Source: Thalassotalea hakodatensis
GTDB taxonomy: Bacteria; Pseudomonadota; Gammaproteobacteria; Enterobacterales; Alteromonadaceae
DNA: 64,000 nt
Direction of reading: 5' to 3'
Assembly (NCBI RefSeq): GCF_030295995.1
Contig: NZ_AP027365.1
Location: 3,380,066-3,444,065, forward strand
Shown: piece after piece, positions 1 through 64,000 of the stretch
How positions within the stretch are numbered: position 1 is the first letter of the stretch
How the letters are laid out: the number at the start of each line of letters is the position of its first letter
Notes under the pieces: generated by a model
Database searches by the model: none
Told to the model about the DNA's origin: nothing
The model's input: the letters and a program-made list of their open reading frames with translations, nothing else
Translations under genes and position numbers: made by a program

Positions 1-264
1 AGCCATTTAGATGCCGAAAAGTTTGCTGTTAAATTAGAGCTTGTTTGGGATGACGCTTTATCTTGTATCCTCTGTGATGATTTCGCTATAAAGCGTTTAA
101 AATTCTTTGATGTATTACATGAACAAAATGAAGATATCGACAAAGATGACGTAGTAGCACGCCTTGATGCAGATTTTGCATTAATGGCCGGAGAAATTAA
201 CCGTTTTATTGGCGATTTACTGCATGAATTTAATTGTAAAACAACAGATTACCTAGAGAGTTAA
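1..264 (+). CDS. rdgC: Recombination-associated protein RdgC, C-terminal part
   Basis: The reading frame is open from the first base and stops at 262-264, giving the last 87 residues of a protein that begins outside the window. The tail contains the stretches FDVLHEQNEDID and RLDADFALMAGEINRFI, which I recognise as the conserved C-terminus of RdgC. RdgC is a ring-shaped, nucleoid-associated DNA-binding protein that limits RecA loading and influences recombination and replication restart. The gene converges on the HDOD gene, and both end in one shared hairpin. The family assignment is from memory of the family and only the C-terminus is visible. Confidence 0.85.
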   Translation, partial: SHLDAEKFAVKLELVWDDALSCILCDDFAIKRLKFFDVLHEQNEDIDKDDVVARLDADFALMAGEINRFIGDLLHEFNCKTTDYLES

Positions 265-277
265 TTTGTTAATTAAT

Positions 278-317
278 GTTTAGTTAAAAAGGCGAAAATC
301 GTCTTTTTAACTAAACA
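278..317. terminator. Bidirectional terminator between rdgC and the HDOD gene
   Basis: The arms tgtttagttaaaaaggcga and tcgtctttttaactaaaca are complementary apart from one G-T pair, with a tiny loop. A-rich and T-rich tracts sit inside the stem, so it can end transcripts from both sides. The stop codon of the minus-strand HDOD gene (307-309) lies within the right arm. Confidence 0.8.
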
Positions 318-1149
318 TATTCTTAACATCCTGATACATGTCTTTAAACTCATCTGACGACATAAAATCAATATCAGGTAATATTCCTTTGGCAACATAA
401 CTTTTTAATAATACCTCTTGTGTCGATTCATTTTTGAAAATGCCATTATAAATTGCGCCTGCACGGATAAAATCTAAATAATGTACTTCTGCGGGTAATA
501 CCGTTAAATCACTCCAATTGAGTACAATATCGGTAAATTCTTGTGATAACCCCCACGCAATGGTTATTTCAGCACCTATTTTATTTGAAAGCTTAATAAT
601 TGCTTGTTGCAAAAATGTTGGATTGGCGAACACATCAGGGTGATTCTCAGCTTCCGTTAATATGGGTAGCACACCAATGCTATGAATAAGCGCAGCTAAG
701 GTAAGAGTGTCTAATGTCAAAGGGCTGTGCTTATGATCGCGTTGATAAAATGTCATCAAAACCATAGCAACTGATGCGACCTCGATCGTTTTAGCCCACG
801 ATTTTTTCAAGTATAAAGAAACAATTTCATTTTCAGAAACAAACACCTGCTCTAACGCCATAGCTGTTGCAACACTTTTTATTTGTCTCAAACCAATACG
901 AGTGACAGCTTGATTGACGGTCTCGACTTTTACCCCTCGACCTAATATGGCACTGTTTGCGACTTTCAACATGCCCATTGACAGAGCAGGATCGTGTGCA
1001 ATTATATCGCTCATATCTCCTAGGTTAATTTGCGGATCATCTGCCGCTTCTCTTACCCTTAATGCAACTTCTGGCAGCGTCGGTAGTACAAGTGATTTTT
1101 GTTTAATTTTTTCAACAAGGATGGTGTACAACGCATTCTCTGTTCCCAT
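307..1149 (-). CDS. HDOD domain protein
   Basis: This 280-residue protein is a stand-alone HDOD domain. Visible features are the N-terminal LPTLPEVALRVREAADDP stretch, the D-x-A-L-S segment (DPALSMGMLKVANSA) and the alternating helices typical of this HD-related fold. HDOD proteins act in signal transduction in proteobacteria, often in motility, biofilm or c-di-GMP circuits, and usually lack the catalytic HD metal site. Here I see no HD dyad supporting phosphodiesterase activity. The ATG at 1149 follows an AGGGCG sequence about 8 bases upstream, which supports this start. It is transcribed alone, convergent to rdgC. Confidence 0.75.
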   Translation of the reverse strand: MGTENALYTILVEKIKQKSLVLPTLPEVALRVREAADDPQINLGDMSDIIAHDPALSMGMLKVANSAILGRGVKVETVNQAVTRIGLRQIKSVATAMALEQVFVSENEIVSLYLKKSWAKTIEVASVAMVLMTFYQRDHKHSPLTLDTLTLAALIHSIGVLPILTEAENHPDVFANPTFLQQAIIKLSNKIGAEITIAWGLSQEFTDIVLNWSDLTVLPAEVHYLDFIRAGAIYNGIFKNESTQEVLLKSYVAKGILPDIDFMSSDEFKDMYQDVKNMFS

Positions 1150-1703
1150 TTGTTACGCCCTATAAATAATTGTTAATCCATTTAAAAATAGCACACTATT
1201 TTAATGCGTGTAGTGCTTTCATCAACGTTTATCGATATTTATTTAATGAGCATTAGTTAAACTTGTCGCTTTGAATACAAATCAGTTAGAAACGCTTGTA
1301 GCAGGCAAAAGTTATCGTAATTTATTATATAATATTCATTGCACAGGGGGTTCGCCACCTTTATCATTAAGAATTCAGCTTATTCTCACACGCACGATGA
1401 AGACCTGTTCCCAATAATTTTTAATAATCTCCCATTTAAACAATTAGAGTGATAAGCTTGCATTAGTGATGATTAAAAAGATCTTTCCAAGACTTTCTTT
1501 ATCGCGACAAAGTAGAATAATAGAAACATCACTAAACCAAAAATTTAGTTGCATAGTGCAAAACCTAATCCATCACTTTTCGACCCTTCACTTGTAGCAA
1601 ATTAAAATTCCTCAGTGATCGCCAACAATAAAGTTTTGGTGAAACCAGCTTGAAATGTTCAAAGCTTTAAGTCTTTGCTTAGTAAAAATGCTAGTTTAAA
1701 AGG
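1150..1703. other. Gene-poor stretch at the distal edge of the island
   Basis: About 550 bases of AT-rich sequence with no convincing reading frame. It holds the upstream region of the HDOD gene (1150-1300) and, at 1494-1549, one copy of a 56-bp motif repeated at 3923-3978. Nothing else was recognised. Confidence 0.6.
1494..1549. repeat. 56-bp motif, copy 1
   Basis: The segment from tttctttatcgcgacaaag to ccaaaaatttagt matches 3923-3978 at 53 of 56 positions without gaps, in the same orientation. It ends in a short hairpin (ctaaa...tttag). Copy 1 lies 1.9 kb beyond the thyA-tail remnant. Copy 2 lies about 2.05 kb beyond the real thyA end if the IS is subtracted. The motif may therefore mark the distal end of each unit of the island. 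Confidence 0.75.
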
Positions 1704-1892
1704 TTATTTTGACAACTTAAACCACTTTAAAAAGTTTACATTCAGCGCATAAAGTATGAGGTAAATACCTATGGCAATGGCTCCAATGTGACTAAAAGTA
1801 TAACCTTGCTCCACATTAAAAAAGTTAAGGCCAATGCTCTCTGAATATATAAAAAAGACACCCCAAAAAAAACTTGGTAACCTGAAAATCAT
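1704..1892 (-). CDS. Small hypothetical membrane protein, 62 aa
   Basis: A 62-residue open frame whose product would be mostly membrane: a hydrophobic N-terminal half and a second clear segment (IGAIAIGIYLILYALNV) ending in a basic tail (FLKWFKLSK). The ATG at 1892 is preceded by ACGGGG at ribosome-binding distance. It is the last minus-strand frame in the accessory island. I recognise no family. A small immunity or accessory membrane protein is possible given the neighbours, but that is inference. Confidence 0.4.
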   Translation of the reverse strand: MIFRLPSFFWGVFFIYSESIGLNFFNVEQGYTFSHIGAIAIGIYLILYALNVNFLKWFKLSK

Positions 1893-1935
1893 GATATTAC
1901 CCCGTTATAGCTCTACAGTAGGCATTTGCCCCCAT

Positions 1936-2265
1936 TTAAAACCCCATAGAAAAGAAGCCAATAAAACCATTTGTTCGCAAAAAACCTTTAAAGCGCTCGC
2001 AGTTTTGATCTGTTTCAAACTGTTTTTGGGCTCCATATAAATTCCGGGAGCCTTTTTGAATCAGCATTTCCTTTATAGTTGGGCCTAATCTTTCTAATGC
2101 AAGCGCGGTATATGAAAGAGGGCTTAGATCACTTGCTAATTTATATGCTTTTCCATAATCTTTCTCAATGCAAGCTTGAAATGCCTTTTCTTTTTTTGCT
2201 CTATCGGATATTCCACTGGAAGAACTGCCGCCGCTAATTATACTTAACCTGTAGATTGAAAAAGT
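1936..2265 (-). pseudogene. Decayed reading frame, probably a split C-terminal domain
   Basis: A 110-codon open stretch has protein-like composition but no good start. Residues run from SGGSSSG, a linker-like start, through KEKAFQACIEKDYGKAY and SPLSYTALALERLGPTIK, with cysteines near both ends. Upstream in the same direction sits the zinc-ribbon/membrane protein (2365-2613), whose frame ends 100 bases earlier. The SGGSSSG linker would fit just after its transmembrane segment. At the 3' end, removing one T from the run before the stop would continue the frame to ...GFKWGQMPTVEL. I read this as the broken distal half of one gene, though it could be an intact gene with an unusual start. No family was recognised. 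Confidence 0.45.
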
Positions 2266-2364
2266 TTAGATGAAGAATAATCATATGAAATTTTTTATTA
2301 TTATAGGCACATTGAAACATTAATGATATTGACGGGCTTCTTAGGAAACGCAGTAGCATAATTT

Positions 2365-2613
2365 CTAGTAAAAGAAACTTGAGAGTAAGAGTAAAGTAAT
2401 GATTAACACAATAAAGAAAAAACAAACTCCAATTATGTTGTTCCCTTCTTGTTTTTGTTGGTGTTGCTCTTTAAATGCAGCTAACTGATCATCATTAAAA
2501 GCTGAGCAGTGGTTGCATTGTTTTAATGACTTTGCATAGTACAGCCCACACCTCTTGCAGCGCTTTTGTTTTAAAACCCTTAGTCTCCATGCAAAACTCA
2601 TTTCTATTGACAT
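2365..2613 (-). CDS. Zinc-ribbon membrane protein, possibly truncated
   Basis: The 82-residue product has an N-terminal two-knuckle zinc ribbon (CKRCG...CNHC, residues about 19-36), a short charged linker, and a strongly hydrophobic C-terminal segment (about 60-80) that should anchor it in the membrane. The ATG at 2613 follows AAAGG with 7-base spacing. The zinc site is complete. The protein ends immediately after the membrane segment, and the downstream frame (1936-2265) looks like a displaced C-terminal domain, so this may be the N-terminal part of a disrupted gene. Its role is unknown; it lies between a bacteriocin-like gene and the island edge. Confidence 0.5.
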   Translation of the reverse strand: MSIEMSFAWRLRVLKQKRCKRCGLYYAKSLKQCNHCSAFNDDQLAAFKEQHQQKQEGNNIIGVCFFFIVLIITLLLLSSFFY

Positions 2614-2691
2614 TATAAAGCCTTTGTATTTAATTTACTCATGGCCCCGAAAACTTATTTAGTTTGACGGGGCTATGTTGTAAAGCGACTA

Positions 2692-2871
2692 CTATTTCTT
2701 GTTGAGTCGCCTATATAACTCTAGTACAACCGCTGTTATTAAAAAGTAAGAGATAAATTCTAATATCCCACTTTTAAATCCTACGTATTTATCATACAAA
2801 GCGTATGATATTACCAATATAAATAATAGTAATAATATTTTTACGATAGTTACTAGAGTAATATTTTTCAT
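2692..2871 (-). CDS. Small two-segment membrane protein next to peptide A
   Basis: This 59-residue frame starts MKNITLVTIVKILLLLFILV and ends LYRRLNKK, with two hydrophobic segments (about 5-22 and 35-50) separated by a charged loop (YDKYVGFKSG). Its ATG (2869-2871) directly abuts the TAA of the double-glycine peptide gene (2872-2874), so translation is probably coupled. Small basic membrane proteins encoded directly behind class II bacteriocin or microcin genes are often immunity proteins, and that is the likely role here. No sequence family was recognised. A similarly placed 55-aa membrane protein follows the second peptide gene. Confidence 0.6.
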   Translation of the reverse strand: MKNITLVTIVKILLLLFILVISYALYDKYVGFKSGILEFISYFLITAVVLELYRRLNKK

Positions 2872-3048
2872 TTAAAACCACATAATTTTTAAAGCGTATG
2901 CAGCAGCTCCTAGCGCAGCCCCACCAAGACCAAAGCGAGCACCAGAAGAGACTGCACCAACAAACCCTTCCATTGTTGCTTCGCCCCAACAATATTTAGC
3001 ACAACCACCATCTACTTGTTCAATTTCATTTACGTTTAATTTTCGCAT
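2872..3048 (-). CDS. Double-glycine-leader bacteriocin-like peptide precursor A
   Basis: The 58-residue precursor has a 15-residue leader, MRKLNVNEIEQVDGG, of the classical double-glycine type removed by C39-peptidase ABC exporters. The predicted mature peptide is 43 residues. It begins CAKYC, allowing a small disulfide ring, and continues as a Gly/Ala-rich hydrophobic stretch with GxxxG-like spacing (FGLGGAALGAAAYALK), ending KIMWF. This resembles class II bacteriocins and microcins. The start is the ATG at 3048, because GGAG lies 9 bases upstream and the leader then matches peptide B; the frame is open for a further 23 codons upstream. No C39 exporter is in the window. The killing function is inferred, not shown. 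Confidence 0.75.
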   Translation of the reverse strand: MRKLNVNEIEQVDGGCAKYCWGEATMEGFVGAVSSGARFGLGGAALGAAAYALKIMWF

Positions 3049-3499
3049 AATATTACGCTCCATGAATCCAGCATTGTCTAATAAATAACACTGGTTTGTT
3101 AATTCGCTCAACCTCACTATGAATACGAGCGATTAATAAGGCAGACTTTACTTTCTTACGCGAACGTTCACTAAAGGCAGCCGCTTTTATTTCCTGAAAA
3201 ACATTTAATATGAAATCTGACAGAAAAATCTTCATACACTTGATTGCAATACTGGTTTCTCATCATCAGAAATCAGTACGGTAATCCATATTCAGAAGAT
3301 AGAGTCAAAGGTAGAATGGACAACTAAAGGTGGCAATTTAAAAACATTGTAAAAAGCTTGTATAAATGTTGGCTAGGCATTTAGCGCATTAAAATGCCTC
3401 ATATATTGTCAACATTGTATCTTCAGTCAAATGAATGAGAAATAGAGAACGTTTAACCGCTAAACACTAAAAGGGTAAGCAATGGCTACATGGTGCTGG
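3005..3499. repeat. 495-bp thyA-tail/leader repeat, copy A
   Basis: This segment aligns without gaps to 6765-7259, at a constant offset of 3760 bp, with scattered substitutions and a more divergent patch near 3100-3190. On the minus strand it runs from the last 13 thyA codons, through about 410 bases of intergenic DNA containing an 8-bp-stem hairpin (3375-3399), to the leader of peptide A. Similarity ends at the Gly-Gly codons, so the two mature peptides are unrelated in sequence. Confidence 0.9.
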
Positions 3500-3501
3500 C
3501 A
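3460..3501 (-). pseudogene. Remnant of the thyA 3' end
   Basis: Read on the minus strand, the sequence encodes [13 protein letters not shown] followed by TAG. The true ThyA C-terminus (end of 7220-8071) is [13 protein letters not shown] followed by TAG, and the surrounding DNA also matches. Only this tail is present here, so it is a scar of duplication or of insertion at thyA. Confidence 0.85.
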
Positions 3502-3545
3502 GTATATTTCAAGACCTGTTAATACTTACTGTTAGAGCCGCCCCG

Positions 3546-3914
3546 TTAACTTCTCAAACGTTTAGGTGTGAACTTCACAAGACCAATAATGGAAAATAAT
3601 AAAACCAGGTAGCCTTCAATAAAATCACCCTCTCGAAATAACCAAATTGCGAGAAAAACGCCAAACAATTCGGCAATAAAGCCAATGAGCGCCCACTTAT
3701 TCTTAAACGATAAATCCCAAGATACATTAATACTTCTTAAAAAGTTGAATATACTGATTGTTGATTTTTCCATAGGAATTACATTATTTTCATCATCAGT
3801 TATTTTGATTTCTACCTTAAACATTTTTGAAGTTGTATCGATAACTAGTTCACCATCATCTGTCATAATTGAAAATTTTTCTTTTATTTTTATGATGTTA
3901 TTATCGCGATTCAC
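3546..3914 (-). CDS. Hypothetical membrane protein, 122 aa
   Basis: The 122-residue frame begins at a GTG (3914) and has a soluble N-terminal half of mixed charged beta-like sequence (about 1-70). Two hydrophobic segments follow (about 76-92 and 98-113), then a basic tail, KFTPKRLRS. I recognise no family. It sits between the thyA-tail remnant and the IS copy, so IS insertion at 3979 has removed whatever lay upstream of its 5' region. The absence of a clear ribosome-binding site before the GTG lowers confidence. An immunity or accessory role for the neighbouring peptides is only a possibility. Confidence 0.45.
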   Translation of the reverse strand: MNRDNNIIKIKEKFSIMTDDGELVIDTTSKMFKVEIKITDDENNVIPMEKSTISIFNFLRSINVSWDLSFKNKWALIGFIAELFGVFLAIWLFREGDFIEGYLVLLFSIIGLVKFTPKRLRS

Positions 3915-3922
3915 TCTAAATA

Positions 3923-3978
3923 TTTCTTTACCGCGACATAGTAGAATAATAGAAACATCGCTAAACCAAAAATTTAGT
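3923..3978. repeat. 56-bp motif, copy 2, abutted by the IS
   Basis: Matches 1494-1549 at 53 of 56 positions. The IS3-family element begins at the very next base, and the final four bases (tagt) are the element's target duplication. Confidence 0.75.
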
Positions 3979-3992
3979 TGTCCACTTCCCCA

Positions 3993-4835
3993 TTAATGAC
4001 ACAGTTCTAAATTAGAATTTTCCAGTTTTTCTCGGTAAGCTGCCGGCGGCAGGTTACCCAGACTCTCATGTGTTCTTTCTTCGTTATAATCCAATCGCCA
4101 GAACCAAGCCATATCTCGCACTTGGCTGAGATTCTCAAACAAGTAGGCATCAAGAAACTCTCTGCGGAATGAACCGTTAAAGCGTTCAACAAAGCCATTT
4201 TGCTGTGGCTTACCTGGCTGGATATATATCAGTTCAATATTATGGATCTCACACCAATCTGTTAGTGTCGCAGAGATAAGTTCTGGGCCATTGTCTACAC
4301 GCAACTGTTTGGGCAACCCACGCTCATCTTTTAACTGCTCTAACACGCGAACTACACGGCCAGCGGGCAACGAGGTGTCCACTTCTATAGCGAGGCACTC
4401 TCGCGTTCCTTCGTCCACCACATTCAACGTTCTGAATCGTTTACCGCAATACAATGTGTCATGCATAAAATCGAGCGCCCATTGGTGGTTGGCTTGCTCC
4501 TGCACTTCTAAAGGCTGAGCAATTCGCTTGGGTAGCACACGTTTAGTTCTTCGTTTTAGATTCAACCCCATCTGGCAATACACGCGATAAACGCGCTTAT
4601 GGTTGAACGGAAAGCCTTTGAAGCGCATTCGGCCAAAACACTTCCAGAAGCCTGCTCGTGGCGACTTTTCAAGTACGGCATTGATAGCATCAATGACAGC
4701 AGCATCTGCTTTACGCCAGTCTCGTTCAGGGCGATAAAAGGTCGAACGGCCAATGCCAACAAACAGACAAGCCCTTACGATACTTAGCCCCGCACCAACC
4801 ATTACGCTGACGCATTCTCGTTTATCCGCTGTCAC
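3993..4835 (-). CDS. IS3-family transposase, OrfB (catalytic part)
   Basis: The 280-residue frame carries the rve integrase domain with its DDE triad: D in WALDFMHD, D in LRVDNGPE and E in NGFVERFNGSFR. An HTH_21-like region precedes it (SPRAGFWKCFGRMRFKG). In IS3 elements OrfB is normally made as an OrfAB fusion through a -1 frameshift. Here the -1 frame runs straight through from the A6G site at 4841-4847 into this frame, so the ATG at 4835 is probably not the main start. The catalytic residues are all present. Confidence 0.9.
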   Translation of the reverse strand: MTADKRECVSVMVGAGLSIVRACLFVGIGRSTFYRPERDWRKADAAVIDAINAVLEKSPRAGFWKCFGRMRFKGFPFNHKRVYRVYCQMGLNLKRRTKRVLPKRIAQPLEVQEQANHQWALDFMHDTLYCGKRFRTLNVVDEGTRECLAIEVDTSLPAGRVVRVLEQLKDERGLPKQLRVDNGPELISATLTDWCEIHNIELIYIQPGKPQQNGFVERFNGSFRREFLDAYLFENLSQVRDMAWFWRLDYNEERTHESLGNLPPAAYREKLENSNLELCH

Positions 4836-5116
4836 CAGCCCTTTTTTGCGAAAAGCTCCTTAATCGCATGATTTTCTAGACTGACATCCGCAAACATCTT
4901 TTTAAGCTTGGCGTTTTCTTCTTCCAGCTCCTTCAACCGTTTGACGTCAGAGGCTTCCATCCCACCGTATTTGGACTTCCAGTTGTAATAGGTTGCACTA
5001 CTGATACCGTGTTGACGGCACACTTCCTCGACTTTTCTACCAGCATCAACTTCTTTTAATACTGCGATGATCTGAGATTCTGTATAGCGTGATTTTTTCA
5101 TAGTCGTCTCCTGCAT
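4832..5116 (-). CDS. IS3-family transposase, OrfA (HTH part)
   Basis: The product has an HTH_Tnp_1 domain (SRYTESQIIAVLKEVDAG, VEEVCRQHGISSATYYNWK). A leucine-zipper-like coiled coil follows (KRLKELEEENAKLKKMF), which multimerises the transposase. The frame overlaps the start of orfB by four bases, and its last codons contain the slippery site GCA AAA AAG. The natural start may be the internal ATG of MKKSRYTES, five codons in. It binds the terminal inverted repeats and forms the OrfAB fusion with the catalytic domain. Confidence 0.9.
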   Translation of the reverse strand: MQETTMKKSRYTESQIIAVLKEVDAGRKVEEVCRQHGISSATYYNWKSKYGGMEASDVKRLKELEEENAKLKKMFADVSLENHAIKELFAKKGW

Positions 5117-5282
5117 TAATCATTACAGAAAACTCTAATTATGTCTGTCTCAGTTTAAGGGAAGTGGACATAGTAAGGTATACTTTTCACCTCTAAAATC
5201 AAATGTGTATTTCACAAAGCCTCCTAAGAAATCGCCCTAACTTTTGTTCAAGTGATGTTTTCATGTTTTAAACAAAGTGACT

Positions 5283-5457
5283 TAGTGCCTGTTGATTTTT
5301 CACGTTTATTTTTGCAGCAGTTTAATAGTATTTAGACAAGGCATTGCGATTAACGTGTGGTTATTCCACATGAAAAAGCAATAACGACGTATAAATGACA
5401 AAAAACGCTGCCCTTTGGGTTCAACAACATTTAATCTCGAAAGATCAACACCCCCTA
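5283..5457. mobile_element. Short MITE-like element, family shared with 46391-46661
   Basis: About 175 bp ending in related inverted repeats (tagtgcctgttgatttttc at the left, complement of gaaagatcaacaccccct at the right), with TA at both borders. Read on the minus strand it matches the element at 46391-46661 in several blocks: GTTGATCTTTC, GTTGAACCC, GGAATAAC-ACACG, TGCCTTGT-TAAATAC and CAAAA-TAAAC-TGAAA-ATCAACA. It lacks the 98-bp hairpin of the longer copy. It has no coding capacity; a 62-codon minus-strand frame here is a by-product. Confidence 0.55.
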
Positions 5458-5474
5458 GTGAAAGAGTAAGATAA

Positions 5475-6209
5475 TTAAAAGTAAAATAATTCAATGATAA
5501 CCAAACTATTAAGCAATATATGAATTACAATCGTATAGCTAGTATTTTGGGTTTTATAACGAACAAAGCCTAACAATAAACCTAAAAAGAAAATATAAAT
5601 TAAAGTGGACACATTGTCATATTGCGTATGAATAGCAGTAAAGATAAACGTTGTAATGACTAATGCTCCAATATCCCCTAGTTTAGTCTGCTTTATTTTG
5701 CTATAAAACCAACCACGAAAGATTAACTCTTCAATAATGGGGGAAACAAAAGAAGTAGTGGCGATAATAAGCACAAACATAGCTAAACTATTATTAGCGG
5801 CTTGCACATCAAGCATAAAATTTTCAGTTGTTAGATTTAGTACAACACCCAGTAATGTTGATACACACACAAAAATAAAAACAACAGCTAACCATTTCAT
5901 TAACTCTTGGCGATTAATTGAATGAACAGCCCAGTAATCTAATCGTTTCGTCCAATTGTTTTCATTTGTTGCCTTAACCAAGATGTATATATTTATTAAT
6001 GATGCCATTAGCGACAATTTTAATAAAACAGGAATACTATTAACCCAATCATAAAAAGCTTCAGGAGAATAGTTATCCCCTTGTTGGATACCAAAATAAA
6101 CATCAAAAAAAATACTAAGTACAGTTGGCGTTAAAATTAATAAAACTAATAACCAAAGTGATGTATTAAATAAACTCGTCAATGAGTTCTTGGTTTGTGT
6201 ACTATTCAT
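5475..6209 (-). CDS. CPBP-family intramembrane metalloprotease (Abi/immunity type)
   Basis: A multipass membrane protein of 244 residues with the three CPBP (Abi, Pfam PF02517) motifs intact: EELIFRG (Glu160-Glu161, Arg165), the histidine in FTAIHTQ (His194), and HILLN (His230, Asn234). Members include Rce1-type CAAX proteases and the bacterial Abi proteins encoded in bacteriocin loci, where they confer self-immunity. I chose the ATG at 6209 (MNSTQTKN); a start six codons earlier is also open. Downstream of a double-glycine peptide and a small membrane protein on the same strand, an immunity or peptide-maturation role is likely. Confidence 0.85.
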   Translation of the reverse strand: MNSTQTKNSLTSLFNTSLWLLVLLILTPTVLSIFFDVYFGIQQGDNYSPEAFYDWVNSIPVLLKLSLMASLINIYILVKATNENNWTKRLDYWAVHSINRQELMKWLAVVFIFVCVSTLLGVVLNLTTENFMLDVQAANNSLAMFVLIIATTSFVSPIIEELIFRGWFYSKIKQTKLGDIGALVITTFIFTAIHTQYDNVSTLIYIFFLGLLLGFVRYKTQNTSYTIVIHILLNSLVIIELFYF

Positions 6210-6409
6210 TATTACTTCTGTTGTCAAAATTGTGAATACATTGTCGATTAGATTTAAAGTTGTTTGAATACCATACCTGCACTGCCGCTGGTAAAACTAA
6301 TACTCATTTTCTGTATATCATTAACCGTACTAATTTTAAGTCTCTAATTGAATAAAAATAAGCCGATAATAATTCCATATGATCTTTTTAAAGCAATCAA
6401 CTGCCCTTC

Positions 6410-6577
6410 TTAAAAAAAAGAATATGCAAAAGGCAAAAATAGAGCGGCAATAAAACTTAGCAAGACTCCCAATATATAAGAAAAAAACACAATATCTGCT
6501 TTTCTTAAAACGGTAACTTTCTCATCGAAGTACACGGCTAAAATCAACATACAAAGAGATACTAAATATTCAAACAC
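6410..6577 (-). CDS. Small two-segment membrane protein next to peptide B
   Basis: A 55-residue frame starting at GTG (6577): VFEYLVSLCMLILAVYF, then a charged loop (DEKVTVLRKAD), then a second hydrophobic segment ending LFLPFAYSFF. It follows peptide B by 45 bases, with a hairpin between them. Size, topology and position resemble the 59-aa protein that follows peptide A, though I see no clear sequence identity. An immunity protein is the best guess. The start codon is uncertain because no strong ribosome-binding site is visible. Confidence 0.5.
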   Translation of the reverse strand: MFEYLVSLCMLILAVYFDEKVTVLRKADIVFFSYILGVLLSFIAALFLPFAYSFF

Positions 6578-6585
6578 CTTATTCT

Positions 6586-6619
6586 ATTAATCCCCTCAAT
6601 TTTAAGTTGAAGGGTTAAT
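6586..6619 (-). terminator. Hairpin between peptide B and its downstream gene
   Basis: attaatcccctcaa pairs imperfectly with ttgaagggttaat around a short loop, 4 bases after the peptide B stop codon. There is no strong U-tract, so it is more likely a processing or partial-termination element that makes the peptide mRNA more abundant than the downstream gene. Confidence 0.5.
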
Positions 6620-6622
6620 CTA

Positions 6623-6808
6623 CTAGAACAACTTACGGTAATAATAACGGGCGCTTGCTGAAGCTGAAGCCCAAGATTTCCTAAGATGATCATTAATTCC
6701 TTTTGCTCCGCCTACTGACTCATATAAATATGCACCAACCGCTCCCCAACCTAAACCTCTAACACCGCCATCTACTTTTTCAATTTCATTTACGTTTAAT
6801 TCACGCAT
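6623..6808 (-). CDS. Double-glycine-leader bacteriocin-like peptide precursor B
   Basis: The 61-residue precursor has the leader MRELNVNEIEKVDGG, differing from peptide A at only two positions. The predicted mature peptide of 46 residues is unrelated to A. It starts VRGLGWGAVGAYLYESVGG, with GxxxG-type spacing, then a basic/aromatic C-terminal half (LRKSW...ARYYYRKLF), and has no cysteine. The ATG at 6808 follows GGAG by 9 bases. Two different cores behind nearly the same leader suggest one shared exporter, which is not in this window. The two could be separate bacteriocins or a two-peptide pair; the sequence does not decide. Confidence 0.75.
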   Translation of the reverse strand: MRELNVNEIEKVDGGVRGLGWGAVGAYLYESVGGAKGINDHLRKSWASASASARYYYRKLF

Positions 6809-7259
6809 AATATTACGCTCCATGTATCCAGCATTGTCTAATAAATAACACTGGGTTGTTAATTTGCTCAATCTCACCATGAGAATGAGCGGTTAATTAA
6901 GCCGACATTAGTAGTTTTGAATACCGTAAACTCAAGTCAGCTGCTCTTATCTCCTGAAAAACATTTAATATGAAATCTGACAGAAAAATCTTCATACACT
7001 TGATTGCAATACTGGTTTCTCATCATCAGAAATCAATACGGTAATCCATATTCAGAAGATAGGGTCAAAGGTAGAATGGACAATTAAAGGTGGCAATTTA
7101 AAAACATTGTAAAAAGCTTGTATAAATGTTGGCTAGGCATTTAGCGCATTAAAATGCCTTATGTATCGCCAACATTGTATTTTCAGTGAAAGGAATGAGA
7201 AATAGAGGGCGTTTAACCGCTAAACACTAAAAGGATAAGCAATGGCTTCATGATGTTGA
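6765..7259. repeat. 495-bp thyA-tail/leader repeat, copy B
   Basis: The partner of 3005-3499, ungapped. This copy includes the genuine thyA stop (7220-7222), the hairpin aggcattt...aaatgcct (7135-7159), and the leader codons of peptide B. Both copies also keep an ATG-started short frame, MKIFLSDFILNVFQEI (at 3235 and 6995), that diverges afterwards. I regard it as part of the conserved untranslated region rather than a gene. Confidence 0.9.
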
Positions 7260-8071
7260 TAGCCTTTAACCGTAAAGTCGTCCGTTGTTACCCATGTTTC
7301 CAAATCTTTTAACGATTTAATATCAGGATTAATTTCAAGCTGCGGTGAAGCAAACGGTTCTCTGGTTAATTGTACGTCACGTAGTAACGGCAGTTGATCT
7401 TCATAAATATGCGCATTGACTATTTTATGGTAAGCCTTACCAGGTTTATGACCAGTAATTTGTGCCATTAACGCTAAAAAGGTAAATACTTGAACTTGAT
7501 TGAAATTTAAACCCAGCGGCACATCGCACGAACGTTGGTAACTGGTTAAATAAAGCGTATCACCTAACAAAGAAAAGGTGTGAGTATGCATACAAGGGCG
7601 TAAACAACCTAAATCAAATTCTCCAGGATTATAAAAGGTAATAATTTCACCACGATCATCAATACCGTTAGCAAGGTTATCAACCACTTTTTTAAGCTGA
7701 TCTAACGGGGTACCGTCAGGCTTTTGCCATGCACGTCCTTGCACACCATAAACCCTACCCATATCATCTTCACCTTTGCGATAAGGGTTATTCAACCAGG
7801 CGTCATTATCATTTGCATTGGCGTTCCAGGTGTTACAGCCTATTTCACGAAATTGTGCAGCATTACTGTAACCACGTAAATAACCAAGCAATTCAGCGAT
7901 GGCGGCTTTATAAAAACTTTTTCGTGTTGTAATTAGCGGAAATTTATTACCAGCCACATCGTACTCTAAATCTGCGTTGATCAACGTTAAGCACTTTTTA
8001 CCTGTGCGCTCATTCGTTACCCACTGCCCTTGTTCGATAATGTTTTTACATAACGCTAAATATTGTTTCAT
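7220..8071 (-). CDS. thyA: Thymidylate synthase
   Basis: A 283-residue ThyA that methylates dUMP to dTMP using 5,10-methylene-tetrahydrofolate. The catalytic cysteine is in [12 protein letters not shown] (Cys160). The dUMP-phosphate arginines are near residue 21 and in [15 protein letters not shown], and the C-terminal AYPFSV is typical. Length is normal for the longer ThyA class. The 3' end is the boundary of the accessory island, and its last 13 codons are repeated at 3460-3501. It lies 56 bases behind the TSUP gene on the same strand; the usual neighbour lgt is missing. Confidence 0.95.
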
Positions 8072-8127
8072 GACTGTTTATGACTCTAGTTAATGTTCCA
8101 CTATTTATGGAGATTGTACGCTATTTT

Positions 8128-8922
8128 TTAACGAAAAATCATTCTTATCGCCACGAGAATTAAAAAGCCAGCAAACATTCGTTGTAAATAACGAACGGGT
8201 AATTTACCCGCTAGCCTCACCCCATAAGGCGCAAATAATGAAGACGTTAATACAATACCTAACAAAGCAGGTAAATAAATATAACCTAAACTCCAATGCG
8301 GTAAATTTGGTTGATCTAACCCCGTGATGATAAAGCCCGCGGCGCCAAATAAAGCTACCACTAAACCACATACCGTTGCTGTGCCAATAGCATGACGGAT
8401 AGACACCGAATAATAACTTAATAAAGGCACTAATATAGCACCACCGGCTATACCCATCATGCTAGAAATGCATCCAGTACCGAACCCCATAGCACGAATA
8501 GTATGATCACCAGGTAAAGGTTTGCTCTTTTGTACTTTTATAGAAAACAACATGTAAGAGGCCAAAATAATAACCGCAGTAGCAAAAATATAGGTTAAAA
8601 CCTCTGTAGAAAGTGAATCAGCCACATAGGCTCCTGATATGGCGCCTAAAGCTATCATTACCATAAGTTGTCTGGCCAGCGGCCAAGGAATGTTACTATT
8701 TTTATGATGAGCAAAGCTTGCTGATGCAGAAGTAAAAACAATTGATGCTAAAGATGTTGCGATAGCGATAGGCATCACTAACTCTGCATTTACACCTAGT
8801 AACGGCAATAAATACACCAAGGCAGGTACAATGACTAAGCCACCACCTATGCCAAGTAATCCTGCTAGAAAGCCTGCAATACATCCTAATAAAGCACAAG
8901 AAATAACGACATTTATAAACAT
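8128..8922 (-). CDS. TSUP (TauE/SafE) family membrane transporter
   Basis: The 264-residue product has about eight hydrophobic segments and the two family repeats, each with a glycine-rich start: CIAGFLAGLLGIGGGLVIVP near the N-terminus and GTGCISSMMGIAGGAILVP in the middle. TSUP proteins export or import small sulfur- or carbon-containing anions such as sulfite, sulfoacetate or taurine. The substrate here is unknown. It lies between ptsP and thyA, 57 bases after ptsP, and probably belongs to the same transcript. Confidence 0.85.
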   Translation of the reverse strand: MFINVVISCALLGCIAGFLAGLLGIGGGLVIVPALVYLLPLLGVNAELVMPIAIATSLASIVFTSASASFAHHKNSNIPWPLARQLMVMIALGAISGAYVADSLSTEVLTYIFATAVIILASYMLFSIKVQKSKPLPGDHTIRAMGFGTGCISSMMGIAGGAILVPLLSYYSVSIRHAIGTATVCGLVVALFGAAGFIITGLDQPNLPHWSLGYIYLPALLGIVLTSSLFAPYGVRLAGKLPVRYLQRMFAGFLILVAIRMIFR

Positions 8923-8979
8923 GTTTGATTTCCAATAATAGGCACGAAGGCAACGAAGAAAACAACAATAAAAGCAAGA

Positions 8980-11256
8980 CTACATACCAGCGCGAACAAA
9001 ACCACCCAAGTTCAATAGTTCAAGTTGTTCATTAAGGTAATCAATAACCTGTTGGGTATCGGAAAAAGTAAGAGCTTTTGATAATATTGCTTTTGCAGTT
9101 TTATACTCTACATGACGAATAACCCATGTTATTCGTGCAACATTATGTGAGTTCATACTTATTTTATCATAGCCCATTGCGAGCAATAATAAAGCGCCGG
9201 CTGGTTCACTTGCTAATTCTCCACACAAGCTTAATGGTACCATAAAACGCTGAGATTCTTGAGCTATCATATTTAATGCTTTTAACACCGATGGATGATA
9301 TGAATTATATAAATTTGCAACACGTGCATTATTTCGATCAACCGCGAGTAAATATTGTGTTAAATCATTGCTGCCGACAGAAAAAAAGTCCACCTTCTGT
9401 GCTAGTTCACCTAATTGAAAAATAACACTGGGTACTTCAATCATAATACCTATTTTAGGTTTAGGTAATGATTTACCTTGTTCAAACTCAAGCTCAGCAG
9501 AGAGCTCATAATAAGCCTGATTAATCAATCGTATTGCTTCATCAACCTCCACTATGCTCGAAATCATCGGTAACATAATTTCTAAATTACCAATGTTAGC
9601 GTTAGCGCGTAACATAGCTCGCACTTGCAATAAAAATATTTCAGGATGATCAAGGGTAATACGAATACCTCGCCAGCCAAGAAATGGGTTATCTTCAATG
9701 ATAGGAAAATAAGGTAAAGCTTTATCACCACCTACATCTAACGTACGCATGGTGACTACTTGCCCAGAGAAAGCTTGTAAAACTTGCTGATATAATACTG
9801 TTTGCTCAACCTCAGAAGGAAAGCAGCTTTTATTCATAAACGGAATTTCAGTGCGATATAAGCCAATACCATCAACACCAGTCGTTTTAGTATGTTCAAA
9901 TCCTGAAGATAAGCCTGCATTTAATAACACAGCTATCGTTTTACCATCTGGCGTTTCAGCAGGTAAACCTTCAACTTCTTTTACTTTAGCGGTAAGCGCT
10001 GTTTCTTCAGCAATTAAATGCTCATATTCTCTTATGAGCGCATCATTGGGCGCAACGAAAAGTTCACCAGTATAGCCATCAATAATGCACATTGATTGGT
10101 CAATTTTCTCTAATGGGATACGGTTTACTCCCATTACAGCAGGAATTGCTAATGCTCGTGCTAGAATGGCAGCATGTGAATTATTTGAACCTTGCAGGGA
10201 AACAATGCCTTTTAATCCCAAATGCTGATATTCAGCAACTAACGCTGCAGTCACATCTTCTGCCACTAAAATAAAGGATTCAGGCACCGCTTGTACGGTT
10301 GTGTTTAATACCTTTAAGTTGTATAAAATACGATTACCTAAGTCTTTAATATCACTCGCACGCTCTCGAAGATAATCATCATCTAAACCCTCAAACTGAA
10401 CTACGTAACCGTCTATTACTAGCCTTAGAGCACTTTCAGCAGTCCAACCTTGAGCGATTTTTTCACTGACTTCTTTACCAAGATTTGCGTTATCCAATAG
10501 CTGTTTATACATATCAAAGATATCTAAGCTATTATCTGCAATGCTACGAGCAAGCTCTTTCGTCATCCGTTCAAAGTCAGCACGCGTTGACTTAACAGCC
10601 TTCAAAAAACGTTGCTGCTCGTGAACTACATCATGAGTTTGCTTCAAAGAGACACTACGAAGTTCAATATTAGGTTGCATCGAAAAGATGGGTGCCATCG
10701 CAACACCTGAAGAGCCTGCAACCCCTTTAATTGAGGAAACCCATTGGCTATTGCCTTGCTGCTTAGTCAGTATATCTGTTGCTTCTGCACTGGCTATTGC
10801 GGTGGCAATTTGTGCAGCAAGAGTAACAATAAAGGCTTCTTCCGTTTCTGTAAAATAGCGTGCTTGTTCTTGTTGAATAGAAATAACGCCTAACACTTTG
10901 CGTTGATGAATAATGGGTGTGCCTAAAAAAGCATTGAACTTATCTTCTTTCACGGCTGGAGCATGCACAAAATGCGGGTGTTGACGAGCATTAGCGATAT
11001 TTAGAGGTTCTTCACGTTGGGCAACCAAACCAATAAGCCCTTCGCTAAAGCCTAATGTTGTTTGTCCTAACGACTCTTGAGCAAGACCATCAGTGGCCAT
11101 TAAAATAAAGTGTTGTTTTTGATGATCCGCCAAATATATTGAGCAACAGTCAGTGCGCATCACCGTTTTTATTTGCGTGACAATACGCGTTAGCGCACTA
11201 TCAAGTGCACTATCTTGGCTAAACTCCAGTACTATTTTACGTAAACTGGTTAACAT
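8980..11256 (-). CDS. ptsP: Phosphoenolpyruvate-protein phosphotransferase PtsP (EI-Ntr)
   Basis: A 758-residue enzyme I of the nitrogen-related PTS. It has an N-terminal GAF domain (about 15-155), the EI N-domain with phosphohistidine in GSNNSHAAILARA (His361), and the PEP-binding TIM barrel at the C-terminus (GLYRTEIPFM, GSNDLTQYLLAVDR, SLCGELASEP). It transfers phosphate from PEP to NPr and then EIIA-Ntr, linking nitrogen and potassium status to regulation. The catalytic Cys of the C-domain is in SLCGE. Gene order rppH-ptsP matches other gammaproteobacteria; an 11367-11398 hairpin separates the two genes. Confidence 0.95.
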   Translation of the reverse strand: MLTSLRKIVLEFSQDSALDSALTRIVTQIKTVMRTDCCSIYLADHQKQHFILMATDGLAQESLGQTTLGFSEGLIGLVAQREEPLNIANARQHPHFVHAPAVKEDKFNAFLGTPIIHQRKVLGVISIQQEQARYFTETEEAFIVTLAAQIATAIASAEATDILTKQQGNSQWVSSIKGVAGSSGVAMAPIFSMQPNIELRSVSLKQTHDVVHEQQRFLKAVKSTRADFERMTKELARSIADNSLDIFDMYKQLLDNANLGKEVSEKIAQGWTAESALRLVIDGYVVQFEGLDDDYLRERASDIKDLGNRILYNLKVLNTTVQAVPESFILVAEDVTAALVAEYQHLGLKGIVSLQGSNNSHAAILARALAIPAVMGVNRIPLEKIDQSMCIIDGYTGELFVAPNDALIREYEHLIAEETALTAKVKEVEGLPAETPDGKTIAVLLNAGLSSGFEHTKTTGVDGIGLYRTEIPFMNKSCFPSEVEQTVLYQQVLQAFSGQVVTMRTLDVGGDKALPYFPIIEDNPFLGWRGIRITLDHPEIFLLQVRAMLRANANIGNLEIMLPMISSIVEVDEAIRLINQAYYELSAELEFEQGKSLPKPKIGIMIEVPSVIFQLGELAQKVDFFSVGSNDLTQYLLAVDRNNARVANLYNSYHPSVLKALNMIAQESQRFMVPLSLCGELASEPAGALLLLAMGYDKISMNSHNVARITWVIRHVEYKTAKAILSKALTFSDTQQVIDYLNEQLELLNLGGFVRAGM

Positions 11257-11366
11257 CTGAAACGCTTATACTCCTACGGTTATGAATGGGCATTGCTGGG
11301 TATTACTCCAATCAGCCATTAACGCCACCGACAAAATATACGAACAAATAATACCCCTAAAAAGAA

Positions 11367-11398
11367 AAATAGCCCACTGGATCAAAAGTGAGCTATTT
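11367..11398 (-). terminator. Terminator behind rppH
   Basis: aaatagcccact and agtgagctattt pair with one mismatch around an 8-base loop. On the minus strand the stem is followed by a T-rich stretch. It lies between rppH and ptsP and should limit read-through. Confidence 0.65.
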
Positions 11399-11418
11399 CA
11401 ATTCATACATAGTTATAA

Positions 11419-11916
11419 CTAATTTCGACGCTTTCGACGAGGAATTGCAAACGTTGTGTTAGAGAATTCTTTCATCACTTTACGATAAACGTCTCGTTTA
11501 AATGCAACTACTTGCCTTACAGGGTACCAATAACTTACCCAGCGCCAATCGTCAAACTCAGGGTGATTTGAGTGCTCTAACTCAACCGCAGACTCTTTCG
11601 CAGTGAGTTTGAGTAAAAACCACTTCTGTTTTTGACCTATACAAACAGGTTTGCTTTCATGTCGGATCAAGCGCTTGGGTAACTTATAACGCAACCAATG
11701 TTTTGTCGTAGCCATCAACTTAACATGTTCTGGCTTTAAACCGACTTCTTCATATAACTCACGATACATGGTTTGCTCTGGTGTTTCGCCTTCATCAACT
11801 CCCCCCTGAGGAAATTGCCATGAATGCTGACCAAAACGTCGTGCCCAAAATACTTGTCCCCTGTCATTAATTATAACTATGCCGACATTGGCTCGATAGC
11901 CTTCGGCATCTATCAC
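11419..11916 (-). CDS. rppH: RNA pyrophosphohydrolase RppH
   Basis: A Nudix hydrolase that removes pyrophosphate from the 5' end of mRNAs and so triggers RNase E decay. The Nudix box [22 protein letters not shown] is complete (residues about 38-59), and KLPKRLIR and [13 protein letters not shown] are family signatures. The frame is open far upstream, but I place the start at GTG 11916: AGGAAG sits 5 bases before it, and the protein then begins [15 protein letters not shown], matching the family start. That gives 165 residues. It is divergent from mutH. Confidence 0.93.
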
Positions 11917-12072
11917 AGGACTTCCTAGAAAAATTTCACTATAAACTGATTCTTCCACAATAAAGTTCGATGAGCAAATAGAAAAATCAACGAATGTTAA
12001 ATTTCCAGATATGTCTTGCGGCAATTGCTGCTCTTTCAGATAATAATAAGTAAATAAATGACACTTATTATT

Positions 12073-12750
12073 ATGCAAAAACCTAATCCCCCAAAAACAG
12101 AAGAAGAATTACTTGCACGTGCCCAACGTATTGCAGGGCTATCATTAGGTGAAATTGCTCAACAATATGGTATTGCAGTACCTTCAAATTTGACTAAAGA
12201 AAAAGGTTGGGTGGGTTTGCTATTAGAACATGCATTAGGCGCTAGTGCGGGTTCAAAACCTGAACCCGACTTTACTGAATTAGGCATTGAGCTAAAATCT
12301 ATTCCAATCAATCAACAAGCAAAACCTTTAGAAACTACCTTTGTTTGCGTTGCCCCACTCACAGGTTTAGTTGGTAATACATGGCAAAATAGTCATTTAA
12401 AGCATAAACTAACCAAAGTATTGTGGGTTCCTGTTATTGCTGAGCGAGAAATTCCTGTGGCTGAACGTATTGTATGCACACCTTTTTTATGGTGTCCGAG
12501 TGATTACGAAGAACAGTTAATGGCACAAGACTGGCAAGAACTCACCGATATGATAGTGTTAGGGGAAGTCGAAAAAATTAATGGTAAACATGGTCAAGTG
12601 TTACAATTAAGGCCAAAAGCTGCCAACAGCAGCGCGAAAACAAAAGCATATGACTATGAAGGAAAACCATTTATGACCTTACCTAGAGGTTTTTATTTGA
12701 AAACCGCATTTACTCAATACTTAATTAATCAACATTTACGTGTAATATGA
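12073..12750 (+). CDS. mutH: DNA mismatch repair endonuclease MutH
   Basis: The 225-residue MutH nicks the unmethylated strand at hemimethylated GATC sites after activation by MutL. The catalytic D-x6-E-x-K motif is visible in [15 protein letters not shown] (Asp66, Glu73, Lys75 with the start used here). The longer frame from 12058 adds MTLII. I prefer the second ATG because family members begin just before the [17 protein letters not shown] stretch. Presence of mutH implies a Dam methylation system elsewhere. It is followed after 13 bases by the diguanylate cyclase gene, so the two may be co-transcribed. Confidence 0.93.
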
Positions 12751-12763
12751 GTTAACAACCGCC

Positions 12764-14194
12764 ATGAAGTTTATGCGCAAATTTGAAAGATACTTGTCTG
12801 CACTATTCTTATTTACCATTATCACTTTATTACTCACTTCTTATTTCACTTTTAAAGAGGTGATAAACAGTTATAACAAAAACCAATATCAATCAATTAT
12901 CCCGTTATTTTCAATCGTTAACACTGAAATTATTCGACCGCTGAATACTGCATTTTTTATTGCTAATGACCCTTTATTAATTGATTTAATTGATCAAGAG
13001 CAAGTCAGTAAGAACCGTTTACTGACTTATTTACGCACCATGTCTATAAGGCATAATGTTGTTACTTTTCTTGCACTTGAAAAGCATGATATTGATATTG
13101 ACTCTAACGGCGAAGTACTTTCTTTATCAAGCGATAAAGCAGAATGGTATCACCGTTTAAAAGCGCAAGAATACACGCAGTTTGCTGACATAGGTAAAGC
13201 TGAAGATCCGCACCTATTTTTTGATATTAAGCTGTTTAACGCACAAGATGAGTTTCTCGGTTTTGCCGGTGTTGCGATAGATCTCGACCATTTTGCTGAA
13301 GCTTTTTCTGAATATAGAGAGCGCTTCGGCTTTGAATTAATTTTTGTAAACGAACAAAATGAAGTAACACTATCATCTAATCATTTAATGAAAACTGAAA
13401 GCCACCACCGTCAAGACGAAATCGTTCATGTTAACGATCTTGACTGGTATCAACAGATGATAAAAAACGGTGGAAAACAACTTGCTAATTCAATTATTGC
13501 TTACTCCGATGGTAACAGAGTAATTTCTCAAATGCCTTTACCTGCTTTAAATTGGCGTATGTTTATCATTTCGCCACCCGCTTCTGAACAACAAGAATAC
13601 TGGACACTATTTTTGACTCGAATCGGTATATTTTTACTGATTATTATCGTGTTATATTCAATCTTCATTGGCGTTGTTGATTATTTCAAAAAAAGATTAG
13701 TTGAGAGTTCAGAAACAGACTTTCTCACTAAGCTTCCTAATCGCAGTTACTTAACATGGAAATACGAAGAGTTATCTTGCGAGCACGATAATATTTGTGT
13801 GGTGATCGCCGATATTGACCATTTCAAAGAAATAAATGATCAATATGGTCACGTTGTTGGTGATGCTGCTTTGCAAGAAGTTGCCCGCAAACTTGAAGCT
13901 TGTTTACGAAATGAAGATATCTGTGGCCGCTGGGGAGGAGAAGAATTTGTTATGATCCTCCCCGATATCTCATCAGAACAAGCGATTGAAATTATTGAAC
14001 GCATGCGCGAAAGCATTGCAAATAACGCCTTTAGTCATTCAAGTATGAGTCAATCATTTAACATCACAATAAGTTTTGGCCTTTGCCATAAAAACAGTGG
14101 TAATCAATCACTCGATAACTTAATACAGCTAGCTGATACCGCGCTTTATCAAGCGAAATCTAAAGGTCGAAATCGTACTGAATACGTTAAATAA
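12764..14194 (+). CDS. Membrane diguanylate cyclase with periplasmic sensor
   Basis: The 476-residue protein has two membrane segments (about 12-32 and 288-308) enclosing a periplasmic domain of about 250 residues that looks like a double Cache-type sensor. A cytoplasmic GGDEF domain follows, with the active site GRWGGEEFVMILPD near residue 391. The RxxD inhibitory-site motif (RNED) lies five residues before GGEEF, so product feedback is expected. It makes c-di-GMP from two GTP. The periplasmic ligand is unknown. Its last 8 bases overlap the convergent mutarotase gene. Confidence 0.9.
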   Translation: MKFMRKFERYLSALFLFTIITLLLTSYFTFKEVINSYNKNQYQSIIPLFSIVNTEIIRPLNTAFFIANDPLLIDLIDQEQVSKNRLLTYLRTMSIRHNVVTFLALEKHDIDIDSNGEVLSLSSDKAEWYHRLKAQEYTQFADIGKAEDPHLFFDIKLFNAQDEFLGFAGVAIDLDHFAEAFSEYRERFGFELIFVNEQNEVTLSSNHLMKTESHHRQDEIVHVNDLDWYQQMIKNGGKQLANSIIAYSDGNRVISQMPLPALNWRMFIISPPASEQQEYWTLFLTRIGIFLLIIIVLYSIFIGVVDYFKKRLVESSETDFLTKLPNRSYLTWKYEELSCEHDNICVVIADIDHFKEINDQYGHVVGDAALQEVARKLEACLRNEDICGRWGGEEFVMILPDISSEQAIEIIERMRESIANNAFSHSSMSQSFNITISFGLCHKNSGNQSLDNLIQLADTALYQAKSKGRNRTEYVK

Positions 14195-15065
14195 TTTCTA
14201 TCTGTTGGCTTACCGCCTGAGATTGGCCAGCCTCAATTGACACCCACTGAGTGTTTGCTGCCTCGAGGCAGACATATTCAGTTTCACCACCTTGATGTAC
14301 ATCTGCCATGGTCGCCGCTATCTCTCTACCTGGATTCCAAACAACCCATTGTTGGCAATCATTACTGGTTACTTTTATGGTACGTTGCCAACCGGTGTCT
14401 TTGATCAACTGCTCAGTATTATCATAATAAATACGATCAAGTGGGCCCACACAATTCACTAACTCGTCTATTTGTTGTTTCTTGCCAGTAATTTTATCAT
14501 CAAAATGTACTCCTTTAAGCTGAGGAAGATGCACATTTTTAGGATTGCTAACAGCAAAATAGCTATGTAAGGCATGGCCAAATTTTAACGGTAACTCTCC
14601 GGTATTTTTGATCGATAATTGCTGATATAAACCTTTTGAAAAAATTAGGGTTTGTTCAACCTCAAACGAGTGTTGCCACGCTGAATGTCTATTTTCTCCT
14701 TTAATACTTAACACTAGCGTAATAGCTTCTTGAGTAATCGAACAAGAGCTTACTTGCCAATCACTGGTTCGTGCAAAGCCATGATTTCCTAGATTATTGC
14801 CTTGTTCATCTATCAAGGGCCCGAACCATGGCCAACAAATAGGAATCCCCCCTCTAATCGCTTTTCCTGCTTGATATTCAGCTTTATCACTTAACCAAAG
14901 AACGGGACGTTGATTGGTTGGCTGCCAACTAAGTACATGACCACCATAAACACTGACTTTTGCCTGACACAAAGGATGTTCAATCAGTAATATAGCGTGT
15001 TCGTTAGCAAGTTGTTGTTGGCTAATGCTTGCGTAGTCAGTTGATTTTAAAAGCGTAAGGCTCAC
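14187..15065 (-). CDS. D-hexose-6-phosphate mutarotase (YeaD family)
   Basis: A 292-residue aldose-1-epimerase-fold protein of the YeaD group, interconverting alpha and beta anomers of hexose 6-phosphates. Signatures include GGIPICWPWFGP, the catalytic histidine region FGHALHSYFAVS, and the C-terminal glutamate region GETEYVCLEAAN. It is cytoplasmic, with no signal peptide. It overlaps the diguanylate cyclase stop by 8 bases tail to tail. In many gammaproteobacteria this gene sits beside gapA; here it does not. Confidence 0.88.
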   Translation of the reverse strand: MSLTLLKSTDYASISQQQLANEHAILLIEHPLCQAKVSVYGGHVLSWQPTNQRPVLWLSDKAEYQAGKAIRGGIPICWPWFGPLIDEQGNNLGNHGFARTSDWQVSSCSITQEAITLVLSIKGENRHSAWQHSFEVEQTLIFSKGLYQQLSIKNTGELPLKFGHALHSYFAVSNPKNVHLPQLKGVHFDDKITGKKQQIDELVNCVGPLDRIYYDNTEQLIKDTGWQRTIKVTSNDCQQWVVWNPGREIAATMADVHQGGETEYVCLEAANTQWVSIEAGQSQAVSQQIEII

Positions 15066-15146
15066 AAGATATACCTAATTAAGTGTTAAAGTTTAAGTGT
15101 ATCAAAGCATAGAATGGAAGAAAGTATAAAAGTATTCAGTGCATAC

Positions 15147-15173
15147 AAAAAAAGCCAGACAAATTTGTCTGGC
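15147..15173 (-). terminator. Rho-independent terminator of the amidohydrolase pair
   Basis: A perfect stem gccagacaaatttgtctggc (15154-15173) is followed on the minus strand by seven T's. It lies 45 bases beyond the stop of the 15218-16453 gene. Confidence 0.92.
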
Positions 15174-15217
15174 CTTAATAATATATTACGTGGCAGTTAG
15201 CACACGTATAACACTAA

Positions 15218-16453
15218 TTACTTCACGTATGCTCTAGGCATATTCGTTTCAGCCGTGTAACGATCACGTAGTGCGTCTTGACGGCTCAATGTAGATGTTT
15301 CTACACCATCAATCCACATTTGTTCAACACGTGTGCTTAATTCAAATGGGTCACCGCTCCATAATACTAGGTCTGCTTTTTTCCCAACCGCAATACGACC
15401 AGCATCAATATTGAACGCATCTGCAACGTTAGCCGTGACTGCTTTTAAAGCATTTTCTTTTGAAACGCCGTTTGCTACAGAAATTCCCGCATCAAAACGA
15501 AGCATGTATAGATTATGTGTATCACCACTTACCGAATAAGCAACATTAACACCAGCATCAAACAAAGTACTTGCACTTGCTAAAGTGCGGTGCAGTGCAT
15601 CAAAGCTAGGCAAGTTGTTAATTGCCCCCATAATAACCGGCACTTCTGCCTGCGCAATTTCATCAGCAACACTAACGGCATCACCAGCACCCGCAATCAC
15701 TAAATCGAGCGAAAACTCTTTTTTAAGCGCGAGTAAAGCGAGAATATCTGTTGCACGATCAACATAGGCTATCATCGGTTTTTCACCGGCTAATAACGCA
15801 TTAATTGCTTGGTCGGCACGCTTTGGCTTTTTCGCGTCTTTTTTATCCTTTTTCGCTTTCGATAATGCCTCTTTCGTATCTTGTAATTTATGACGAAGTT
15901 TTTGAATTTCCATGGCACGAGAGCCTTTACGCTTTGCACCTAAGTCAACAATGACGGCAACATCAGTCATACGTATGCTATCAAATTCACCCGATAAGTC
16001 AGCGAAGAATGCCTGGCCTTTAAACATATCATCGCCACCACGAGGAACCGATATATTGGTTGTAATTCCACCTTTTCGTGTATAAGGAATAACCGTAGAT
16101 TTCGGGTTAAATGCCGCACTAGCATCAAAGGTTATGTTTGCTTTTTTCTCGCTAGAATCGCGCGTGCTAGACACCGCCGATACTTCAACTAAACCAAGCT
16201 GGTTCATTGAACCGATAAATCCTGGTGTCAGTGTTTTACCGCCAGCATCTATAGAGGTATCAGCATTAACAGTTTCAGGATTAATCGCAGTGATCACTCC
16301 TTCATCAAAAACAACAGTAGCGTTCGTTAACACTCCTTGTTCTGTCATGGTATGAATCGTTGCGTTAGTTACAGCAATGCTCTCTGCATATGCTGAGGCA
16401 GTGCTAGTAAGTGCTAACGTTAATAACGAAGCTTTAAATAATTTCATGGTCAT
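15218..16453 (-). CDS. Secreted amidohydrolase-like protein lacking the metal-binding HxH
   Basis: A signal peptide (cleavage after ASAYA, about residue 23) precedes an amidohydrolase-superfamily fold of the imidazolonepropionase-like group (411 residues). The usual HxH metal pair after the PGxID strand is replaced: the sequence reads TPGFIGSMNQLGLVEV. The later ligand histidines are also not apparent, although the C-terminal shell (VGKKADLVLWSGDPFE) is normal. A Lys-rich stretch (KAKKDKKDAKKPKRAD) forms an insertion. It is 5 bases after the intact amidohydrolase gene, suggesting a non-catalytic partner or a diverged enzyme in the periplasm. Confidence 0.8.
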   Translation of the reverse strand: MTMKLFKASLLTLALTSTASAYAESIAVTNATIHTMTEQGVLTNATVVFDEGVITAINPETVNADTSIDAGGKTLTPGFIGSMNQLGLVEVSAVSSTRDSSEKKANITFDASAAFNPKSTVIPYTRKGGITTNISVPRGGDDMFKGQAFFADLSGEFDSIRMTDVAVIVDLGAKRKGSRAMEIQKLRHKLQDTKEALSKAKKDKKDAKKPKRADQAINALLAGEKPMIAYVDRATDILALLALKKEFSLDLVIAGAGDAVSVADEIAQAEVPVIMGAINNLPSFDALHRTLASASTLFDAGVNVAYSVSGDTHNLYMLRFDAGISVANGVSKENALKAVTANVADAFNIDAGRIAVGKKADLVLWSGDPFELSTRVEQMWIDGVETSTLSRQDALRDRYTAETNMPRAYVK

Positions 16454-16458
16454 TCTCC

Positions 16459-17841
16459 TTACTGCTGGCCTAATGAAAAATCACTAACGGCTTGATATTT
16501 ATCATCAAAACGGTCATAAACCTTTGCGCCATCAATAAATACTTGTTCCGCTTGGGCATAAACACTAAACGGGTTGCTATTCCAGATCACCACATCAGCA
16601 CTCTTACCTGATGCTAAACTACCTGTTTTATCTTCAATACCAAGTGATTTTGCTGCATTGGCGGTGATCCAAGTGATCGCATCTTTTGGCTTAATATCAA
16701 AGCCATTTTCATTGGCACGATACATCACTTTACCGGCTTCTTGGTTTAAACGTTGAATGGTAGTCGCTGAATCTGAATGTACAACCGCACACGAATTGGC
16801 TTTACTATCAACCACGGCAACATTTTCTTGGATCATGTCGTAAGCTTCCATTTTAAAGCCCCACCAATCTGGCCACATTGCTGCACAATTACCATTCTCA
16901 GCAAGTGTATCCGCAATCTTGTAAGCTTCTATAGCATGGTGGAATGTACCTGCGTGGTAACCAAACTCTTTTGAGAGATCGATCATCATCGCCATTTCTT
17001 CCGCTTTGTAGCAATGGTTATGAATTTTTATCTCGCCATCAAGCACACCTTTTAGCGTATCAAGTTCAATATCTCTAGCGGGTGCTTCTGAGTTTTTACC
17101 TTCAGCATAGTCTGCTTCATATTTATCCCATGCGCGTTTATATTCTACGGCCTCGGCCCAAGCCATACGGTAACCAGCCATGTTACCCATTCGTGTGGCA
17201 GGGGAAACTTTTTTCGAACCGTAAACACGTTTTGGATTTTCACCACAAGCCATTTTTAAACCATAAGGCGCATCTGGAAATTTCATCCCTTGCATAGTGT
17301 GACTAGGTACATTACGTAAGGTAACCCCTCGCCCACCAAATAAATTTGCCGAACCTGGTAAAATTTGTAAGGTCGTAATACCACCTGCACGAGCCCTATT
17401 AAAACCAGGATCTTGCGGCCAAACACTGTGTTCAGCCCATACTTCAGAGGTATTTGGTTGTGTTGCTTCGTTGCCGTCAGAATGTGACTCAGCTGAAGGG
17501 CTTGGATATACCCCCAAGTGCGAATGTACATCGATAACACCAGGTGTTACCCATTTACCTTTCGCATCGATAATGACAGCACCATCTGCAGAAAGCGAAG
17601 CACCTACTTGGCTAATTTTCCCATCAAGCATGAGTACATCTGCATTATCTAAACGCTCTCCAGTGCCCGTTAATACGGTAGCATTGCGAATAATGGTTGT
17701 TTGCTGAGGAAGCACTTGATAAGTGCTCGGATATGGATTTTTATTAATCTCTACTTTTTCATCTTGTTTTTCTGACTGAATACACGCCGTCAAAGACACT
17801 GAAATAGCAGCAACTAATACCGAAGGTATAAATTTTTGCAT
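16459..17841 (-). CDS. Lipoprotein amidohydrolase (imidazolonepropionase-like)
   Basis: The 460-residue product starts with a lipoprotein signal (MQKFIPSVLVAAISVSLTAC, lipid Cys20). It carries a complete-looking amidohydrolase core: HxH in TPGVIDVHSHLGVYPS, metal-site histidines in KIHNHCYKAEEM and GYHAGTFHHAIEA, and the aspartate in VVHSDSATT. The C-terminal shell is TGSLASGKSADVVIWNSNPF. Likely a periplasmic-face hydrolase of cyclic amides or dipeptide-like substrates; the exact substrate cannot be read from the sequence. It is the first gene of a two-gene unit with the HxH-less paralogue. Confidence 0.85.
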   Translation of the reverse strand: MQKFIPSVLVAAISVSLTACIQSEKQDEKVEINKNPYPSTYQVLPQQTTIIRNATVLTGTGERLDNADVLMLDGKISQVGASLSADGAVIIDAKGKWVTPGVIDVHSHLGVYPSPSAESHSDGNEATQPNTSEVWAEHSVWPQDPGFNRARAGGITTLQILPGSANLFGGRGVTLRNVPSHTMQGMKFPDAPYGLKMACGENPKRVYGSKKVSPATRMGNMAGYRMAWAEAVEYKRAWDKYEADYAEGKNSEAPARDIELDTLKGVLDGEIKIHNHCYKAEEMAMMIDLSKEFGYHAGTFHHAIEAYKIADTLAENGNCAAMWPDWWGFKMEAYDMIQENVAVVDSKANSCAVVHSDSATTIQRLNQEAGKVMYRANENGFDIKPKDAITWITANAAKSLGIEDKTGSLASGKSADVVIWNSNPFSVYAQAEQVFIDGAKVYDRFDDKYQAVSDFSLGQQ

Positions 17842-18063
17842 GTGAGGTTCCTGAACAAAAAATGTTATTAACTAACATTTGTAAATTTATCGTTATATTT
17901 TTATCACCATAACATTATTACGTAGTGAAGCTTTCGACAAGTGCATTTTTTCGCAATTGTATCAAAGTGCGACAAGATGTTTAATTTTAACGATAAGTAA
18001 CCAACACAAGATGTGTAGACAAGAAGAATTGATTGAAATTACAATATCAAATGTTATTTGCTA

Positions 18064-18645
18064 TTAAGAGTTTAAGAATTTACGCTTCCTTAAAAAGAGT
18101 AAAATAGTGATAATCACTCCGTAAATAACCGGTTCAGTTACACTAGCTTTCACCGACCAATAAAAGTGTATCCCCCCAAGTAAGATAGCGAGGTAAACCC
18201 AATTATGCAGTTTTTGCCAGCGCCTTCCCATACGCTTTTTAACCACTGACCATGAGGTGATAGCTAACAGCACTAGGATGATAAACGCTACCATACCTAA
18301 TGTGATGTATGGTCGTTCAATAATCTCTTCAAAAAATAGCGCAAGGTTAAATTGAATTTCAAATGCCCAAAAACTCAACACATGGCATAGTGCATATAGA
18401 AAAGCATATAAACCAATTAATCGCCTATTTTGCATCAAAAAAGGCTTCTTGATGTACTTTGTTAATGGCGTAACGGCTAAGCTTAGTATTAGTAAATTTA
18501 ATGCGCCAATACCGGTAAAATGTAACACGTACTCGACAGGATCTGCACCCAGCTGATCTGTGATGGCCATATAATAGACATTGATTAATAATGTTAAACT
18601 TATCGCGTGAATCAACACCTTTAACGTAAGTGTATCTCTTCTCAT
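18064..18645 (-). CDS. msrQ: Heme-binding membrane subunit MsrQ
   Basis: A 193-residue membrane protein with about six hydrophobic segments and the ferric-reductase-like layout of MsrQ (YedZ). Candidate heme-ligand histidines are in LHFTGIGALN, YALCHVLSFW and LHNWVYLAILLGGIHFYW. It passes electrons from the quinone pool or a flavin reductase to MsrP, which repairs oxidised methionine in periplasmic proteins. It starts 8 bases after msrP and is clearly in the same operon. Confidence 0.92.
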   Translation of the reverse strand: MRRDTLTLKVLIHAISLTLLINVYYMAITDQLGADPVEYVLHFTGIGALNLLILSLAVTPLTKYIKKPFLMQNRRLIGLYAFLYALCHVLSFWAFEIQFNLALFFEEIIERPYITLGMVAFIILVLLAITSWSVVKKRMGRRWQKLHNWVYLAILLGGIHFYWSVKASVTEPVIYGVIITILLFLRKRKFLNS

Positions 18646-18653
18646 AACAACCT

Positions 18654-19661
18654 TTAAAAGTGTTTTGTTAAGTTCATATTTCGATATAGTTCAGCAACTT
18701 GCTCACCATAGCCATTAAATGGCAAAGTCTCTATGCGATTTCGAGCAAACAAGCCTCCGGTAGTTAATCGCCGTTCGCTAGCTTGGCTCCAGCGAGGATG
18801 ATCAACGTTAGGGTTAACATTAGCGTAGAAGCCATATTCATTTGGCGCCAAAATATTCCAGGTTGTTGGCGGCATTTTTTCAACCAAACGAATGCTAACG
18901 ATTGATTTGATACTTTTAAAGCCATACTTCCAAGGCACTACTAAGCGAATCGGCGCGCCATTTTGCGGCGGTAATGTTTTTCCGTAAAGCCCTACCGATA
19001 ACAACGTTAAATCGTTAACGGCTTCATCAATTCTCAACCCTTCAACGTAAGGGTAATCAATACCGCCACCCATACGACGACTTGCCTGACCAGGCATTTG
19101 CTTAGGATCATATAACGTTTGAAAGGCAACAAACTTCGCTTTTGATGTTGGTTGCACTTTTTTCAACAAATCAGCAAGCGGAAAGCCTATCCAAGGGATC
19201 ACCATGGACCATGCTTCTACACAACGAAACCGGTATATACGTTCTTGCAACGTAAACATTGATAACAGCTGATCATAATCTAAGGTAATCGGTTTTTCAC
19301 ACTCGCCTTCTATTCGAAGTTGCCAAGGGTTAACCTGTAGCTGTTGAGCATTTTCTACTGGATCTGATTTACTGGTGCCAAATTCATAAAAATTATTATG
19401 AGAAGTGACTTTTGCTTCTGGCGTTAACGTTTCATCTAAAGGCGCTCCTTTTTTGAAAGTTAACGGGGTTGTTTTAAATTGTGCTGTATCTTTATTACTT
19501 GAAAACCAATCAAGTGCTGATGCGTGAGAAGGCGTTGCTAATAAACCCGTAGCACCTACGAAGCCAAGCTGCTTTAGCATAGTACGACGCGCTAAATAAA
19601 CATTCTCATCTGTAACACTATGCTCCGGAAGATTAACGGCGCTGCTAATCGATTTTTTCAT
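18654..19661 (-). CDS. msrP: Periplasmic methionine sulfoxide reductase catalytic subunit MsrP
   Basis: A 335-residue molybdopterin enzyme (YedY/SuoX fold). A Tat signal with the twin arginine at residues 25-26 ([10 protein letters not shown]) precedes the mature protein. The molybdenum-coordinating cysteine is Cys147 in [15 protein letters not shown]. Other family motifs are [11 protein letters not shown]-like [11 protein letters not shown] and [12 protein letters not shown]. It reduces methionine sulfoxide in envelope proteins, with electrons from MsrQ. The nearby Moco-related genes mocA-like and xdhC are on the same strand but not adjacent. Confidence 0.94.
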
Positions 19662-19771
19662 AACCTGCCTTGCCTCAATAATACCAATGAATATAAATAC
19701 ATTACTACGAATGAACTAGCCAATGAGTTCATTCGCATATTATTAGACCTGACTTTAGTAAAATATATTCG

Positions 19772-20320
19772 CTACCACATTAAATCATCTGGAATTTGAT
19801 ATTCAGCGTACGGGTCGTCTTCATCAACATCACTGGTAACTTTATCGTTTTGCACCAACAACACATCTGGAGCTAATGCAGCCACTTTGTCAGCAGTTTC
19901 AGAGGTCACTAAATACGTTATTTCGTCAACACCACACAAAGCTAAACGCCCATTAACTAAGGCATCATAACTTGTGTTATCTAAATGCATTTTTTTAATT
20001 TTATTGTTAAAAGTATAGTTATATACTTTCTCACCATCGACGCCTGTTACTTGATGATGCTGTAAAATTTGTACAATTCTCAGCTTATCTTCTTTTTCTT
20101 TTAATGCCTGTTGACGTTGGGCATTTAATGCTGAATCTTTTATTTGTTTTTCTTGTTGTTGCTTAGCTAAATCTTGCTGCACTTTCTCTTGTAAGCTAGC
20201 TTCAACTTGCTGCCCACTTTTTTGCTGCTTTTTCTTTTTCCGTCTTTCCGTGTTTGCTTTACGCGCACTTTGTTTGGTGGCAAGGCCGGCTTTTAATAGT
20301 TGATCTTGTAATGAAGACAT
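19772..20320 (-). CDS. yaiL: DUF2058 protein (YaiL family)
   Basis: The 182-residue cytoplasmic protein has a strongly charged coiled-coil N-terminal half (ARKANTERRKKKKQQK, then Gln/Lys/Glu-rich to about 95). A compact C-terminal domain follows (GEKVYNYTFNNKIKKMHLD, LVNGRLALCGVDEITYLV) and the acidic tail ends DDPYAEYQIPDDLMW. This matches the conserved YaiL/DUF2058 family of gammaproteobacteria. YaiL has been discussed as a nucleoprotein or polysome-associated factor, but its function is not settled. The basic N-terminus would suit nucleic-acid binding. Confidence 0.85.
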   Translation of the reverse strand: MSSLQDQLLKAGLATKQSARKANTERRKKKKQQKSGQQVEASLQEKVQQDLAKQQQEKQIKDSALNAQRQQALKEKEDKLRIVQILQHHQVTGVDGEKVYNYTFNNKIKKMHLDNTSYDALVNGRLALCGVDEITYLVTSETADKVAALAPDVLLVQNDKVTSDVDEDDPYAEYQIPDDLMW

Positions 20321-20356
20321 GATGTTCTCAAAAATAATTAAGTTTTCGCTATTTTA

Positions 20357-20983
20357 TCAAGCTAGATCAGAATTCATAGTCTGAAAATAACGTAAACAGT
20401 GTTGAAGTTGCTCTGGTGTATCTAAATCTGCAAATGCTGCTTCTAATGATAAAGAAATAACATTATCGCCATGTTGATTTACAATCGCCTTAGCGCCAGA
20501 ATCTGGTGGTATGTGTTTAAGTTGCTTAAAGTAATCACGGGGAAAAATAATTGGCGGCGAAAATGCACCACTTTTACCGCGCGCACAAATGATACTGTTC
20601 GATGCTTGTTGCCACGTTTGTTTGGTTAACGCTAAATCTGCAGCTGTTAACTGCCATTGATCAACCAACAGTAACATTACCCCCTTCACCGTTGAAGGCA
20701 ACGCATTAATCCCTGCTGCTATTGAACTTCCCATACCTTGTTGCCAATTTGGATTATTCACCACATTAACGGGTAAGTGATTGACCGCATCACTGACTTT
20801 TTCTGCATAACAACCCACAACTACCAGCACATTATTAGTGAGTGTTAGCGCAAGCTCACACTGCCTTGCAATGAGCTTATTTCCTTGCACTTCAACTAAT
20901 TGTTTTGGCTGACCCAGCCTTGATGAACTACCGGCCGCTAATACGATTACAGCCAGCTCACTTTCTATTGTTGAATACGCCAT
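20357..20983 (-). CDS. MocA-like molybdenum cofactor nucleotidyltransferase
   Basis: The 208-residue GT-A-fold nucleotidyltransferase has the signature VLAAGSSSRLGQPKQLV at its N-terminus, the metal-binding aspartate region MLLLVDQWQLTA, and SGAFSPPIIFPRDYF. It probably makes molybdopterin cytosine dinucleotide from Mo-cofactor and CTP (MocA type) for xanthine-dehydrogenase-family enzymes. The gene overlaps the 3' end of xdhC by 19 bases, which supports a role in the same cofactor pathway. Specificity for CTP rather than GTP is not provable here. Confidence 0.82.
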   Translation of the reverse strand: MAYSTIESELAVIVLAAGSSSRLGQPKQLVEVQGNKLIARQCELALTLTNNVLVVVGCYAEKVSDAVNHLPVNVVNNPNWQQGMGSSIAAGINALPSTVKGVMLLLVDQWQLTAADLALTKQTWQQASNSIICARGKSGAFSPPIIFPRDYFKQLKHIPPDSGAKAIVNQHGDNVISLSLEAAFADLDTPEQLQHCLRYFQTMNSDLA

Positions 20984-21966
20984 GACTTTATCTGACTCGA
21001 CTGAAATTGATGACTAATAAACTGCTGAATTTCAGCACAAATTGACAACGCGATGGCTTGTGGACTTCGTCCCCCTATATTTAGCCCAATAGGAGCAAAA
21101 ACTTGTTGTTGTACATCAGATGCCGTTAACGACAACGCATTAAGTAGCTTATCTCGCCGACCTGCGGGACCTAATAAACCAATATAGCCAATATTAGCCG
21201 CTAACGCATGCTTAAGTATCTCACCATCATTATTTAAATTATGAGTCATCACAACAACAGCATCAAACCCCTGATAGTCACCAGCATTTGATTGTTCTGG
21301 TCGTAATTTACGCTTGGCAAAACAGTGCGCAAATGCTGGTTGGTCTAAATATGCTTGTCGATGATCTTGTAAAGTTACTCGCCAACCCAATTGCTCAATC
21401 ATAGTAACTAACGGTGCTACATCAGGACCAGCCCCACACACTAATAAAGAAAATACCGGTGTAACCGGTGTGATCAGCCAATCTCCTTCGGGTAATTCGC
21501 GCTGAATATTATCATGATCAAAATCGTTGCTAGCCGTAATAAATTCAGCCATCCCTGCACTTTTATCTTCCACTTGCTGACAATAATATCCTGATTGCCT
21601 TTGCTGCACAGCCTTGAGTAATGATACGAAATTAAGATGGTTATTTATTTTCGTTAGTGGTTGTAGATAAATATCAATAGCACCGTCACACCCTAATCCT
21701 AGACCCCATAATAAGTCAGCATCAGCTTTTAAATCATACGTAAGTAGTTTTGTATGATTTTCTCTTAACACCTCTTGAGCGTGTAAAGCAATATCAGCCT
21801 CTAAACAGCCGCCACTTAATAAACCTGTACATTGTCCTTGCGCAGAAATTAACATCATGGTGCCTGTTTTTCGATACGTTGAACCCTTGGTAGCGACGAT
21901 GGTCGCTAATACATAGTCTTGCTCAGTTGAAAAATTGCCTACAATTTGTAACCAGTTTTCTTGCAT
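20965..21966 (-). CDS. XdhC/CoxF family Mo-cofactor chaperone
   Basis: The 333-residue protein has the XdhC N-terminal domain (VLATIVATKGSTYRKTGTMML, LSGGCLEADIA) and a C-terminal Rossmann-like domain (LLVCGAGPDVAPLVTMIEQLGW, GRRDKLLNAL, GLNIGGRSPQAIALSICAEI). XdhC binds molybdenum cofactor, promotes its sulfuration by a cysteine desulfurase and inserts it into xanthine-dehydrogenase-type enzymes. Neighbours are the MocA-like transferase and a SufU/SufS pair, which together look like a Moco maturation group. No target molybdoenzyme of that type lies in the window. Confidence 0.88.
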   Translation of the reverse strand: MQENWLQIVGNFSTEQDYVLATIVATKGSTYRKTGTMMLISAQGQCTGLLSGGCLEADIALHAQEVLRENHTKLLTYDLKADADLLWGLGLGCDGAIDIYLQPLTKINNHLNFVSLLKAVQQRQSGYYCQQVEDKSAGMAEFITASNDFDHDNIQRELPEGDWLITPVTPVFSLLVCGAGPDVAPLVTMIEQLGWRVTLQDHRQAYLDQPAFAHCFAKRKLRPEQSNAGDYQGFDAVVVMTHNLNNDGEILKHALAANIGYIGLLGPAGRRDKLLNALSLTASDVQQQVFAPIGLNIGGRSPQAIALSICAEIQQFISHQFQSSQIKSWRIQQ

Positions 21967-21977
21967 GTGTTAACCCT

Positions 21978-22466
21978 TTAAGGCTGGTCTTGCAAACATT
22001 TTAGTGTTTCCATTAAGGTATTCCAAGGCAGTAATGCACATTGTTTTCTAACGGGAAACTGTTGAATCATCAATAGTGGCGAAAACTGCTCTGCAAGCTC
22101 CCCTATCATTGAGATGTTCGTAGATAATGCCCCTGTTAACTGCTGAGCCATTAGCATAGCCTCAACTAAAGTTATCCCTTGTGCTTCTTGACACATAATA
22201 GATGCAGATGCTCGACAAATAGCACAGCTATCCCCATGAAAGGCAATGGCCTTAATCACTGATAATTCACCTTGATGCTTGATTTCACAACTCACCGTAA
22301 TTTCATCACCGCAAGCGGGGTTCACACCTTCATATGAAGCATCTGCATTAATTGCCAACTCAAAGCCAACAGGGTGTTTATGATGAGCAAGTAAAGCAGT
22401 TTGATACAACTGGTGCTGAGATTTAGTGTGATCTACATGCTGTTTTTTGGTTAAAGCCAAGTGCAT
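21978..22466 (-). CDS. SufU-like sulfur-transfer/scaffold protein
   Basis: The 162-residue protein belongs to the IscU/SufU fold. It has the three cysteines expected for SufU, in NPACGDEITV (Cys52, with Asp54), GDSCAICRASA (Cys81, with an extra Cys84) and RKQCALLPW (Cys143). SufU proteins of Gram-positive bacteria bind zinc and accept persulfide sulfur from SufS. It is unusual beside a Gram-negative SufS gene outside a sufABCDSE operon. The 10-base gaps to sufS and to xdhC make one transcript likely. Confidence 0.85.
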   Translation of the reverse strand: MHLALTKKQHVDHTKSQHQLYQTALLAHHKHPVGFELAINADASYEGVNPACGDEITVSCEIKHQGELSVIKAIAFHGDSCAICRASASIMCQEAQGITLVEAMLMAQQLTGALSTNISMIGELAEQFSPLLMIQQFPVRKQCALLPWNTLMETLKCLQDQP

Positions 22467-22476
22467 AACTCCAACA

Positions 22477-23727
22477 TTAAAGTGCCATCATTTTATGTGC
22501 CGTTGTTAAACTAGCCACTAATTTATCAATATCTGAGACATCATTATACAACCCTAATGACGCGCGTATACTTGCGTTAACACCCAATGTTTGATGTAAC
22601 GGTTGCGCGCAGTGATGGCCTGCACGAATTGCAATGCCATCATTATCAAGTAAGCTGGCAATATCATGGCAATGTACTTTTTTAACTTGAAAACTTACCA
22701 AAGTAGGAATTTTCTCCTCGACATCGGTGGCACATCGCTTTATCAGCGGTTGATAAAAGGGTAATTTTTCAAGCTCTGAATGCAAATATCCTGCTAAGTT
22801 ATCAATATATTGATTAACATCATGCCATGAAATGTCCGCCATGTAATCAATCGCTTCAATTAAGCCAACAATCGCAGCAACATTATGAGATCCCGGTTCA
22901 AATTTGAGCGGACCAGCAATAAAACGACTTTGTTGATAACTTACTGACTCAATTACCCCGCCTCCTAATTGATACGGGCGCATGTTATCAAAAAGGTTTC
23001 CTTTTGCGTATAAAACGCCACAGCCTGTTGGACCATAAATTTTATGGGCTGAGAATACATAAAAATCACAATCGATTTCACTGACATTGACTGACCCTTT
23101 ACAAATGGCTTGTGCACCATCAATTAACGTTGGTATACCTTTATTACGAGCAATACGACAAATATTAGATACCGGATTCATCAACCCAAGTACATTAGAG
23201 CAATGTGTAATTGCCAATAATTTTGTATCGCTATCAAGCAATGCGGATAAGTTTGCTTGATTGATTGTGCCATCTTTGTTCAAAGGCGCAATTCGCAACT
23301 CAACATTGTATTGTTGAGCTAAACGTTGCCAAGGCAGTAAATTAGCATGATGTTCAGCTGCACTGATCACTATATTAGCTTGGTCGCCATCTTGTTTTTC
23401 GATAAGCAAAGGTTCAACAAAGCTATATGCCACCATATTAATAGCATCAGTGGTACCATGATTAAACGAGATATTCTCGCCACTTTGTGCTCCAATAAAA
23501 TGTGCGACTTTCTCGCGAGCTTGTTCGACTCTTTCAGTCACACTGGCACTCAGCTGATATAAGCCTTTATGACTATTTGCATGGGCATAACATTGATAGT
23601 GAAACACCGCATCAGCGACATGTTTTGGAGTTAAGCATGTGGCGGCAGAATCTAAATAACAAAGATTAGGGTGTGCGTGTGATAGATAAACTGGAAAGTC
23701 GTGCTTCCATGGACTAACAATAGACAT
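22477..23727 (-). CDS. sufS: Cysteine desulfurase, SufS/CsdA type
   Basis: The 416-residue PLP enzyme has the PLP lysine in VFSAHKIYGPTGCG (Lys229), the PLP-contacting SAAEHHANLLPW, and the catalytic cysteine in RAGHHCAQPLH (Cys373), the short-loop RxGHHCA form of group II (SufS-like) desulfurases. It takes sulfur from L-cysteine as a persulfide. With SufU directly downstream and XdhC after that, the sulfur may go to Fe-S assembly or to Mo-cofactor sulfuration. This is the first gene of the unit. Confidence 0.92.
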   Translation of the reverse strand: MSIVSPWKHDFPVYLSHAHPNLCYLDSAATCLTPKHVADAVFHYQCYAHANSHKGLYQLSASVTERVEQAREKVAHFIGAQSGENISFNHGTTDAINMVAYSFVEPLLIEKQDGDQANIVISAAEHHANLLPWQRLAQQYNVELRIAPLNKDGTINQANLSALLDSDTKLLAITHCSNVLGLMNPVSNICRIARNKGIPTLIDGAQAICKGSVNVSEIDCDFYVFSAHKIYGPTGCGVLYAKGNLFDNMRPYQLGGGVIESVSYQQSRFIAGPLKFEPGSHNVAAIVGLIEAIDYMADISWHDVNQYIDNLAGYLHSELEKLPFYQPLIKRCATDVEEKIPTLVSFQVKKVHCHDIASLLDNDGIAIRAGHHCAQPLHQTLGVNASIRASLGLYNDVSDIDKLVASLTTAHKMMAL

Positions 23728-23863
23728 GAGTTTTCATTCATTAACGAGCGTAATTTAACGTTACCAACGCTACGCTAAGATAGCAATTCGCTATTTGTAA
23801 GTTTTAATGACATGCGTTTCAGTTGTGAAACAACCTTCACACTACACGAAAATGGTTACGATA

Positions 23864-24247
23864 TTATTTGACCAAACGCATAGGTACAACATCAGGCTTG
23901 ACTTCTTCTTGAGGGTTTTTCTTGACAGTTTTTGAAGCCGTTACTTGTTTCTCTGGTGCAACAAGTATTTCTTTATGAACCGATTCGCCATTTTGGAAGC
24001 GGTGATATGAAATTTCATCTAAGCCAATTTTTTGAGCAAATTGATAAAAGCTTTTAAAGTCATGCTTAGAAAACTCATCATCATCTTTATTCAATAAACC
24101 ATCAATGTACATTTTATTGCCATTAATATTACAATTTGCAATAGCTTGATATGGCTCACCATACTCATCAACTTTCAATGCACGAACGGCTTTGATTTCA
24201 AAATACCAATCGCCAACTTGGATATAACGTGAATGTGTTTGTGACAT
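23864..24247 (-). CDS. Conserved hypothetical protein, 127 aa
   Basis: A soluble 127-residue protein with an N-terminal compact region (YIQVGDWYFEIKAVRALKVD, NGNKMYIDGLLN) and a Lys/Glu/Pro-rich C-terminal tail after about residue 95. No signal peptide, membrane segment or known motif is visible. The frame has coding-like composition and a clear stop close to the end of the sufS promoter region. I do not recognise the family; it is probably an Alteromonadales-specific protein. Confidence 0.6.
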   Translation of the reverse strand: MSQTHSRYIQVGDWYFEIKAVRALKVDEYGEPYQAIANCNINGNKMYIDGLLNKDDDEFSKHDFKSFYQFAQKIGLDEISYHRFQNGESVHKEILVAPEKQVTASKTVKKNPQEEVKPDVVPMRLVK

Positions 24248-24716
24248 TTTTATTCTCTACTAAAATACGCCCACACATCAATCTAGATGTGTTGCACTAT
24301 AAACAAACATGGTCAAGCAAAAACATCTTGTTTGATAAACGATTGAACAACTGACCGAAAAAAGAATTGCGATTGGCGAAATGCCATGTCCTTGCACTAT
24401 CTATGATTATTACATTGTTTTTAGCTTTCGGCTAACACTTTTTTTACAAAGACAATCGCTCGTTTTTACAGCGTTCTATAATCTCACGATCTAACCGCTG
24501 TATTTAACCTGAACTCGGGATAAGAAATTAGCCAATCAACTGAAACGGTAAGCTTTTTTATTTATCAAACTGTTATATCACGGAGTTTTTTCTTATTACT
24601 GCGCACTTCCATCAACAACTCAGCCCAGTTAAGGCGAAGTAAGTATCGTACATTGTTCCTTTCTCACATTTCAGGTACTCTAAATTTATAAGACATTTAC
24701 CTTTATTTACCTACTG
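24248..24716. other. 470-bp intergenic region between divergent genes
   Basis: Separates the 127-aa gene (minus) from the acylase gene (plus), so it should hold two promoters. AT-rich with no open frame of note, no clear terminator and no repeat that I could recognise. Confidence 0.5.
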
Positions 24717-27131
24717 ATGAATCGCGTAAAAAAATCTCTCGCTGCCGGCTTACTTCTACTGTTATTAATCATTTCGATGGCAGCAACATGGCTATACAGC
24801 CAAATAGATGGCTCATTACCACAACTTGAAGGTAAAACAACATTATTTGGCTTAGAAAAAAGCGTTATGATAGAGCGCGACAGTAACGGTGTGGCAACCA
24901 TCACAGCAGATAATAGGCAAGATCTAGCGCTTGCTACCGGCTTTTTACATGCCCAAGAGCGCTTCTTTCAAATGGACACTTTACGAAGAAACGCCGCGGG
25001 TGAATTATCAAGTTTATTTGGTGCCACTGCACTTTCCTATGACAAATCAGTTCGGATCCATCGGTTTCGTCAACGTGCAGAAGATATCGTTCAACAGCTT
25101 TCACCTTACGAAAAGATAATACTTGATGCCTACACTACAGGTGTAAACGAAGGTTTAAGACGTTTAAAAGCTTACCCATTCGAATATTTATTGTTACAAC
25201 AGCGACCAGTTGAGTGGCGCCCAGAAGACAGTATTTTAGCGGTCTTTTCTATGTATTTAGATTTACAACATAAAGATGGAAAGCGAGAAAGAACACTAGG
25301 ATTATTGCAAACGTTGTTAAATGACAAGGTATATCAATTTTTAAACCCCAAAGGCAGTGTTTGGGACGCCGCATTAGATGGCACTTCATATCAACCAGCA
25401 CCACTACCAGACACACCTTGGCCTAGTGCAACATCTTCAACAACTCCATCAAAGAACACCCATTCTTTAGTATTAACGTTAGTTGATGCTTTTAATACAC
25501 ACAAACACACCGAAGCATTACCTGGCTCTAATAATTGGGCAGTTTCAGGCGCTTTATCTCAAACAGGTAGTGCTATTGTCGCTAACGACATGCATTTAAC
25601 GTTACGTATTCCTAACACTTGGTATCGTGCCCGGTTTATATATCAAGACAATAATGCTACAACCGATATAACTGGCATTACACTGCCCGGCACCCCTACC
25701 ATGGTTTCAGGCAGTAACGGTCATATTTCATGGGGTTTCACCAATAGTTATGGCGACTTTAGTGATGTGATCGTATTAGAAACCAATGAGCAAAACACTG
25801 AGTACCTCACACCAGAAGGTTTTAAACCTTTTATCAACACCACACAAATGGTAGCAATTAAGCAACAACTTTCAGAAGAAGTACAACTTCAAGAAACTAT
25901 TTGGGGACCTGTTATTGGTAAAAACCATTTAGGTCAATTACTTGCTTATCGCTGGACAGCACACGACTCGACGGCAGTGAATTTAGGCTTATTGAAATTA
26001 GAATCGGCTGCAACGGTAAAACAAGCATTTACCGTTGCAGCAAATACCGGTATTCCAGCACAAAATATGGTTATTGGGGATAAAAACGGTAACATTGGCT
26101 GGACAATAATAGGAAAGATCCCTAAACGAAATAAACCCTTTGGTGAAACACCTGTATCGTGGGCGAAGGGTAAGTATCAATGGAATGGATATTTGCCAGC
26201 CACAGATTACCCCAGCATTTATAACCCAAAAACACAACGATTATGGACGGCAAATGCCCGTGTTGTTGGCGGAGATATGCTGAAAAAACTAGGCAACGGC
26301 GGTTACGCACTAGGTGCACGTGCGAAACAAATTTCACAACGCTTATTTGCAGAAAACTCTTTCGATGAAACAACACTACTGGATATTGCACTTGATGATA
26401 ACGCTGTATTTTTAGATCGTTGGCATGAATTTATTATCGATCAGGTATTAACCACCGATATCATTGAGCAATACCCTGATTGGCAAGAAGCAAAAACCTT
26501 ATTACTCGCAGAAACCGAACTATCGGCAAGTGTCGATTCAGTAAGCTATCGTTTGATCAGAAACTTTCGTTTAGCGCTCCGTGATCGCGTATTTAGTCAA
26601 TTAGCAGCTAACATGGAAAACATTGATAAGTCTTTTGACATTCGTTCCATCCGCCATCAATTAGAAATACCGCTATGGCAATTAGTCACCCAACAACCGA
26701 ATAACTTCTTATGGTTGCCAGATGAAGAGTGGCAGCAAACTTTTATCTTGGCATTTGAGCTAACCTTTCAAACGCTAACGAAAGATCAAGACCTTACTAG
26801 CGCAACGTGGGGGCAACAAAATACAGCTGCGATACAACACCCGTTAGCGAAAGGCTTACCACTGCTCTCGAGTTGGTTATCAATGCCAACAACACCCATG
26901 CCGGGTGATAGTTATATGCCAAGAGTACAAAGTGCTCACTTTGGAGCTTCTCAGCGTATGGTAGTATCACCAGGCTATGAAGAGCATGGTATTTTTCATA
27001 TGCCCACGAGTCAAGCAAGCCATCCTTGGAGCCCTTATTTTGCAGTAGGACATCAAGATTGGCTGGACGGTAAGACATCCCCATTTTTACCTGGAAAAAC
27101 TAAATATACACTAACCTTGCTAAGTTATTAG
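24717..27131 (+). CDS. Penicillin acylase family (Ntn-hydrolase) protein
   Basis: An 804-residue precursor with an uncleaved-type or signal-anchor N-terminus (about 8-28). The Ntn-hydrolase autocleavage site is ALPG|SNNWAVSG, making Ser271 the N-terminal nucleophile of the beta chain. The alpha-chain region (NGVATITADNRQDLALATGFLHAQERFFQMD) is characteristic. Members hydrolyse acyl amides, including penicillin G, glutaryl compounds and acyl-homoserine lactones, so quorum quenching is one possible role. The substrate cannot be told from the sequence. It is followed after 8 bases by a MAPEG gene. Confidence 0.92.
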   Translation: MNRVKKSLAAGLLLLLLIISMAATWLYSQIDGSLPQLEGKTTLFGLEKSVMIERDSNGVATITADNRQDLALATGFLHAQERFFQMDTLRRNAAGELSSLFGATALSYDKSVRIHRFRQRAEDIVQQLSPYEKIILDAYTTGVNEGLRRLKAYPFEYLLLQQRPVEWRPEDSILAVFSMYLDLQHKDGKRERTLGLLQTLLNDKVYQFLNPKGSVWDAALDGTSYQPAPLPDTPWPSATSSTTPSKNTHSLVLTLVDAFNTHKHTEALPGSNNWAVSGALSQTGSAIVANDMHLTLRIPNTWYRARFIYQDNNATTDITGITLPGTPTMVSGSNGHISWGFTNSYGDFSDVIVLETNEQNTEYLTPEGFKPFINTTQMVAIKQQLSEEVQLQETIWGPVIGKNHLGQLLAYRWTAHDSTAVNLGLLKLESAATVKQAFTVAANTGIPAQNMVIGDKNGNIGWTIIGKIPKRNKPFGETPVSWAKGKYQWNGYLPATDYPSIYNPKTQRLWTANARVVGGDMLKKLGNGGYALGARAKQISQRLFAENSFDETTLLDIALDDNAVFLDRWHEFIIDQVLTTDIIEQYPDWQEAKTLLLAETELSASVDSVSYRLIRNFRLALRDRVFSQLAANMENIDKSFDIRSIRHQLEIPLWQLVTQQPNNFLWLPDEEWQQTFILAFELTFQTLTKDQDLTSATWGQQNTAAIQHPLAKGLPLLSSWLSMPTTPMPGDSYMPRVQSAHFGASQRMVVSPGYEEHGIFHMPTSQASHPWSPYFAVGHQDWLDGKTSPFLPGKTKYTLTLLSY

Positions 27132-27139
27132 GAACCAAC

Positions 27140-27526
27140 ATGACTCTTCTCATCAGCTGTTTACTCATTGCCCTATTGTTGCCGTATATTGCTAAATTAC
27201 CTGTTGCAATTGCGATGCACAAACTTGGAGGCTACAACAACAAGGCCCCAAGAAGCCAACAAGCAAAATTAACCGGGTTTGGTGCTCGCGCATTAGCAGC
27301 TCACCAAAATGCCTTCGAGTCTGTCATTATTTTTGCGCCTGCGGTTATTTTAGCGATCGCAACTAACCATACTGGCGAACTCATTCAGCAACTTGCTATA
27401 GCCCATATTGTTGCGCGCATCTTTTATCACATTCTCTATTTGGCTAATATTAGTACGTTGCGTAGTATTATTTGGGGTATTAGTTTATTGTGCGCGTTAA
27501 CCATTGTGTGGCAGTGTTTACCGTAA
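27140..27526 (+). CDS. MAPEG family membrane protein
   Basis: A 128-residue, four-segment membrane protein. The conserved MAPEG region is visible: FGARALAAHQNAFESVIIFAPAVI and HIVARIFYHILYLANIS. The family includes microsomal glutathione transferases and leukotriene synthases; the bacterial short forms have no firmly assigned substrate. It follows the acylase gene closely and probably shares its promoter. There is no sequence indication of a functional link between the two. Confidence 0.85.
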   Translation: MTLLISCLLIALLLPYIAKLPVAIAMHKLGGYNNKAPRSQQAKLTGFGARALAAHQNAFESVIIFAPAVILAIATNHTGELIQQLAIAHIVARIFYHILYLANISTLRSIIWGISLLCALTIVWQCLP

Positions 27527-27629
27527 TGCATGCCAAAAGCTGGCTTATATAGCAAAGTACAAACGGTTGATGTCAAATAGGTATAAATAAATTGTTGAAA
27601 AACACCGGCGTGCTAGCTAAAGTAAACCG

Positions 27630-27683
27630 ATGAACAATATAACACTCTCTTTTATCTTTATCTTTTTTAGAACCCAGCACTAG
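27630..27683 (+). CDS. pheL: Phe-rich leader peptide of the pheA attenuator
   Basis: A 17-codon frame, MNNITLSFIFIFFRTQH, contains four phenylalanine codons in six positions, and sits just ahead of a terminator and pheA. This matches the design of the E. coli pheL attenuator, where a ribosome stalling on Phe codons prevents terminator formation. The frame is too short for routine gene finding. The ribosome-binding site (TAAAG region) is weak, which lowers certainty a little. Confidence 0.82.
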   Translation: MNNITLSFIFIFFRTQH

Positions 27684-27738
27684 GGAGAGTTGTTGTCGTA
27701 CAGAATTAGCGATAAACCTCCCAAGCGGAGGTTTTTTT
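27684..27738 (+). promoter_or_regulatory. pheA transcription attenuator
   Basis: The terminator stem is aacctcc (27715-27721) with ggaggtt (27727-27733), followed by seven T's. The segment gggagagtt (27684-27692), just past the leader stop, can pair with aacctccc as an antiterminator. It can also pair with the ctctct of the leader frame (27645-27650) as the pause hairpin. All three alternative structures of a classical attenuator are therefore present. Confidence 0.85.
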
Positions 27739-27784
27739 ATGCCAAGAAGAATCTTTATTATTAGTAACGTTGGAAACACCCCTT

Positions 27785-28978
27785 ATGTCCGTAAGCGAAG
27801 AATTAGATCTTAATAAAATCAGAGAACACATAACGCAACTTGATCAAGAATTACTTGCGTTATTTGCAAAACGCCGTTCACTTACGCTAAATGTTGCTAA
27901 AAGCAAAGCGCATCAAATTAGACCTGTCCGTGACCAACAACGCGAGCAAGATTTGCTCGTTCGCCTAATTAAGCAAGGTAGAGAATATGGCCTTGATGCC
28001 CACTATGTTACCAGCGTTTTTCAAACCATCATTGAAGATTCAGTGTTAAATCAACAGGCTTATTTACAAACACTTGCTAACCCTAACATTGAAATGCCAG
28101 CAGTGAGTGTGGCTTTTTTAGGCAACAAAGGTTCGTATAGCTATTTAGCCAGTCACCGTTACTTTTCGAGAAGAGCAGAAAAAATTATCGAACATGGTTG
28201 CCAAAGCTTTAGTGAAATTTTACAACAGGTTGAATCAGGACACGCAGACTACGGAATGCTGCCAATCGAAAATACAAGTTCAGGCGGTATCAATCAAGTT
28301 TACGACTTATTGCAACACACTAACCTTTCAATTGTTGGTGAAATTACCCAGCCAATTGAACATTGTTTACTTACTGCAGTTAATACCAGCCTTAGCAATA
28401 TCAAAACGATTTACGCCCACGGCCAACCTTTCGCACAATGTAGTAACTTTCTTGATAAACAAAGTGGCATGCGCATTGAATATTGCGAAAGCACTGCAGA
28501 AGCCATGGCAAAAGCAAATGAATTACAAGATCCAACTGTTGCTGTTATAGGCAGTGAAGAAGGTGGTAAACTGTACAATTTGCATGCACTAGAAAAAGCA
28601 ATCGCTAATCAATCAGAAAACCATAGTCGCTTTATTTTAGTCGCAAGAAAGCCAATAGAAGTTGCGGAGCAAATTCCTGCAAAAACCACTTTTATTCTTG
28701 CTACAGGACAAAAACCTGGCGCATTAGTTGAGTGTTTAGTGATCCTCAAAAATGCCGGTATTAACATGTGTAAACTAGAGTCAAGGCCGATTCAAGGTCG
28801 CCCTTGGGAAGAAATGTTTTATATTGATGTAGAAGCAAACCTAAAGCAAATTACCATGCAAGAGGCGATAAGATCGTTAACGTCAATCACAAATTTTATC
28901 AAAGTACTCGGTTGTTACCCTATCGAACATATTAATCCAACCAGTGTACCTAGCAGTGCGCTAAACACCAGTTCATAG
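27785..28978 (+). CDS. pheA: Bifunctional chorismate mutase/prephenate dehydratase
   Basis: The 397-residue P-protein converts chorismate to prephenate and then phenylpyruvate, the committed steps to phenylalanine. Domains: chorismate mutase AroQ (about 8-95, RRSLTLNVAKSKA), prephenate dehydratase (105-285, with the TxSGG-type ENTSSGGINQVYDLL), and an ACT regulatory domain with the Phe-binding motif GALVECLVIL...KLESRP. The ATG at 27785 is preferred over an upstream in-frame TTG because the family begins near here. Expression is controlled by the attenuator directly upstream; the ACT domain implies feedback inhibition by phenylalanine. Confidence 0.95.
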   Translation: MSVSEELDLNKIREHITQLDQELLALFAKRRSLTLNVAKSKAHQIRPVRDQQREQDLLVRLIKQGREYGLDAHYVTSVFQTIIEDSVLNQQAYLQTLANPNIEMPAVSVAFLGNKGSYSYLASHRYFSRRAEKIIEHGCQSFSEILQQVESGHADYGMLPIENTSSGGINQVYDLLQHTNLSIVGEITQPIEHCLLTAVNTSLSNIKTIYAHGQPFAQCSNFLDKQSGMRIEYCESTAEAMAKANELQDPTVAVIGSEEGGKLYNLHALEKAIANQSENHSRFILVARKPIEVAEQIPAKTTFILATGQKPGALVECLVILKNAGINMCKLESRPIQGRPWEEMFYIDVEANLKQITMQEAIRSLTSITNFIKVLGCYPIEHINPTSVPSSALNTSS

Positions 28979-28998
28979 ATATTCTCGTAGGTAATGTT

Positions 28999-29031
28999 AC
29001 ATGTTAGCGTGTGAATTTCACGTTAACATGT
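28999..29031. terminator. Hairpin downstream of pheA
   Basis: acatgttagcgtg and cacgttaacatgt form a 13-bp stem with one G-T pair and a 7-base loop, 21 bases after the pheA stop. There is no U-run on the plus side, so it may stop transcripts inefficiently or protect the 3' end. Confidence 0.55.
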
Positions 29032-29194
29032 CACGTAAAAACGACTATTCAAGCCGCTAAACATATCGCAATAAATACTCAATAGTCTTCATACGTAATA
29101 AATTTATGAAGAAATTTCAGAGAAGTGCAAACATTTAGTAAAATTCCCGATATACTAAGAAAAACCATATCACGAAACTAACAGGATGGATTAA

Positions 29195-29926
29195 GTGAAA
29201 GTTATTTCTTCAATTATTGTAGTAATTCTACTTCTTTGCGGCGGAGCATTATGGTTTATTGCTGGTGGCTCACTAAATGAATATGTCAAAACACAAATTG
29301 AAACTGTTGGGCATCAGGTAACAGAACAAAATGTGACCGTTAATCAAGTCGACATTCAATTAGCCAAAGGTGCAGGCAGCATTTATGGTTTAAATCTACC
29401 TAACCCTAGCCAATACAACTACCCAAATGCATTCACTTTAGACGAAATCACTCTCGATATTAATATTGAAAGTCTGATTGAAGAACCTATTGTTTTAGAT
29501 GCTATCGTTATTCAAAAACCTGAAGCATTTGTAGAGTTCACCAAGGAAGGAAATGCTAACATCAAAGAGTTAATCGATACTATCGGAAAAAACTTACCTA
29601 AATCACAAGCAGAAGAAGCGCCAAGCACGAAAGCTGAGCCCAAAATAGCGATTAAAAAGGTTATTTTAGCAGGCACTGCGTTATCAATGGATTTATCAGC
29701 ATTAGGTAATAAAGAACATCAAGCAACATTACCAGATATTACCTTAACCAATATTGGTGGTGAACAAGGGTTGCCTGCGAGCCAATTAGGGAGTGTTATT
29801 ATTAAAGAAGCGTTGTCTGAAATTTGGCGTCACACCAAAAAAGTACAAAAAGAGAAACTCAAAGACAAAGCAAAAGAAAAAATCAAAGAAAAAGCGAAAG
29901 AAAAATTATCTGAATTATTTAATTAA
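29195..29926 (+). CDS. AsmA-like envelope protein with basic C-terminal helix
   Basis: A 243-residue protein with an N-terminal membrane segment (about 4-25). An AsmA/DUF748-like beta region follows (VNQVDIQLAKGAGSIYGLNLPNP, FTLDEITLDINIESL, IKKVILAGTALSMD). The strikingly charged helix at the end consists of KAKEKIKEKAKEK-type repeats before SELFN. AsmA-like proteins act in outer membrane assembly or lipid transport, but this short form has no defined role. The GTG start follows AGGATGG. It is followed by a small outer-membrane beta-barrel gene after 24 bases. Confidence 0.65.
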   Translation: MKVISSIIVVILLLCGGALWFIAGGSLNEYVKTQIETVGHQVTEQNVTVNQVDIQLAKGAGSIYGLNLPNPSQYNYPNAFTLDEITLDINIESLIEEPIVLDAIVIQKPEAFVEFTKEGNANIKELIDTIGKNLPKSQAEEAPSTKAEPKIAIKKVILAGTALSMDLSALGNKEHQATLPDITLTNIGGEQGLPASQLGSVIIKEALSEIWRHTKKVQKEKLKDKAKEKIKEKAKEKLSELFN

Positions 29927-29950
29927 CAACGTTACTGAGAGATTGCTGCA

Positions 29951-30547
29951 ATGAAACACAGTATTTTAATAATGATAATCATTGTTTCTTTGATAATGGT
30001 GAACAATTCCGTTAAGGCTTCAGAGTGGGAATTTAGTGCTCATGTGGGTCAATCTTGGGCGCCCGATTTGAACGGCTTCAACAATAGCGAAACTATTACC
30101 ATTGATGACGGTATCAATTATGGTTTAGGAATCGCTTGGTTTGATTCACCAACCGGTATGGGGCAAGTACTTTTTAACCACGTTAAACATGACTTCATTA
30201 GCGAGTATGATCAAAGCCAGCAATCACTCGACATTTTATATGGTCACTTCAATGGTATTGCGCTTTTTAAGCAAGAAAACTACACAACAACCGTATCTCT
30301 TGGTTTAGGTGGCGCAGCATTTGAAACTGAACAAAACAATGAGCTCTATCCTTCAGCAACACTTGCTTTAGGTACTCGCTACGAGTTTTCAGATAATCTA
30401 TCGTTTTTTACTGAGCTTAGAGGTTATGCAAGCTTAGTTGATGAAGACGATAATATATTTTGCCAAGCTGAAAGCTGCCATGCACAATTTGAAGATAACC
30501 TTTGGTTTGAAGCAAATGTCGTCATCGGCATTGCTTTTCGATTTTAA
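29951..30547 (+). CDS. Predicted outer-membrane beta-barrel protein
   Basis: The 198-residue precursor has a signal peptide (cleavage after VKA, about residue 23). Alternating amphipathic strands follow and the protein ends in phenylalanine (VVIGIAFRF), as in small OmpA/OmpW-type barrels. Two cysteines near residues 174 and 179 (CQAESC) may form an extracellular disulfide. Function unknown. It lies between the AsmA-like gene and a DUF3012 lipoprotein, all reading the same way. Confidence 0.7.
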   Translation: MKHSILIMIIIVSLIMVNNSVKASEWEFSAHVGQSWAPDLNGFNNSETITIDDGINYGLGIAWFDSPTGMGQVLFNHVKHDFISEYDQSQQSLDILYGHFNGIALFKQENYTTTVSLGLGGAAFETEQNNELYPSATLALGTRYEFSDNLSFFTELRGYASLVDEDDNIFCQAESCHAQFEDNLWFEANVVIGIAFRF

Positions 30548-30585
30548 ACATTATTTATTTCTATTGGTATAAAAGGACAAACTAA

Positions 30586-30762
30586 ATGACTAAAGTAATT
30601 GCTGTAATATGCACTTCAATATTACTAGTTGCTTGTGCCCCTGAAGTGGGCTCTAAAGCATGGTGTGAAGCGATGAAAGAAAAACCCAAAGGAGATTGGA
30701 CAGCTAACGAAGCTGCCGATTATACCAAGCATTGTTTGTTTAAATCAGACGACGAAGAGTAA
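30586..30762 (+). CDS. DUF3012 small lipoprotein
   Basis: A 58-residue precursor with a lipobox (LLVAC, lipid Cys17) and the signature CAPEVGSKAWCEAMKEKPKG, followed by DWTANEAADYTKHCLF. This is the DUF3012 family of marine gammaproteobacterial lipoproteins. Two cysteines in the mature part (WCEAM, KHCLF) probably pair. The AAAAGGA before the ATG supports the start. The function is unknown. It ends at a strong bidirectional terminator. Confidence 0.85.
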   Translation: MTKVIAVICTSILLVACAPEVGSKAWCEAMKEKPKGDWTANEAADYTKHCLFKSDDEE

Positions 30763-30763
30763 C

Positions 30764-30797
30764 AAAAAACACAACGCCTAGGCGTTGTGTTTTTTTA
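30764..30797. terminator. Bidirectional terminator
   Basis: The perfect palindrome acacaacgcctaggcgttgtgt (30769-30790), flanked by A's on the left and T's on the right, serves both the DUF3012 gene and the convergent thioredoxin-like gene, whose stop codon (30778-30780) lies inside the stem. Confidence 0.93.
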
Positions 30798-31257
30798 TCA
30801 TCTTATCTATATCATCCACTAATGATTTTCTTGAACGCTCAATAATTCTACCGATTTCTTGGTCATCTACATAAATAACAATCGTTGGTGTAAACTGCAC
30901 TCCCGCTTTTTTAGCTCGTCCTTTTGCTTCTGTTTTTTGATAATTTAACGCGATCAACTGATACGAAAACGCTTTATTTACGTCCATAATTTTCAATAAC
31001 TTCGGCACTTCGCGTTCACTATCATGGCACCATGTACCAAAATAAACATCAAAGTGAGTACTATCGGGCCATTCCCGTATTAATGCCGTTTCTTCCTCAC
31101 TAAGGTGAAATTGGTGGTAACCATTAGAAAATTGCACTTGAGAAGACAGTAACTGTTGGCGTGATATATCGCCCTCTGCCATCTGCTCTGTATCATTTAA
31201 GGCACAACCTGCTAACAAACCAATGCTTAAACAACAGCTCAAAAATTGTTTTTTCAT
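30778..31257 (-). CDS. Thioredoxin-fold lipoprotein
   Basis: A 159-residue lipoprotein (LLAGC, lipid Cys18) with a thioredoxin-like fold. The active-site region FGTWCHDSEREVPKLLKIMD has a single cysteine in place of CxxC, and the cis-proline strand is VQFTPTIVIYVDDQEIGRI. The missing second cysteine argues against simple disulfide exchange; a single-Cys peroxidatic or binding role is possible. It is 6 bases after tyrA, so it forms the third gene of the aroF-tyrA transcript. The functional link to tyrosine synthesis is not obvious. Confidence 0.8.
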   Translation of the reverse strand: MKKQFLSCCLSIGLLAGCALNDTEQMAEGDISRQQLLSSQVQFSNGYHQFHLSEEETALIREWPDSTHFDVYFGTWCHDSEREVPKLLKIMDVNKAFSYQLIALNYQKTEAKGRAKKAGVQFTPTIVIYVDDQEIGRIIERSRKSLVDDIDKMIKKHNA

Positions 31258-31263
31258 GTTATA

Positions 31264-32403
31264 TCAATGTTTTTTTAATTCGTTTGCTTTTAATAACATG
31301 GCTTTACTTTCATGTAAAAAGGTTTCTGCATAATCACCAAACCAATCAGAAACCTGATTAAACATGCTGACAAAAGCGGTTTTATCGCCCATTTCTACAT
31401 CTTCTAATAATTCAAGAAAACGATAAGCAAAACGCTTCATCATGGCAACATTTTCACGGTTTGAAAAAATAATATCCGTATATAAAATAGGATTTTGCGC
31501 AAACAATCGCCCTACCATAATCAACTCTAGACGGTAAATAGGTGAACTCATCTCTACCAATTGAGATATTTCAGCGCCTTCAGCCATTAAATGATAGCCA
31601 TAAGCAATAGTAGAAAAATGTCTCATTACTTGTACCATCGACATGGCATCATCGTGTTGATGGGCACTAACGGCATGAATTTTAGCTCCCCAAACAGTGA
31701 ACTGTTCTAATAACCATTGATATTTATCTGGTGAACGACCTTCACATGCAATAATAGTTTGTTTAATCAAACCAGAAACATCTGGACCAAACATAGGATG
31801 TAAACCAACCACAGGCCCATTATGCACCTTCATCATTTCAAACAATGGCGATGCTTTTACACTGGTAAAATCCGCTAAAATACAATCATCAGGCAGTTGG
31901 GATAACTGTCCAATAATGTTGGTGGTTAACCTTATTGGCACTGAAACTATCACTAAACTAGCGTCAGCAAGTATCTCTTTACTTCTAGGCCAATCGTCAT
32001 GCTCCAGTATTTCCACCGCGTAATGAGAGCGAGTGAACAAATCAACAAATACTGCACCAAGTTGTCCAGCCCCACCAATGACGACTACTTTTCTGCAATC
32101 AAGGTTTACACAGCGGTAACCACTGGCATCTTGGCTTCGATAAGAATCTCGCATTAATCGACGAAGAATATCTTCTATAAGCTCAGGACAAACGCCCGCT
32201 TGCTCAGCTTGCTCTCGACGTTTCATCAACAGCTGAGTTTCTCGATCAGGCGCATAAATTGGCATGCCTACTTGGCTTTTCAGCGCACCAACCTTACTGG
32301 TAATCGTACGACGCTTTGCAAGAAGCTCAACTAATTGGCTATCTACCTCGTCTATTTGGTCTCGTAAAGCCGTAAGCTCAACAGTGATGTCTGGTTTATC
32401 CAT
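31264..32403 (-). CDS. tyrA: Bifunctional chorismate mutase/prephenate dehydrogenase
   Basis: A 379-residue T-protein with an AroQ chorismate mutase domain (1-90, RRTITSKVGALKSQVGMPIYAPDRE), an NAD-binding dehydrogenase domain (GGAGQLGAVF, residues 110-119), and a helical C-terminal part (VVGLHPMFGPDV, the catalytic-histidine region). It makes 4-hydroxyphenylpyruvate for tyrosine. It follows aroF by 9 bases, as in the E. coli aroF-tyrA operon, and should be under the TyrR-like sites upstream of aroF. Confidence 0.95.
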   Translation of the reverse strand: MDKPDITVELTALRDQIDEVDSQLVELLAKRRTITSKVGALKSQVGMPIYAPDRETQLLMKRREQAEQAGVCPELIEDILRRLMRDSYRSQDASGYRCVNLDCRKVVVIGGAGQLGAVFVDLFTRSHYAVEILEHDDWPRSKEILADASLVIVSVPIRLTTNIIGQLSQLPDDCILADFTSVKASPLFEMMKVHNGPVVGLHPMFGPDVSGLIKQTIIACEGRSPDKYQWLLEQFTVWGAKIHAVSAHQHDDAMSMVQVMRHFSTIAYGYHLMAEGAEISQLVEMSSPIYRLELIMVGRLFAQNPILYTDIIFSNRENVAMMKRFAYRFLELLEDVEMGDKTAFVSMFNQVSDWFGDYAETFLHESKAMLLKANELKKH

Positions 32404-32412
32404 AACTATACT

Positions 32413-33510
32413 TTATTGAATTCTCGTTTTTAAAACAGTGGCTAATTGATCAACACTTCGCATAAGCAATGCTTTTGTCGTACTAAAATCAATACATGCA
32501 TCAGTCACTGAAACACCATATTGTAGTTCCGTTTTTGGTAAATTTGCGCTTTGATTACCTTCATTTAAATGACTTTCAAGCATAATACCAATAATAGATT
32601 TATTGCCATTAACAATTTGTTCAACCACATCATCAGCGACAATAGGTTGACGACGATAATCTTTGTTTGAATTACCGTGAGAACAGTCTACAACGATACC
32701 TGGTTCTAAGTGATGTTTTGCTAATTGCTGTTCACAAAGCGCTATATCATCTGCTTGATAATTCGGTTTCTTACCACCTCGTAAAATAACATGACCATCA
32801 GGGTTACCCGATGTTGTAATTAAGGCAACTTGCCCTTGCTGGTTTATTCCCATGAAACGATGTGCTGATGCAGCAGATTGCATCGCATTAATTGCCACAT
32901 CTAAACTACCATTTGTACCGTTTTTAAAGCCTATTGGCATTGATAAACCGCTTGCCATTTCGCGATGTGTTTGCGATTCAGTCGTTCTAGCACCAATGGC
33001 AGACCAGCTAAAAAGTTCCGCTAAATACTGGGGGCTTATTGGATCTAGTGCTTCAGTTGCCAAAGGTAAACCTAAATCCGTTAGATATAACAATAGTTCA
33101 CGTGCTTTTCTTAAGCCATTTTCTACATCGAATGAACCATTCATATGTGGATCATTAATCAGGCCTTTCCAACCTACCGTTGTCCTTGGTTTTTCAAAGT
33201 AAACACGCATCACAATATATAAGGTATCTTTATATTGATCATGCAGTGTTTTTAGCTGTTGAGCATATTCTTTAGCAGCTTCAACGTCATGGATAGAGCA
33301 AGGACCACTGATCACGAGAAAACGATGATCTTTTTTATGAATGATATTAGAAATATCTTGTCGTGCATTAATGATAAATTCTCGGCCCTTTGTTGACAGC
33401 GGCAATTCTTCGCGAAGCTGCTCAGGCGTTAATAACACTTCTTCGGCATTGACATGTATATTGTTTAGAGACCCTTGTGGGCTTATCGCATTCGATTTTA
33501 GTTCAGACAT
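32413..33510 (-). CDS. aroF: 3-deoxy-7-phosphoheptulonate synthase (class I DAHP synthase)
   Basis: A 365-residue class I DAHP synthase, the first enzyme of aromatic amino-acid synthesis (PEP plus erythrose 4-phosphate). Signatures include LVISGPCSIHD, MRVYFEKPRTTVGWKGLINDP, the metal/PEP site IGARTTESQTHREMASGLSMP, GFKNGTNG and IVVDCSHGNSNKD. Pairing with tyrA and the TyrR-box-like sites upstream make the tyrosine-regulated isozyme (aroF) the likely identity. The feedback specificity itself is inferred from context, not read from residues. Confidence 0.92.
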   Translation of the reverse strand: MSELKSNAISPQGSLNNIHVNAEEVLLTPEQLREELPLSTKGREFIINARQDISNIIHKKDHRFLVISGPCSIHDVEAAKEYAQQLKTLHDQYKDTLYIVMRVYFEKPRTTVGWKGLINDPHMNGSFDVENGLRKARELLLYLTDLGLPLATEALDPISPQYLAELFSWSAIGARTTESQTHREMASGLSMPIGFKNGTNGSLDVAINAMQSAASAHRFMGINQQGQVALITTSGNPDGHVILRGGKKPNYQADDIALCEQQLAKHHLEPGIVVDCSHGNSNKDYRRQPIVADDVVEQIVNGNKSIIGIMLESHLNEGNQSANLPKTELQYGVSVTDACIDFSTTKALLMRSVDQLATVLKTRIQ

Positions 33511-33610
33511 TTTATGTTCCAGATAATTTTAACAGCGAGTTTTATAAGAATAATACATATGTGCTAAACAGAGTGTTTAGCAATAGAAAGACCAAGAATA
33601 ATAAAGGCAA

Positions 33611-33638
33611 ATTATATTCAAAATCATTACATGTACAA
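33611..33638 (-). promoter_or_regulatory. Predicted sigma-70 promoter of aroF-tyrA
   Basis: On the minus strand, TTGTAC (complement of 33633-33638) and TATAAT (complement of 33611-33616) are spaced by 16 bases, about 100 bases before the aroF ATG. The first TyrR-box-like site abuts the -35 element. Confidence 0.6.
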
Positions 33639-33639
33639 C

Positions 33640-33657
33640 TGTAAAGTTTTATTTACT
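33640..33657. promoter_or_regulatory. TyrR-box-like site 1
   Basis: TGTAAAGTTTTATTTACT fits the TGTAAA-N6-TTTACA TyrR box with one mismatch. It lies next to the -35 of the aroF promoter, where binding would affect RNA polymerase. Confidence 0.75.
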
Positions 33658-33662
33658 CAATT

Positions 33663-33680
33663 TGTAATGATATTCTTACA
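33663..33680. promoter_or_regulatory. TyrR-box-like site 2
   Basis: TGTAATGATATTCTTACA fits the same consensus with two mismatches. It is centred 23 bp from site 1, about two helical turns, an arrangement suited to cooperative binding. Confidence 0.6.
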
Positions 33681-33732
33681 CGTTATTTTTTATCTGGCAA
33701 TCTATTTCTCATTTTCAAACTTAATTTTAAGC

Positions 33733-33758
33733 AAAAAAAAGCGCCCTTAAGACGCTTT
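33733..33758 (-). terminator. Terminator of acs
   Basis: aaagcgcccttaagacgcttt forms an 8-to-9-bp imperfect stem followed on the minus strand by a run of T's (complement of 33733-33740), 20 bases past the acs stop. Confidence 0.85.
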
Positions 33759-33776
33759 AGTTCATACGATACACAA

Positions 33777-35720
33777 TTAACCATGAACAATACGATTATC
33801 TATTAGATTATCAACAACAGCTGGATCAGCCAATGTTGAAGTATCGCCTAACGTTCCAATATCATTTTCGGCAATTTTACGTAAGATACGACGCATAATT
33901 TTGCCGGAACGGGTTTTAGGTAAACCCGGTGCCCACTGAATATAATCTGGTTTAGCAAAACGACCTAACTCATTAGCAACAAATTCAATAAGCTCTTTGT
34001 TAAGTTCAGGAGTTTCAGTAGCACTGGCCATAAGTGTTACATAGGCATATACCCCTTGCCCTTTCACTTCATGTGGATAACCAACAACCGCCGCTTCGGC
34101 TACTGCAGGATGAAGTACTAATGCACTTTCAATTTCTGCTGTGCCTAAACGGTGCCCAGAAACATTCAAAACATCATCAACACGACCTGTTATCCAATAA
34201 AAGCCATCTTCATCACGTTTGGCACCATCACCGGTAAAATAGTTACCTGGATACTGACTCAAATAGGTATCAATGAAGCGTTCATGATTGCCATAAACAC
34301 TACGTAATTGCCCCGGCCAGCTGCCCGTCATCACTAATAAGCCTTGGTTTTCACCTTCAAGGGTATTACCGTCTTTATCAAATAGTGCAGGTTTTACACC
34401 AAAGAATGGTTTTCCTGCAGCACCTGGTTTCATATCAACCGCGCCAGGTAATGAAGTGATCAATATCCCGCCAGTTTCAGTTTGCCACCAGGTGTCAACA
34501 ATGGGACAATTAGATTTTCCAACCACTTCATAATACCAATGCCAAGCTTCTGGGTTAATTGGTTCACCTACGGTGCCCAATAGACGCAAATCAGATAAAT
34601 CATATTTAGTCACATAATCATCACCTACACTCATTAAGGCGCGAATTGCCGTTGGTGCGGTATAAAAAATATTTACCTTGTGTTTTTCACATACTTGCCA
34701 AAATCTTCCAGCATCTGGGTAGGTTGGTACACCTTCAAAGACAAGAGTAGTTGCACCATTTGCTAAAGGTCCGTAGAAAATATATGAATGGCCAGTGATC
34801 CAGCCAGCATCAGCTGTACACCAATAAATTTCACCATCTTTATAATCAAACACATATTTATGTGTCATTGCTGCGTACAATGAATACCCGCCGCAGGTAT
34901 GTAATACCCCTTTTGGCGTACCTGTTGAACCCGAAGTGTAAAGAATAAACAGCGGATCTTCGGCATCCATTTCTTCTGGCTCACATACTGCTGCTAGATC
35001 AGCTACGGCAGCCTGATACTTAACATCAATTGCATCATTGTAAGCAACATCACCGCCCGTACGTTCAACAACAATGACTGAATGTACGTTAGGGCAATCT
35101 GCAATGGCTGCATCGACATTAGCTTTTAATGGAATAACACGGCCACCGCGTAAGCTTTCATCTGCAGTTACCACAACTTTACAATCAGCATCATCAATAC
35201 GAGCGCGAATAGATTCAGTTGAAAAACCACCAAACACAACAGAGTGAACAGCACCAATGCGTGCACAAGCAAGCATTGCGTAGCCAACTTCAGGGATCAT
35301 TGGCATATAAATGCACACACGATCACCTTTTTCGACACCGCGTGCTTTTAATAAATTTGCAAAACGACAGACATGATCATGCAATTCTTGATAGGTAACT
35401 TTTAAATCTTCTTCGGGGTTATCCCCTTCCCATATAATCGCCACATCATTTGCCTTTGTGGCAAGGTGTCTATCGATACAGTTATAGCTGACATTCAGCT
35501 TGCCACCTTCAAACCATGTTATATCGCCCGATTTCAAGTCAACTTTGCTTACCGTATCAAACGGTTTTGACCAATCAAGGAATTGATTAGCTTGCTCTGC
35601 CCAAAATTCATCTGGTTGGTCGATTGATTGTTGATACATTCTCTCGTAGGTTTCTGTATCAATATGCGTATGTGCCTTGGCACTGGCAGATACAGGATAA
35701 CGACTCTTTAGTTCTTGCAT
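33777..35720 (-). CDS. acs: Acetyl-CoA synthetase
   Basis: The 647-residue AMP-forming enzyme converts acetate, ATP and CoA to acetyl-CoA. Family motifs are complete: the P-loop-like [19 protein letters not shown], the acetate/AMP site [27 protein letters not shown], and the acetylation-controlled lysine in [15 protein letters not shown] near the C-terminus. Length is normal for the family. It stands alone with its own terminator. Position next to a beta-glucan locus is probably coincidental. Confidence 0.96.
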
Positions 35721-36016
35721 GATAAGTCCTTCGTAAATATAACTTGAGATATTCTTGCTTTCTACTAACCGCCTTCGCCATTAGTAACAATTGTATTTTT
35801 TATAAGTGGCAACATCATATAGCATGTAAATCGTTTCGCATACTCAACTAAAGTCGAATAGCGCTGAATACACGATAAACAAAATAGGTCGCCCTATGCT
35901 TACATTATCACCGTTGAGCACAATTGACAACGCTGTCATTTGTTGTGTGAATGAACCTATTTAAATGAGGTAAAATCGAAGAGTCAAGTTGTAGGGGTTA
36001 ATGTTTTAAGGAGGAA
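35721..36016. other. Intergenic region upstream of acs
   Basis: About 300 bases holding the acs promoter region (minus strand). AT-rich; no reading frame, repeat or operator that I could assign with confidence. Confidence 0.5.
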
Positions 36017-36043
36017 GCGCTTTATGGCTTTATCATAAAGCGC
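36017..36043 (-). terminator. Terminator hairpin behind the GH3 gene
   Basis: gcgctttat and ataaagcgc form a perfect 9-bp stem with a 9-base loop, 12 bases beyond the GH3 stop codon. The downstream tract on the minus strand is only partly T-rich. Confidence 0.65.
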
Positions 36044-36054
36044 CTAATTAACAA

Positions 36055-38616
36055 TTACTGACAACTAACTGCTTGATCTGTTTCTTTTATCGAACGGTAA
36101 TCAATATTGCTAATTGATAGACTATTACTACCAGCGACTAACAGAGCAAAAGGGGAAACAATCTGGCTAAATTTAACCCCTTGTTCTGCAAAACATTCTA
36201 AAGGAATAGCTATATTCTTCCATGTATTTAACGGTAAATGATTAAGCGTTTTATCGATCTTGACGTTGCCAGAGCAACTACCTCGCTCGTCGCCAATGCT
36301 TTCACAACTTAATTGAACCTTAGCGCTCTTTATCTCTCCGCTATTTCGGCGCATTGATATCACAAGGTAATTACCGGCTTCATGTGCGGCGGTTAAATCT
36401 TCTCGAAAACCATTACCGGTTGTCATTGAAAGACCTGCAGATGTAGCGTCGCTACTCGTTAAGGTAAAAGCATCTTCTTGCACGTTACGATCAATAGTAC
36501 GGTAGGTAACATGAGTCAATGACGCAGTACTAGAGTTAATAACTTTCTGATCATCACCATCTATTAAGTTTAATTGCCATAACTTAGATACTTGTCCATT
36601 AAATAAATTAACATAGCTTTGATCAGCGCTGACCTTAGCCGATTGTTCATTTAAGTTATCTGAAAGTAAGCTTTCTTCACCATAGCGTAAGCCAAATCCA
36701 TAAGGTAGTAGTGGTTCGTTATCCTCATCAAAACGATTAACTAGCTGATCAGCTGATTTCGGCCAAGAGAACGAAAGCTTGCCCTTAAAATCATACTGAA
36801 CTTGTCCTTTATCGTCGGTGAGCAACACATCAGCAACAGCTTTACCTTCTGAGCCTGGTAACCATACGGCGACAAAAGCATCACTTGCATTAAGCTCTGC
36901 ATTTACCCACATCGGACGCCCACTAATAAACAAAGAGACGACCGGAATATTTTGTGCTTTTAGCTTTTTCAGTAACGCTAAATCACTTTTTATGCCGCGC
37001 TGATAGTCTAAATTTGAACGATCGCCATGTCCTTCTGCATAAGGTTCTTCGCCGAAAACAACAACGGCAACATCCGGCTTTTGACTAAATTCACCTTGCA
37101 CATTTAGCTCAACGCTTCCACCGGCTTTTGTTACCTGCGATTTAATTCCTTGATAAATCGAACTTCCGCCGGGAAAATCTTCATTGGTGTTGTTTGTTCC
37201 TTGCCAAGTGATCGTCCAACCACCTGATTGCTTACCTATGTTATCTGCGCCATCGCCTGCAACTAAAATATGTTGGCTAGGTTTAAGTGGTAAAATATTG
37301 CCTTTATTTTTAAGTAGTACCAATGACTCTCTTACTGCTTGCTGAGCAACAAGGCGATGTGACTGCTGACCAATTAATGCTGTTTTACCAGAAAATAAAC
37401 GATTTTTAGGACTAGGTTTATCAAATAAACCCGCTCTAAATTTTACCCGCAAAATTCTACGTACCGCATCATCAACTCTTGAATGCGCTATCACACCTTC
37501 TTTAACTTGTTTAATGGTGTTTTCCAATAACGGCTTCCAAGCATCGGTAGGCACCATATAAATATCTAAGCCAGCATTAACCGCTTGAGGGCAATTATCA
37601 TTGGTACAGCCTTCAATTTGGCCATGGCCATTCCAATCTCCAACCACAAAACCATCGAAGCCCATTTGCTCTTTTAACACATTGGTGAGTAAGTATTTAT
37701 GACCATGCAGTTTTTTCCCATGCCAGCTGTTGAATGACGCCATGACTGATTGAGCACCAGCCGTAAGGCCACCAACATAGCCTTGGCCATGAATATCAAA
37801 CAGCTCTTGTTCAGTGGCAATATTATTACCTTGATCATCACCACCAACCGTACCACCATCACCAATAAAATGCTTAACCGTACTGATCACGCGATCATCA
37901 CCTAAGAAATCTTTTCCAGCATGACCTTGCAGCCCTTTAACAATGGCATATGCGTATTTTTTAACGATATCAGGATCTTCAGAGTAGCCTTCATAAGTTC
38001 TTCCCCATCGATCATCCCTCACCGTTGCTACGGTAGGCGCAAATACCCAATCAATCCCTGTTACCATCACTTCAGTCGCGGTTATTTGTGCAATTTTCTC
38101 GATCAATGCAGGGTTATTCGCTGCACCCAAGCCGATATTATGAGGAAATAACGTCGCGCCTATTACGTTGTTGTGCCCATGTACGGCATCAGTACCCCAC
38201 ATTGTTGGAATAGCAATTCCATCAATGCTGTCATCAATCGATGCTTGGTACATTTTTTCTGCTAATACGATCCAATCTTGCGGAGTTGAGTGTTTTTCAT
38301 TATTGGGAAAAGAGCCACCACCATTTAAATATGAACCAAAGCCATAACGACGCATATCTTCAACACTGATATCTCTTATTTCCGGCTGGATCATTTGCGC
38401 GACTTTTTGTTCGAGCGTCATTTTTGACAATAGTGCTTCAACTTTTTTTTCTATAATAGGGTTTTGTTTAACGTCAGAAACAATTTCAGGCCAAACTTCA
38501 GCAGCTTTACCTTTATCAACATATTGTTGTTGCTCAGTTTTATACGCTTGTTGGCAAGCACCAAGCAAACTAATGCATGACAGCGCCACACAAGATTTTA
38601 ATAACACATTCATCAT
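36055..38616 (-). CDS. GH3 beta-glucosidase lipoprotein (exo-beta-glucan hydrolase)
   Basis: An 853-residue lipoprotein (LLGAC, lipid Cys21). The GH3 N-terminal barrel carries the nucleophile in DGFVVGDWNG (Asp327) and the substrate-binding KHFIGDGGT. The GH3 C-terminal domain follows (VVVFGEEPYAEGHGDR, PLLPYGFGLRYG), and an extra C-terminal beta domain of about 170 residues typical of ExoP-like glucan glucohydrolases. It likely removes glucose from beta-1,3/1,4-gluco-oligosaccharides in the periplasm. It overlaps the MFS gene start-to-stop by one base and is the last gene of the beta-glucan locus. Confidence 0.92.
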   Translation of the reverse strand: MMNVLLKSCVALSCISLLGACQQAYKTEQQQYVDKGKAAEVWPEIVSDVKQNPIIEKKVEALLSKMTLEQKVAQMIQPEIRDISVEDMRRYGFGSYLNGGGSFPNNEKHSTPQDWIVLAEKMYQASIDDSIDGIAIPTMWGTDAVHGHNNVIGATLFPHNIGLGAANNPALIEKIAQITATEVMVTGIDWVFAPTVATVRDDRWGRTYEGYSEDPDIVKKYAYAIVKGLQGHAGKDFLGDDRVISTVKHFIGDGGTVGGDDQGNNIATEQELFDIHGQGYVGGLTAGAQSVMASFNSWHGKKLHGHKYLLTNVLKEQMGFDGFVVGDWNGHGQIEGCTNDNCPQAVNAGLDIYMVPTDAWKPLLENTIKQVKEGVIAHSRVDDAVRRILRVKFRAGLFDKPSPKNRLFSGKTALIGQQSHRLVAQQAVRESLVLLKNKGNILPLKPSQHILVAGDGADNIGKQSGGWTITWQGTNNTNEDFPGGSSIYQGIKSQVTKAGGSVELNVQGEFSQKPDVAVVVFGEEPYAEGHGDRSNLDYQRGIKSDLALLKKLKAQNIPVVSLFISGRPMWVNAELNASDAFVAVWLPGSEGKAVADVLLTDDKGQVQYDFKGKLSFSWPKSADQLVNRFDEDNEPLLPYGFGLRYGEESLLSDNLNEQSAKVSADQSYVNLFNGQVSKLWQLNLIDGDDQKVINSSTASLTHVTYRTIDRNVQEDAFTLTSSDATSAGLSMTTGNGFREDLTAAHEAGNYLVISMRRNSGEIKSAKVQLSCESIGDERGSCSGNVKIDKTLNHLPLNTWKNIAIPLECFAEQGVKFSQIVSPFALLVAGSNSLSISNIDYRSIKETDQAVSCQ

Positions 38617-39875
38617 TATTCCTTAACTCCTTCAACTTGAGTAGGCACTGAGCCCTTAACACCATAAAAAGCAATGTAGATATAACAAAGCAATGGTAAG
38701 AAGAATGCTAACTGTAAACCTATAGCATCAGCCATCACTCCTTGCAGTAACGGTACAATGGCGCCTCCAACAATAGCGAGACATAACACGCCAGAACCTC
38801 GGCTTGCATGCTGTCCTAATCCGCTAATAGCAAGACTAAAAATGGTTGGAAACATAATGGAATTAAACAGCCCAATGGCCAGCACTGACCATTTTGCGAT
38901 GTCTCCAGAAGAAAAAATAGTTAACAATAAGAGTACAATGGCAGCAACAGCATTAAAGGCAAGTACTTTACCCGCGCTAATGTGTTGCATCACAATGGCA
39001 CCAACAAAGCGGCCAATCATGGCGCCACCCCAGTAATAGGCAATTAAACGCGAGGCTTCAGCTTCCGTTAAACCAGCAATAGTTGGATCGTTTAAATAAC
39101 TCACAAGAAAACTGCCAATCGCCACTTCAGCACCGACATAAAGGAAAATAGCAATGGCACCTAGTTTGAGGTGCGAAAATTTAAGGGCATCAGCATAATT
39201 TGCAGTGTTTTGTTTAACCGTTCCTAAATTCGGCAAAGTTAATTTTGCAAAAATTCCCGCCAGTAAAAGCAACGCAGCCGCAAGTAATAAGTAAGGCAAC
39301 TGTACAGCAGAAGATCCAGACTCTGGGGTTATCTCTGCGCCAGAAAAAATAAGGTATGCGCCAAAAAATGGGGCTAATGTCGTGCCTAACGAATTAAACG
39401 CTTGGGTCATGGTTAACCGCGACGGTGCGGTTTTAACCGGCCCTAATACGCTAACAAAAGGATTTGCTGATACTTGTAATATAGTGATCCCTGCGGCCAA
39501 CACAAACAACGCAATTAAAAATAATAAATACACTTCCATTGACGCTGCGGGATAAAATAATAAACAACCACATGCAGCTATACTTAATCCGGTAACAATC
39601 CCTTTTTGATAACCAATTCTTGCCACTAAATTTCCCGCAGGAATCGACACAATGAAATAGGCACTAAAAAAGCAAAACTGGATCAGCATAGCTTGAGTGT
39701 AAGACAGTTCAAATGCGCCCTTTAAATAAGGAATTAAAATATCATTTAAACAAGTTATAAAACCCCACATAAAAAATAATGTAGTAAGAGAACACAATGC
39801 CCAAGTGTTGTTACTCGTATCTTGTGGTGGTAATTGCTCTGTTACAGGCTTTGCTGATACCGAAAACTCAGCCAT
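38616..39875 (-). CDS. Sugar MFS transporter (FucP/GluP-type)
   Basis: The product has about twelve membrane segments and FucP/GluP-family features: [19 protein letters not shown] in the first helix and [18 protein letters not shown] in the middle. Members import glucose, galactose or fucose with protons. I use the ATG of [10 protein letters not shown] (39875) rather than the one five codons upstream. Between a TonB receptor and a GH3 enzyme, its substrate is most likely glucose or gluco-oligosaccharide released by the GH3 protein. The stop overlaps the GH3 start codon. Confidence 0.9.
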
Positions 39876-39940
39876 AAAGCACTCCTTCATCTGTTGTTAT
39901 CAAAGAATTTTCAAAAATTCACGAGGACTTCTCGTACAAT

Positions 39941-39971
39941 AAAAAAGTTCGGCGGAGGCCCTCCACCGAAC
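39941..39971 (-). terminator. Terminator of the TonB-dependent receptor gene
   Basis: gttcggcggag (39947-39957) pairs with ctccaccgaac (39961-39971), one mismatch, followed on the minus strand by six T's. It lies just beyond the receptor stop and separates it from the MFS gene, so those two may be partly uncoupled. Confidence 0.85.
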
Positions 39972-39981
39972 AACCACCCCC

Positions 39982-42942
39982 CTATTGAAAGCTATATCGA
40001 ACACCGACTACATAACGAGGGCCATACTGACGAGCAAATAAGAACTGCTCTTCATAACGGCCAAAACCTTGTTCCGTTTCGTTATTAATATTAATGCCTT
40101 CAAAAAAGACGGTTGTTTGCTCATCGATGTCATAATTGACGCTTAAGTCCCATTGGCCAAAAGCTTTTGCAAACTGTGGAGGGTTATCGGAAGAGCCTTC
40201 ATTTTGCCCAACACCAATTAAGTACTCGTCTCGCCAAGCATACGTTGCTTTAACAGACAAGCCATGTTTCTCGTAGAAAGCCTGAAAATTTGCCGAATCG
40301 CTTAGACCTGTTAACGGGGTTTGCTGGGCTAAACTATTCACGTCAAACTCAACATCACCATCGACAATTGTGCCATTGATGCCCAAGCCAAAGCCGCTTT
40401 CACCAAATAAATGCTGGAAAGCAAGTTCAACGCCATCTACCGTTTTCGTATCAGGCGCATTAAAAGGTCGACGAATATCCCAAGAAATTAGCGGATCCTC
40501 TGATGAAGGTGTTAAATAACCTTGGTCATTTAATGGCGAACCATTGGCTTGTATTTCAGCAAAAATAGCGTCATTCGTTGCTTGCTCGCCACGCGATTCA
40601 ATATCAGCTACCGCTTGATTCCAGCGTGGGCCTAAATAAATGTCGTGAAAACCTTCAATGGTTGTTGAGACGATTTGGCTACCAATAAAGTTTTCCACCT
40701 CTTTACGGAAGTAACCCACAGAGGCATAACTGGCCTCACCGTAATAATACTCAAGGCTTAGATCAAAGTTAGTTGACTCAAATGGCATTAAATTGGTATT
40801 TCCTTCGCCACCATTTCGCGAGCCAATTTTTGGACTGCCAGATAAACTTCTACCGCCGGCTAAATCGCCTAAAGGTGCGCGTGTAATGGTTTTACCCCAT
40901 GACACACGACCGACTAGTTCGTCAGTCAAATCAACTTTTACATCGATCATAGGTAAGAACACATCATGTTCACCAGTTTGCTCTAAAAAATTTGAATCGC
41001 CCGGTAGGTATTGCGTATGCCATTCACTCCCTCCCTTCCACCAGACAGTGGTTGGTACAGGCTGTAACACATGGCTAGTCACTTCGGTTTCTTCATAACG
41101 AACGCCAATATTTACTTGTACCGGAAATTCAGCAACATCAAATTCCCATTGAGACTGTAAATAAATACTTTGGGTTTCTTCTTTTACCGAGCCTTGAGTA
41201 ATCGTACCCATATCATGGTAAGCAGTCGTGGCAAAGTAATCATCGCCACCAAGCACTTCATTGGTTAGGAATGCTTCTGAGCGAGCAACCACTTCGTCAA
41301 AATCAAAGGTGTAATAATAGTTAGGCGTTAAATTAGCGCCGCCACTACTAAACGCATCCAGAAAGTTATCCGTGCTATTGCGTACAAACATGCCATCAGG
41401 AAACATTTCAGGCCAAGATGGGTTAAACAAGAAGCCTCCAATCAATCCACTCCATGCATTAGAGCCACCCATGGTTTGATCGGTATACGCGCCACCAAAT
41501 TTCACTTGTACGAGTGGAATATCAAATACGTCATTTTCCCATGTACCATGTAACTGCACTTGTTCAATTTCAGACTTACCTGGCGCATGGATAAATTGGC
41601 TAAAGTGTGAATCTATTTCACCTGGCGCGAGTTCTGTTGTACCGTTATTCCAATAGATTTGTGCAAGCGGGATATCACCATTGCGATAATCATAGGTTTT
41701 CGTGGTTAACTGATCTGAGCCCAACACTAGGGAGCCAAAACTACCTAACCCTTCATCACCGCCATTATCTATATCGCTAGATGAGTCATGGTAATCAAGC
41801 ACCAAATTGAGCGTGTCAGTGATTTGCCAATCAAAATTTACCCCAATTGACTCCTCTTCTACATCAGTGGTGCCTCGTGATGCGGTATAAGAGCCATCAT
41901 TACCGCTAATGTCGGCATAGACAACGGTACCGTTGTCATCAATTTCGTAAGCATTAATATTACCGCCGTAATCATTCCATAACCCCCAGCCGATTGAGTT
42001 AGTACCCGTTGTCGCTTCGGTGCGTGTATAATCTAAAGAGACAATCAATACATCGATTGGCATATATTGCACAACGACATGACTGTTGGTTCTATCGCGT
42101 TCTACGTTTTCAATACCGTAGTTCATATCGCGCGGAAAGAAGTGATTTCCAATGCGATTTCCTTCATCATCAATCGCACGTGGATCGACCACCTTGTCGT
42201 CATCTAAATTTGTTGGTAATGCAACATTTGCTTGCCACCCTTGAATGTTAGCCAGTTGTTTTTGAAAGTCACGTTCATGATGTGTAAAGGAAAATGCGAC
42301 CCCTAATGTGTCATCTAAAAACGTATTGGAATATAAGGCTGAAAATTCTGGTGTAACATCACTGCCTTCTTCGTTTGAACTATCGTGAATTGCTTTCGCT
42401 GAAAGACTATAACGCTCTCCAGGACTTGCCAACGGCTTACGGGTGACAATATTTACCGTTGCACCTAAACCACCACTGGGATTTTCAGCCCGTGCTGTTT
42501 TGTAAACTTCAAGTGCTGACACACCGTCTGAGGCAAGGTTTTCTAAACTATAAGAACGAGTATTACCCGTACCCGGCATTTGACGACCATTTAAGGTGAT
42601 CAAGTTAAAGTCAGGACCAAAACCCCGTACCGTAATTTGACTACCTTCACCATTACTTCGACTAACAGATACCCCCGTTATACGTTGTAATGATTCGGCT
42701 AAATTAGTGTCTGGAAATTTACCCATTTCTTCTGCTGAAATAGCGTCCACAACGCCCGACATATCACGTTTAACATTCATTGCACGTGTTAAGCTGCCTT
42801 TAATACCTTTAACTTCAATAATTTCTACTTCATTGCTTTTTGAAGCAGCATCTTGCGCGAACACTATTGGACTAGTTGTTGTCGTTAACATAGCGGTTAG
42901 TGCAAGTGCGATTGGTGACTTTGTAAAATTTGTAATGTTCAT
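39982..42942 (-). CDS. TonB-dependent receptor, beta-glucan type
   Basis: A 986-residue outer-membrane receptor. It has a signal peptide (cleavage after VFA, about residue 29), a TonB box (VEIIEVKGI), a plug domain (MGKFPDTNLAESLQRITGVSV, ITVRGFGPDFNLITLNGRQMPG) and a long barrel ending YVVGVRYSFQ. This is the type seen in marine polysaccharide loci (IPR010104 group, TonB-dependent receptor of CUT type). It should import oligosaccharides released by the GH16 enzyme encoded directly upstream. Substrate is inferred from the neighbours. Confidence 0.93.
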   Translation of the reverse strand: MNITNFTKSPIALALTAMLTTTTSPIVFAQDAASKSNEVEIIEVKGIKGSLTRAMNVKRDMSGVVDAISAEEMGKFPDTNLAESLQRITGVSVSRSNGEGSQITVRGFGPDFNLITLNGRQMPGTGNTRSYSLENLASDGVSALEVYKTARAENPSGGLGATVNIVTRKPLASPGERYSLSAKAIHDSSNEEGSDVTPEFSALYSNTFLDDTLGVAFSFTHHERDFQKQLANIQGWQANVALPTNLDDDKVVDPRAIDDEGNRIGNHFFPRDMNYGIENVERDRTNSHVVVQYMPIDVLIVSLDYTRTEATTGTNSIGWGLWNDYGGNINAYEIDDNGTVVYADISGNDGSYTASRGTTDVEEESIGVNFDWQITDTLNLVLDYHDSSSDIDNGGDEGLGSFGSLVLGSDQLTTKTYDYRNGDIPLAQIYWNNGTTELAPGEIDSHFSQFIHAPGKSEIEQVQLHGTWENDVFDIPLVQVKFGGAYTDQTMGGSNAWSGLIGGFLFNPSWPEMFPDGMFVRNSTDNFLDAFSSGGANLTPNYYYTFDFDEVVARSEAFLTNEVLGGDDYFATTAYHDMGTITQGSVKEETQSIYLQSQWEFDVAEFPVQVNIGVRYEETEVTSHVLQPVPTTVWWKGGSEWHTQYLPGDSNFLEQTGEHDVFLPMIDVKVDLTDELVGRVSWGKTITRAPLGDLAGGRSLSGSPKIGSRNGGEGNTNLMPFESTNFDLSLEYYYGEASYASVGYFRKEVENFIGSQIVSTTIEGFHDIYLGPRWNQAVADIESRGEQATNDAIFAEIQANGSPLNDQGYLTPSSEDPLISWDIRRPFNAPDTKTVDGVELAFQHLFGESGFGLGINGTIVDGDVEFDVNSLAQQTPLTGLSDSANFQAFYEKHGLSVKATYAWRDEYLIGVGQNEGSSDNPPQFAKAFGQWDLSVNYDIDEQTTVFFEGININNETEQGFGRYEEQFLFARQYGPRYVVGVRYSFQ

Positions 42943-42971
42943 TTTTACCTACTTATTCAATAATTTTTATT

Positions 42972-42999
42972 GATTTGATTATGCTTAAACAATCAAATC
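42972..42999. promoter_or_regulatory. Inverted repeat upstream of the receptor gene
   Basis: gatttgatt and aatcaaatc are perfect 9-bp arms separated by 10 bases, 30 bases before the receptor ATG and just past the GH16 stop. It could be an operator, or a weak terminator without a U-run. Confidence 0.45.
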
Positions 43000-43014
43000 G
43001 TTAATGTCCAAGCG

Positions 43015-45906
43015 TTACGACGTTTTTACAGCTCGTTGCAAGTGCTGCTTATCACTTGTTGTTATCGCTAGATCTAGCGATAACAACATTGTGTGATTAG
43101 CGAAAACAACTGGGGTTGCGCTAATAACGTCAAGTAACTCAAAGGTAAATGAAGGCAACAAATCATGTTCATTTGTTGCACGGTAATAAAGCGAATTTGA
43201 TGTCAATGATATTGTTTGTGTTTGTGCTTGCGGGACACTGCTAGGGTCATAAATCATGACATTATCCAAACGATATACTGCACCTTCACCACTGCCCCAT
43301 GCAGGGAAAACCATGATCACGTCAATTTGACTAATATCAAGCCCTGCATCGAATAAATCTTGAAGTGAAAACGTATAGGTTTGCCATTGACCAACAACGG
43401 GTGCGACACCCTCTTGGCTTGCTGTCAGTTCAAGTTCAACAGCCGTTGTAGTATCTCCTGCTTCTATTTTAAACAGCCACGCCGCGCTACTATCGTTAGG
43501 CGCGGACTCTACTTTCATTTCAAATTGCACCACACCGTTTAGCAACAAACTTGACGCATCTAAGTACACATCGTCGTCAGCCATAATGCCCATAACAGTC
43601 GGTGTTGAACCAATAACAAATTCTGCCGTTAAGCCATGTTCAGTATCATCATTTTCAACGGTTGGTGTTGTACCGCCACAGCAGTCCCAAATTGACCACT
43701 GCTCTAAAGCTTGATCAGCGAAAAGTACATGGCCACTAAAGCCAGATGTCGCATTAGGATCGTACATTTTCACATTATCGACACGATATATCGCGCCTTC
43801 ACCACTCCCCCAGGCAGGAAAAATCATCAACACATCAATTGCGCTAACATCTAACCCTGCATTGGCTAAGTCCGCCAAGTTAAAAGTATATGTTTGCCAT
43901 TGACCTGTTGTAGGTACCACACCTTCAACGCTGGTAGATAATTCGACTTCTGCCGCAGTTGATGCGTTATCACTTTCTACTTTGAAAATCCACGCAGCAT
44001 CAGCTACATTTGGTGCAGAAGTCACTTTCATATCAAATTGAATAACGCCGTTAGATAAAATAGCACTGGCATCAAACGGTTCAGGTTCAACATCAGGTGT
44101 CGTTATAAACTCAGCACGCGACGCAAAACCCATTACGGTCGGCGTAGCACCGATAGAAAATTCAGCGACAGCACCATGAGCATCATCTTCATCAATCACG
44201 ACCAAAGGCGTTGAACCACCGCAGCAATCCCATAACGGCCAACTTGCTTTTGCTTCATCACTAAACACTGTGAATGATGGCGCTGAGATTTCTGCACCGA
44301 TAGTTAAATTTGAGACACGGTACACCGCTCCTTCGCCACTTCCCCAGGCAGGAAAAATCATAACAACATCAATTGCACTTACATCTAGGCCAGCATCAGC
44401 AAGTGTTTTTAACGAAAAGGTATACGTTTGCCATTGTCCTGCAGCAGGTGCTACGCCTTCTTCACTTTCTGAAAGAGAAATTTCAGCAGCAGTACTAGCG
44501 CCTTGGCTTTCAACTTTCAACAACCAAGGTGCATCAGCAGTATTTGGTAATGATACGGCTTTCATCATAAAGCTAAGTGTGCCGTTTTCTACAATAGGGC
44601 TGGCATCAAAGGGTGATGGTTTACCAGCAGGATCGGTAATAAATTCTTCACGTGAAGTAAAGCCATTTACTGTTGGTGTTGCCCCTACCATAAATTCCAT
44701 CACATCACCTTGATCAGCATCTTCAACAATCATAGGTGTTGAACCACCACAGCAATCCCATGCGGGCCAATTTACATTCGCAGTGCCATCAAAAATAGTT
44801 AAATTTTGCGGTACTCCTGTAGAAGGCGGCGACGGAATTGGCGCCTCACCCTCCTCAAGTGCATCATCTAAACTGTCATAACCACCACGAACCGTTTCAC
44901 AACCTTTGCCAGTGTCTGGGTTTTGTTGACATTGAAACACACGTACATAATCAATCTCAAAATGTTGACCATCCGCAAACGCTGACGCATCAATACCTAA
45001 ATTATTGACATTCTCTGGCCAATCACCACCAACAGCTAAGTTGAGTAATAAGTGAAATTCTTGATCAAACGGCGAATTATCCCAATGTGTTGTTAACTCA
45101 CCACTACCTTGATCAAAAAACTCAGTAAACCAACCCCGATGAGATAAACCAACTGGCTCATCTTTACTATTATACCTTACCGTTGAACGTCGCTGTGTTT
45201 GATATAAGTAATCATCAACATACCAACGAATTTCACCTTCTTGCCATTCTATCGCATAGGTATGAAAGTCATCAGCAGGATTTACACCCGCAGGTAATTG
45301 ATACGCCCTACCGCTAGAGCTATTGTCTGGCCAATCTTTACCATAATGAAGTGTGCCATGCACATTGTTTTCTACTTCACCATCAGCATTAGTTACTTTT
45401 AAATTAACCGCTTCCATAATGTCTATTTCACCGGATTTTGGCCAACCACCATAAAATTCATCTGTGGGTAACATCCAAAACGCTGGCCAACTACCTTGCC
45501 CGCTCGGTAGCTTTGCTCGAACTTCAAAACGACCGTATTTAAAATCACCTTTATACTTAGTATTTAACCGTGCTGATGTATATGGTAAGTCAGCACTTTC
45601 TTCAGCAGGTAAAGCGACGATATGTAAAATACCGTCTTCAATGTAAGAGTTTTCTGGATTGTCGGTATAACATTGCTTCTCGTTATTACCACCACCAACA
45701 CAGTTAACTTCATGGTTCCACTTTTGACTATCAATGGCACCAGTATCAAATTCATCATTCCAGACCATTTCCCAATCTGAAACGGGTTGTGTCGGTTCAA
45801 CACTGGTTGAAGTGGTGCTTGTTTCTGCACCACCACCGCAACCTATTAAGGCTGCTGCAGCTGTACTTGCAAGCAATGTTTTTAATGTTCTTATCGTTGT
45901 AATCAT
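43015..45906 (-). CDS. GH16 laminarinase lipoprotein with three repeated C-terminal modules
   Basis: The 963-residue lipoprotein (LIGC, lipid Cys23) has a GH16 catalytic domain (about 45-325) with the nucleophile and acid/base in GEIDIMEAV (Glu160, Asp162, Glu165). Three tandem modules of about 175 residues follow. Each begins W-x-x-W-DCCGG-(S/T)-TP (near 382, 559, 739) and contains VIMIFPAWGSGEGAVYR-type strands. They look like carbohydrate-binding beta-sandwiches with an unusual adjacent Cys pair. It should cleave beta-1,3(-1,4)-glucan at the cell surface; the lipid anchor keeps it there. Confidence 0.92.
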   Translation of the reverse strand: MITTIRTLKTLLASTAAAALIGCGGGAETSTTSTSVEPTQPVSDWEMVWNDEFDTGAIDSQKWNHEVNCVGGGNNEKQCYTDNPENSYIEDGILHIVALPAEESADLPYTSARLNTKYKGDFKYGRFEVRAKLPSGQGSWPAFWMLPTDEFYGGWPKSGEIDIMEAVNLKVTNADGEVENNVHGTLHYGKDWPDNSSSGRAYQLPAGVNPADDFHTYAIEWQEGEIRWYVDDYLYQTQRRSTVRYNSKDEPVGLSHRGWFTEFFDQGSGELTTHWDNSPFDQEFHLLLNLAVGGDWPENVNNLGIDASAFADGQHFEIDYVRVFQCQQNPDTGKGCETVRGGYDSLDDALEEGEAPIPSPPSTGVPQNLTIFDGTANVNWPAWDCCGGSTPMIVEDADQGDVMEFMVGATPTVNGFTSREEFITDPAGKPSPFDASPIVENGTLSFMMKAVSLPNTADAPWLLKVESQGASTAAEISLSESEEGVAPAAGQWQTYTFSLKTLADAGLDVSAIDVVMIFPAWGSGEGAVYRVSNLTIGAEISAPSFTVFSDEAKASWPLWDCCGGSTPLVVIDEDDAHGAVAEFSIGATPTVMGFASRAEFITTPDVEPEPFDASAILSNGVIQFDMKVTSAPNVADAAWIFKVESDNASTAAEVELSTSVEGVVPTTGQWQTYTFNLADLANAGLDVSAIDVLMIFPAWGSGEGAIYRVDNVKMYDPNATSGFSGHVLFADQALEQWSIWDCCGGTTPTVENDDTEHGLTAEFVIGSTPTVMGIMADDDVYLDASSLLLNGVVQFEMKVESAPNDSSAAWLFKIEAGDTTTAVELELTASQEGVAPVVGQWQTYTFSLQDLFDAGLDISQIDVIMVFPAWGSGEGAVYRLDNVMIYDPSSVPQAQTQTISLTSNSLYYRATNEHDLLPSFTFELLDVISATPVVFANHTMLLSLDLAITTSDKQHLQRAVKTS

Positions 45907-46045
45907 ATTGTCATTTCCACGTTAGACAAAGCAGGCTTTTCATTCGTGTATCTATTTAGCATAGTAAACCGAACGTCTCCCCCACCAATTTAGTGACTTT
46001 GTTTTTATTTATCTTGCAGTCACATGACTTTGCTAATTTAGGCTG

Positions 46046-46067
46046 TTGATTAGTACGCACTAATCAA
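46046..46067. promoter_or_regulatory. Palindrome upstream of the GH16 gene
   Basis: ttgattagt and actaatcaa, 4 bases apart, form a perfect dyad 140 bp before the GH16 start codon. It looks like the operator of a dimeric regulator of the glucan locus. A related but more tightly spaced dyad is at 60089-60104. Confidence 0.5.
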
Positions 46068-46151
46068 CACTAATAGTGGAATAGGCAAGAAATAGCCACA
46101 ATAGAAATGCGCTATCATGGGATTAATTTGCGAGTTAATTAGGTTGTTGCG

Positions 46152-46277
46152 ATGAAAGGAGATATTTTTACGACAACATGGGACAGTATTACAACATGTA
46201 TTGAACAGCGTAATATTAATCAAAAGGAATTAATCGGTTAAGATGAAATACGCTTATCAAAAATGGAAGTATCCTAG
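46152..46277 (+). pseudogene. Remnant of a Cro/C1-type HTH gene
   Basis: The frame starts MKGDIFTTTWDSITTCIEQ and reaches an in-frame stop at 46239. It then continues DEIRLSKMEVS to a second stop at 46275. The NQKELIG and DEIRLSKME pieces resemble the recognition helix and following helix of small phage-type repressors. It is too short to fold as a complete HTH domain. Confidence is limited because the sequence is short. Confidence 0.3.
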
Positions 46278-46390
46278 TCATTGAAAGCGTAAACACGGCG
46301 ACCACAGAGAGCTGTAACACTCCCTTAAGGCAAAAATTTCAAACAAGGCTGCAAAGGCAGCCAATGAAGGTGATGTTGTAATTGATAATT

Positions 46391-46661
46391 TTAGAGCGTG
46401 TTGAACTTTGCTGTTTAAGTTTTGTTCAAATTAAACGCCTTCTGATCGCGGCACTTGGATTATTGCATAGTCATTCTATGGTTAATTCAAGTAACAAAGA
46501 GCAGGAGGCGTTTAGTTGAACCCTTCCGGCTGTATCTGTTTGGCATTTCTACTGTGTTAACCCTTGACTGGAGTAGAATAACTACACGGCGCAAGTGTTG
46601 CCTTGTATAAATACCAAACAAATTGCGGCAAAAGTAAACATGAAAGATCAACACGCTCTAA
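46391..46661. mobile_element. MITE-like palindromic element, 271 bp
   Basis: The ends ttagagcgtgttga and tcaacacgctctaa are inverted repeats, with TA at both borders as for IS630/Tc1-type targets. Inside, gttcaaattaaacgccttctg (46424 onward) pairs imperfectly with agcaggaggcgtttagttgaac (ending 46521). A further inner pairing (acttggatt/aattcaagt, catag/ctatg) forms a hairpin of about 98 nt. It has no coding capacity. A shorter relative is at 5283-5457. Confidence 0.7.
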
Positions 46662-46818
46662 TAAACAAGGCGTTATATAGAATAAAAAACGTCTTATATG
46701 ACCTAACACCAGTGCTGGTAAAGTAAAGTCATTTCCAACGACAACGACTTGGCGTAAGCATATTAAACAAATAAGAGGAGCAGGTTACCGACCCTTTTTC
46801 ACTCTTTTCTTATCTTAT

Positions 46819-47493
46819 TTACCTTTTATTTCTTTTTCGAAATTTTTCAGGGCAATGGGCATTATAGCCAGCAAACTCAGCGATAAACTGTGCTGTGGTA
46901 ACATTCGTTTGCTTAATCACATTGGTAGATGCAACAACATTAAACGGTCTACCGAAACAATAGTTTTTTCTTGACACTTTCAACCCTGAATCAATTTCTT
47001 TATATGCCATCTTCGATGAAGTGTCTTGTGTTTTCAATACTTCTACCTGAGCTTGATCAATACTTGCACCATAAGCGGCTTTGAGCTGGGCAGGTTGCTT
47101 TTGCCACTCATCAAGACTAACCACATCGAATACGCGATCTTCAAACGATAGATGATAAATCGTATTACCAACAGCTTTAACGACAAATCTCTGTGATTGC
47201 ATAAGGTTAGATGGGTTCTGATAAGTACATGTTCTTTCCCAACGAGCAAAGGTAGTTGAGTGTCCCCTTGTATTTTTAGGTATATCCAATCGCTGACATT
47301 GCCAGTTTTTACCTTTAGTGGCGATCATGTTATCGATGTCACTTTTAGTGCTCATCATCGACACGCCCATAATGTTAGAAAGTTTTGCTAAATCAGGCTG
47401 TGAAAGTACATTACCATTTTTATCAACAAGTTCACCTAGCGCGGTGAAAGGCAATGACGTAACTAGAGCGAACAAAATCGTGTTTATTTTCAT
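46819..47493 (-). CDS. Secreted hypothetical protein, 224 aa
   Basis: The precursor starts with a signal peptide (MKINTILFALVTSLPFTALG, cleavage about residue 20). The mature part has four cysteines (in NWQCQRL, ERTCTYQ, NYCFGRP, NAHCPEK), consistent with two disulfides in the periplasm, and a basic end, PEKFRKRNKR. I recognise no family. It is transcribed alone, with a strong hairpin (47565-47605) upstream of it. Neighbouring DNA is full of remnants, but this frame looks intact. Confidence 0.6.
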   Translation of the reverse strand: MKINTILFALVTSLPFTALGELVDKNGNVLSQPDLAKLSNIMGVSMMSTKSDIDNMIATKGKNWQCQRLDIPKNTRGHSTTFARWERTCTYQNPSNLMQSQRFVVKAVGNTIYHLSFEDRVFDVVSLDEWQKQPAQLKAAYGASIDQAQVEVLKTQDTSSKMAYKEIDSGLKVSRKNYCFGRPFNVVASTNVIKQTNVTTAQFIAEFAGYNAHCPEKFRKRNKR

Positions 47494-47564
47494 GATTATC
47501 CCTCATCAATATTAAAGTAGTGAGTAACGTAACGTCCCTAAAATTAACTGAGGCTGAATGCCAC

Positions 47565-47605
47565 AGACGGAATTCAATATTTTGCTAGAGAATTCCGTCT
47601 TTTTC
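47565..47605 (+). terminator. Plus-strand terminator-like hairpin without an obvious gene
   Basis: agacggaattc and gaattccgtct form a perfect 11-bp stem with a 14-base loop, followed by T's on the plus strand. No plus-strand gene precedes it within the last 1.2 kb apart from the HTH remnant. Confidence 0.65.
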
Positions 47606-47679
47606 AAATTTTTCAATTCTACTTATAAAGAGTACTACGACCATAGTGCGAAGTTGACATCAATATAATCAAACTGATG

Positions 47680-48030
47680 TTATTGCGTTAAAAAATGTAT
47701 CGCATTTACAATTTCATCTGGGCGCTGAAACACCGCCATATGATCACTATTAGTGAGAGGAATATATTGCCCTAATGATTGTTCACTCAACTGCTGACTC
47801 CATTGACTACCTTCACTTTGCTATTTTATTAGGCCATCAATATACTCAGGTTCAGCATTATCAATTTCATTTTGTTCAAAGTCAGTATCAATAACACTAA
47901 TAGGAACAGCTGTTGACATATTGCTTTGTCTAACCAGCTCAAGACCATCATGGTAATTCATAATCTCTTTAGCGCGCGTTAGCTGCTTATTAATATTCAA
48001 ACGATTTTGGCTAATTAATTCAAAATATTC
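47680..48030 (-). pseudogene. Broken copy of the 3' end of the 49229-51046 hydrolase gene
   Basis: The DNA matches the last 350 bases of the hydrolase gene at high identity. The duplication continues about 35 bases past the stop (repeat units 47645-48030 and 49194-49579, offset 1549). One substitution turns a Trp codon (TGG at 49370-49372) into TAG here (47821-47823). After 48030 the match breaks up into a short deleted version (attagctcgcgtat). The remnant cannot be translated into anything useful. Confidence 0.9.
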
Positions 48031-48056
48031 TAATTTCTCAAAACTTAATTAGCTCG

Positions 48057-48116
48057 CGTATATAAAAATAAAAACTTTGTCAAATGTCCTTGACAAAGTT
48101 TTTATTTTTATATACG
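48057..48116. repeat. Perfect 27-bp inverted repeat with 6-base loop
   Basis: The arms at 48057-48083 and 48090-48116 are exactly complementary (from cgtatataaaaataaaaac to ...gtttttatttttatatacg) around the loop atgtcc. On the plus strand the stem is followed by a T-rich run. It can act as a very strong terminator or form a cruciform. It lies 34 bases before the start of the Cys-rich peptide gene and just at the broken edge of the hydrolase remnant. Confidence 0.9.
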
Positions 48117-48149
48117 TTTTTTTGTTTTTTATAAATTTAAGGATAAATT

Positions 48150-48317
48150 ATGAAAAAAACATTTCTAGCAATATCAATACTACTTTTTTCTGCTAATACG
48201 ATCGCTATGGCTCAAACATGTAAATGTTCTAGTGGAAGTATGGTCGTAGAAATAGAAGGTGATATGGTTTACATGTCATGCACTGAAGGTGGTCGACTAC
48301 ATTGTGTTATAGATTAA
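48150..48317 (+). CDS. Small secreted Cys-rich protein, 55 aa
   Basis: A signal peptide (MKKTFLAISILLFSANTIAMA, cleavage about residue 21) is followed by a 34-residue mature peptide with four cysteines (TCKCSSGS, YMSCTEGG, LHCVID), probably two disulfides. AAGGAT sits before the ATG at good distance. No family recognised; a small envelope or secreted effector is possible. It precedes the 238-aa membrane-anchored protein gene by 57 bases on the same strand. Both lie between the two copies of the hydrolase tail. Confidence 0.6.
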   Translation: MKKTFLAISILLFSANTIAMAQTCKCSSGSMVVEIEGDMVYMSCTEGGRLHCVID

Positions 48318-48374
48318 TAGTTTAGCATTTCAGGGAGAGATTGTTTTACTCCCTTATTTTAAGGAGATTCATTA

Positions 48375-49091
48375 ATGTATAAAGGATCGTATACAGCTAT
48401 ATTTATATGTCTTGTAATTTTATTTATTGGTACTTTTTATTATTACAGTCAAAAAGTCAATAATGATGTAACTATTGCTAACGAGAATAATATCAGCACT
48501 GACACACCAGCGTTAAAATCAAGTACTCCCCCTGATTTATTGAATCCTTCGAAACATCCTTCACTGAAAGAGAAAAAAGCTACACAAAAAAAAGAAACGC
48601 TTGTCAAAAATACTGTAGCAGAAACAGATGCCCACGAGGGTGATAAGTCTTATAAAAAGTTTCTTAATCAGGAAAAGTTCAGGTCAAACATTACAGTGGA
48701 TTCGGTTTATTTAGATGATTCTGAAGTAGTTCAACAGAAAGCTATATTTAAATCATTAATAAATAATGACTTTTCATTGCTTGTGGAAAAATTGGACTCT
48801 ATAAAGGAGTCTAAACAAGCATTCGAGCGTGAAATGAAAATTCAGCACTACTTGACTAACTCGCTAGATTTTACTCATTATAATGAAAAGTATTCATGTG
48901 CAGGTAAAGTTTGCGCTGTAACCTTTATTTTTGAAAATAAATCAAATAAAAAACAACTTGAATCATTCGGTGATTTTGACTCTAACTTTTCTTTCGGTAA
49001 CTTTTCAATTAATGAAAGTGGCGAAAATGTATACAAAGGCGTATTTATAAAAACTGACGACCCATCAAAACTCGCAGTTTCTACAAAATAG
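48375..49091 (+). CDS. Hypothetical membrane-anchored protein, 238 aa
   Basis: One N-terminal membrane segment (about 7-25) precedes a low-complexity Ser/Thr/Lys-rich linker (to about 90) and a small mixed domain at the C-terminus. Two cysteines sit in YSCAGKVCAVTFIF. The domain is predicted to be outside the cytoplasm, where the pair could form a disulfide. The ATG follows AAGGAG. I recognise no family. With the 55-aa peptide gene upstream it forms a two-gene insertion between the direct repeats. Confidence 0.6.
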   Translation: MYKGSYTAIFICLVILFIGTFYYYSQKVNNDVTIANENNISTDTPALKSSTPPDLLNPSKHPSLKEKKATQKKETLVKNTVAETDAHEGDKSYKKFLNQEKFRSNITVDSVYLDDSEVVQQKAIFKSLINNDFSLLVEKLDSIKESKQAFEREMKIQHYLTNSLDFTHYNEKYSCAGKVCAVTFIFENKSNKKQLESFGDFDSNFSFGNFSINESGENVYKGVFIKTDDPSKLAVSTK

Positions 49092-49228
49092 TCCAAAAGA
49101 ATGCTTAATTACTGAAACTGAAAAATACAATAATAAAAGGAGCCGGTGACAAGTGAGCGCTAAACTTGCCCGATGCTCCTTAACATCGAGCAGAGTGCGA
49201 AGTTGACATCAATATAATCAAACTGCTT

Positions 49229-51046
49229 TTATTGGATTAAAAAATTTATCGCATTTACAATTTCATCTGGGCGCTGAAACACCGCCATGTGGTCACTATT
49301 AGTGAGAGGAATATATTGCCCTAATGATTGTTCACTCAACTGCTGACTCCATTGACTACCTTCACTTTGCCATTTTATTAGGCCATCAATATACTCAGGT
49401 TCAGCATTATCAATTTCATTTTGTTCAAAGTCAGTATCAATAACACTAATAGGAACAGCTGTTGATATATTGCTTTGTCTAACCAGCTCAAGATCATCAT
49501 GGTAATTCATAATTTCTTTCGCTCGTGTTATTTGTTTATTAATCTTTAAACGATTTTGGCTAATTAAATCAAAATATTGCCAATCCATTAGCTCACTGTA
49601 CTTCGCGGGTATCAATGTCTCAACCGTCAGCCTTTCTTTACTGAGCTTGTCTGCTGAACTCGCCGTCATTTTTCCTGCACTAATATAGTTGAGCAATTCA
49701 TCACCCAAGCCACGATACCAAGTGACAGGCCAATCCTGATAAAAGCTGATTGAATGTGGCAGTAAAATATCTGGATCTACCCATAACATTCCCATTAGCT
49801 CGCTTTGGCTGGTTTTATCCGGCATTTGTTGCCACAAGTGAGCAAGAATATTACTGCTAGAAAAGCTCAACATCACAATGCGCTCTTCATTTAACGCGAG
49901 CAACGTTTTATCCAGCGCACCAACAAATGACGAATAAGAAGGTTGTGCTATATCACTACTAAAACCATTACCAAAACGCTCGATAACGTGCACTCGATGT
50001 GTTTTAGCAATTAATGGTTGCAATAATGCAAACCACGCACTGTCACTATGATAATTTTTATTAAACCCTGACAGTAAAATAACGGCGGGACCGGTATGTT
50101 CTAATCCCATGCTACGTACATGAACTAATTCTTCTTGCTGTGATTGCTCAACACGATATACGCTTGAAAAACTATCTAACTGTTTGTCACTGACTGAATC
50201 AAAAAAATCAATCACTTCAATCGAAGTATCAAAATCGCTGAACTGCCATGAATGTTGTCCTGACTGTATAGCGACCAGTTTATTAATATTGGTGTCATTC
50301 TGGTATACGTGTTCTTGAATACCCTCTTGCTCAACGATTTCTCTCTCTGTATCAATACCATTCTGCTTAGCAATCAAATCGATTGCTAGTTCACTTCCGA
50401 TAAGTCCAAAATTACTATGTACTAAACCTTGATATGGCAGCGTTTTGTCAGCCGTTCCATGAACCATCATGTAATTAGTAGAATGTTGAACCTGGCACGA
50501 TAATGATAATTGCTCTGACATAGGTGAAGCAACAGAAACGAGGCCTTTAAACTGTAGGTTACTGTTACACATTAAATTTTGCGTAAACAAGCCACCTTGA
50601 GAATAACCAACGGCATATAATTCTTCGTTAATAATATTAAATTTTTGTTTCACATCAGTGACAACATCTTCGACAAAAGCCAGATCATTAATACCCAAGC
50701 GATGTGGTTTATTACAGTCACAACCTTCGTTCCATTCTTCAACTTTTGATTGCGGATATACAACAATATAATCTTTGGAAAATGTTGCCAACTTGGTCAT
50801 TGCTTGCATACCCTTAGCACTACCACCTGAACCATGAAATGCTAACAGTAATTTATAGGCTTTATTTGGCTCTATCCCCTCATTAGGCGGTGATAAGTAA
50901 TAATCTCGCCCATTAATCGATGATTTAACGACCCCATTATTATCAGTTGGTGGTAAAGGGTCATTATCATTGTTGGTTCCATTACAGCCAATCATTATTA
51001 AGCTAATGAAAATTATACTGAGTGGTAATACAAATTTAGATTGCAT
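49229..51046 (-). CDS. Two-domain alpha/beta-hydrolase lipoprotein
   Basis: A 605-residue lipoprotein (MIGC, lipid Cys21). The N-terminal domain is of the PHB-depolymerase/feruloyl-esterase type: LLLAFHGSGGSAKGM oxyanion region, nucleophile in AVGYSQGGLF (Ser149), and SGQHSWQF with the catalytic histidine near 263. A second alpha/beta-hydrolase-like domain (about 310-605) has VILLSGFN and MLSFSSSNILAHL in place of the GxSxG nucleophile elbow, so it may be inactive. Divergent to the CadC-like regulator gene with a 129-bp gap, which suggests control by it. Its 3' end is duplicated at 47645-48030. Confidence 0.85.
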   Translation of the reverse strand: MQSKFVLPLSIIFISLIMIGCNGTNNDNDPLPPTDNNGVVKSSINGRDYYLSPPNEGIEPNKAYKLLLAFHGSGGSAKGMQAMTKLATFSKDYIVVYPQSKVEEWNEGCDCNKPHRLGINDLAFVEDVVTDVKQKFNIINEELYAVGYSQGGLFTQNLMCNSNLQFKGLVSVASPMSEQLSLSCQVQHSTNYMMVHGTADKTLPYQGLVHSNFGLIGSELAIDLIAKQNGIDTEREIVEQEGIQEHVYQNDTNINKLVAIQSGQHSWQFSDFDTSIEVIDFFDSVSDKQLDSFSSVYRVEQSQQEELVHVRSMGLEHTGPAVILLSGFNKNYHSDSAWFALLQPLIAKTHRVHVIERFGNGFSSDIAQPSYSSFVGALDKTLLALNEERIVMLSFSSSNILAHLWQQMPDKTSQSELMGMLWVDPDILLPHSISFYQDWPVTWYRGLGDELLNYISAGKMTASSADKLSKERLTVETLIPAKYSELMDWQYFDLISQNRLKINKQITRAKEIMNYHDDLELVRQSNISTAVPISVIDTDFEQNEIDNAEPEYIDGLIKWQSEGSQWSQQLSEQSLGQYIPLTNSDHMAVFQRPDEIVNAINFLIQ

Positions 51047-51175
51047 TGTTTTTCTCCTCGTTAATGTTGCCCATAGCTAACCATTGAAGAAAAAACAACA
51101 ACACATAAGTTGCTTATGTTTTTATTACTTTTATGTTATGTTTAAAAATATATCGTTATTTCAAGATGATAGAGA

Positions 51176-53230
51176 ATGAAGGTTAGAATTGCTGACGTTA
51201 TCTTTGACGCTAAACAACGTACACTTTCACACGTAAATGGCAGCCGAAAATTAGAACCAAAGGTGTTTACTTTACTCACTACGTTATTAGATGCACCTGG
51301 TGAGATAGTTACCCGAGATCAATTAATCGCTCTTGTGTGGAATAATCGCGTAGTAGGTGATGGTGCGATCAATCGTACGGTTTCATTATTAAGAAATCAT
51401 TTTTTAGCGCTCACCACAGAAAGTGTTATTGAAACGGTACCAACTCAGGGTTATCGTCTAGTCGCTCAAACCGAACTAATTGAAAACACAAGGTACCACA
51501 GCATTAATAATGCTATCAGCGATGACCGCCAGCCATCTGAAAAAAATCAGATAAACAAAACGTTACTACCATCAACATTAGTGATAACTATTCTTGCTAG
51601 TATAATAATCGCGTTATTAAGCTGGTTTTTCTATCCTAAATATCAACAACAAAGCGCTTTGGTTACCACCTTGCTCAACGACCCTTTAATAGGTTTAAAA
51701 GGGTGGGAATATGATATTTCTACAACAGCCACCGGTAATAAAATTCTCTTTCATCACCAAGCGGAAGATGACCCTCAACAGGTTTATATATACGATACCA
51801 ATACTCATAAAAAGCAAGCAATTCTTAACAATGCACGGGCGGCAATAAACGCTAAAGGTGATGCCGTTCTTTTTGCTCAAAAAAATGATCTGACATGCTC
51901 ATTTAATGTTTTTAATATAGAAAACCAGAAAGTTGAACACCTTTTTAATTGTGATGACGTACCCAGTAAATTGGCATGGAAAGACAGCTCGCACTTTTAT
52001 TTTAATAAGCGATTAAGTAAATCTCATCCTTATCAAATTTTTAATTACGATGTAGCAACACATAGATTAATGCAGGTTAGTAATCCAAAAAGTAACAACA
52101 ATCTAAAAGGTGATTTTAATTTTGCTCATAATCCTGATACTCAACAATTGGCAATACTAAGATATTTAAATGAAAATCAAACTGAATTAATTGTGCATCA
52201 CACTGATTCATCAGAAGAAAAACACACGATCAATAAACGAATAACAAGCTTAGCTTGGTCGCCGCAAACTAACAGCATCATTCTGGCAGATAGATCAACG
52301 CTTTATCATTACTTACTCGATACTCAAGAACTTAACGTAATCAAACAGCTCGAAATCGACATAAATTCATTAGCTGTTGCTACTATAGATCAAAATCACT
52401 ATTTATTACTCAGCAGTAAACAAGTCACTAGCGACATAATGCGCTACAACATTGATGATAACACTCAACACATTTGGCAACAAAGTGCCGGAGTAGAGTT
52501 GCTACCAAGAAGCGCAAACGGTAATGAGTTAATATTATCAACACGTTACAAAAACCACCATTTTTGGCAAATAGAAAACAACGAACCAACATTGCTCGAT
52601 ATTGAACTTCCCTTTGAGTTGCAGTTTACTCGCTACGAGTTATCGCCTGATGGCGACAATATTTTATTAACTAATTTAGGCGCTAGCTATGAAATAGACC
52701 TTAATAAAAAATCAATAAGCCAATTATTTACCAAGCAACACAATAGCTATGTCAGCAATTATTACGCAAATCAAACAGACAAGATTATTTATAGCAGTAA
52801 TAAGTCAGGCCAGTGGCAACTATGGCTATTTGATCGTATTAATAAAGAGCATCGGCAAATGACACACAGTGGTGGTTATAGTGGCCGTGTTTTAAATAAT
52901 ACACTCTACTTCAGTAAATATTCTCTCGATGGCTTGTGGTCAAAAAGTATTGATAGCCAAGAAGAACAACTGCTGATCAAAGATTTTAGTTTATTAAATT
53001 GGTTAAACTGGCAACTCATTGACGATGATATTTATTTTTATCGTGCAAACTCTGGTATTTGGCAGTACTCAATCACCGATAAACAGGCAACTTTATTAAT
53101 GGCGCTACCCGATAACTTTATCCACCAATATGCCGTGATCCCTGACGAAAAAGTTATCTTATGGGTGAAACTCAGACCCGTTGAAGGCGACATTTACCAG
53201 TACCAACTAACAACTACTCCGACAAACTAA
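51176..53230 (+). CDS. CadC-like membrane transcription regulator with beta-propeller sensor
   Basis: The 684-residue protein has an N-terminal OmpR-type winged-helix domain (about 1-100, VFTLLTTLLDAPGEIVTRDQLI, NRTVSLLRNHF, IETVPTQGYRLVA). One membrane segment (about 128-148) follows, then a periplasmic domain with repeated WD40/TolB-like blades (for example SKLAWKDSSHFYF and LAWSPQTNSII). It is a ToxR/CadC-type one-component regulator that binds DNA from the membrane. The divergent esterase lipoprotein gene is the likeliest target. Confidence 0.9.
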   Translation: MKVRIADVIFDAKQRTLSHVNGSRKLEPKVFTLLTTLLDAPGEIVTRDQLIALVWNNRVVGDGAINRTVSLLRNHFLALTTESVIETVPTQGYRLVAQTELIENTRYHSINNAISDDRQPSEKNQINKTLLPSTLVITILASIIIALLSWFFYPKYQQQSALVTTLLNDPLIGLKGWEYDISTTATGNKILFHHQAEDDPQQVYIYDTNTHKKQAILNNARAAINAKGDAVLFAQKNDLTCSFNVFNIENQKVEHLFNCDDVPSKLAWKDSSHFYFNKRLSKSHPYQIFNYDVATHRLMQVSNPKSNNNLKGDFNFAHNPDTQQLAILRYLNENQTELIVHHTDSSEEKHTINKRITSLAWSPQTNSIILADRSTLYHYLLDTQELNVIKQLEIDINSLAVATIDQNHYLLLSSKQVTSDIMRYNIDDNTQHIWQQSAGVELLPRSANGNELILSTRYKNHHFWQIENNEPTLLDIELPFELQFTRYELSPDGDNILLTNLGASYEIDLNKKSISQLFTKQHNSYVSNYYANQTDKIIYSSNKSGQWQLWLFDRINKEHRQMTHSGGYSGRVLNNTLYFSKYSLDGLWSKSIDSQEEQLLIKDFSLLNWLNWQLIDDDIYFYRANSGIWQYSITDKQATLLMALPDNFIHQYAVIPDEKVILWVKLRPVEGDIYQYQLTTTPTN

Positions 53231-53316
53231 AACTTAACGAGAAAAGCCTAACGTTTACTCATTATCTTCTGCCATAAATGAATTCTATCTATTTTAATGG
53301 TGGGTATTGCTTAGTA

Positions 53317-54153
53317 TTACTGCTTAGCCCTCGCGTTAATAATATTATTCACAGCCTCACTAAAGTTGCGACTTACTTTTAATTTCACCTCATCACCCAA
53401 GTCTAGTAGGCTTTCATTATTCTTGAGGGTTTGAATACTTTTTACACAGTTAATGTTAACTAACGTGGATTTATGAATGCGTTGAAACATATTGCTGTCT
53501 AATTCATTCTCAAGCTTTTTCATGGTAATGCGTACAATAAAATTTTCCTGAGAAGTATGAATACACATGTAATCACCAGCAGCGTCTATCCACCGAATAT
53601 TCTTTACAGGCACAAACACTTTTTCGTTTTTATCATTTTTAATCACTAACTCTTGTCGATAATGATAAGGCAATTTCTGATTACCAGCTTCAAGCCACTC
53701 TTCTAGCTCTGTAATTTGTAAACCTGAACTTTCACCTAGCGCCTTTAATAGTCTAAATTTCTCTAGGTCACGCTGTTGCGGCGTAAGGCGCTCACGGATC
53801 CGTTCTACTGTTTTTTTCAGCCTACCTACATTGGCAGGCTTTAAAATGTAATCAATCGCATTTAGTTCAAAAGCATCAAGCGCATACTCACTGTAAGCAC
53901 TTACAAACACTACAAGTGGCATAATATCGGCTTGTATAAGTTGTACAACTTCTAATCCATTAATGCCTGGAAGCTTCAAGTCAATAAACAGTACGTCAGG
54001 TTGGCAACGTTGACACAGCTTTATCGCTTCATCCCCATCGGTTGCCTCACCAATGACGTTGATATCTTCAATCGCTTCTAAACGTAATTTCAACCCTTCT
54101 ATCGCCAAGGGCTCATCATCAACGATGACTGCAGTAATTTTCTTATTCGTCAT
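53317..54153 (-). CDS. LytTR-family response regulator
   Basis: A 278-residue regulator: REC domain (about 8-125) with DDEP, phospho-acceptor Asp in DVLFIDLKLPGINGL, and the conserved Lys in DYILKPAN. A C-terminal LytTR DNA-binding domain follows (about 175-275, IRWIDAAGDYMCIHTSQENF, FQRIHKSTLVN). Overlaps the kinase gene by 11 bases, so the two are translated together. LytTR regulators often control exported or cell-surface functions; the next genes include a peptidase and a TonB receptor. Confidence 0.93.
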   Translation of the reverse strand: MTNKKITAVIVDDEPLAIEGLKLRLEAIEDINVIGEATDGDEAIKLCQRCQPDVLFIDLKLPGINGLEVVQLIQADIMPLVVFVSAYSEYALDAFELNAIDYILKPANVGRLKKTVERIRERLTPQQRDLEKFRLLKALGESSGLQITELEEWLEAGNQKLPYHYRQELVIKNDKNEKVFVPVKNIRWIDAAGDYMCIHTSQENFIVRITMKKLENELDSNMFQRIHKSTLVNINCVKSIQTLKNNESLLDLGDEVKLKVSRNFSEAVNNIINARAKQ

Positions 54154-55264
54154 TTACAGTTACTTTTTGAAAGGGCATGACAATTTTTACACTCGTCCCT
54201 GCAGAGCTTTGTTTAATTGAAATTTGGCTTTCTTCATTAAACATTGTCGCTAATCGCTCTTTTGTATTCGGTAAACCGATACCAAAGCCAGGGGTTGCTT
54301 CACGCGTATCACCACAACCTTGATCTTCAACACTGACAATAAGTTTGTCATCTGCTGCTTTTGCATTAATGGTAATTATGCCATGTTTTTTCTGACTTTC
54401 TATTCCATACTTTATCGCGTTCTCAACAATCGGTTGCAAAAATAAAGCGGGTACTCTGGCACAGTTTGCACCGTTATCAACATCAAAAATCACGCTTAAG
54501 CGCTCACCAAAGCGTACTTTTTCAATCGAAAGATATAATGCCAATAATTCAACCTCTTTTACTAAAGTACTTTCTACTTGCGTTTTTTGATCAAGAGAGT
54601 ACCGAAAGAAAGTGCAAAGTTTATCTAACATTTCACCTGCGGTATCGTTATCTTTTTTGTATATCAACGTAGAAATAGCATTCATGGTATTAAACATAAA
54701 ATGCGGGTTTAGCTGATAGCGTAACATTTGTAATTGTGACTCTTTTGCTGAGGTTTGTGCGCGTAACAACATTTCATGCTCTTTTTGTAGCTTATTGTTG
54801 TACAGCATAATGAAAAATATTGCCGTCCAAATAAACATCGTAGAAAGTGAAAATAAAAACCAGCCACCAAATTCAAGCATATTCCATTTTTCATACCACA
54901 CTTGGTGGTATACCACCGTTTTATAAGAAGCGAGTTTTATCACGTTATAAATAATGCCTAGTAACGCTGCCGTGCCAAAACTAATGGTTAGGGTTTTCTT
55001 TAAAGGAAGATGTACTGTTCTTTGGATAACAAGCCAGGAGACATAACTCAGTACGAAACCACTGAGAATTTCGATACCTAAGTTTAATATCTGCCCTGAT
55101 AAATTAAAGTGCGGATCATCAAATTGCGGCCGAATAATAGCGATAAAAACCACAATAGCATAGCCTATCCAACCGCTAAGCTGTAACATCCAAAACTGCT
55201 GATTTTGTTTTGAAAACCCTTGAGGTTCAATTTGTAGAGTCGCATCTTGCATGACTGTTTGCAT
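54143..55264 (-). CDS. LytS-type sensor histidine kinase
   Basis: The 373-residue kinase has four membrane segments (about 28-48, 62-82, 92-112, 130-155) with no large periplasmic domain. The His_kinase domain follows, with the phospho-acceptor histidine in QLNPHFMFNTMNAIS, the N-box in PIVENAIKYGI and the G-box in GIGLPNTKERL. It is the partner of the overlapping LytTR regulator. The S9 peptidase gene is divergent, 294 bases away from it. Confidence 0.93.
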   Translation of the reverse strand: MQTVMQDATLQIEPQGFSKQNQQFWMLQLSGWIGYAIVVFIAIIRPQFDDPHFNLSGQILNLGIEILSGFVLSYVSWLVIQRTVHLPLKKTLTISFGTAALLGIIYNVIKLASYKTVVYHQVWYEKWNMLEFGGWFLFSLSTMFIWTAIFFIMLYNNKLQKEHEMLLRAQTSAKESQLQMLRYQLNPHFMFNTMNAISTLIYKKDNDTAGEMLDKLCTFFRYSLDQKTQVESTLVKEVELLALYLSIEKVRFGERLSVIFDVDNGANCARVPALFLQPIVENAIKYGIESQKKHGIITINAKAADDKLIVSVEDQGCGDTREATPGFGIGLPNTKERLATMFNEESQISIKQSSAGTSVKIVMPFQKVTVNDE

Positions 55265-55558
55265 AAGGTACCTAGCGCTACTTTTTACTTAGTGTGTAAT
55301 TAAAGGCTATCAATAATCAAGTTTTTCATTCACATAATGGCATGACGACGTTATAAGAACACTGTTATTAACATAAGTTATACCAATTCGCTGTACACAG
55401 AAGATATTTTTAAACAACTTTATACATTCAGACATATCTTTTAACACTTTTCCTCAGGTAGCTTTTGCAACAGTCAGTAATTTTCGCCAAACTATTGTGG
55501 CAGTGTTTATCGGTTTAAAACCTATATACACATGACTTATTCCACAAGGACAATAACA

Positions 55559-57973
55559 ATGAATAACAATATAATCGCTTTTCTTGCAGGTAGTATTATG
55601 CTCCCTTTAGCAACATCGCCGTTAGCAGATGATGGTTACCAAATACCTTCAAAGCCAATTGCTTCAATCGTTGATGCTAAGCTAGCGCCTAGTACAAGGT
55701 TGTCTCCTGATAAGCAATGGATGGCATTTTTTGAAAGACAACGAATCGCTTCTTTGGATGAGCTAGCCAAACCAGAATTAAAATTGGCCGGTATTAAACT
55801 AAACCCTGATAACTTCTCACGCGCTCGCCCTCGCTCAAAGTATCTGTCTATAGCATTTCAGCATTTAAAAACCGATAAAAAAATATCAATAGACAACCTG
55901 CCTAAGGGTAGAATTTTATCACCGTCATGGTCACCGAATAGCGAACACCTTGCTTTTTTTATTGAACAAGCGAAAGAAGCAAACTTATTTATTTACTCAA
56001 TAAATACTGACACCTTACAAAAAGTAGATAACTTAGCGTTAAACTCAGTGATCACCTCGAGACCATACCGTTGGTTACCTGATAGCTCAGCTATTATCGC
56101 CAATAAAGCGATCAACATTAATGTTGATGCGCCTCAAGACAGTGCTGCTAGCGCAATCCCTATTGTGTCTCAAACCACAGGAGAAAAAGCGCCAGCCCGG
56201 ACTTACCAAAATTTATTGGCAACACCGCATGACAAAGCACTGTTTAAATATTATGGGTTAGGGCAGTTAGTCAAAGTCTCACTAAAAGGTGATATGACTA
56301 AGGTAGGTAAACCGGCCTTAATTCGAGGGTTTAGAGCATCGCCTGATGCGAAGCATTTACTTGTTGGACATATTCAGCAACCGTTTTCTTATTTAGTACC
56401 TTATTCACGCTTCGCGACTTCTTGGCAAGTTATTGACACTAACGGTATGTTAATTAAAGAAATTGTTCGCCAACCGCTTGCTGAAAATATTCCTCAAGGC
56501 TTTGATAGTGTTCGCACTGGTAAACGCTCGCTTTCATGGCGTGATGATAAACCAGCAACCTTAGTATGGGCTGAAGCACAAGACAAAGGCTCAATGAAAG
56601 CAGATGTTGAATTTCATGACTTCATCTATACTCAAGCAGCACCATTTACTGAAAGCCCTGCTTTATTTGCAAAATTAGATCGCCGATACAGCGGTATTAC
56701 TTGGGGTAATGATAAAATAGCTATGCTTTCTGATTGGCGTTTCAGTGATCGTAAAGTACGTACATTCATCGTGAACCCAAATAATGCCGATAAAGATCGC
56801 ATTACCTTTGAAGATCGTTCTTATAATGACGCTTATAATGACCCAGGTAACGTAGTTCAAAAACAAAACGCCTTTGGTAGATACACTTTGTCTATTCAAG
56901 ATAGCCGTTATTTATTTCTTACTGGTATTGGCGCTTCAGAGCAAGGTAACATTCCTTTTCTAGATAGATACGATATCAATACCCAGAAAAAAGAACGTTT
57001 ATGGCACAGTGAAGCACCTTATTATGAACGTGTTCGTGGTGTATTGGACGACGCTGGCACAAAGCTGATCACCATCAGAGAATCTAAAACTGAGCAGCCT
57101 AACTTCTTTATTCGCGATCTAACGAAACAATCTATTACGCAATTTTCTGATTTTCCGCACCCCTACCCGACTTTTACCAATGTCAAAAAAGAACTCGTTA
57201 AATATACCCGCGACGATGGTGTTGAACTTAGTGGTACGTTATACCTTCCACCGGGTTATAAAAAATCTGACGGTACATTACCTGTTTTAATGTGGGCATA
57301 TCCTCTTGAATATAAAGATAAAAGTGTAGCGTCACAAGTACGAGAATCTCCCTACGAATTTACCTACATTGGTTATTGGGGCCCAATGCCTTATTTAGCA
57401 AAAGGTATCGCCATATTTGACGATCCGAAAATGCCGATTGTTGGTATAGAGGGCAAAGAACCAAACGATACGTTCCGTAAGCAGTTGGTTTCAAGTGCAA
57501 AAGCTGCAGTTGATGTATTAGTTAAAAAAGGCGTTGCAGACAAAAATAACATTGCCATTGCAGGTCACTCATATGGTGCATTTATGGTCGCTAACTTATT
57601 AGCCCACAGCGATTTATTTAAAACAGGCATTGCACGCAGTGGCGCATACAACCGTTCACTCACACCGTTTGGTTTCCAAGGTGAAGAACGTAATTTCTGG
57701 GAAGGACAACATGTTTACGCCACGATGTCGCCGTTTTTTCATGCTGAAAAAATTAACGAACCTATGCTCATGATCCACGGAAAAGAAGATCCAAACTCAG
57801 GTACTTTCCCGATGCAATCTGAACGTATGTACAATGCGTTAACAGGTTTAGGTAAGGATGCTAGATTAGTGATGTTGCCATATGAAGGACACGGCTACAG
57901 AGCACGTGAAAGTATTTTACATGTACTTTGGGAGCAGGAACGCTGGTTAGAAAACTATCTGATCGCCAAGTAG
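55559..57973 (+). CDS. S9-family prolyl oligopeptidase-like peptidase, secreted
   Basis: An 804-residue protein with a signal peptide (cleavage about residue 24, PLADDG). An N-terminal beta-propeller region is followed by a C-terminal alpha/beta-hydrolase catalytic domain: nucleophile in AIAGHSYGAFMV (about Ser671), aspartate in HGKEDPNSG (about 744) and histidine in YEGHGYRARES (about 778). I chose the ATG at 55559 because AAGGA lies 8 bases upstream; a start nine codons earlier is open. It probably degrades short peptides in the periplasm. It has its own terminator at 57981-58010. Confidence 0.93.
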   Translation: MNNNIIAFLAGSIMLPLATSPLADDGYQIPSKPIASIVDAKLAPSTRLSPDKQWMAFFERQRIASLDELAKPELKLAGIKLNPDNFSRARPRSKYLSIAFQHLKTDKKISIDNLPKGRILSPSWSPNSEHLAFFIEQAKEANLFIYSINTDTLQKVDNLALNSVITSRPYRWLPDSSAIIANKAININVDAPQDSAASAIPIVSQTTGEKAPARTYQNLLATPHDKALFKYYGLGQLVKVSLKGDMTKVGKPALIRGFRASPDAKHLLVGHIQQPFSYLVPYSRFATSWQVIDTNGMLIKEIVRQPLAENIPQGFDSVRTGKRSLSWRDDKPATLVWAEAQDKGSMKADVEFHDFIYTQAAPFTESPALFAKLDRRYSGITWGNDKIAMLSDWRFSDRKVRTFIVNPNNADKDRITFEDRSYNDAYNDPGNVVQKQNAFGRYTLSIQDSRYLFLTGIGASEQGNIPFLDRYDINTQKKERLWHSEAPYYERVRGVLDDAGTKLITIRESKTEQPNFFIRDLTKQSITQFSDFPHPYPTFTNVKKELVKYTRDDGVELSGTLYLPPGYKKSDGTLPVLMWAYPLEYKDKSVASQVRESPYEFTYIGYWGPMPYLAKGIAIFDDPKMPIVGIEGKEPNDTFRKQLVSSAKAAVDVLVKKGVADKNNIAIAGHSYGAFMVANLLAHSDLFKTGIARSGAYNRSLTPFGFQGEERNFWEGQHVYATMSPFFHAEKINEPMLMIHGKEDPNSGTFPMQSERMYNALTGLGKDARLVMLPYEGHGYRARESILHVLWEQERWLENYLIAK

Positions 57974-57980
57974 CAACTAA

Positions 57981-58010
57981 AACCTACGTTGATTTTCTTC
58001 AACGTAGGTT
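57981..58010 (+). terminator. Terminator of the S9 peptidase gene
   Basis: aacctacgttga and tcaacgtaggtt are perfect 12-bp arms with a 6-base loop, 8 bases after the stop codon. The plus-strand tail is short in T's. Confidence 0.85.
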
Positions 58011-58141
58011 TATATTGAAAAAGCATGTAATAACACCATCGACTTTATTAAATTTTAAAATCTCGACTACGATTGACAGTTCATGCTGTTATATAAATTA
58101 AGTATGGTTTTCGTTAAAAATCATTGATAAGTAAAAGTTAA

Positions 58142-59476
58142 CTATAAACTAAGAATGCTTTTCATCCAGCTAATTGAAGATGAGGCAATTTTTTGATTAA
58201 ACTTTCCAACATCTGTGACTTCTCTCCGAGTAAACTTCATTAAATCAGAGCTGTTAATAAACTTTAGCATGGAATGATCTGTGCGTTCAAAAGTCAGCTC
58301 TTGCCCTGTCACACCTTCATTTTGGTTGAGGAGTGAAACAATATTTTTAGCCCATTTACCATCAATCGCCTGAATATCATACATTCCGTGTAACATTAAT
58401 CCATGTGATTTAGATTTTTGCCAAAGAGCAGCAAAGTTAAAGCGGTTGATACTGCGAAAAAAGTTATAATGGCGATTCATAATAAGCTCTTTGTTAATAG
58501 CAATCAATTCTGCATCTATAACTCGTTTGGCAACTTTACTCGCGATTACTTCTTGCCAAGAAAGATCTGAGTCTAGCCATTTTGTCAAAAAAGGAGACAT
58601 TAGTTTAACATTTTTTTTAGCCTGCTCTTTAGTTACCCCCCAATACAAGACTGATTGCTTTTCATAAATATCATGTAAGTATTCTATCCAAGGTTTAAAG
58701 ACGCCTCCATATCCAATCACTCCTTTCGCTAAACCTTGTTCTGCAATAATGGCGGAATGCAATACGCCTAACGAGTGACCAAACACAAATACATTTTTCG
58801 CGCTAACTCCATTCTTTGTCTTTAAGTGCGATAACCCTGCTAAGAAAGCTTTATTTTCAGTAACGAAGTCATATAACTGACAGTCCAGTTGGCCTTCACT
58901 ATCACCTACCCCAGGTTTTTCCATTTTCATCACAGTAAACCCTGATTGGGCAAATTGACCAAGCAATTGATTTAAGCTCATATCTGGCAACATGCCATAA
59001 TCAATAGAGCTACATGTATAACCTTGTATAAACAAAACTGCAGCACCATCTTGCCTTGGCTTTTCTGGTAAATATGTGATTGTACGGATAGTTTCATGTT
59101 GCCAAGAAAATTCTCCATAATTAACTTGATAGCCTTTGCCTTTCTCCTTTGGTTTTCCTTGAGCCTTTGCCTCTAGTATTAAAGAGGATGTATCACGCGA
59201 AATTGAGAGCGTTATTGTATCGCCTTCATAAATTTTCCCAAGCTCAGTAAGCAAATTTGAAAAGTCACTTATAACATTACCATTAATACTTATTAATTTA
59301 TCACCCACTCTTAGTCCCAACGCATGTGCTGTTCCTTGAGGATGGAGTTGATGAACAACAACTTCTCCAGATTGTGTACTTTCAGGTACAAAGCCTAAAA
59401 AGCTTGTTCTTTTCAAGATATTTTCCGCTAGTGTAAATTGGCTAAATACAATAAAGAATAATAACCATAACTTCAT
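58142..59476 (-). CDS. Secreted PDZ-alpha/beta-hydrolase fusion
   Basis: A 444-residue protein with a signal peptide (cleavage after TLA, about residue 17). An N-terminal PDZ domain follows (about 30-110, GTAHALGLRVGDKLISINGNVI). The alpha/beta-hydrolase domain has the nucleophile elbow VFVFGHSLGVLHSAI (Ser near 235), FIQGYTCSSIDY around the oxyanion hole, and a C-terminal histidine in ERTDHSML. PDZ plus hydrolase is an uncommon pairing; the PDZ domain may recruit C-terminal peptide tails. It is 82 bases after the REC-only regulator gene on the same strand. Confidence 0.85.
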   Translation of the reverse strand: MKLWLLFFIVFSQFTLAENILKRTSFLGFVPESTQSGEVVVHQLHPQGTAHALGLRVGDKLISINGNVISDFSNLLTELGKIYEGDTITLSISRDTSSLILEAKAQGKPKEKGKGYQVNYGEFSWQHETIRTITYLPEKPRQDGAAVLFIQGYTCSSIDYGMLPDMSLNQLLGQFAQSGFTVMKMEKPGVGDSEGQLDCQLYDFVTENKAFLAGLSHLKTKNGVSAKNVFVFGHSLGVLHSAIIAEQGLAKGVIGYGGVFKPWIEYLHDIYEKQSVLYWGVTKEQAKKNVKLMSPFLTKWLDSDLSWQEVIASKVAKRVIDAELIAINKELIMNRHYNFFRSINRFNFAALWQKSKSHGLMLHGMYDIQAIDGKWAKNIVSLLNQNEGVTGQELTFERTDHSMLKFINSSDLMKFTRREVTDVGKFNQKIASSSISWMKSILSL

Positions 59477-59558
59477 ATTTAAGTTCCCAATGTAAGTTAA
59501 TAAGTGGCTTCCTCTTGAGCATATTTTTATTTAAAGTAATATCCGTTACGACTTACCA

Positions 59559-59966
59559 TTACCCTAAATTAGGTTGTTCGCTTTGTGACTGGTGATATAA
59601 ATTGTTCGCATAATATGACTCTAATTTAAGCAATAACTTCTCTAACCTTAAGTTATCAATCGGCTTTAATAAGTAATCCTCTACTTCCGCGTTATAGCCA
59701 TCAATTGCAAACTCACTGTGAGCAGACATGATGACCCATTTACACATCACTGCATATTTTAATTCTTTGATCAGTGATATTCCGTTACCACCAATAATAT
59801 TAACGTCAACAAAACAAACATTAGGTTGGCGATCTAAAAACAGTGATTTAGCGTCATCGTAAACTGCCGCTTGACCGATAACTTGCCAGCCAAACCTGTG
59901 TTCGATGACTCGGCGTATTCTCTCTCTTGCATGAGGTTCATCATCAATAATAAAACAAGTTATCAT
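59559..59966 (-). CDS. REC-only response regulator (no output domain)
   Basis: The 135-residue protein is a single receiver domain: acidic pair in FIIDDEPHARERI, phospho-acceptor Asp in VCFVDVNIIGGNG and conserved lysine in DYLLKPIDN. It ends soon after the REC fold with no LytTR or other output domain. It is clearly related to the N-terminal part of the regulator at 63563. A titrating or phosphotransfer role, or regulation through protein contact, is possible. It is on the minus strand just after the TonB receptor. Confidence 0.85.
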   Translation of the reverse strand: MITCFIIDDEPHARERIRRVIEHRFGWQVIGQAAVYDDAKSLFLDRQPNVCFVDVNIIGGNGISLIKELKYAVMCKWVIMSAHSEFAIDGYNAEVEDYLLKPIDNLRLEKLLLKLESYYANNLYHQSQSEQPNLG

Positions 59967-60088
59967 TTACCTCTCCCACTTTAGCTTAACTTATATATTG
60001 AACTTTACCTTCAATTAGTGACAATTCGCGGTTTAATGGATAAATGAATCTATATAAGGGTGGCATTTAACATTTTCGGGGATGAAAC

Positions 60089-60104
60089 TGATTAGCGCTA
60101 ATCA
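60089..60104. promoter_or_regulatory. Perfect 16-bp palindrome upstream of the REC-only regulator
   Basis: tgattagcgctaatca is a perfect dyad, 120 bp before the REC-only ATG. It shares the half-site TGATTAG with the dyad at 46046-46067, which has six central bases rather than two. Confidence 0.5.
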
Positions 60105-60156
60105 AAAAAAGTTCGTTGCGTATAGCAAGCACTTAAAATAAAGGTCTATGAAAAAG

Positions 60157-60187
60157 AAAAGGCCTGTGAATACAACACAGACCTTTT
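60157..60187 (-). terminator. Terminator of the Oar-like receptor gene
   Basis: aaaaggcctgtg and cacagacctttt form a 12-bp stem with one mismatch, with T's after it on the minus strand, 43 bases past the receptor stop. Confidence 0.85.
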
Positions 60188-60229
60188 AACTCGTTCGTTT
60201 AATGTTTATTAAACAATCAATAGCTTTGC

Positions 60230-63205
60230 TTAAAATTCAGCATTAACGCTAAAACGCACATAGCGTGGTCTTTGGAAGTCAGTTGCTAAACCGTAAGTTG
60301 GGTTAGGTTCACCACGATAGCCACCGAATTCATAATCAGTGTAACCATAACGTTCGTTAGATTCATTTAACTGGGTTGCTTTGTCATTATTAGTGACATT
60401 AAAAATATCAGCACGGAATGTAACTTTGTTATCATCAAAATACATGTCATAACTTGCTGATAAATCTAAACTCCAGATATTAGGCGTACGACCTTGTGAA
60501 CCACGAGAAACTAACTGTCCATCTTTAACGAATGACTCATCTTGATACTGTGATGCAAAAGCATCCGTTGGATGAAAGCCAAACGAATTTAATGGGCGGC
60601 CTTGAGACCAATTAAAGTTAAAACCAACGTTTAGATCTTCAATGACATTATAAGCACCGGTCATTTTAACCACATGTCGTCTATCGTTGGGTAAATTACC
60701 ACTTGCACCGTCTACTAAGCCTGGTTGGTCGTAGTTAGTTGTTAAGCCAGAGTCGTCTTGGTCATTATCTGAACGAACAAAACCTTCATTATTACCCCAA
60801 GAATGAGACCACGTATAAGTAAAGCTATACATCCACTTATCGTCCCACGCTCGATTTAAAGTAAAATCAACCGCAGCATATTGGCGTTCGGCCTTCGGAT
60901 AACCGAGCACATCTGAAGGAATCGTAAAAGTTTCTTCGCTATAAAAGCTACCACTGCCATCTGGATCTGTTGTAATCGTTACATCATTTCCTGGATTGGT
61001 TAATACATAATATCCAAAACCTGCACAACGAGTACAACCCGGCCCATCAGGATCTTGAGCAAGTAGAAAATCGTTAAACCCTTTATCAATGGCTATATCT
61101 TCTAGTGAACTGGCTAAATCGCGATATGTGCCTTTAATACCAAAGCTCCATGAATCGTCAATCACACGTTGATAACCCAATATAAATTCATTTTGATACA
61201 TAGGATCTAAATCGGCATTGACTGTTTCCGCGGTATTCATCAAATTACCATCACTAAATGTAGTGACAGGCCCACCAGAACCTTCAACTAAGTTAGGCGT
61301 AAAGTCAGCATTAATACTTTCTACTTCAAAGTATTGTCGAACATAGAGTTCATCACCAGCTAAACGTACGTTAGTATTGGTAGCAACGGGTAAATAGTAC
61401 TGTCCATAGTTTGCAAACAGTTTACTGTTGCCATCACCCTCGACATCCCAACTAATACCTACACGCGGTGCCCACTGATTAGTAACATCAACAAACTTAA
61501 GGCCTGCTTTGTTATAGTTTTCAAATGACTCATTACGCAAACCTATGGTTGCCACTAAGTCATCATTAATTTGCCACTTATCTTCGATATAAAAGGCAGC
61601 TGATTTTGTTTCAAAATCACCGACATTGACGTAAAACTCTCTTCGTACATCTGTACAGTCTAGCTGCCCTTGCGAAAGCAAATCGGTATCACAACCTTCA
61701 TAACGCCAAGCTACCCCTCCCGCACGTTGAGTGTTTTCTTCAGCTTCCATATTTTCATAGTCAATACCGAAGCGCAGTGTATGATCATCATGAATATACC
61801 AATCAAAGTCTAAACGGTAAGCTGTACGTTTGTCTTTTTGTACTGAAGGATTGAATAAACCGTATGAGCCAAATTCACGACCACTATAACGTTCATAAAT
61901 GGCAGGCTTATCCCCTAATGGGCTATCACCAGCATTTAAGTTTGAATAGCTTGCTTCATTGATTGAATATTGCGCAGTTACGGTAAAATCATCCGATAAA
62001 ATACCGGTGTATTTTAAACCCCAGGTTTTTCCACCGCGTTCTAAAATATAATCGCCATACCATTCACCGGTAGTATCCGTATCTGGGTTATATAAATTCT
62101 TAGTACTTTCTAAGTCAGAACTATTATCCCAGCCAGTAAACTCAACAATATGGTCATCGGTGATATACCAATCTAACTTCAAGGCGTAAAGCGTGTCGTT
62201 CGCTTCGCGATCATAAATAGAACCACTAGTGGCATAATCAGAATCTCTTCTTTCTTGATTAATTAAGCCAAAGAAGAAAAGTTTATCTTTAATAATTGCA
62301 CCACTCGCCCATAAATTAACGTTTGTCGAGCCAATGTTATCCTTCTTATTAACAATATAGTATTCTGAGCCAACAGCCTCAATGTCGTCGGGGTCAGTTC
62401 GAAACACGTCCGGTTGAGTTTCCCGTAAACTAGCGGGTTCATAGAAGGCACTAGCTCCAAATTTAAATTCATTGCTACCAGATTTGGTTACCGCATTTAC
62501 CACACCACCAGTAGAACGGCCAAATTCGGCTGAATATCCGCCCGTTTTTACTTCAAATGATTCATACATTTCAAATGGCAGTTCAGAACCGCCTAAACCA
62601 TTACGGAAGTTCGTTGTATTAATACCATTAACGTAATACACGTTTTCACCAACAGATGAACCACCAAATGATGCTAAGTTACCAAAATCATCATCACCTG
62701 AAATAGTTCCTGGTGCTAATAATGCAACAGAAGTGACATCACGCGCGACAGGCACTTTATTTAAATATTCAATATCTACTATCAGTTGAGATTCACTGGA
62801 TGCCACATCAATTGCTGATACCGCAGCGCCAGATACAGTGATTTTTTCGATATCACCGCTTTCTAGCGTAAGGTTGACCGTTCTTGAGCCTGCTGCCGCA
62901 ACGCGTAAATTATCTTGCTGTAACACTATAAAACCATCTTTTTTCGCTTCTAAACTATACGTTCCGGAAGGCAAAAGTGGAAAACGGTAGTTCCCCTGAC
63001 TATCAGTTGTGACGGTACGTGTAAGGCCTGTTGTTAAGTTTTTAATCGTTACCGTTACGTTCGATAAAACATTACCCGCTTGGTTTAATGATGTACCCCG
63101 AATACTGCCTTCATTTGCCATTGCTGGCATTGTCACTCCAAGTGACATCGCAACAGCTAATGCTGTAATAGAGCGATTAAACGACTTTGAAATAATATAT
63201 TTCAT
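60230..63205 (-). CDS. TonB-dependent receptor, Oar-like (carboxypeptidase-regulatory N-domain)
   Basis: A 991-residue outer-membrane receptor. It has a signal peptide (cleavage after AMA, about residue 30) and a CarboxypepD_reg-like domain (about 32-115, GSIRGTSLNQAGNVLSNVTV, TDSQGNYRFPLLPSGTYSLEA). The plug (VPVARDVTSVALLAPGTISGDD, SVGENVYYVNGINTTNF) and a large barrel ending RYVRFSVNAEF follow. This domain order is that of Oar/OmpA-related TonB receptors, which can import proteins or peptides. With a nearby S9 peptidase and LytTR regulators it likely serves peptide uptake. Confidence 0.92.
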   Translation of the reverse strand: MKYIISKSFNRSITALAVAMSLGVTMPAMANEGSIRGTSLNQAGNVLSNVTVTIKNLTTGLTRTVTTDSQGNYRFPLLPSGTYSLEAKKDGFIVLQQDNLRVAAAGSRTVNLTLESGDIEKITVSGAAVSAIDVASSESQLIVDIEYLNKVPVARDVTSVALLAPGTISGDDDFGNLASFGGSSVGENVYYVNGINTTNFRNGLGGSELPFEMYESFEVKTGGYSAEFGRSTGGVVNAVTKSGSNEFKFGASAFYEPASLRETQPDVFRTDPDDIEAVGSEYYIVNKKDNIGSTNVNLWASGAIIKDKLFFFGLINQERRDSDYATSGSIYDREANDTLYALKLDWYITDDHIVEFTGWDNSSDLESTKNLYNPDTDTTGEWYGDYILERGGKTWGLKYTGILSDDFTVTAQYSINEASYSNLNAGDSPLGDKPAIYERYSGREFGSYGLFNPSVQKDKRTAYRLDFDWYIHDDHTLRFGIDYENMEAEENTQRAGGVAWRYEGCDTDLLSQGQLDCTDVRREFYVNVGDFETKSAAFYIEDKWQINDDLVATIGLRNESFENYNKAGLKFVDVTNQWAPRVGISWDVEGDGNSKLFANYGQYYLPVATNTNVRLAGDELYVRQYFEVESINADFTPNLVEGSGGPVTTFSDGNLMNTAETVNADLDPMYQNEFILGYQRVIDDSWSFGIKGTYRDLASSLEDIAIDKGFNDFLLAQDPDGPGCTRCAGFGYYVLTNPGNDVTITTDPDGSGSFYSEETFTIPSDVLGYPKAERQYAAVDFTLNRAWDDKWMYSFTYTWSHSWGNNEGFVRSDNDQDDSGLTTNYDQPGLVDGASGNLPNDRRHVVKMTGAYNVIEDLNVGFNFNWSQGRPLNSFGFHPTDAFASQYQDESFVKDGQLVSRGSQGRTPNIWSLDLSASYDMYFDDNKVTFRADIFNVTNNDKATQLNESNERYGYTDYEFGGYRGEPNPTYGLATDFQRPRYVRFSVNAEF

Positions 63206-63562
63206 TTAGAACTCCCTTGACTGTTATTCTATTTTTATAAAAGCAGTACAAAACTGCCACACTCAAAGGTAACAACTGTGACTATCCTTAAGTGTAGAAA
63301 GGGATAAAAGCGTAAATCGGCGTGATAAAGTTTATTTATGTAACCTTAAATGGCTATCGACATTAAAAGTTCATCATTGTACTTTTTTGATTAACAATAG
63401 AAAAATAACGAGGTGTATAGCAATTCTCTATTACGAAACCTTCAATAAAAAAACACCTAACGTTGTTTTTGTCATCAATTATGTGTAATTCATACCAACA
63501 GAAGAGATATTATTTTTTTATCACATTATTATGTTAACAGATTAAGTAATTAGGTAGGCCTC

Positions 63563-64000
63563 ATGATTAGTTGTATTGTTGTTGATGATGAAGAAATGGC
63601 GCTTGAGCGTTTAACCAGAGAGATTGAAAAACGTCCAGGTTGGCAAGTCCTTAGTCGTTGCAGCGAATATGAGGAAGCAAAACAAGCATTAATAGAGCAC
63701 GAACCTGATGTTTGTTTTATGGATATCAATATCATTGCTGGTAGCGGTATGGAGCTCGCAAAAGCATTATCTAGTCTTATTGCTACCCAATGGATATTTT
63801 CAACCGCTTACTCTGAATACGCAGTGGATGCATTCGATATTAATGCCTTTGGTTACCTTCTTAAACCCTATGAAAATGACAAATTAAAGCGATTAATGCA
63901 TAAGTTTGAAAATCACCTTAGTAGCGATACAAAACAAGACGTCCATTCAAGTAAATTGGCGATTAAGTCGATTGGAGAAGTAAAAATAGTCGATGTGAAC
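63563..64000 (+). CDS. LytTR-type response regulator, N-terminal part
   Basis: A receiver domain starts at ATG 63563 (MISCIVVDDEEMALERL) and includes the phospho-acceptor in VCFMDINIIAGSG and the conserved lysine in GYLLKPYEN. The frame runs off the window after 146 residues with KLAIKSIGEVKIVDVN, which resembles the beginning of a LytTR domain (the typical I...G...I stretch). It is divergent to the Oar-like receptor gene, with 357 bases between them, and is a paralogue of the REC-only protein at 59559. Confidence 0.8.
   Translation, partial: MISCIVVDDEEMALERLTREIEKRPGWQVLSRCSEYEEAKQALIEHEPDVCFMDINIIAGSGMELAKALSSLIATQWIFSTAYSEYAVDAFDINAFGYLLKPYENDKLKRLMHKFENHLSSDTKQDVHSSKLAIKSIGEVKIVDVN

What the first reader, a model, noticed from the sequence alone, without database searches (positions are those of the whole stretch)
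1494..7260. Array of bacteriocin-like modules accreting at the 3' end of thyA
Two units lie head to tail on the minus strand. Each has a thyA 3' tail, about 410 bp of conserved upstream DNA, a double-glycine-leader peptide gene and a small two-segment membrane protein. Each also has further accessory genes (CPBP protease in unit B, zinc-ribbon membrane protein in unit A) and a shared 56-bp motif. Subtracting the IS, the distance from thyA tail to 56-bp motif is about 1.9 kb (A) and 2.05 kb (B). This looks like a cassette array in which new peptide/immunity units enter beside thyA and push older ones outward, where they decay. I know of no described system of this form.
Basis: partly seen in the sequence, partly recalled or inferred. 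Interest (0 to 1): 0.82.

Follow-up and report, generated by a model that had tools for sequence, protein, structure and literature searches.

The report
Bacteriocin arrays built on gene tails
Marine bacteria of the Thalassotalea group keep exchangeable toxin-peptide-plus-protection units in rows behind ordinary housekeeping genes, and extra units are often preceded by a copy of the end of that housekeeping gene, a likely footprint of how the units were added and swapped.

Summary
Behind thyA lie two head-to-tail units, each with a thyA 3' end (39 bp, 90% identical, in the inner copy), a ~400-bp upstream region and a double-glycine leader (495-bp repeat, 90%), but unrelated cores. Relatives support an array of exchangeable units. 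One relative has a rhomboid unit and two further thyA tails. cca in the same genome carries a second array with cca tails: its outermost unit is found in four genomes, while inner units differ even between two genomes of one species. Partial gene-tail copies occur at 13 genes in 11 of 42 leader loci, against 1 of 574 and 0 of 1082 control genes; in 20 further loci, 3 (one a paralogue). Other anchors are HlyD, C39, AraC-type, obgE and amylase-family genes. Between two conspecific genomes a divergent tract starts 22 bp before the end of thyA. Best reading: additive recombination at an anchor gene's 3' end founds tails; homologous exchange over tail-leader repeats shuffles units; one distant HlyD-C39 exporter serves them. 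It resembles T6SS, Rhs and CDI displaced-immunity arrays but uses housekeeping genes as handles. The 56-bp motif is a gene fragment. Strict outward pushing is not upheld. Killing, export and the insertion step are untested.

The parts
7220..8071 (-). thyA, thymidylate synthase; anchor gene whose 3' end is repeated
   Evidence: Pfam PF00303 257.9 bits
6764..7260 (-). repeat copy B: last 41 bp of thyA, 3' UTR, upstream region, leader codons
   Evidence: 495 bp at 90% to copy A
3004..3500 (-). repeat copy A, including the thyA tail copy 3460-3498 (39 bp, 89.7%)
6623..6808 (-). unit B double-glycine peptide (61 aa)
   Evidence: PF10439 at 16.6 bits, below cut-off; leader profile E 3e-14 (this leader is in the profile)
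6410..6577 (-). unit B membrane protein (55 aa), probably a truncated VanZ-like protein
   Evidence: 82% to residues 40-94 of a 153-aa ORF in G004
5475..6227 (-). unit B CPBP intramembrane protease, putative immunity
   Evidence: PF02517 71.7 bits
5171..5215 (-). 5' part of the distal gene of unit B, cut by the IS
   Evidence: frame continuous at this site in G001
3979..5170 (-). insertion sequence with two ORFs (one with an rve integrase core, Pfam), TAGT on both sides
   Evidence: two further copies at 99.6-100% in 43 searched loci plus the rest of the window
3546..3978 (-). 3' part of the distal gene of unit B, containing the 56-bp motif
2872..3048 (-). unit A double-glycine peptide (58 aa)
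   Evidence: PF10439 at 22.1 bits, below cut-off; leader profile E 5e-14 (this leader is in the profile)
2692..2871 (-). unit A 59-aa ORF, membrane-protein-like by eye, candidate immunity
   Evidence: ORF only, same in G001
2365..2613 (-). unit A 82-aa CxxC/CxxC protein; similar 81-aa ORF in the G004 rhomboid unit
1704..1892 (-). 62-aa ORF, shared with G003 and G004 in other positions
   Evidence: 90-93% DNA identity
1494..1551 (-). remnant of the distal gene ('56-bp motif')
   Evidence: 95% over 58 bp
5568..7241 (-). tract divergent between two genomes of one species, starting inside the thyA 3' end
   Evidence: 77 differences in 1674 bp; thyA nt 1-830 3, next 396 bp 0
307..1149 (-). HDOD-domain gene on the far side of the array
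   Evidence: PF08668 114.9 bits; on the thyA contig in G002 and G003, on another contig in G001 and G004

Best explanation
These are arrays of double-glycine bacteriocin modules (peptide gene plus membrane immunity gene such as CPBP, rhomboid, VanZ-like or small membrane protein), exported in trans by one HlyD-C39 exporter elsewhere in the genome. New modules are founded by additive recombination at the 3' end of an anchor gene: homologous crossover inside the anchor gene on one side, a non-homologous join inside the recipient's own gene end on the other. The anchor stays intact and its old 3' tail is displaced beyond the insert. Once present, the repeated tail, 3' UTR, upstream region and leader (0.2-0.7 kb) serve as homologous handles through which modules are gained, lost and swapped without harming the anchor. 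Additive events would be favoured because older immunity genes are kept. Shown: arrays, tails, swapped cores, mosaic breakpoints in the anchor gene, exporter present. Inferred: the founding join, natural transformation as route, bacteriocin and immunity function, selection.
For: Swapped cores behind constant tails and leaders at thyA in G000, G001, G003, G004. Second array at cca in the same genome, outer unit shared and inner units different between conspecific G000 and G001. Tail copies at 13 genes in 11 of 42 leader loci (371 genes), 0 of 1082 and 1 of 574 in controls; copies of gene 5' ends 3, 0 and 0. Further set: 3 of 20 new loci (192 genes), one of them a lipoprotein paralogue. Tail lengths differ: 39, 105, 129, 137, 168, 170, 177, 367, 478 bp and about 107 bp. 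Divergent tract beginning 22 bp before the end of thyA; at cca no difference from -1012 to 616, then 30 from 617 to 1416, eight of them one run. A same unit|tail junction followed by different units. One-unit or one-operon inserts with a single displaced tail: AraC-type gene, thyA in G040, obgE with a 103-bp perfect repeat in G661. Exporter with HlyD and C39-ABC genes at G000 ~3.92 Mb.
Against: No founding event was seen with donor and recipient both known. Some displaced tails are close to their own genome's anchor gene, as a local duplication would be (cca in G004 95%, AraC 96-97%). Tail age does not fall regularly outward (G004 middle copy 85.5%, outer copy 90%, over different lengths). Units A and B share a distal gene fragment, which tandem duplication plus core swap would also give. 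Most leader loci show no tail (31 of 42; 17 of 20 new ones, 18 without the paralogue). Divergent patches between G000 and G001 are not confined to anchor ends: the 8 kb before thyA has 81 differences, about ten in the last 100 bp, and patches of 80-95% lie upstream of cca. thyA is rarely an anchor outside the genus: in 120 thyA loci the leader pattern was found in two further genomes.
Confidence: 0.6

Rival explanations
1. Tandem duplication inside one genome: a stretch from the thyA 3' end to the distal gene was duplicated, and one core was later replaced by homologous exchange with relatives.
For: Units A and B share both ends: the tail-upstream-leader repeat and the 58-bp distal gene fragment. 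The G004 cca tail and the AraC tails are closest to their own species' gene.
Against: AraC, obgE and G040-thyA inserts have one cargo and one extra tail, with no second cargo copy seen. Adjacent cores look unrelated. The AraC and amylase-family inserts lie in reverse orientation.
Confidence: 0.25
2. Site-specific integration: an integrase uses the 3' ends of thyA, cca and others as attachment sites and rebuilds the gene end, as tRNA-targeting islands do.
For: Displaced gene ends are the classic mark (recalled). G043 has a 162-bp thyA tail behind an insert with an integrase N-terminal fragment (Phage_int_SAM_4, 32.6 bits), and G040 has a 168-bp thyA tail.
Against: Apart from the IS transposase, no recombinase was noticed in the bacteriocin inserts whose ORFs were listed (read by eye, most not scanned with Pfam). 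Tail starts differ within one gene (39, about 107, 168 bp in thyA; 137, 367, 478 bp in cca). Sixteen junctions printed side by side show no common motif by eye. Many unrelated anchor genes.
Confidence: 0.1
3. The tails are passengers of the upstream region: the conserved block is kept because it carries the anchor's terminator and the peptide promoter, and the tail is incidental.
For: The block holds a 39-bp segment also present in G002, where no peptide was found. The obgE repeat includes what reads as a terminator hairpin.
Against: Does not explain how the extra copy arose, the reverse-orientation inserts, or long decayed cca tails.
Confidence: 0.05

Closest known systems
T6SS immunity-gene arrays of Vibrio cholerae (Kirchberger 2017, PMC5361080; passages read)
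   Same: Successive toxin/immunity modules displace older ones; homologous plus homology-facilitated illegitimate recombination proposed; 3' effector fragments shifted back
   Different: Anchor is the secretion cluster and its effector gene, and old effectors are replaced. Here peptide genes stay with the older units in the arrays seen, and housekeeping genes (thyA, cca, obgE) are anchors
Orphan CDI and Rhs toxin/immunity modules (PMC4927057; passages read)
   Same: Tandem displaced modules that carry sequence homologous to the upstream gene and could recombine with it
   Different: The repeated sequence is part of the toxin gene itself. Here the tail belongs to an unrelated gene and is not joined to the peptide gene
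Gram-negative double-glycine bacteriocin loci such as mcbABCI of Moraxella catarrhalis (PMC2761928; seen only in a search listing; details partly recalled)
   Same: Exporter genes, double-glycine peptide, small immunity gene
   Different: A single locus as I recall it. Here several units in trans to one exporter, in arrays with gene tails
Integron cassette arrays (recalled; also compared in the passages of PMC5361080)
   Same: Ordered arrays, a variable end next to a fixed gene
   Different: No integrase or shared recombination site noticed among the units

Membership tests
Double-glycine (class II) bacteriocins | leader ending in GG before a variable core | tested here: met
   leader profile E 3e-14 and 5e-14 (both leaders are in the profile); L4, E8, G14, G15 invariant in 14 leaders
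Double-glycine (class II) bacteriocins | curated Pfam cut-off of PF10439 | tested here: not met
   22.1 and 16.6 bits against 27.1; no NCBIfam hit at E 0.01 for five peptides
Double-glycine (class II) bacteriocins | C39 exporter in the genome | tested here: met
   one C39 match, 127.7 bits, downstream of an HlyD-type gene; leader recognition not tested
Double-glycine (class II) bacteriocins | killing and specific immunity | not testable with these tools
   needs bench work
Displaced toxin/immunity arrays (T6SS, Rhs, CDI) | different modules in tandem behind one anchor, with anchor sequence repeated | tested here: met
Displaced toxin/immunity arrays (T6SS, Rhs, CDI) | anchor is the toxin or its delivery gene | tested here: not met
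   thyA, cca, AraC-type, obgE and amylase-family anchors; met only for HlyD and C39
Integron cassette array | integrase and common recombination site | tested here: inconclusive
   no integrase noticed in the listed ORFs and no common junction motif by eye; attC models not run
Gene-3'-end integrative element | fixed attachment boundary in the gene | tested here: not met
   tail starts vary within thyA and within cca
Gene-3'-end integrative element | element-borne integrase | tested here: inconclusive
   none noticed by eye in the inserts listed; only a fragment in G043, in whose insert I found no leader peptide

The most novel reading that the evidence does not exclude
A dedicated, integron-like but recombinase-free acquisition system: bacteriocin units of this family are inserted preferentially at 3' ends of a small set of housekeeping genes (thyA, cca, obgE-folA), often leaving a gene-tail repeat that then works as a cassette boundary for continual exchange between strains.
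Probability: 0.15. Interest if true: 0.85.

Novelty: new variant of a known kind. Interest (0 to 1): 0.62.

Why it matters
Displaced toxin/immunity arrays are known for T6SS, Rhs and CDI, where the repeated sequence belongs to the weapon itself. Here the handle is often an unrelated housekeeping gene, the cargo is small secreted-type peptides, and the footprint (a partial gene tail) is easy to find by computer. That gives a marker for additive acquisition events and makes the proposed one-sided homologous route testable by counting junctions in strain collections. It also suggests where new bacteriocins and immunity types, including possible rhomboid-type partners, may be found.

Tried and rejected
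Rejected: chance repeats. The 56-bp motif as a recombination site (it lies in a coding frame). Phage carriage of the unit B peptide: 13 pattern matches in viral contigs, none a relative (one peptide tried). Defence-system relatives: 0 of 6 proteins in PADLOC. Strict age gradient of tails: not seen. The C39 fragment in the G004 cca array was first read as a broken end of foreign DNA; since exporter operons sit behind cca-type genes in other genera, it may equally be a remnant of an ancestral local exporter. Literature: no paper held all of 'double-glycine leader', 'thyA' and 'bacteriocin'; the ten papers listed (of 103) have no occurrence of 'rhomboid'; the titles and abstract starts listed do not mention housekeeping-gene tails in bacteriocin arrays (full texts not read, passages of two papers only).

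Counting notes: my notebook says 12 genes in 10 loci; recounting one search gives 13 genes in 11 loci. The Fisher test used 12 (p 1e-4 against the genome sample, 7e-8 against controls); loci from related genomes are not independent, and three cca loci were known before the scan. One gene (S9 peptidase, 62 bp, 85%) and one older HlyD match (72%) are among the 13. One of the 42 loci (L282) holds only a weak leader match (E 0.04). The control set is 109 of 119 thyA loci: four were removed because they had shown leaders or tails (L038, L143, L178, L165), the rest because they were 8 kb or shorter; L019 (same species) was left out. L281 (thyA tail, no leader) is but not in the counts. Three of 23 new leader clusters were not fetched (two at contig ends, one second cluster of a genome).
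Full report
WHAT IS THERE. The window lies in a one-contig genome of 4.28 Mb. Behind thyA (7220-8071, minus) follow two units. Unit B: repeat copy 6764-7260, peptide 6623-6808, a probably truncated VanZ-like protein 6410-6577, CPBP protease 5475-6227, and a distal gene cut by an insertion sequence (3979-5170; rve transposase). Unit A: repeat copy 3004-3500 beginning with 39 bp of thyA end, peptide 2872-3048, 59-aa ORF 2692-2871, CxxC protein 2365-2613, 62-aa ORF 1704-1892, and a 58-bp remnant of the same distal gene (1494-1551). Searches support these elements. Beyond lies an HDOD-domain gene (307-1149), present in all five genus genomes: on the thyA contig in the window genome, G002 and G003, on another contig in G001 and G004.

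RELATIVES AT thyA. G001 has the same units, but an insertion sequence of the same kind sits elsewhere; its two ends lie on two contigs, in the distal gene and in the upstream region of unit A. G004 (two contigs, presumably joined) has the window's core 1 first, then a unit behind a 39-bp thyA tail with a new peptide and a rhomboid protease (59 bits), then a thyA tail of about 107 bp by BLAST (a little longer in the alignment, with two single-base gaps) and a VanZ-like gene (20.4 bits, below the cut-off of 30.1). G003 has one upstream region with another peptide and a CPBP gene (26.7 bits), and a second leader without a tail. In G002 I found no tail copy and no leader there, only a 39-bp block of the upstream region and a CPBP-like ORF. 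Units therefore vary while tails and leaders stay. Outside the genus thyA is a rare anchor: in 120 thyA loci (80, 40, some of one genome) the leader pattern appeared in G040 and G068 only.

A SECOND ARRAY IN THE SAME GENOME. A search with the repeat found leaders behind cca (polyA-polymerase head domain, the name cca is recalled). In G000, G001, G003 and G004 the same outer unit occurs (peptides AALILW.. and/or GLMREIG.. and a CPBP protease); in G004 it is on a contig that starts inside the array, not linked to cca in the assembly. G003 has only that unit. G000 and G001, of one species, carry different inner units in front of it, with cca tails of 367 bp (80%) and 137 bp (82%); G004 has a 478-bp tail at 95%. 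The junction 'X1 end | cca tail' is the same in G000 and G004, but X2 follows in one and the outer unit in the other. The order 'Y2, piece of a C39 exporter, cca tail' is shared by G001 and G004 (in G001 only 42 bp of the piece matches), and again different units follow. Modules are thus reshuffled both next to the gene and at inner tails.

BREAKPOINTS. Aligning G000 with G001: thyA nucleotides 1-830 differ at 3 sites; from nucleotide 831 of 852 to 2504 there are 77 differences in 1674 bp; the next 396 bp have none, and unit A to the window edge 3 in 3377. The 8 kb before thyA has 81 (1.0%), about ten in the last 100 bp. At cca there are none from -1012 to 616 and 30 from 617 to 1416, eight of them one run behind the stop. 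Further patches of 80-95% identity lie upstream of cca, so divergent tracts are not confined to anchor ends. Still, both array imports begin inside the anchor gene's 3' part, which is the most direct evidence for homologous exchange anchored there.

HOW GENERAL. With a profile of 14 leaders, 27 of 157 family genomes (E up to 1e-4) and 45 of 395 (E up to 1e-5) have a match; in an order-wide sample 8 of 394 (E up to 1e-5). In 33 of 53 survey loci both an HlyD-type and a C39 exporter gene are found, with the variable peptide/immunity slot usually between them. I scanned genes of at least 150 aa for partial 3' copies 0.3-10 kb downstream: 13 genes in 11 of 42 leader loci (371 genes), 1 of 574 in 0.8 Mb sampled from this genome (72% identity, an efflux-pump paralogue by eye), 0 of 1082 in 109 control loci; the window itself gives 2 of 40, thyA and one more. 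Copies of 5' ends: 3, 0, 0 and 0. In 20 new loci 3 of 192 genes had such copies, of which one is a tandem lipoprotein paralogue, so the rate outside the discovery set is lower. The cleanest case is obgE in G661: an operon (HlyD, peptide, 158-aa ORF, CPBP, C39) between obgE and folA, flanked by a 103-bp perfect direct repeat that holds the last 41 bp of obgE and the sequence behind it. In G058 four units follow HlyD, three of them behind a 129-bp HlyD tail at 96-97%. In G000 and G001 a peptide plus CPBP unit lies in reverse orientation behind an AraC-type gene, with a 170-177-bp tail on the far side; in G001 the peptide frame has a stop. In G547 peptide units in reverse orientation lie between an alpha-amylase-family gene and a 115-bp copy of its end. 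Of 53 survey loci, 9 lie downstream of a cca-type gene (one of these on a 26% match at a contig edge; a tenth is divergent), 6 beside folA (three of them between obgE and folA), 2 behind thyA.

HOW IT MOST LIKELY WORKS. One-cargo inserts with a single displaced tail argue for additive insertion rather than plain tandem duplication. Tail starts that vary within one gene, and the absence of a noticed recombinase in the inserts I listed (by eye, apart from the IS), argue against a classical integrase. A one-sided homologous crossover with a non-homologous join on the other side, as proposed for T6SS immunity arrays (PMC5361080, passages read), explains both. Afterwards the tail-leader repeats allow ordinary homologous exchange, and a crossover anywhere in the repeat leaves thyA whole. 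The peptides are probably exported by the HlyD-C39 pair at about 3.92 Mb, the only C39 match in the genome at E 0.001. Function as bacteriocin and immunity rests on leader, gene context and family knowledge, not on a test.

AGAINST THIS READING. Most leader loci have no tail. Some tails are closest to their own genome's gene. Tail identity does not fall outward in a regular way. Units A and B share a distal gene fragment, as tandem duplication would give. At thyA the inner, not the outer, core is the one shared with G004. Divergent tracts also occur elsewhere between G000 and G001. No founding event with a known donor was found, and the G004 and G001 arrays have contig gaps.

NOVELTY. The kind (displaced toxin/immunity arrays) is known. 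The variant (double-glycine peptide units with housekeeping-gene tails as handles, at several genes) did not show in the listings of nine literature searches, which cover open-licence PubMed Central only.

Noticed in passing
window 47638-51046: A second gene-tail duplication in the window: a 605-aa alpha/beta-hydrolase-type gene (49229-51046, minus) has a 392-bp copy of its end at 47638-48029 (94%), with a reverse-oriented insert of a 238-aa and a 55-aa ORF without Pfam match at E 0.01.
   Followed up: partly
window 1546-1557: Unit A reads TAGT-TGCA-TAGT where unit B carries the insertion sequence with TAGT on both sides and TG..CA ends; it looks like a leftover of an excised copy, but the sequence beyond does not match unit B.
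   Followed up: no
G100, G069, G016, G026: thyA is in two pieces: 13-36 kb apart in three genomes, on two contigs in G026, with 6-17 codons present in both pieces; large inserts inside thyA are likely.
   Followed up: no
L281 7838-7997 (G043): thyA tail of 162 bp (88%) behind an insert in which I found no leader peptide and which holds an integrase N-terminal fragment, so the thyA end also takes other cargo.
   Followed up: partly
L103 6930-7892, L099 8882-9832, L262 6671-7579: Rhomboid-type proteases (Pfam over cut-off in the first two, the third by 32% similarity to the first) sit next to leader peptides; the two Pfam-scored ones are not alike by BLAST. Possible immunity or maturation partners.
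   Followed up: partly
L252 (G039), L255 (G073), L341 (G547): Larger repeats of the same plan: whole HlyD genes three times, or a second cca-type match starting at residue 64 (in L255 followed by a second exporter operon; in L341 it lies behind the C39 gene).
   Followed up: partly
family survey: Two very different thyA types (about 68-100% and about 33-39% identity to the query among the full-length matches listed) alternate among genera, which suggests gene replacement.
   Followed up: no
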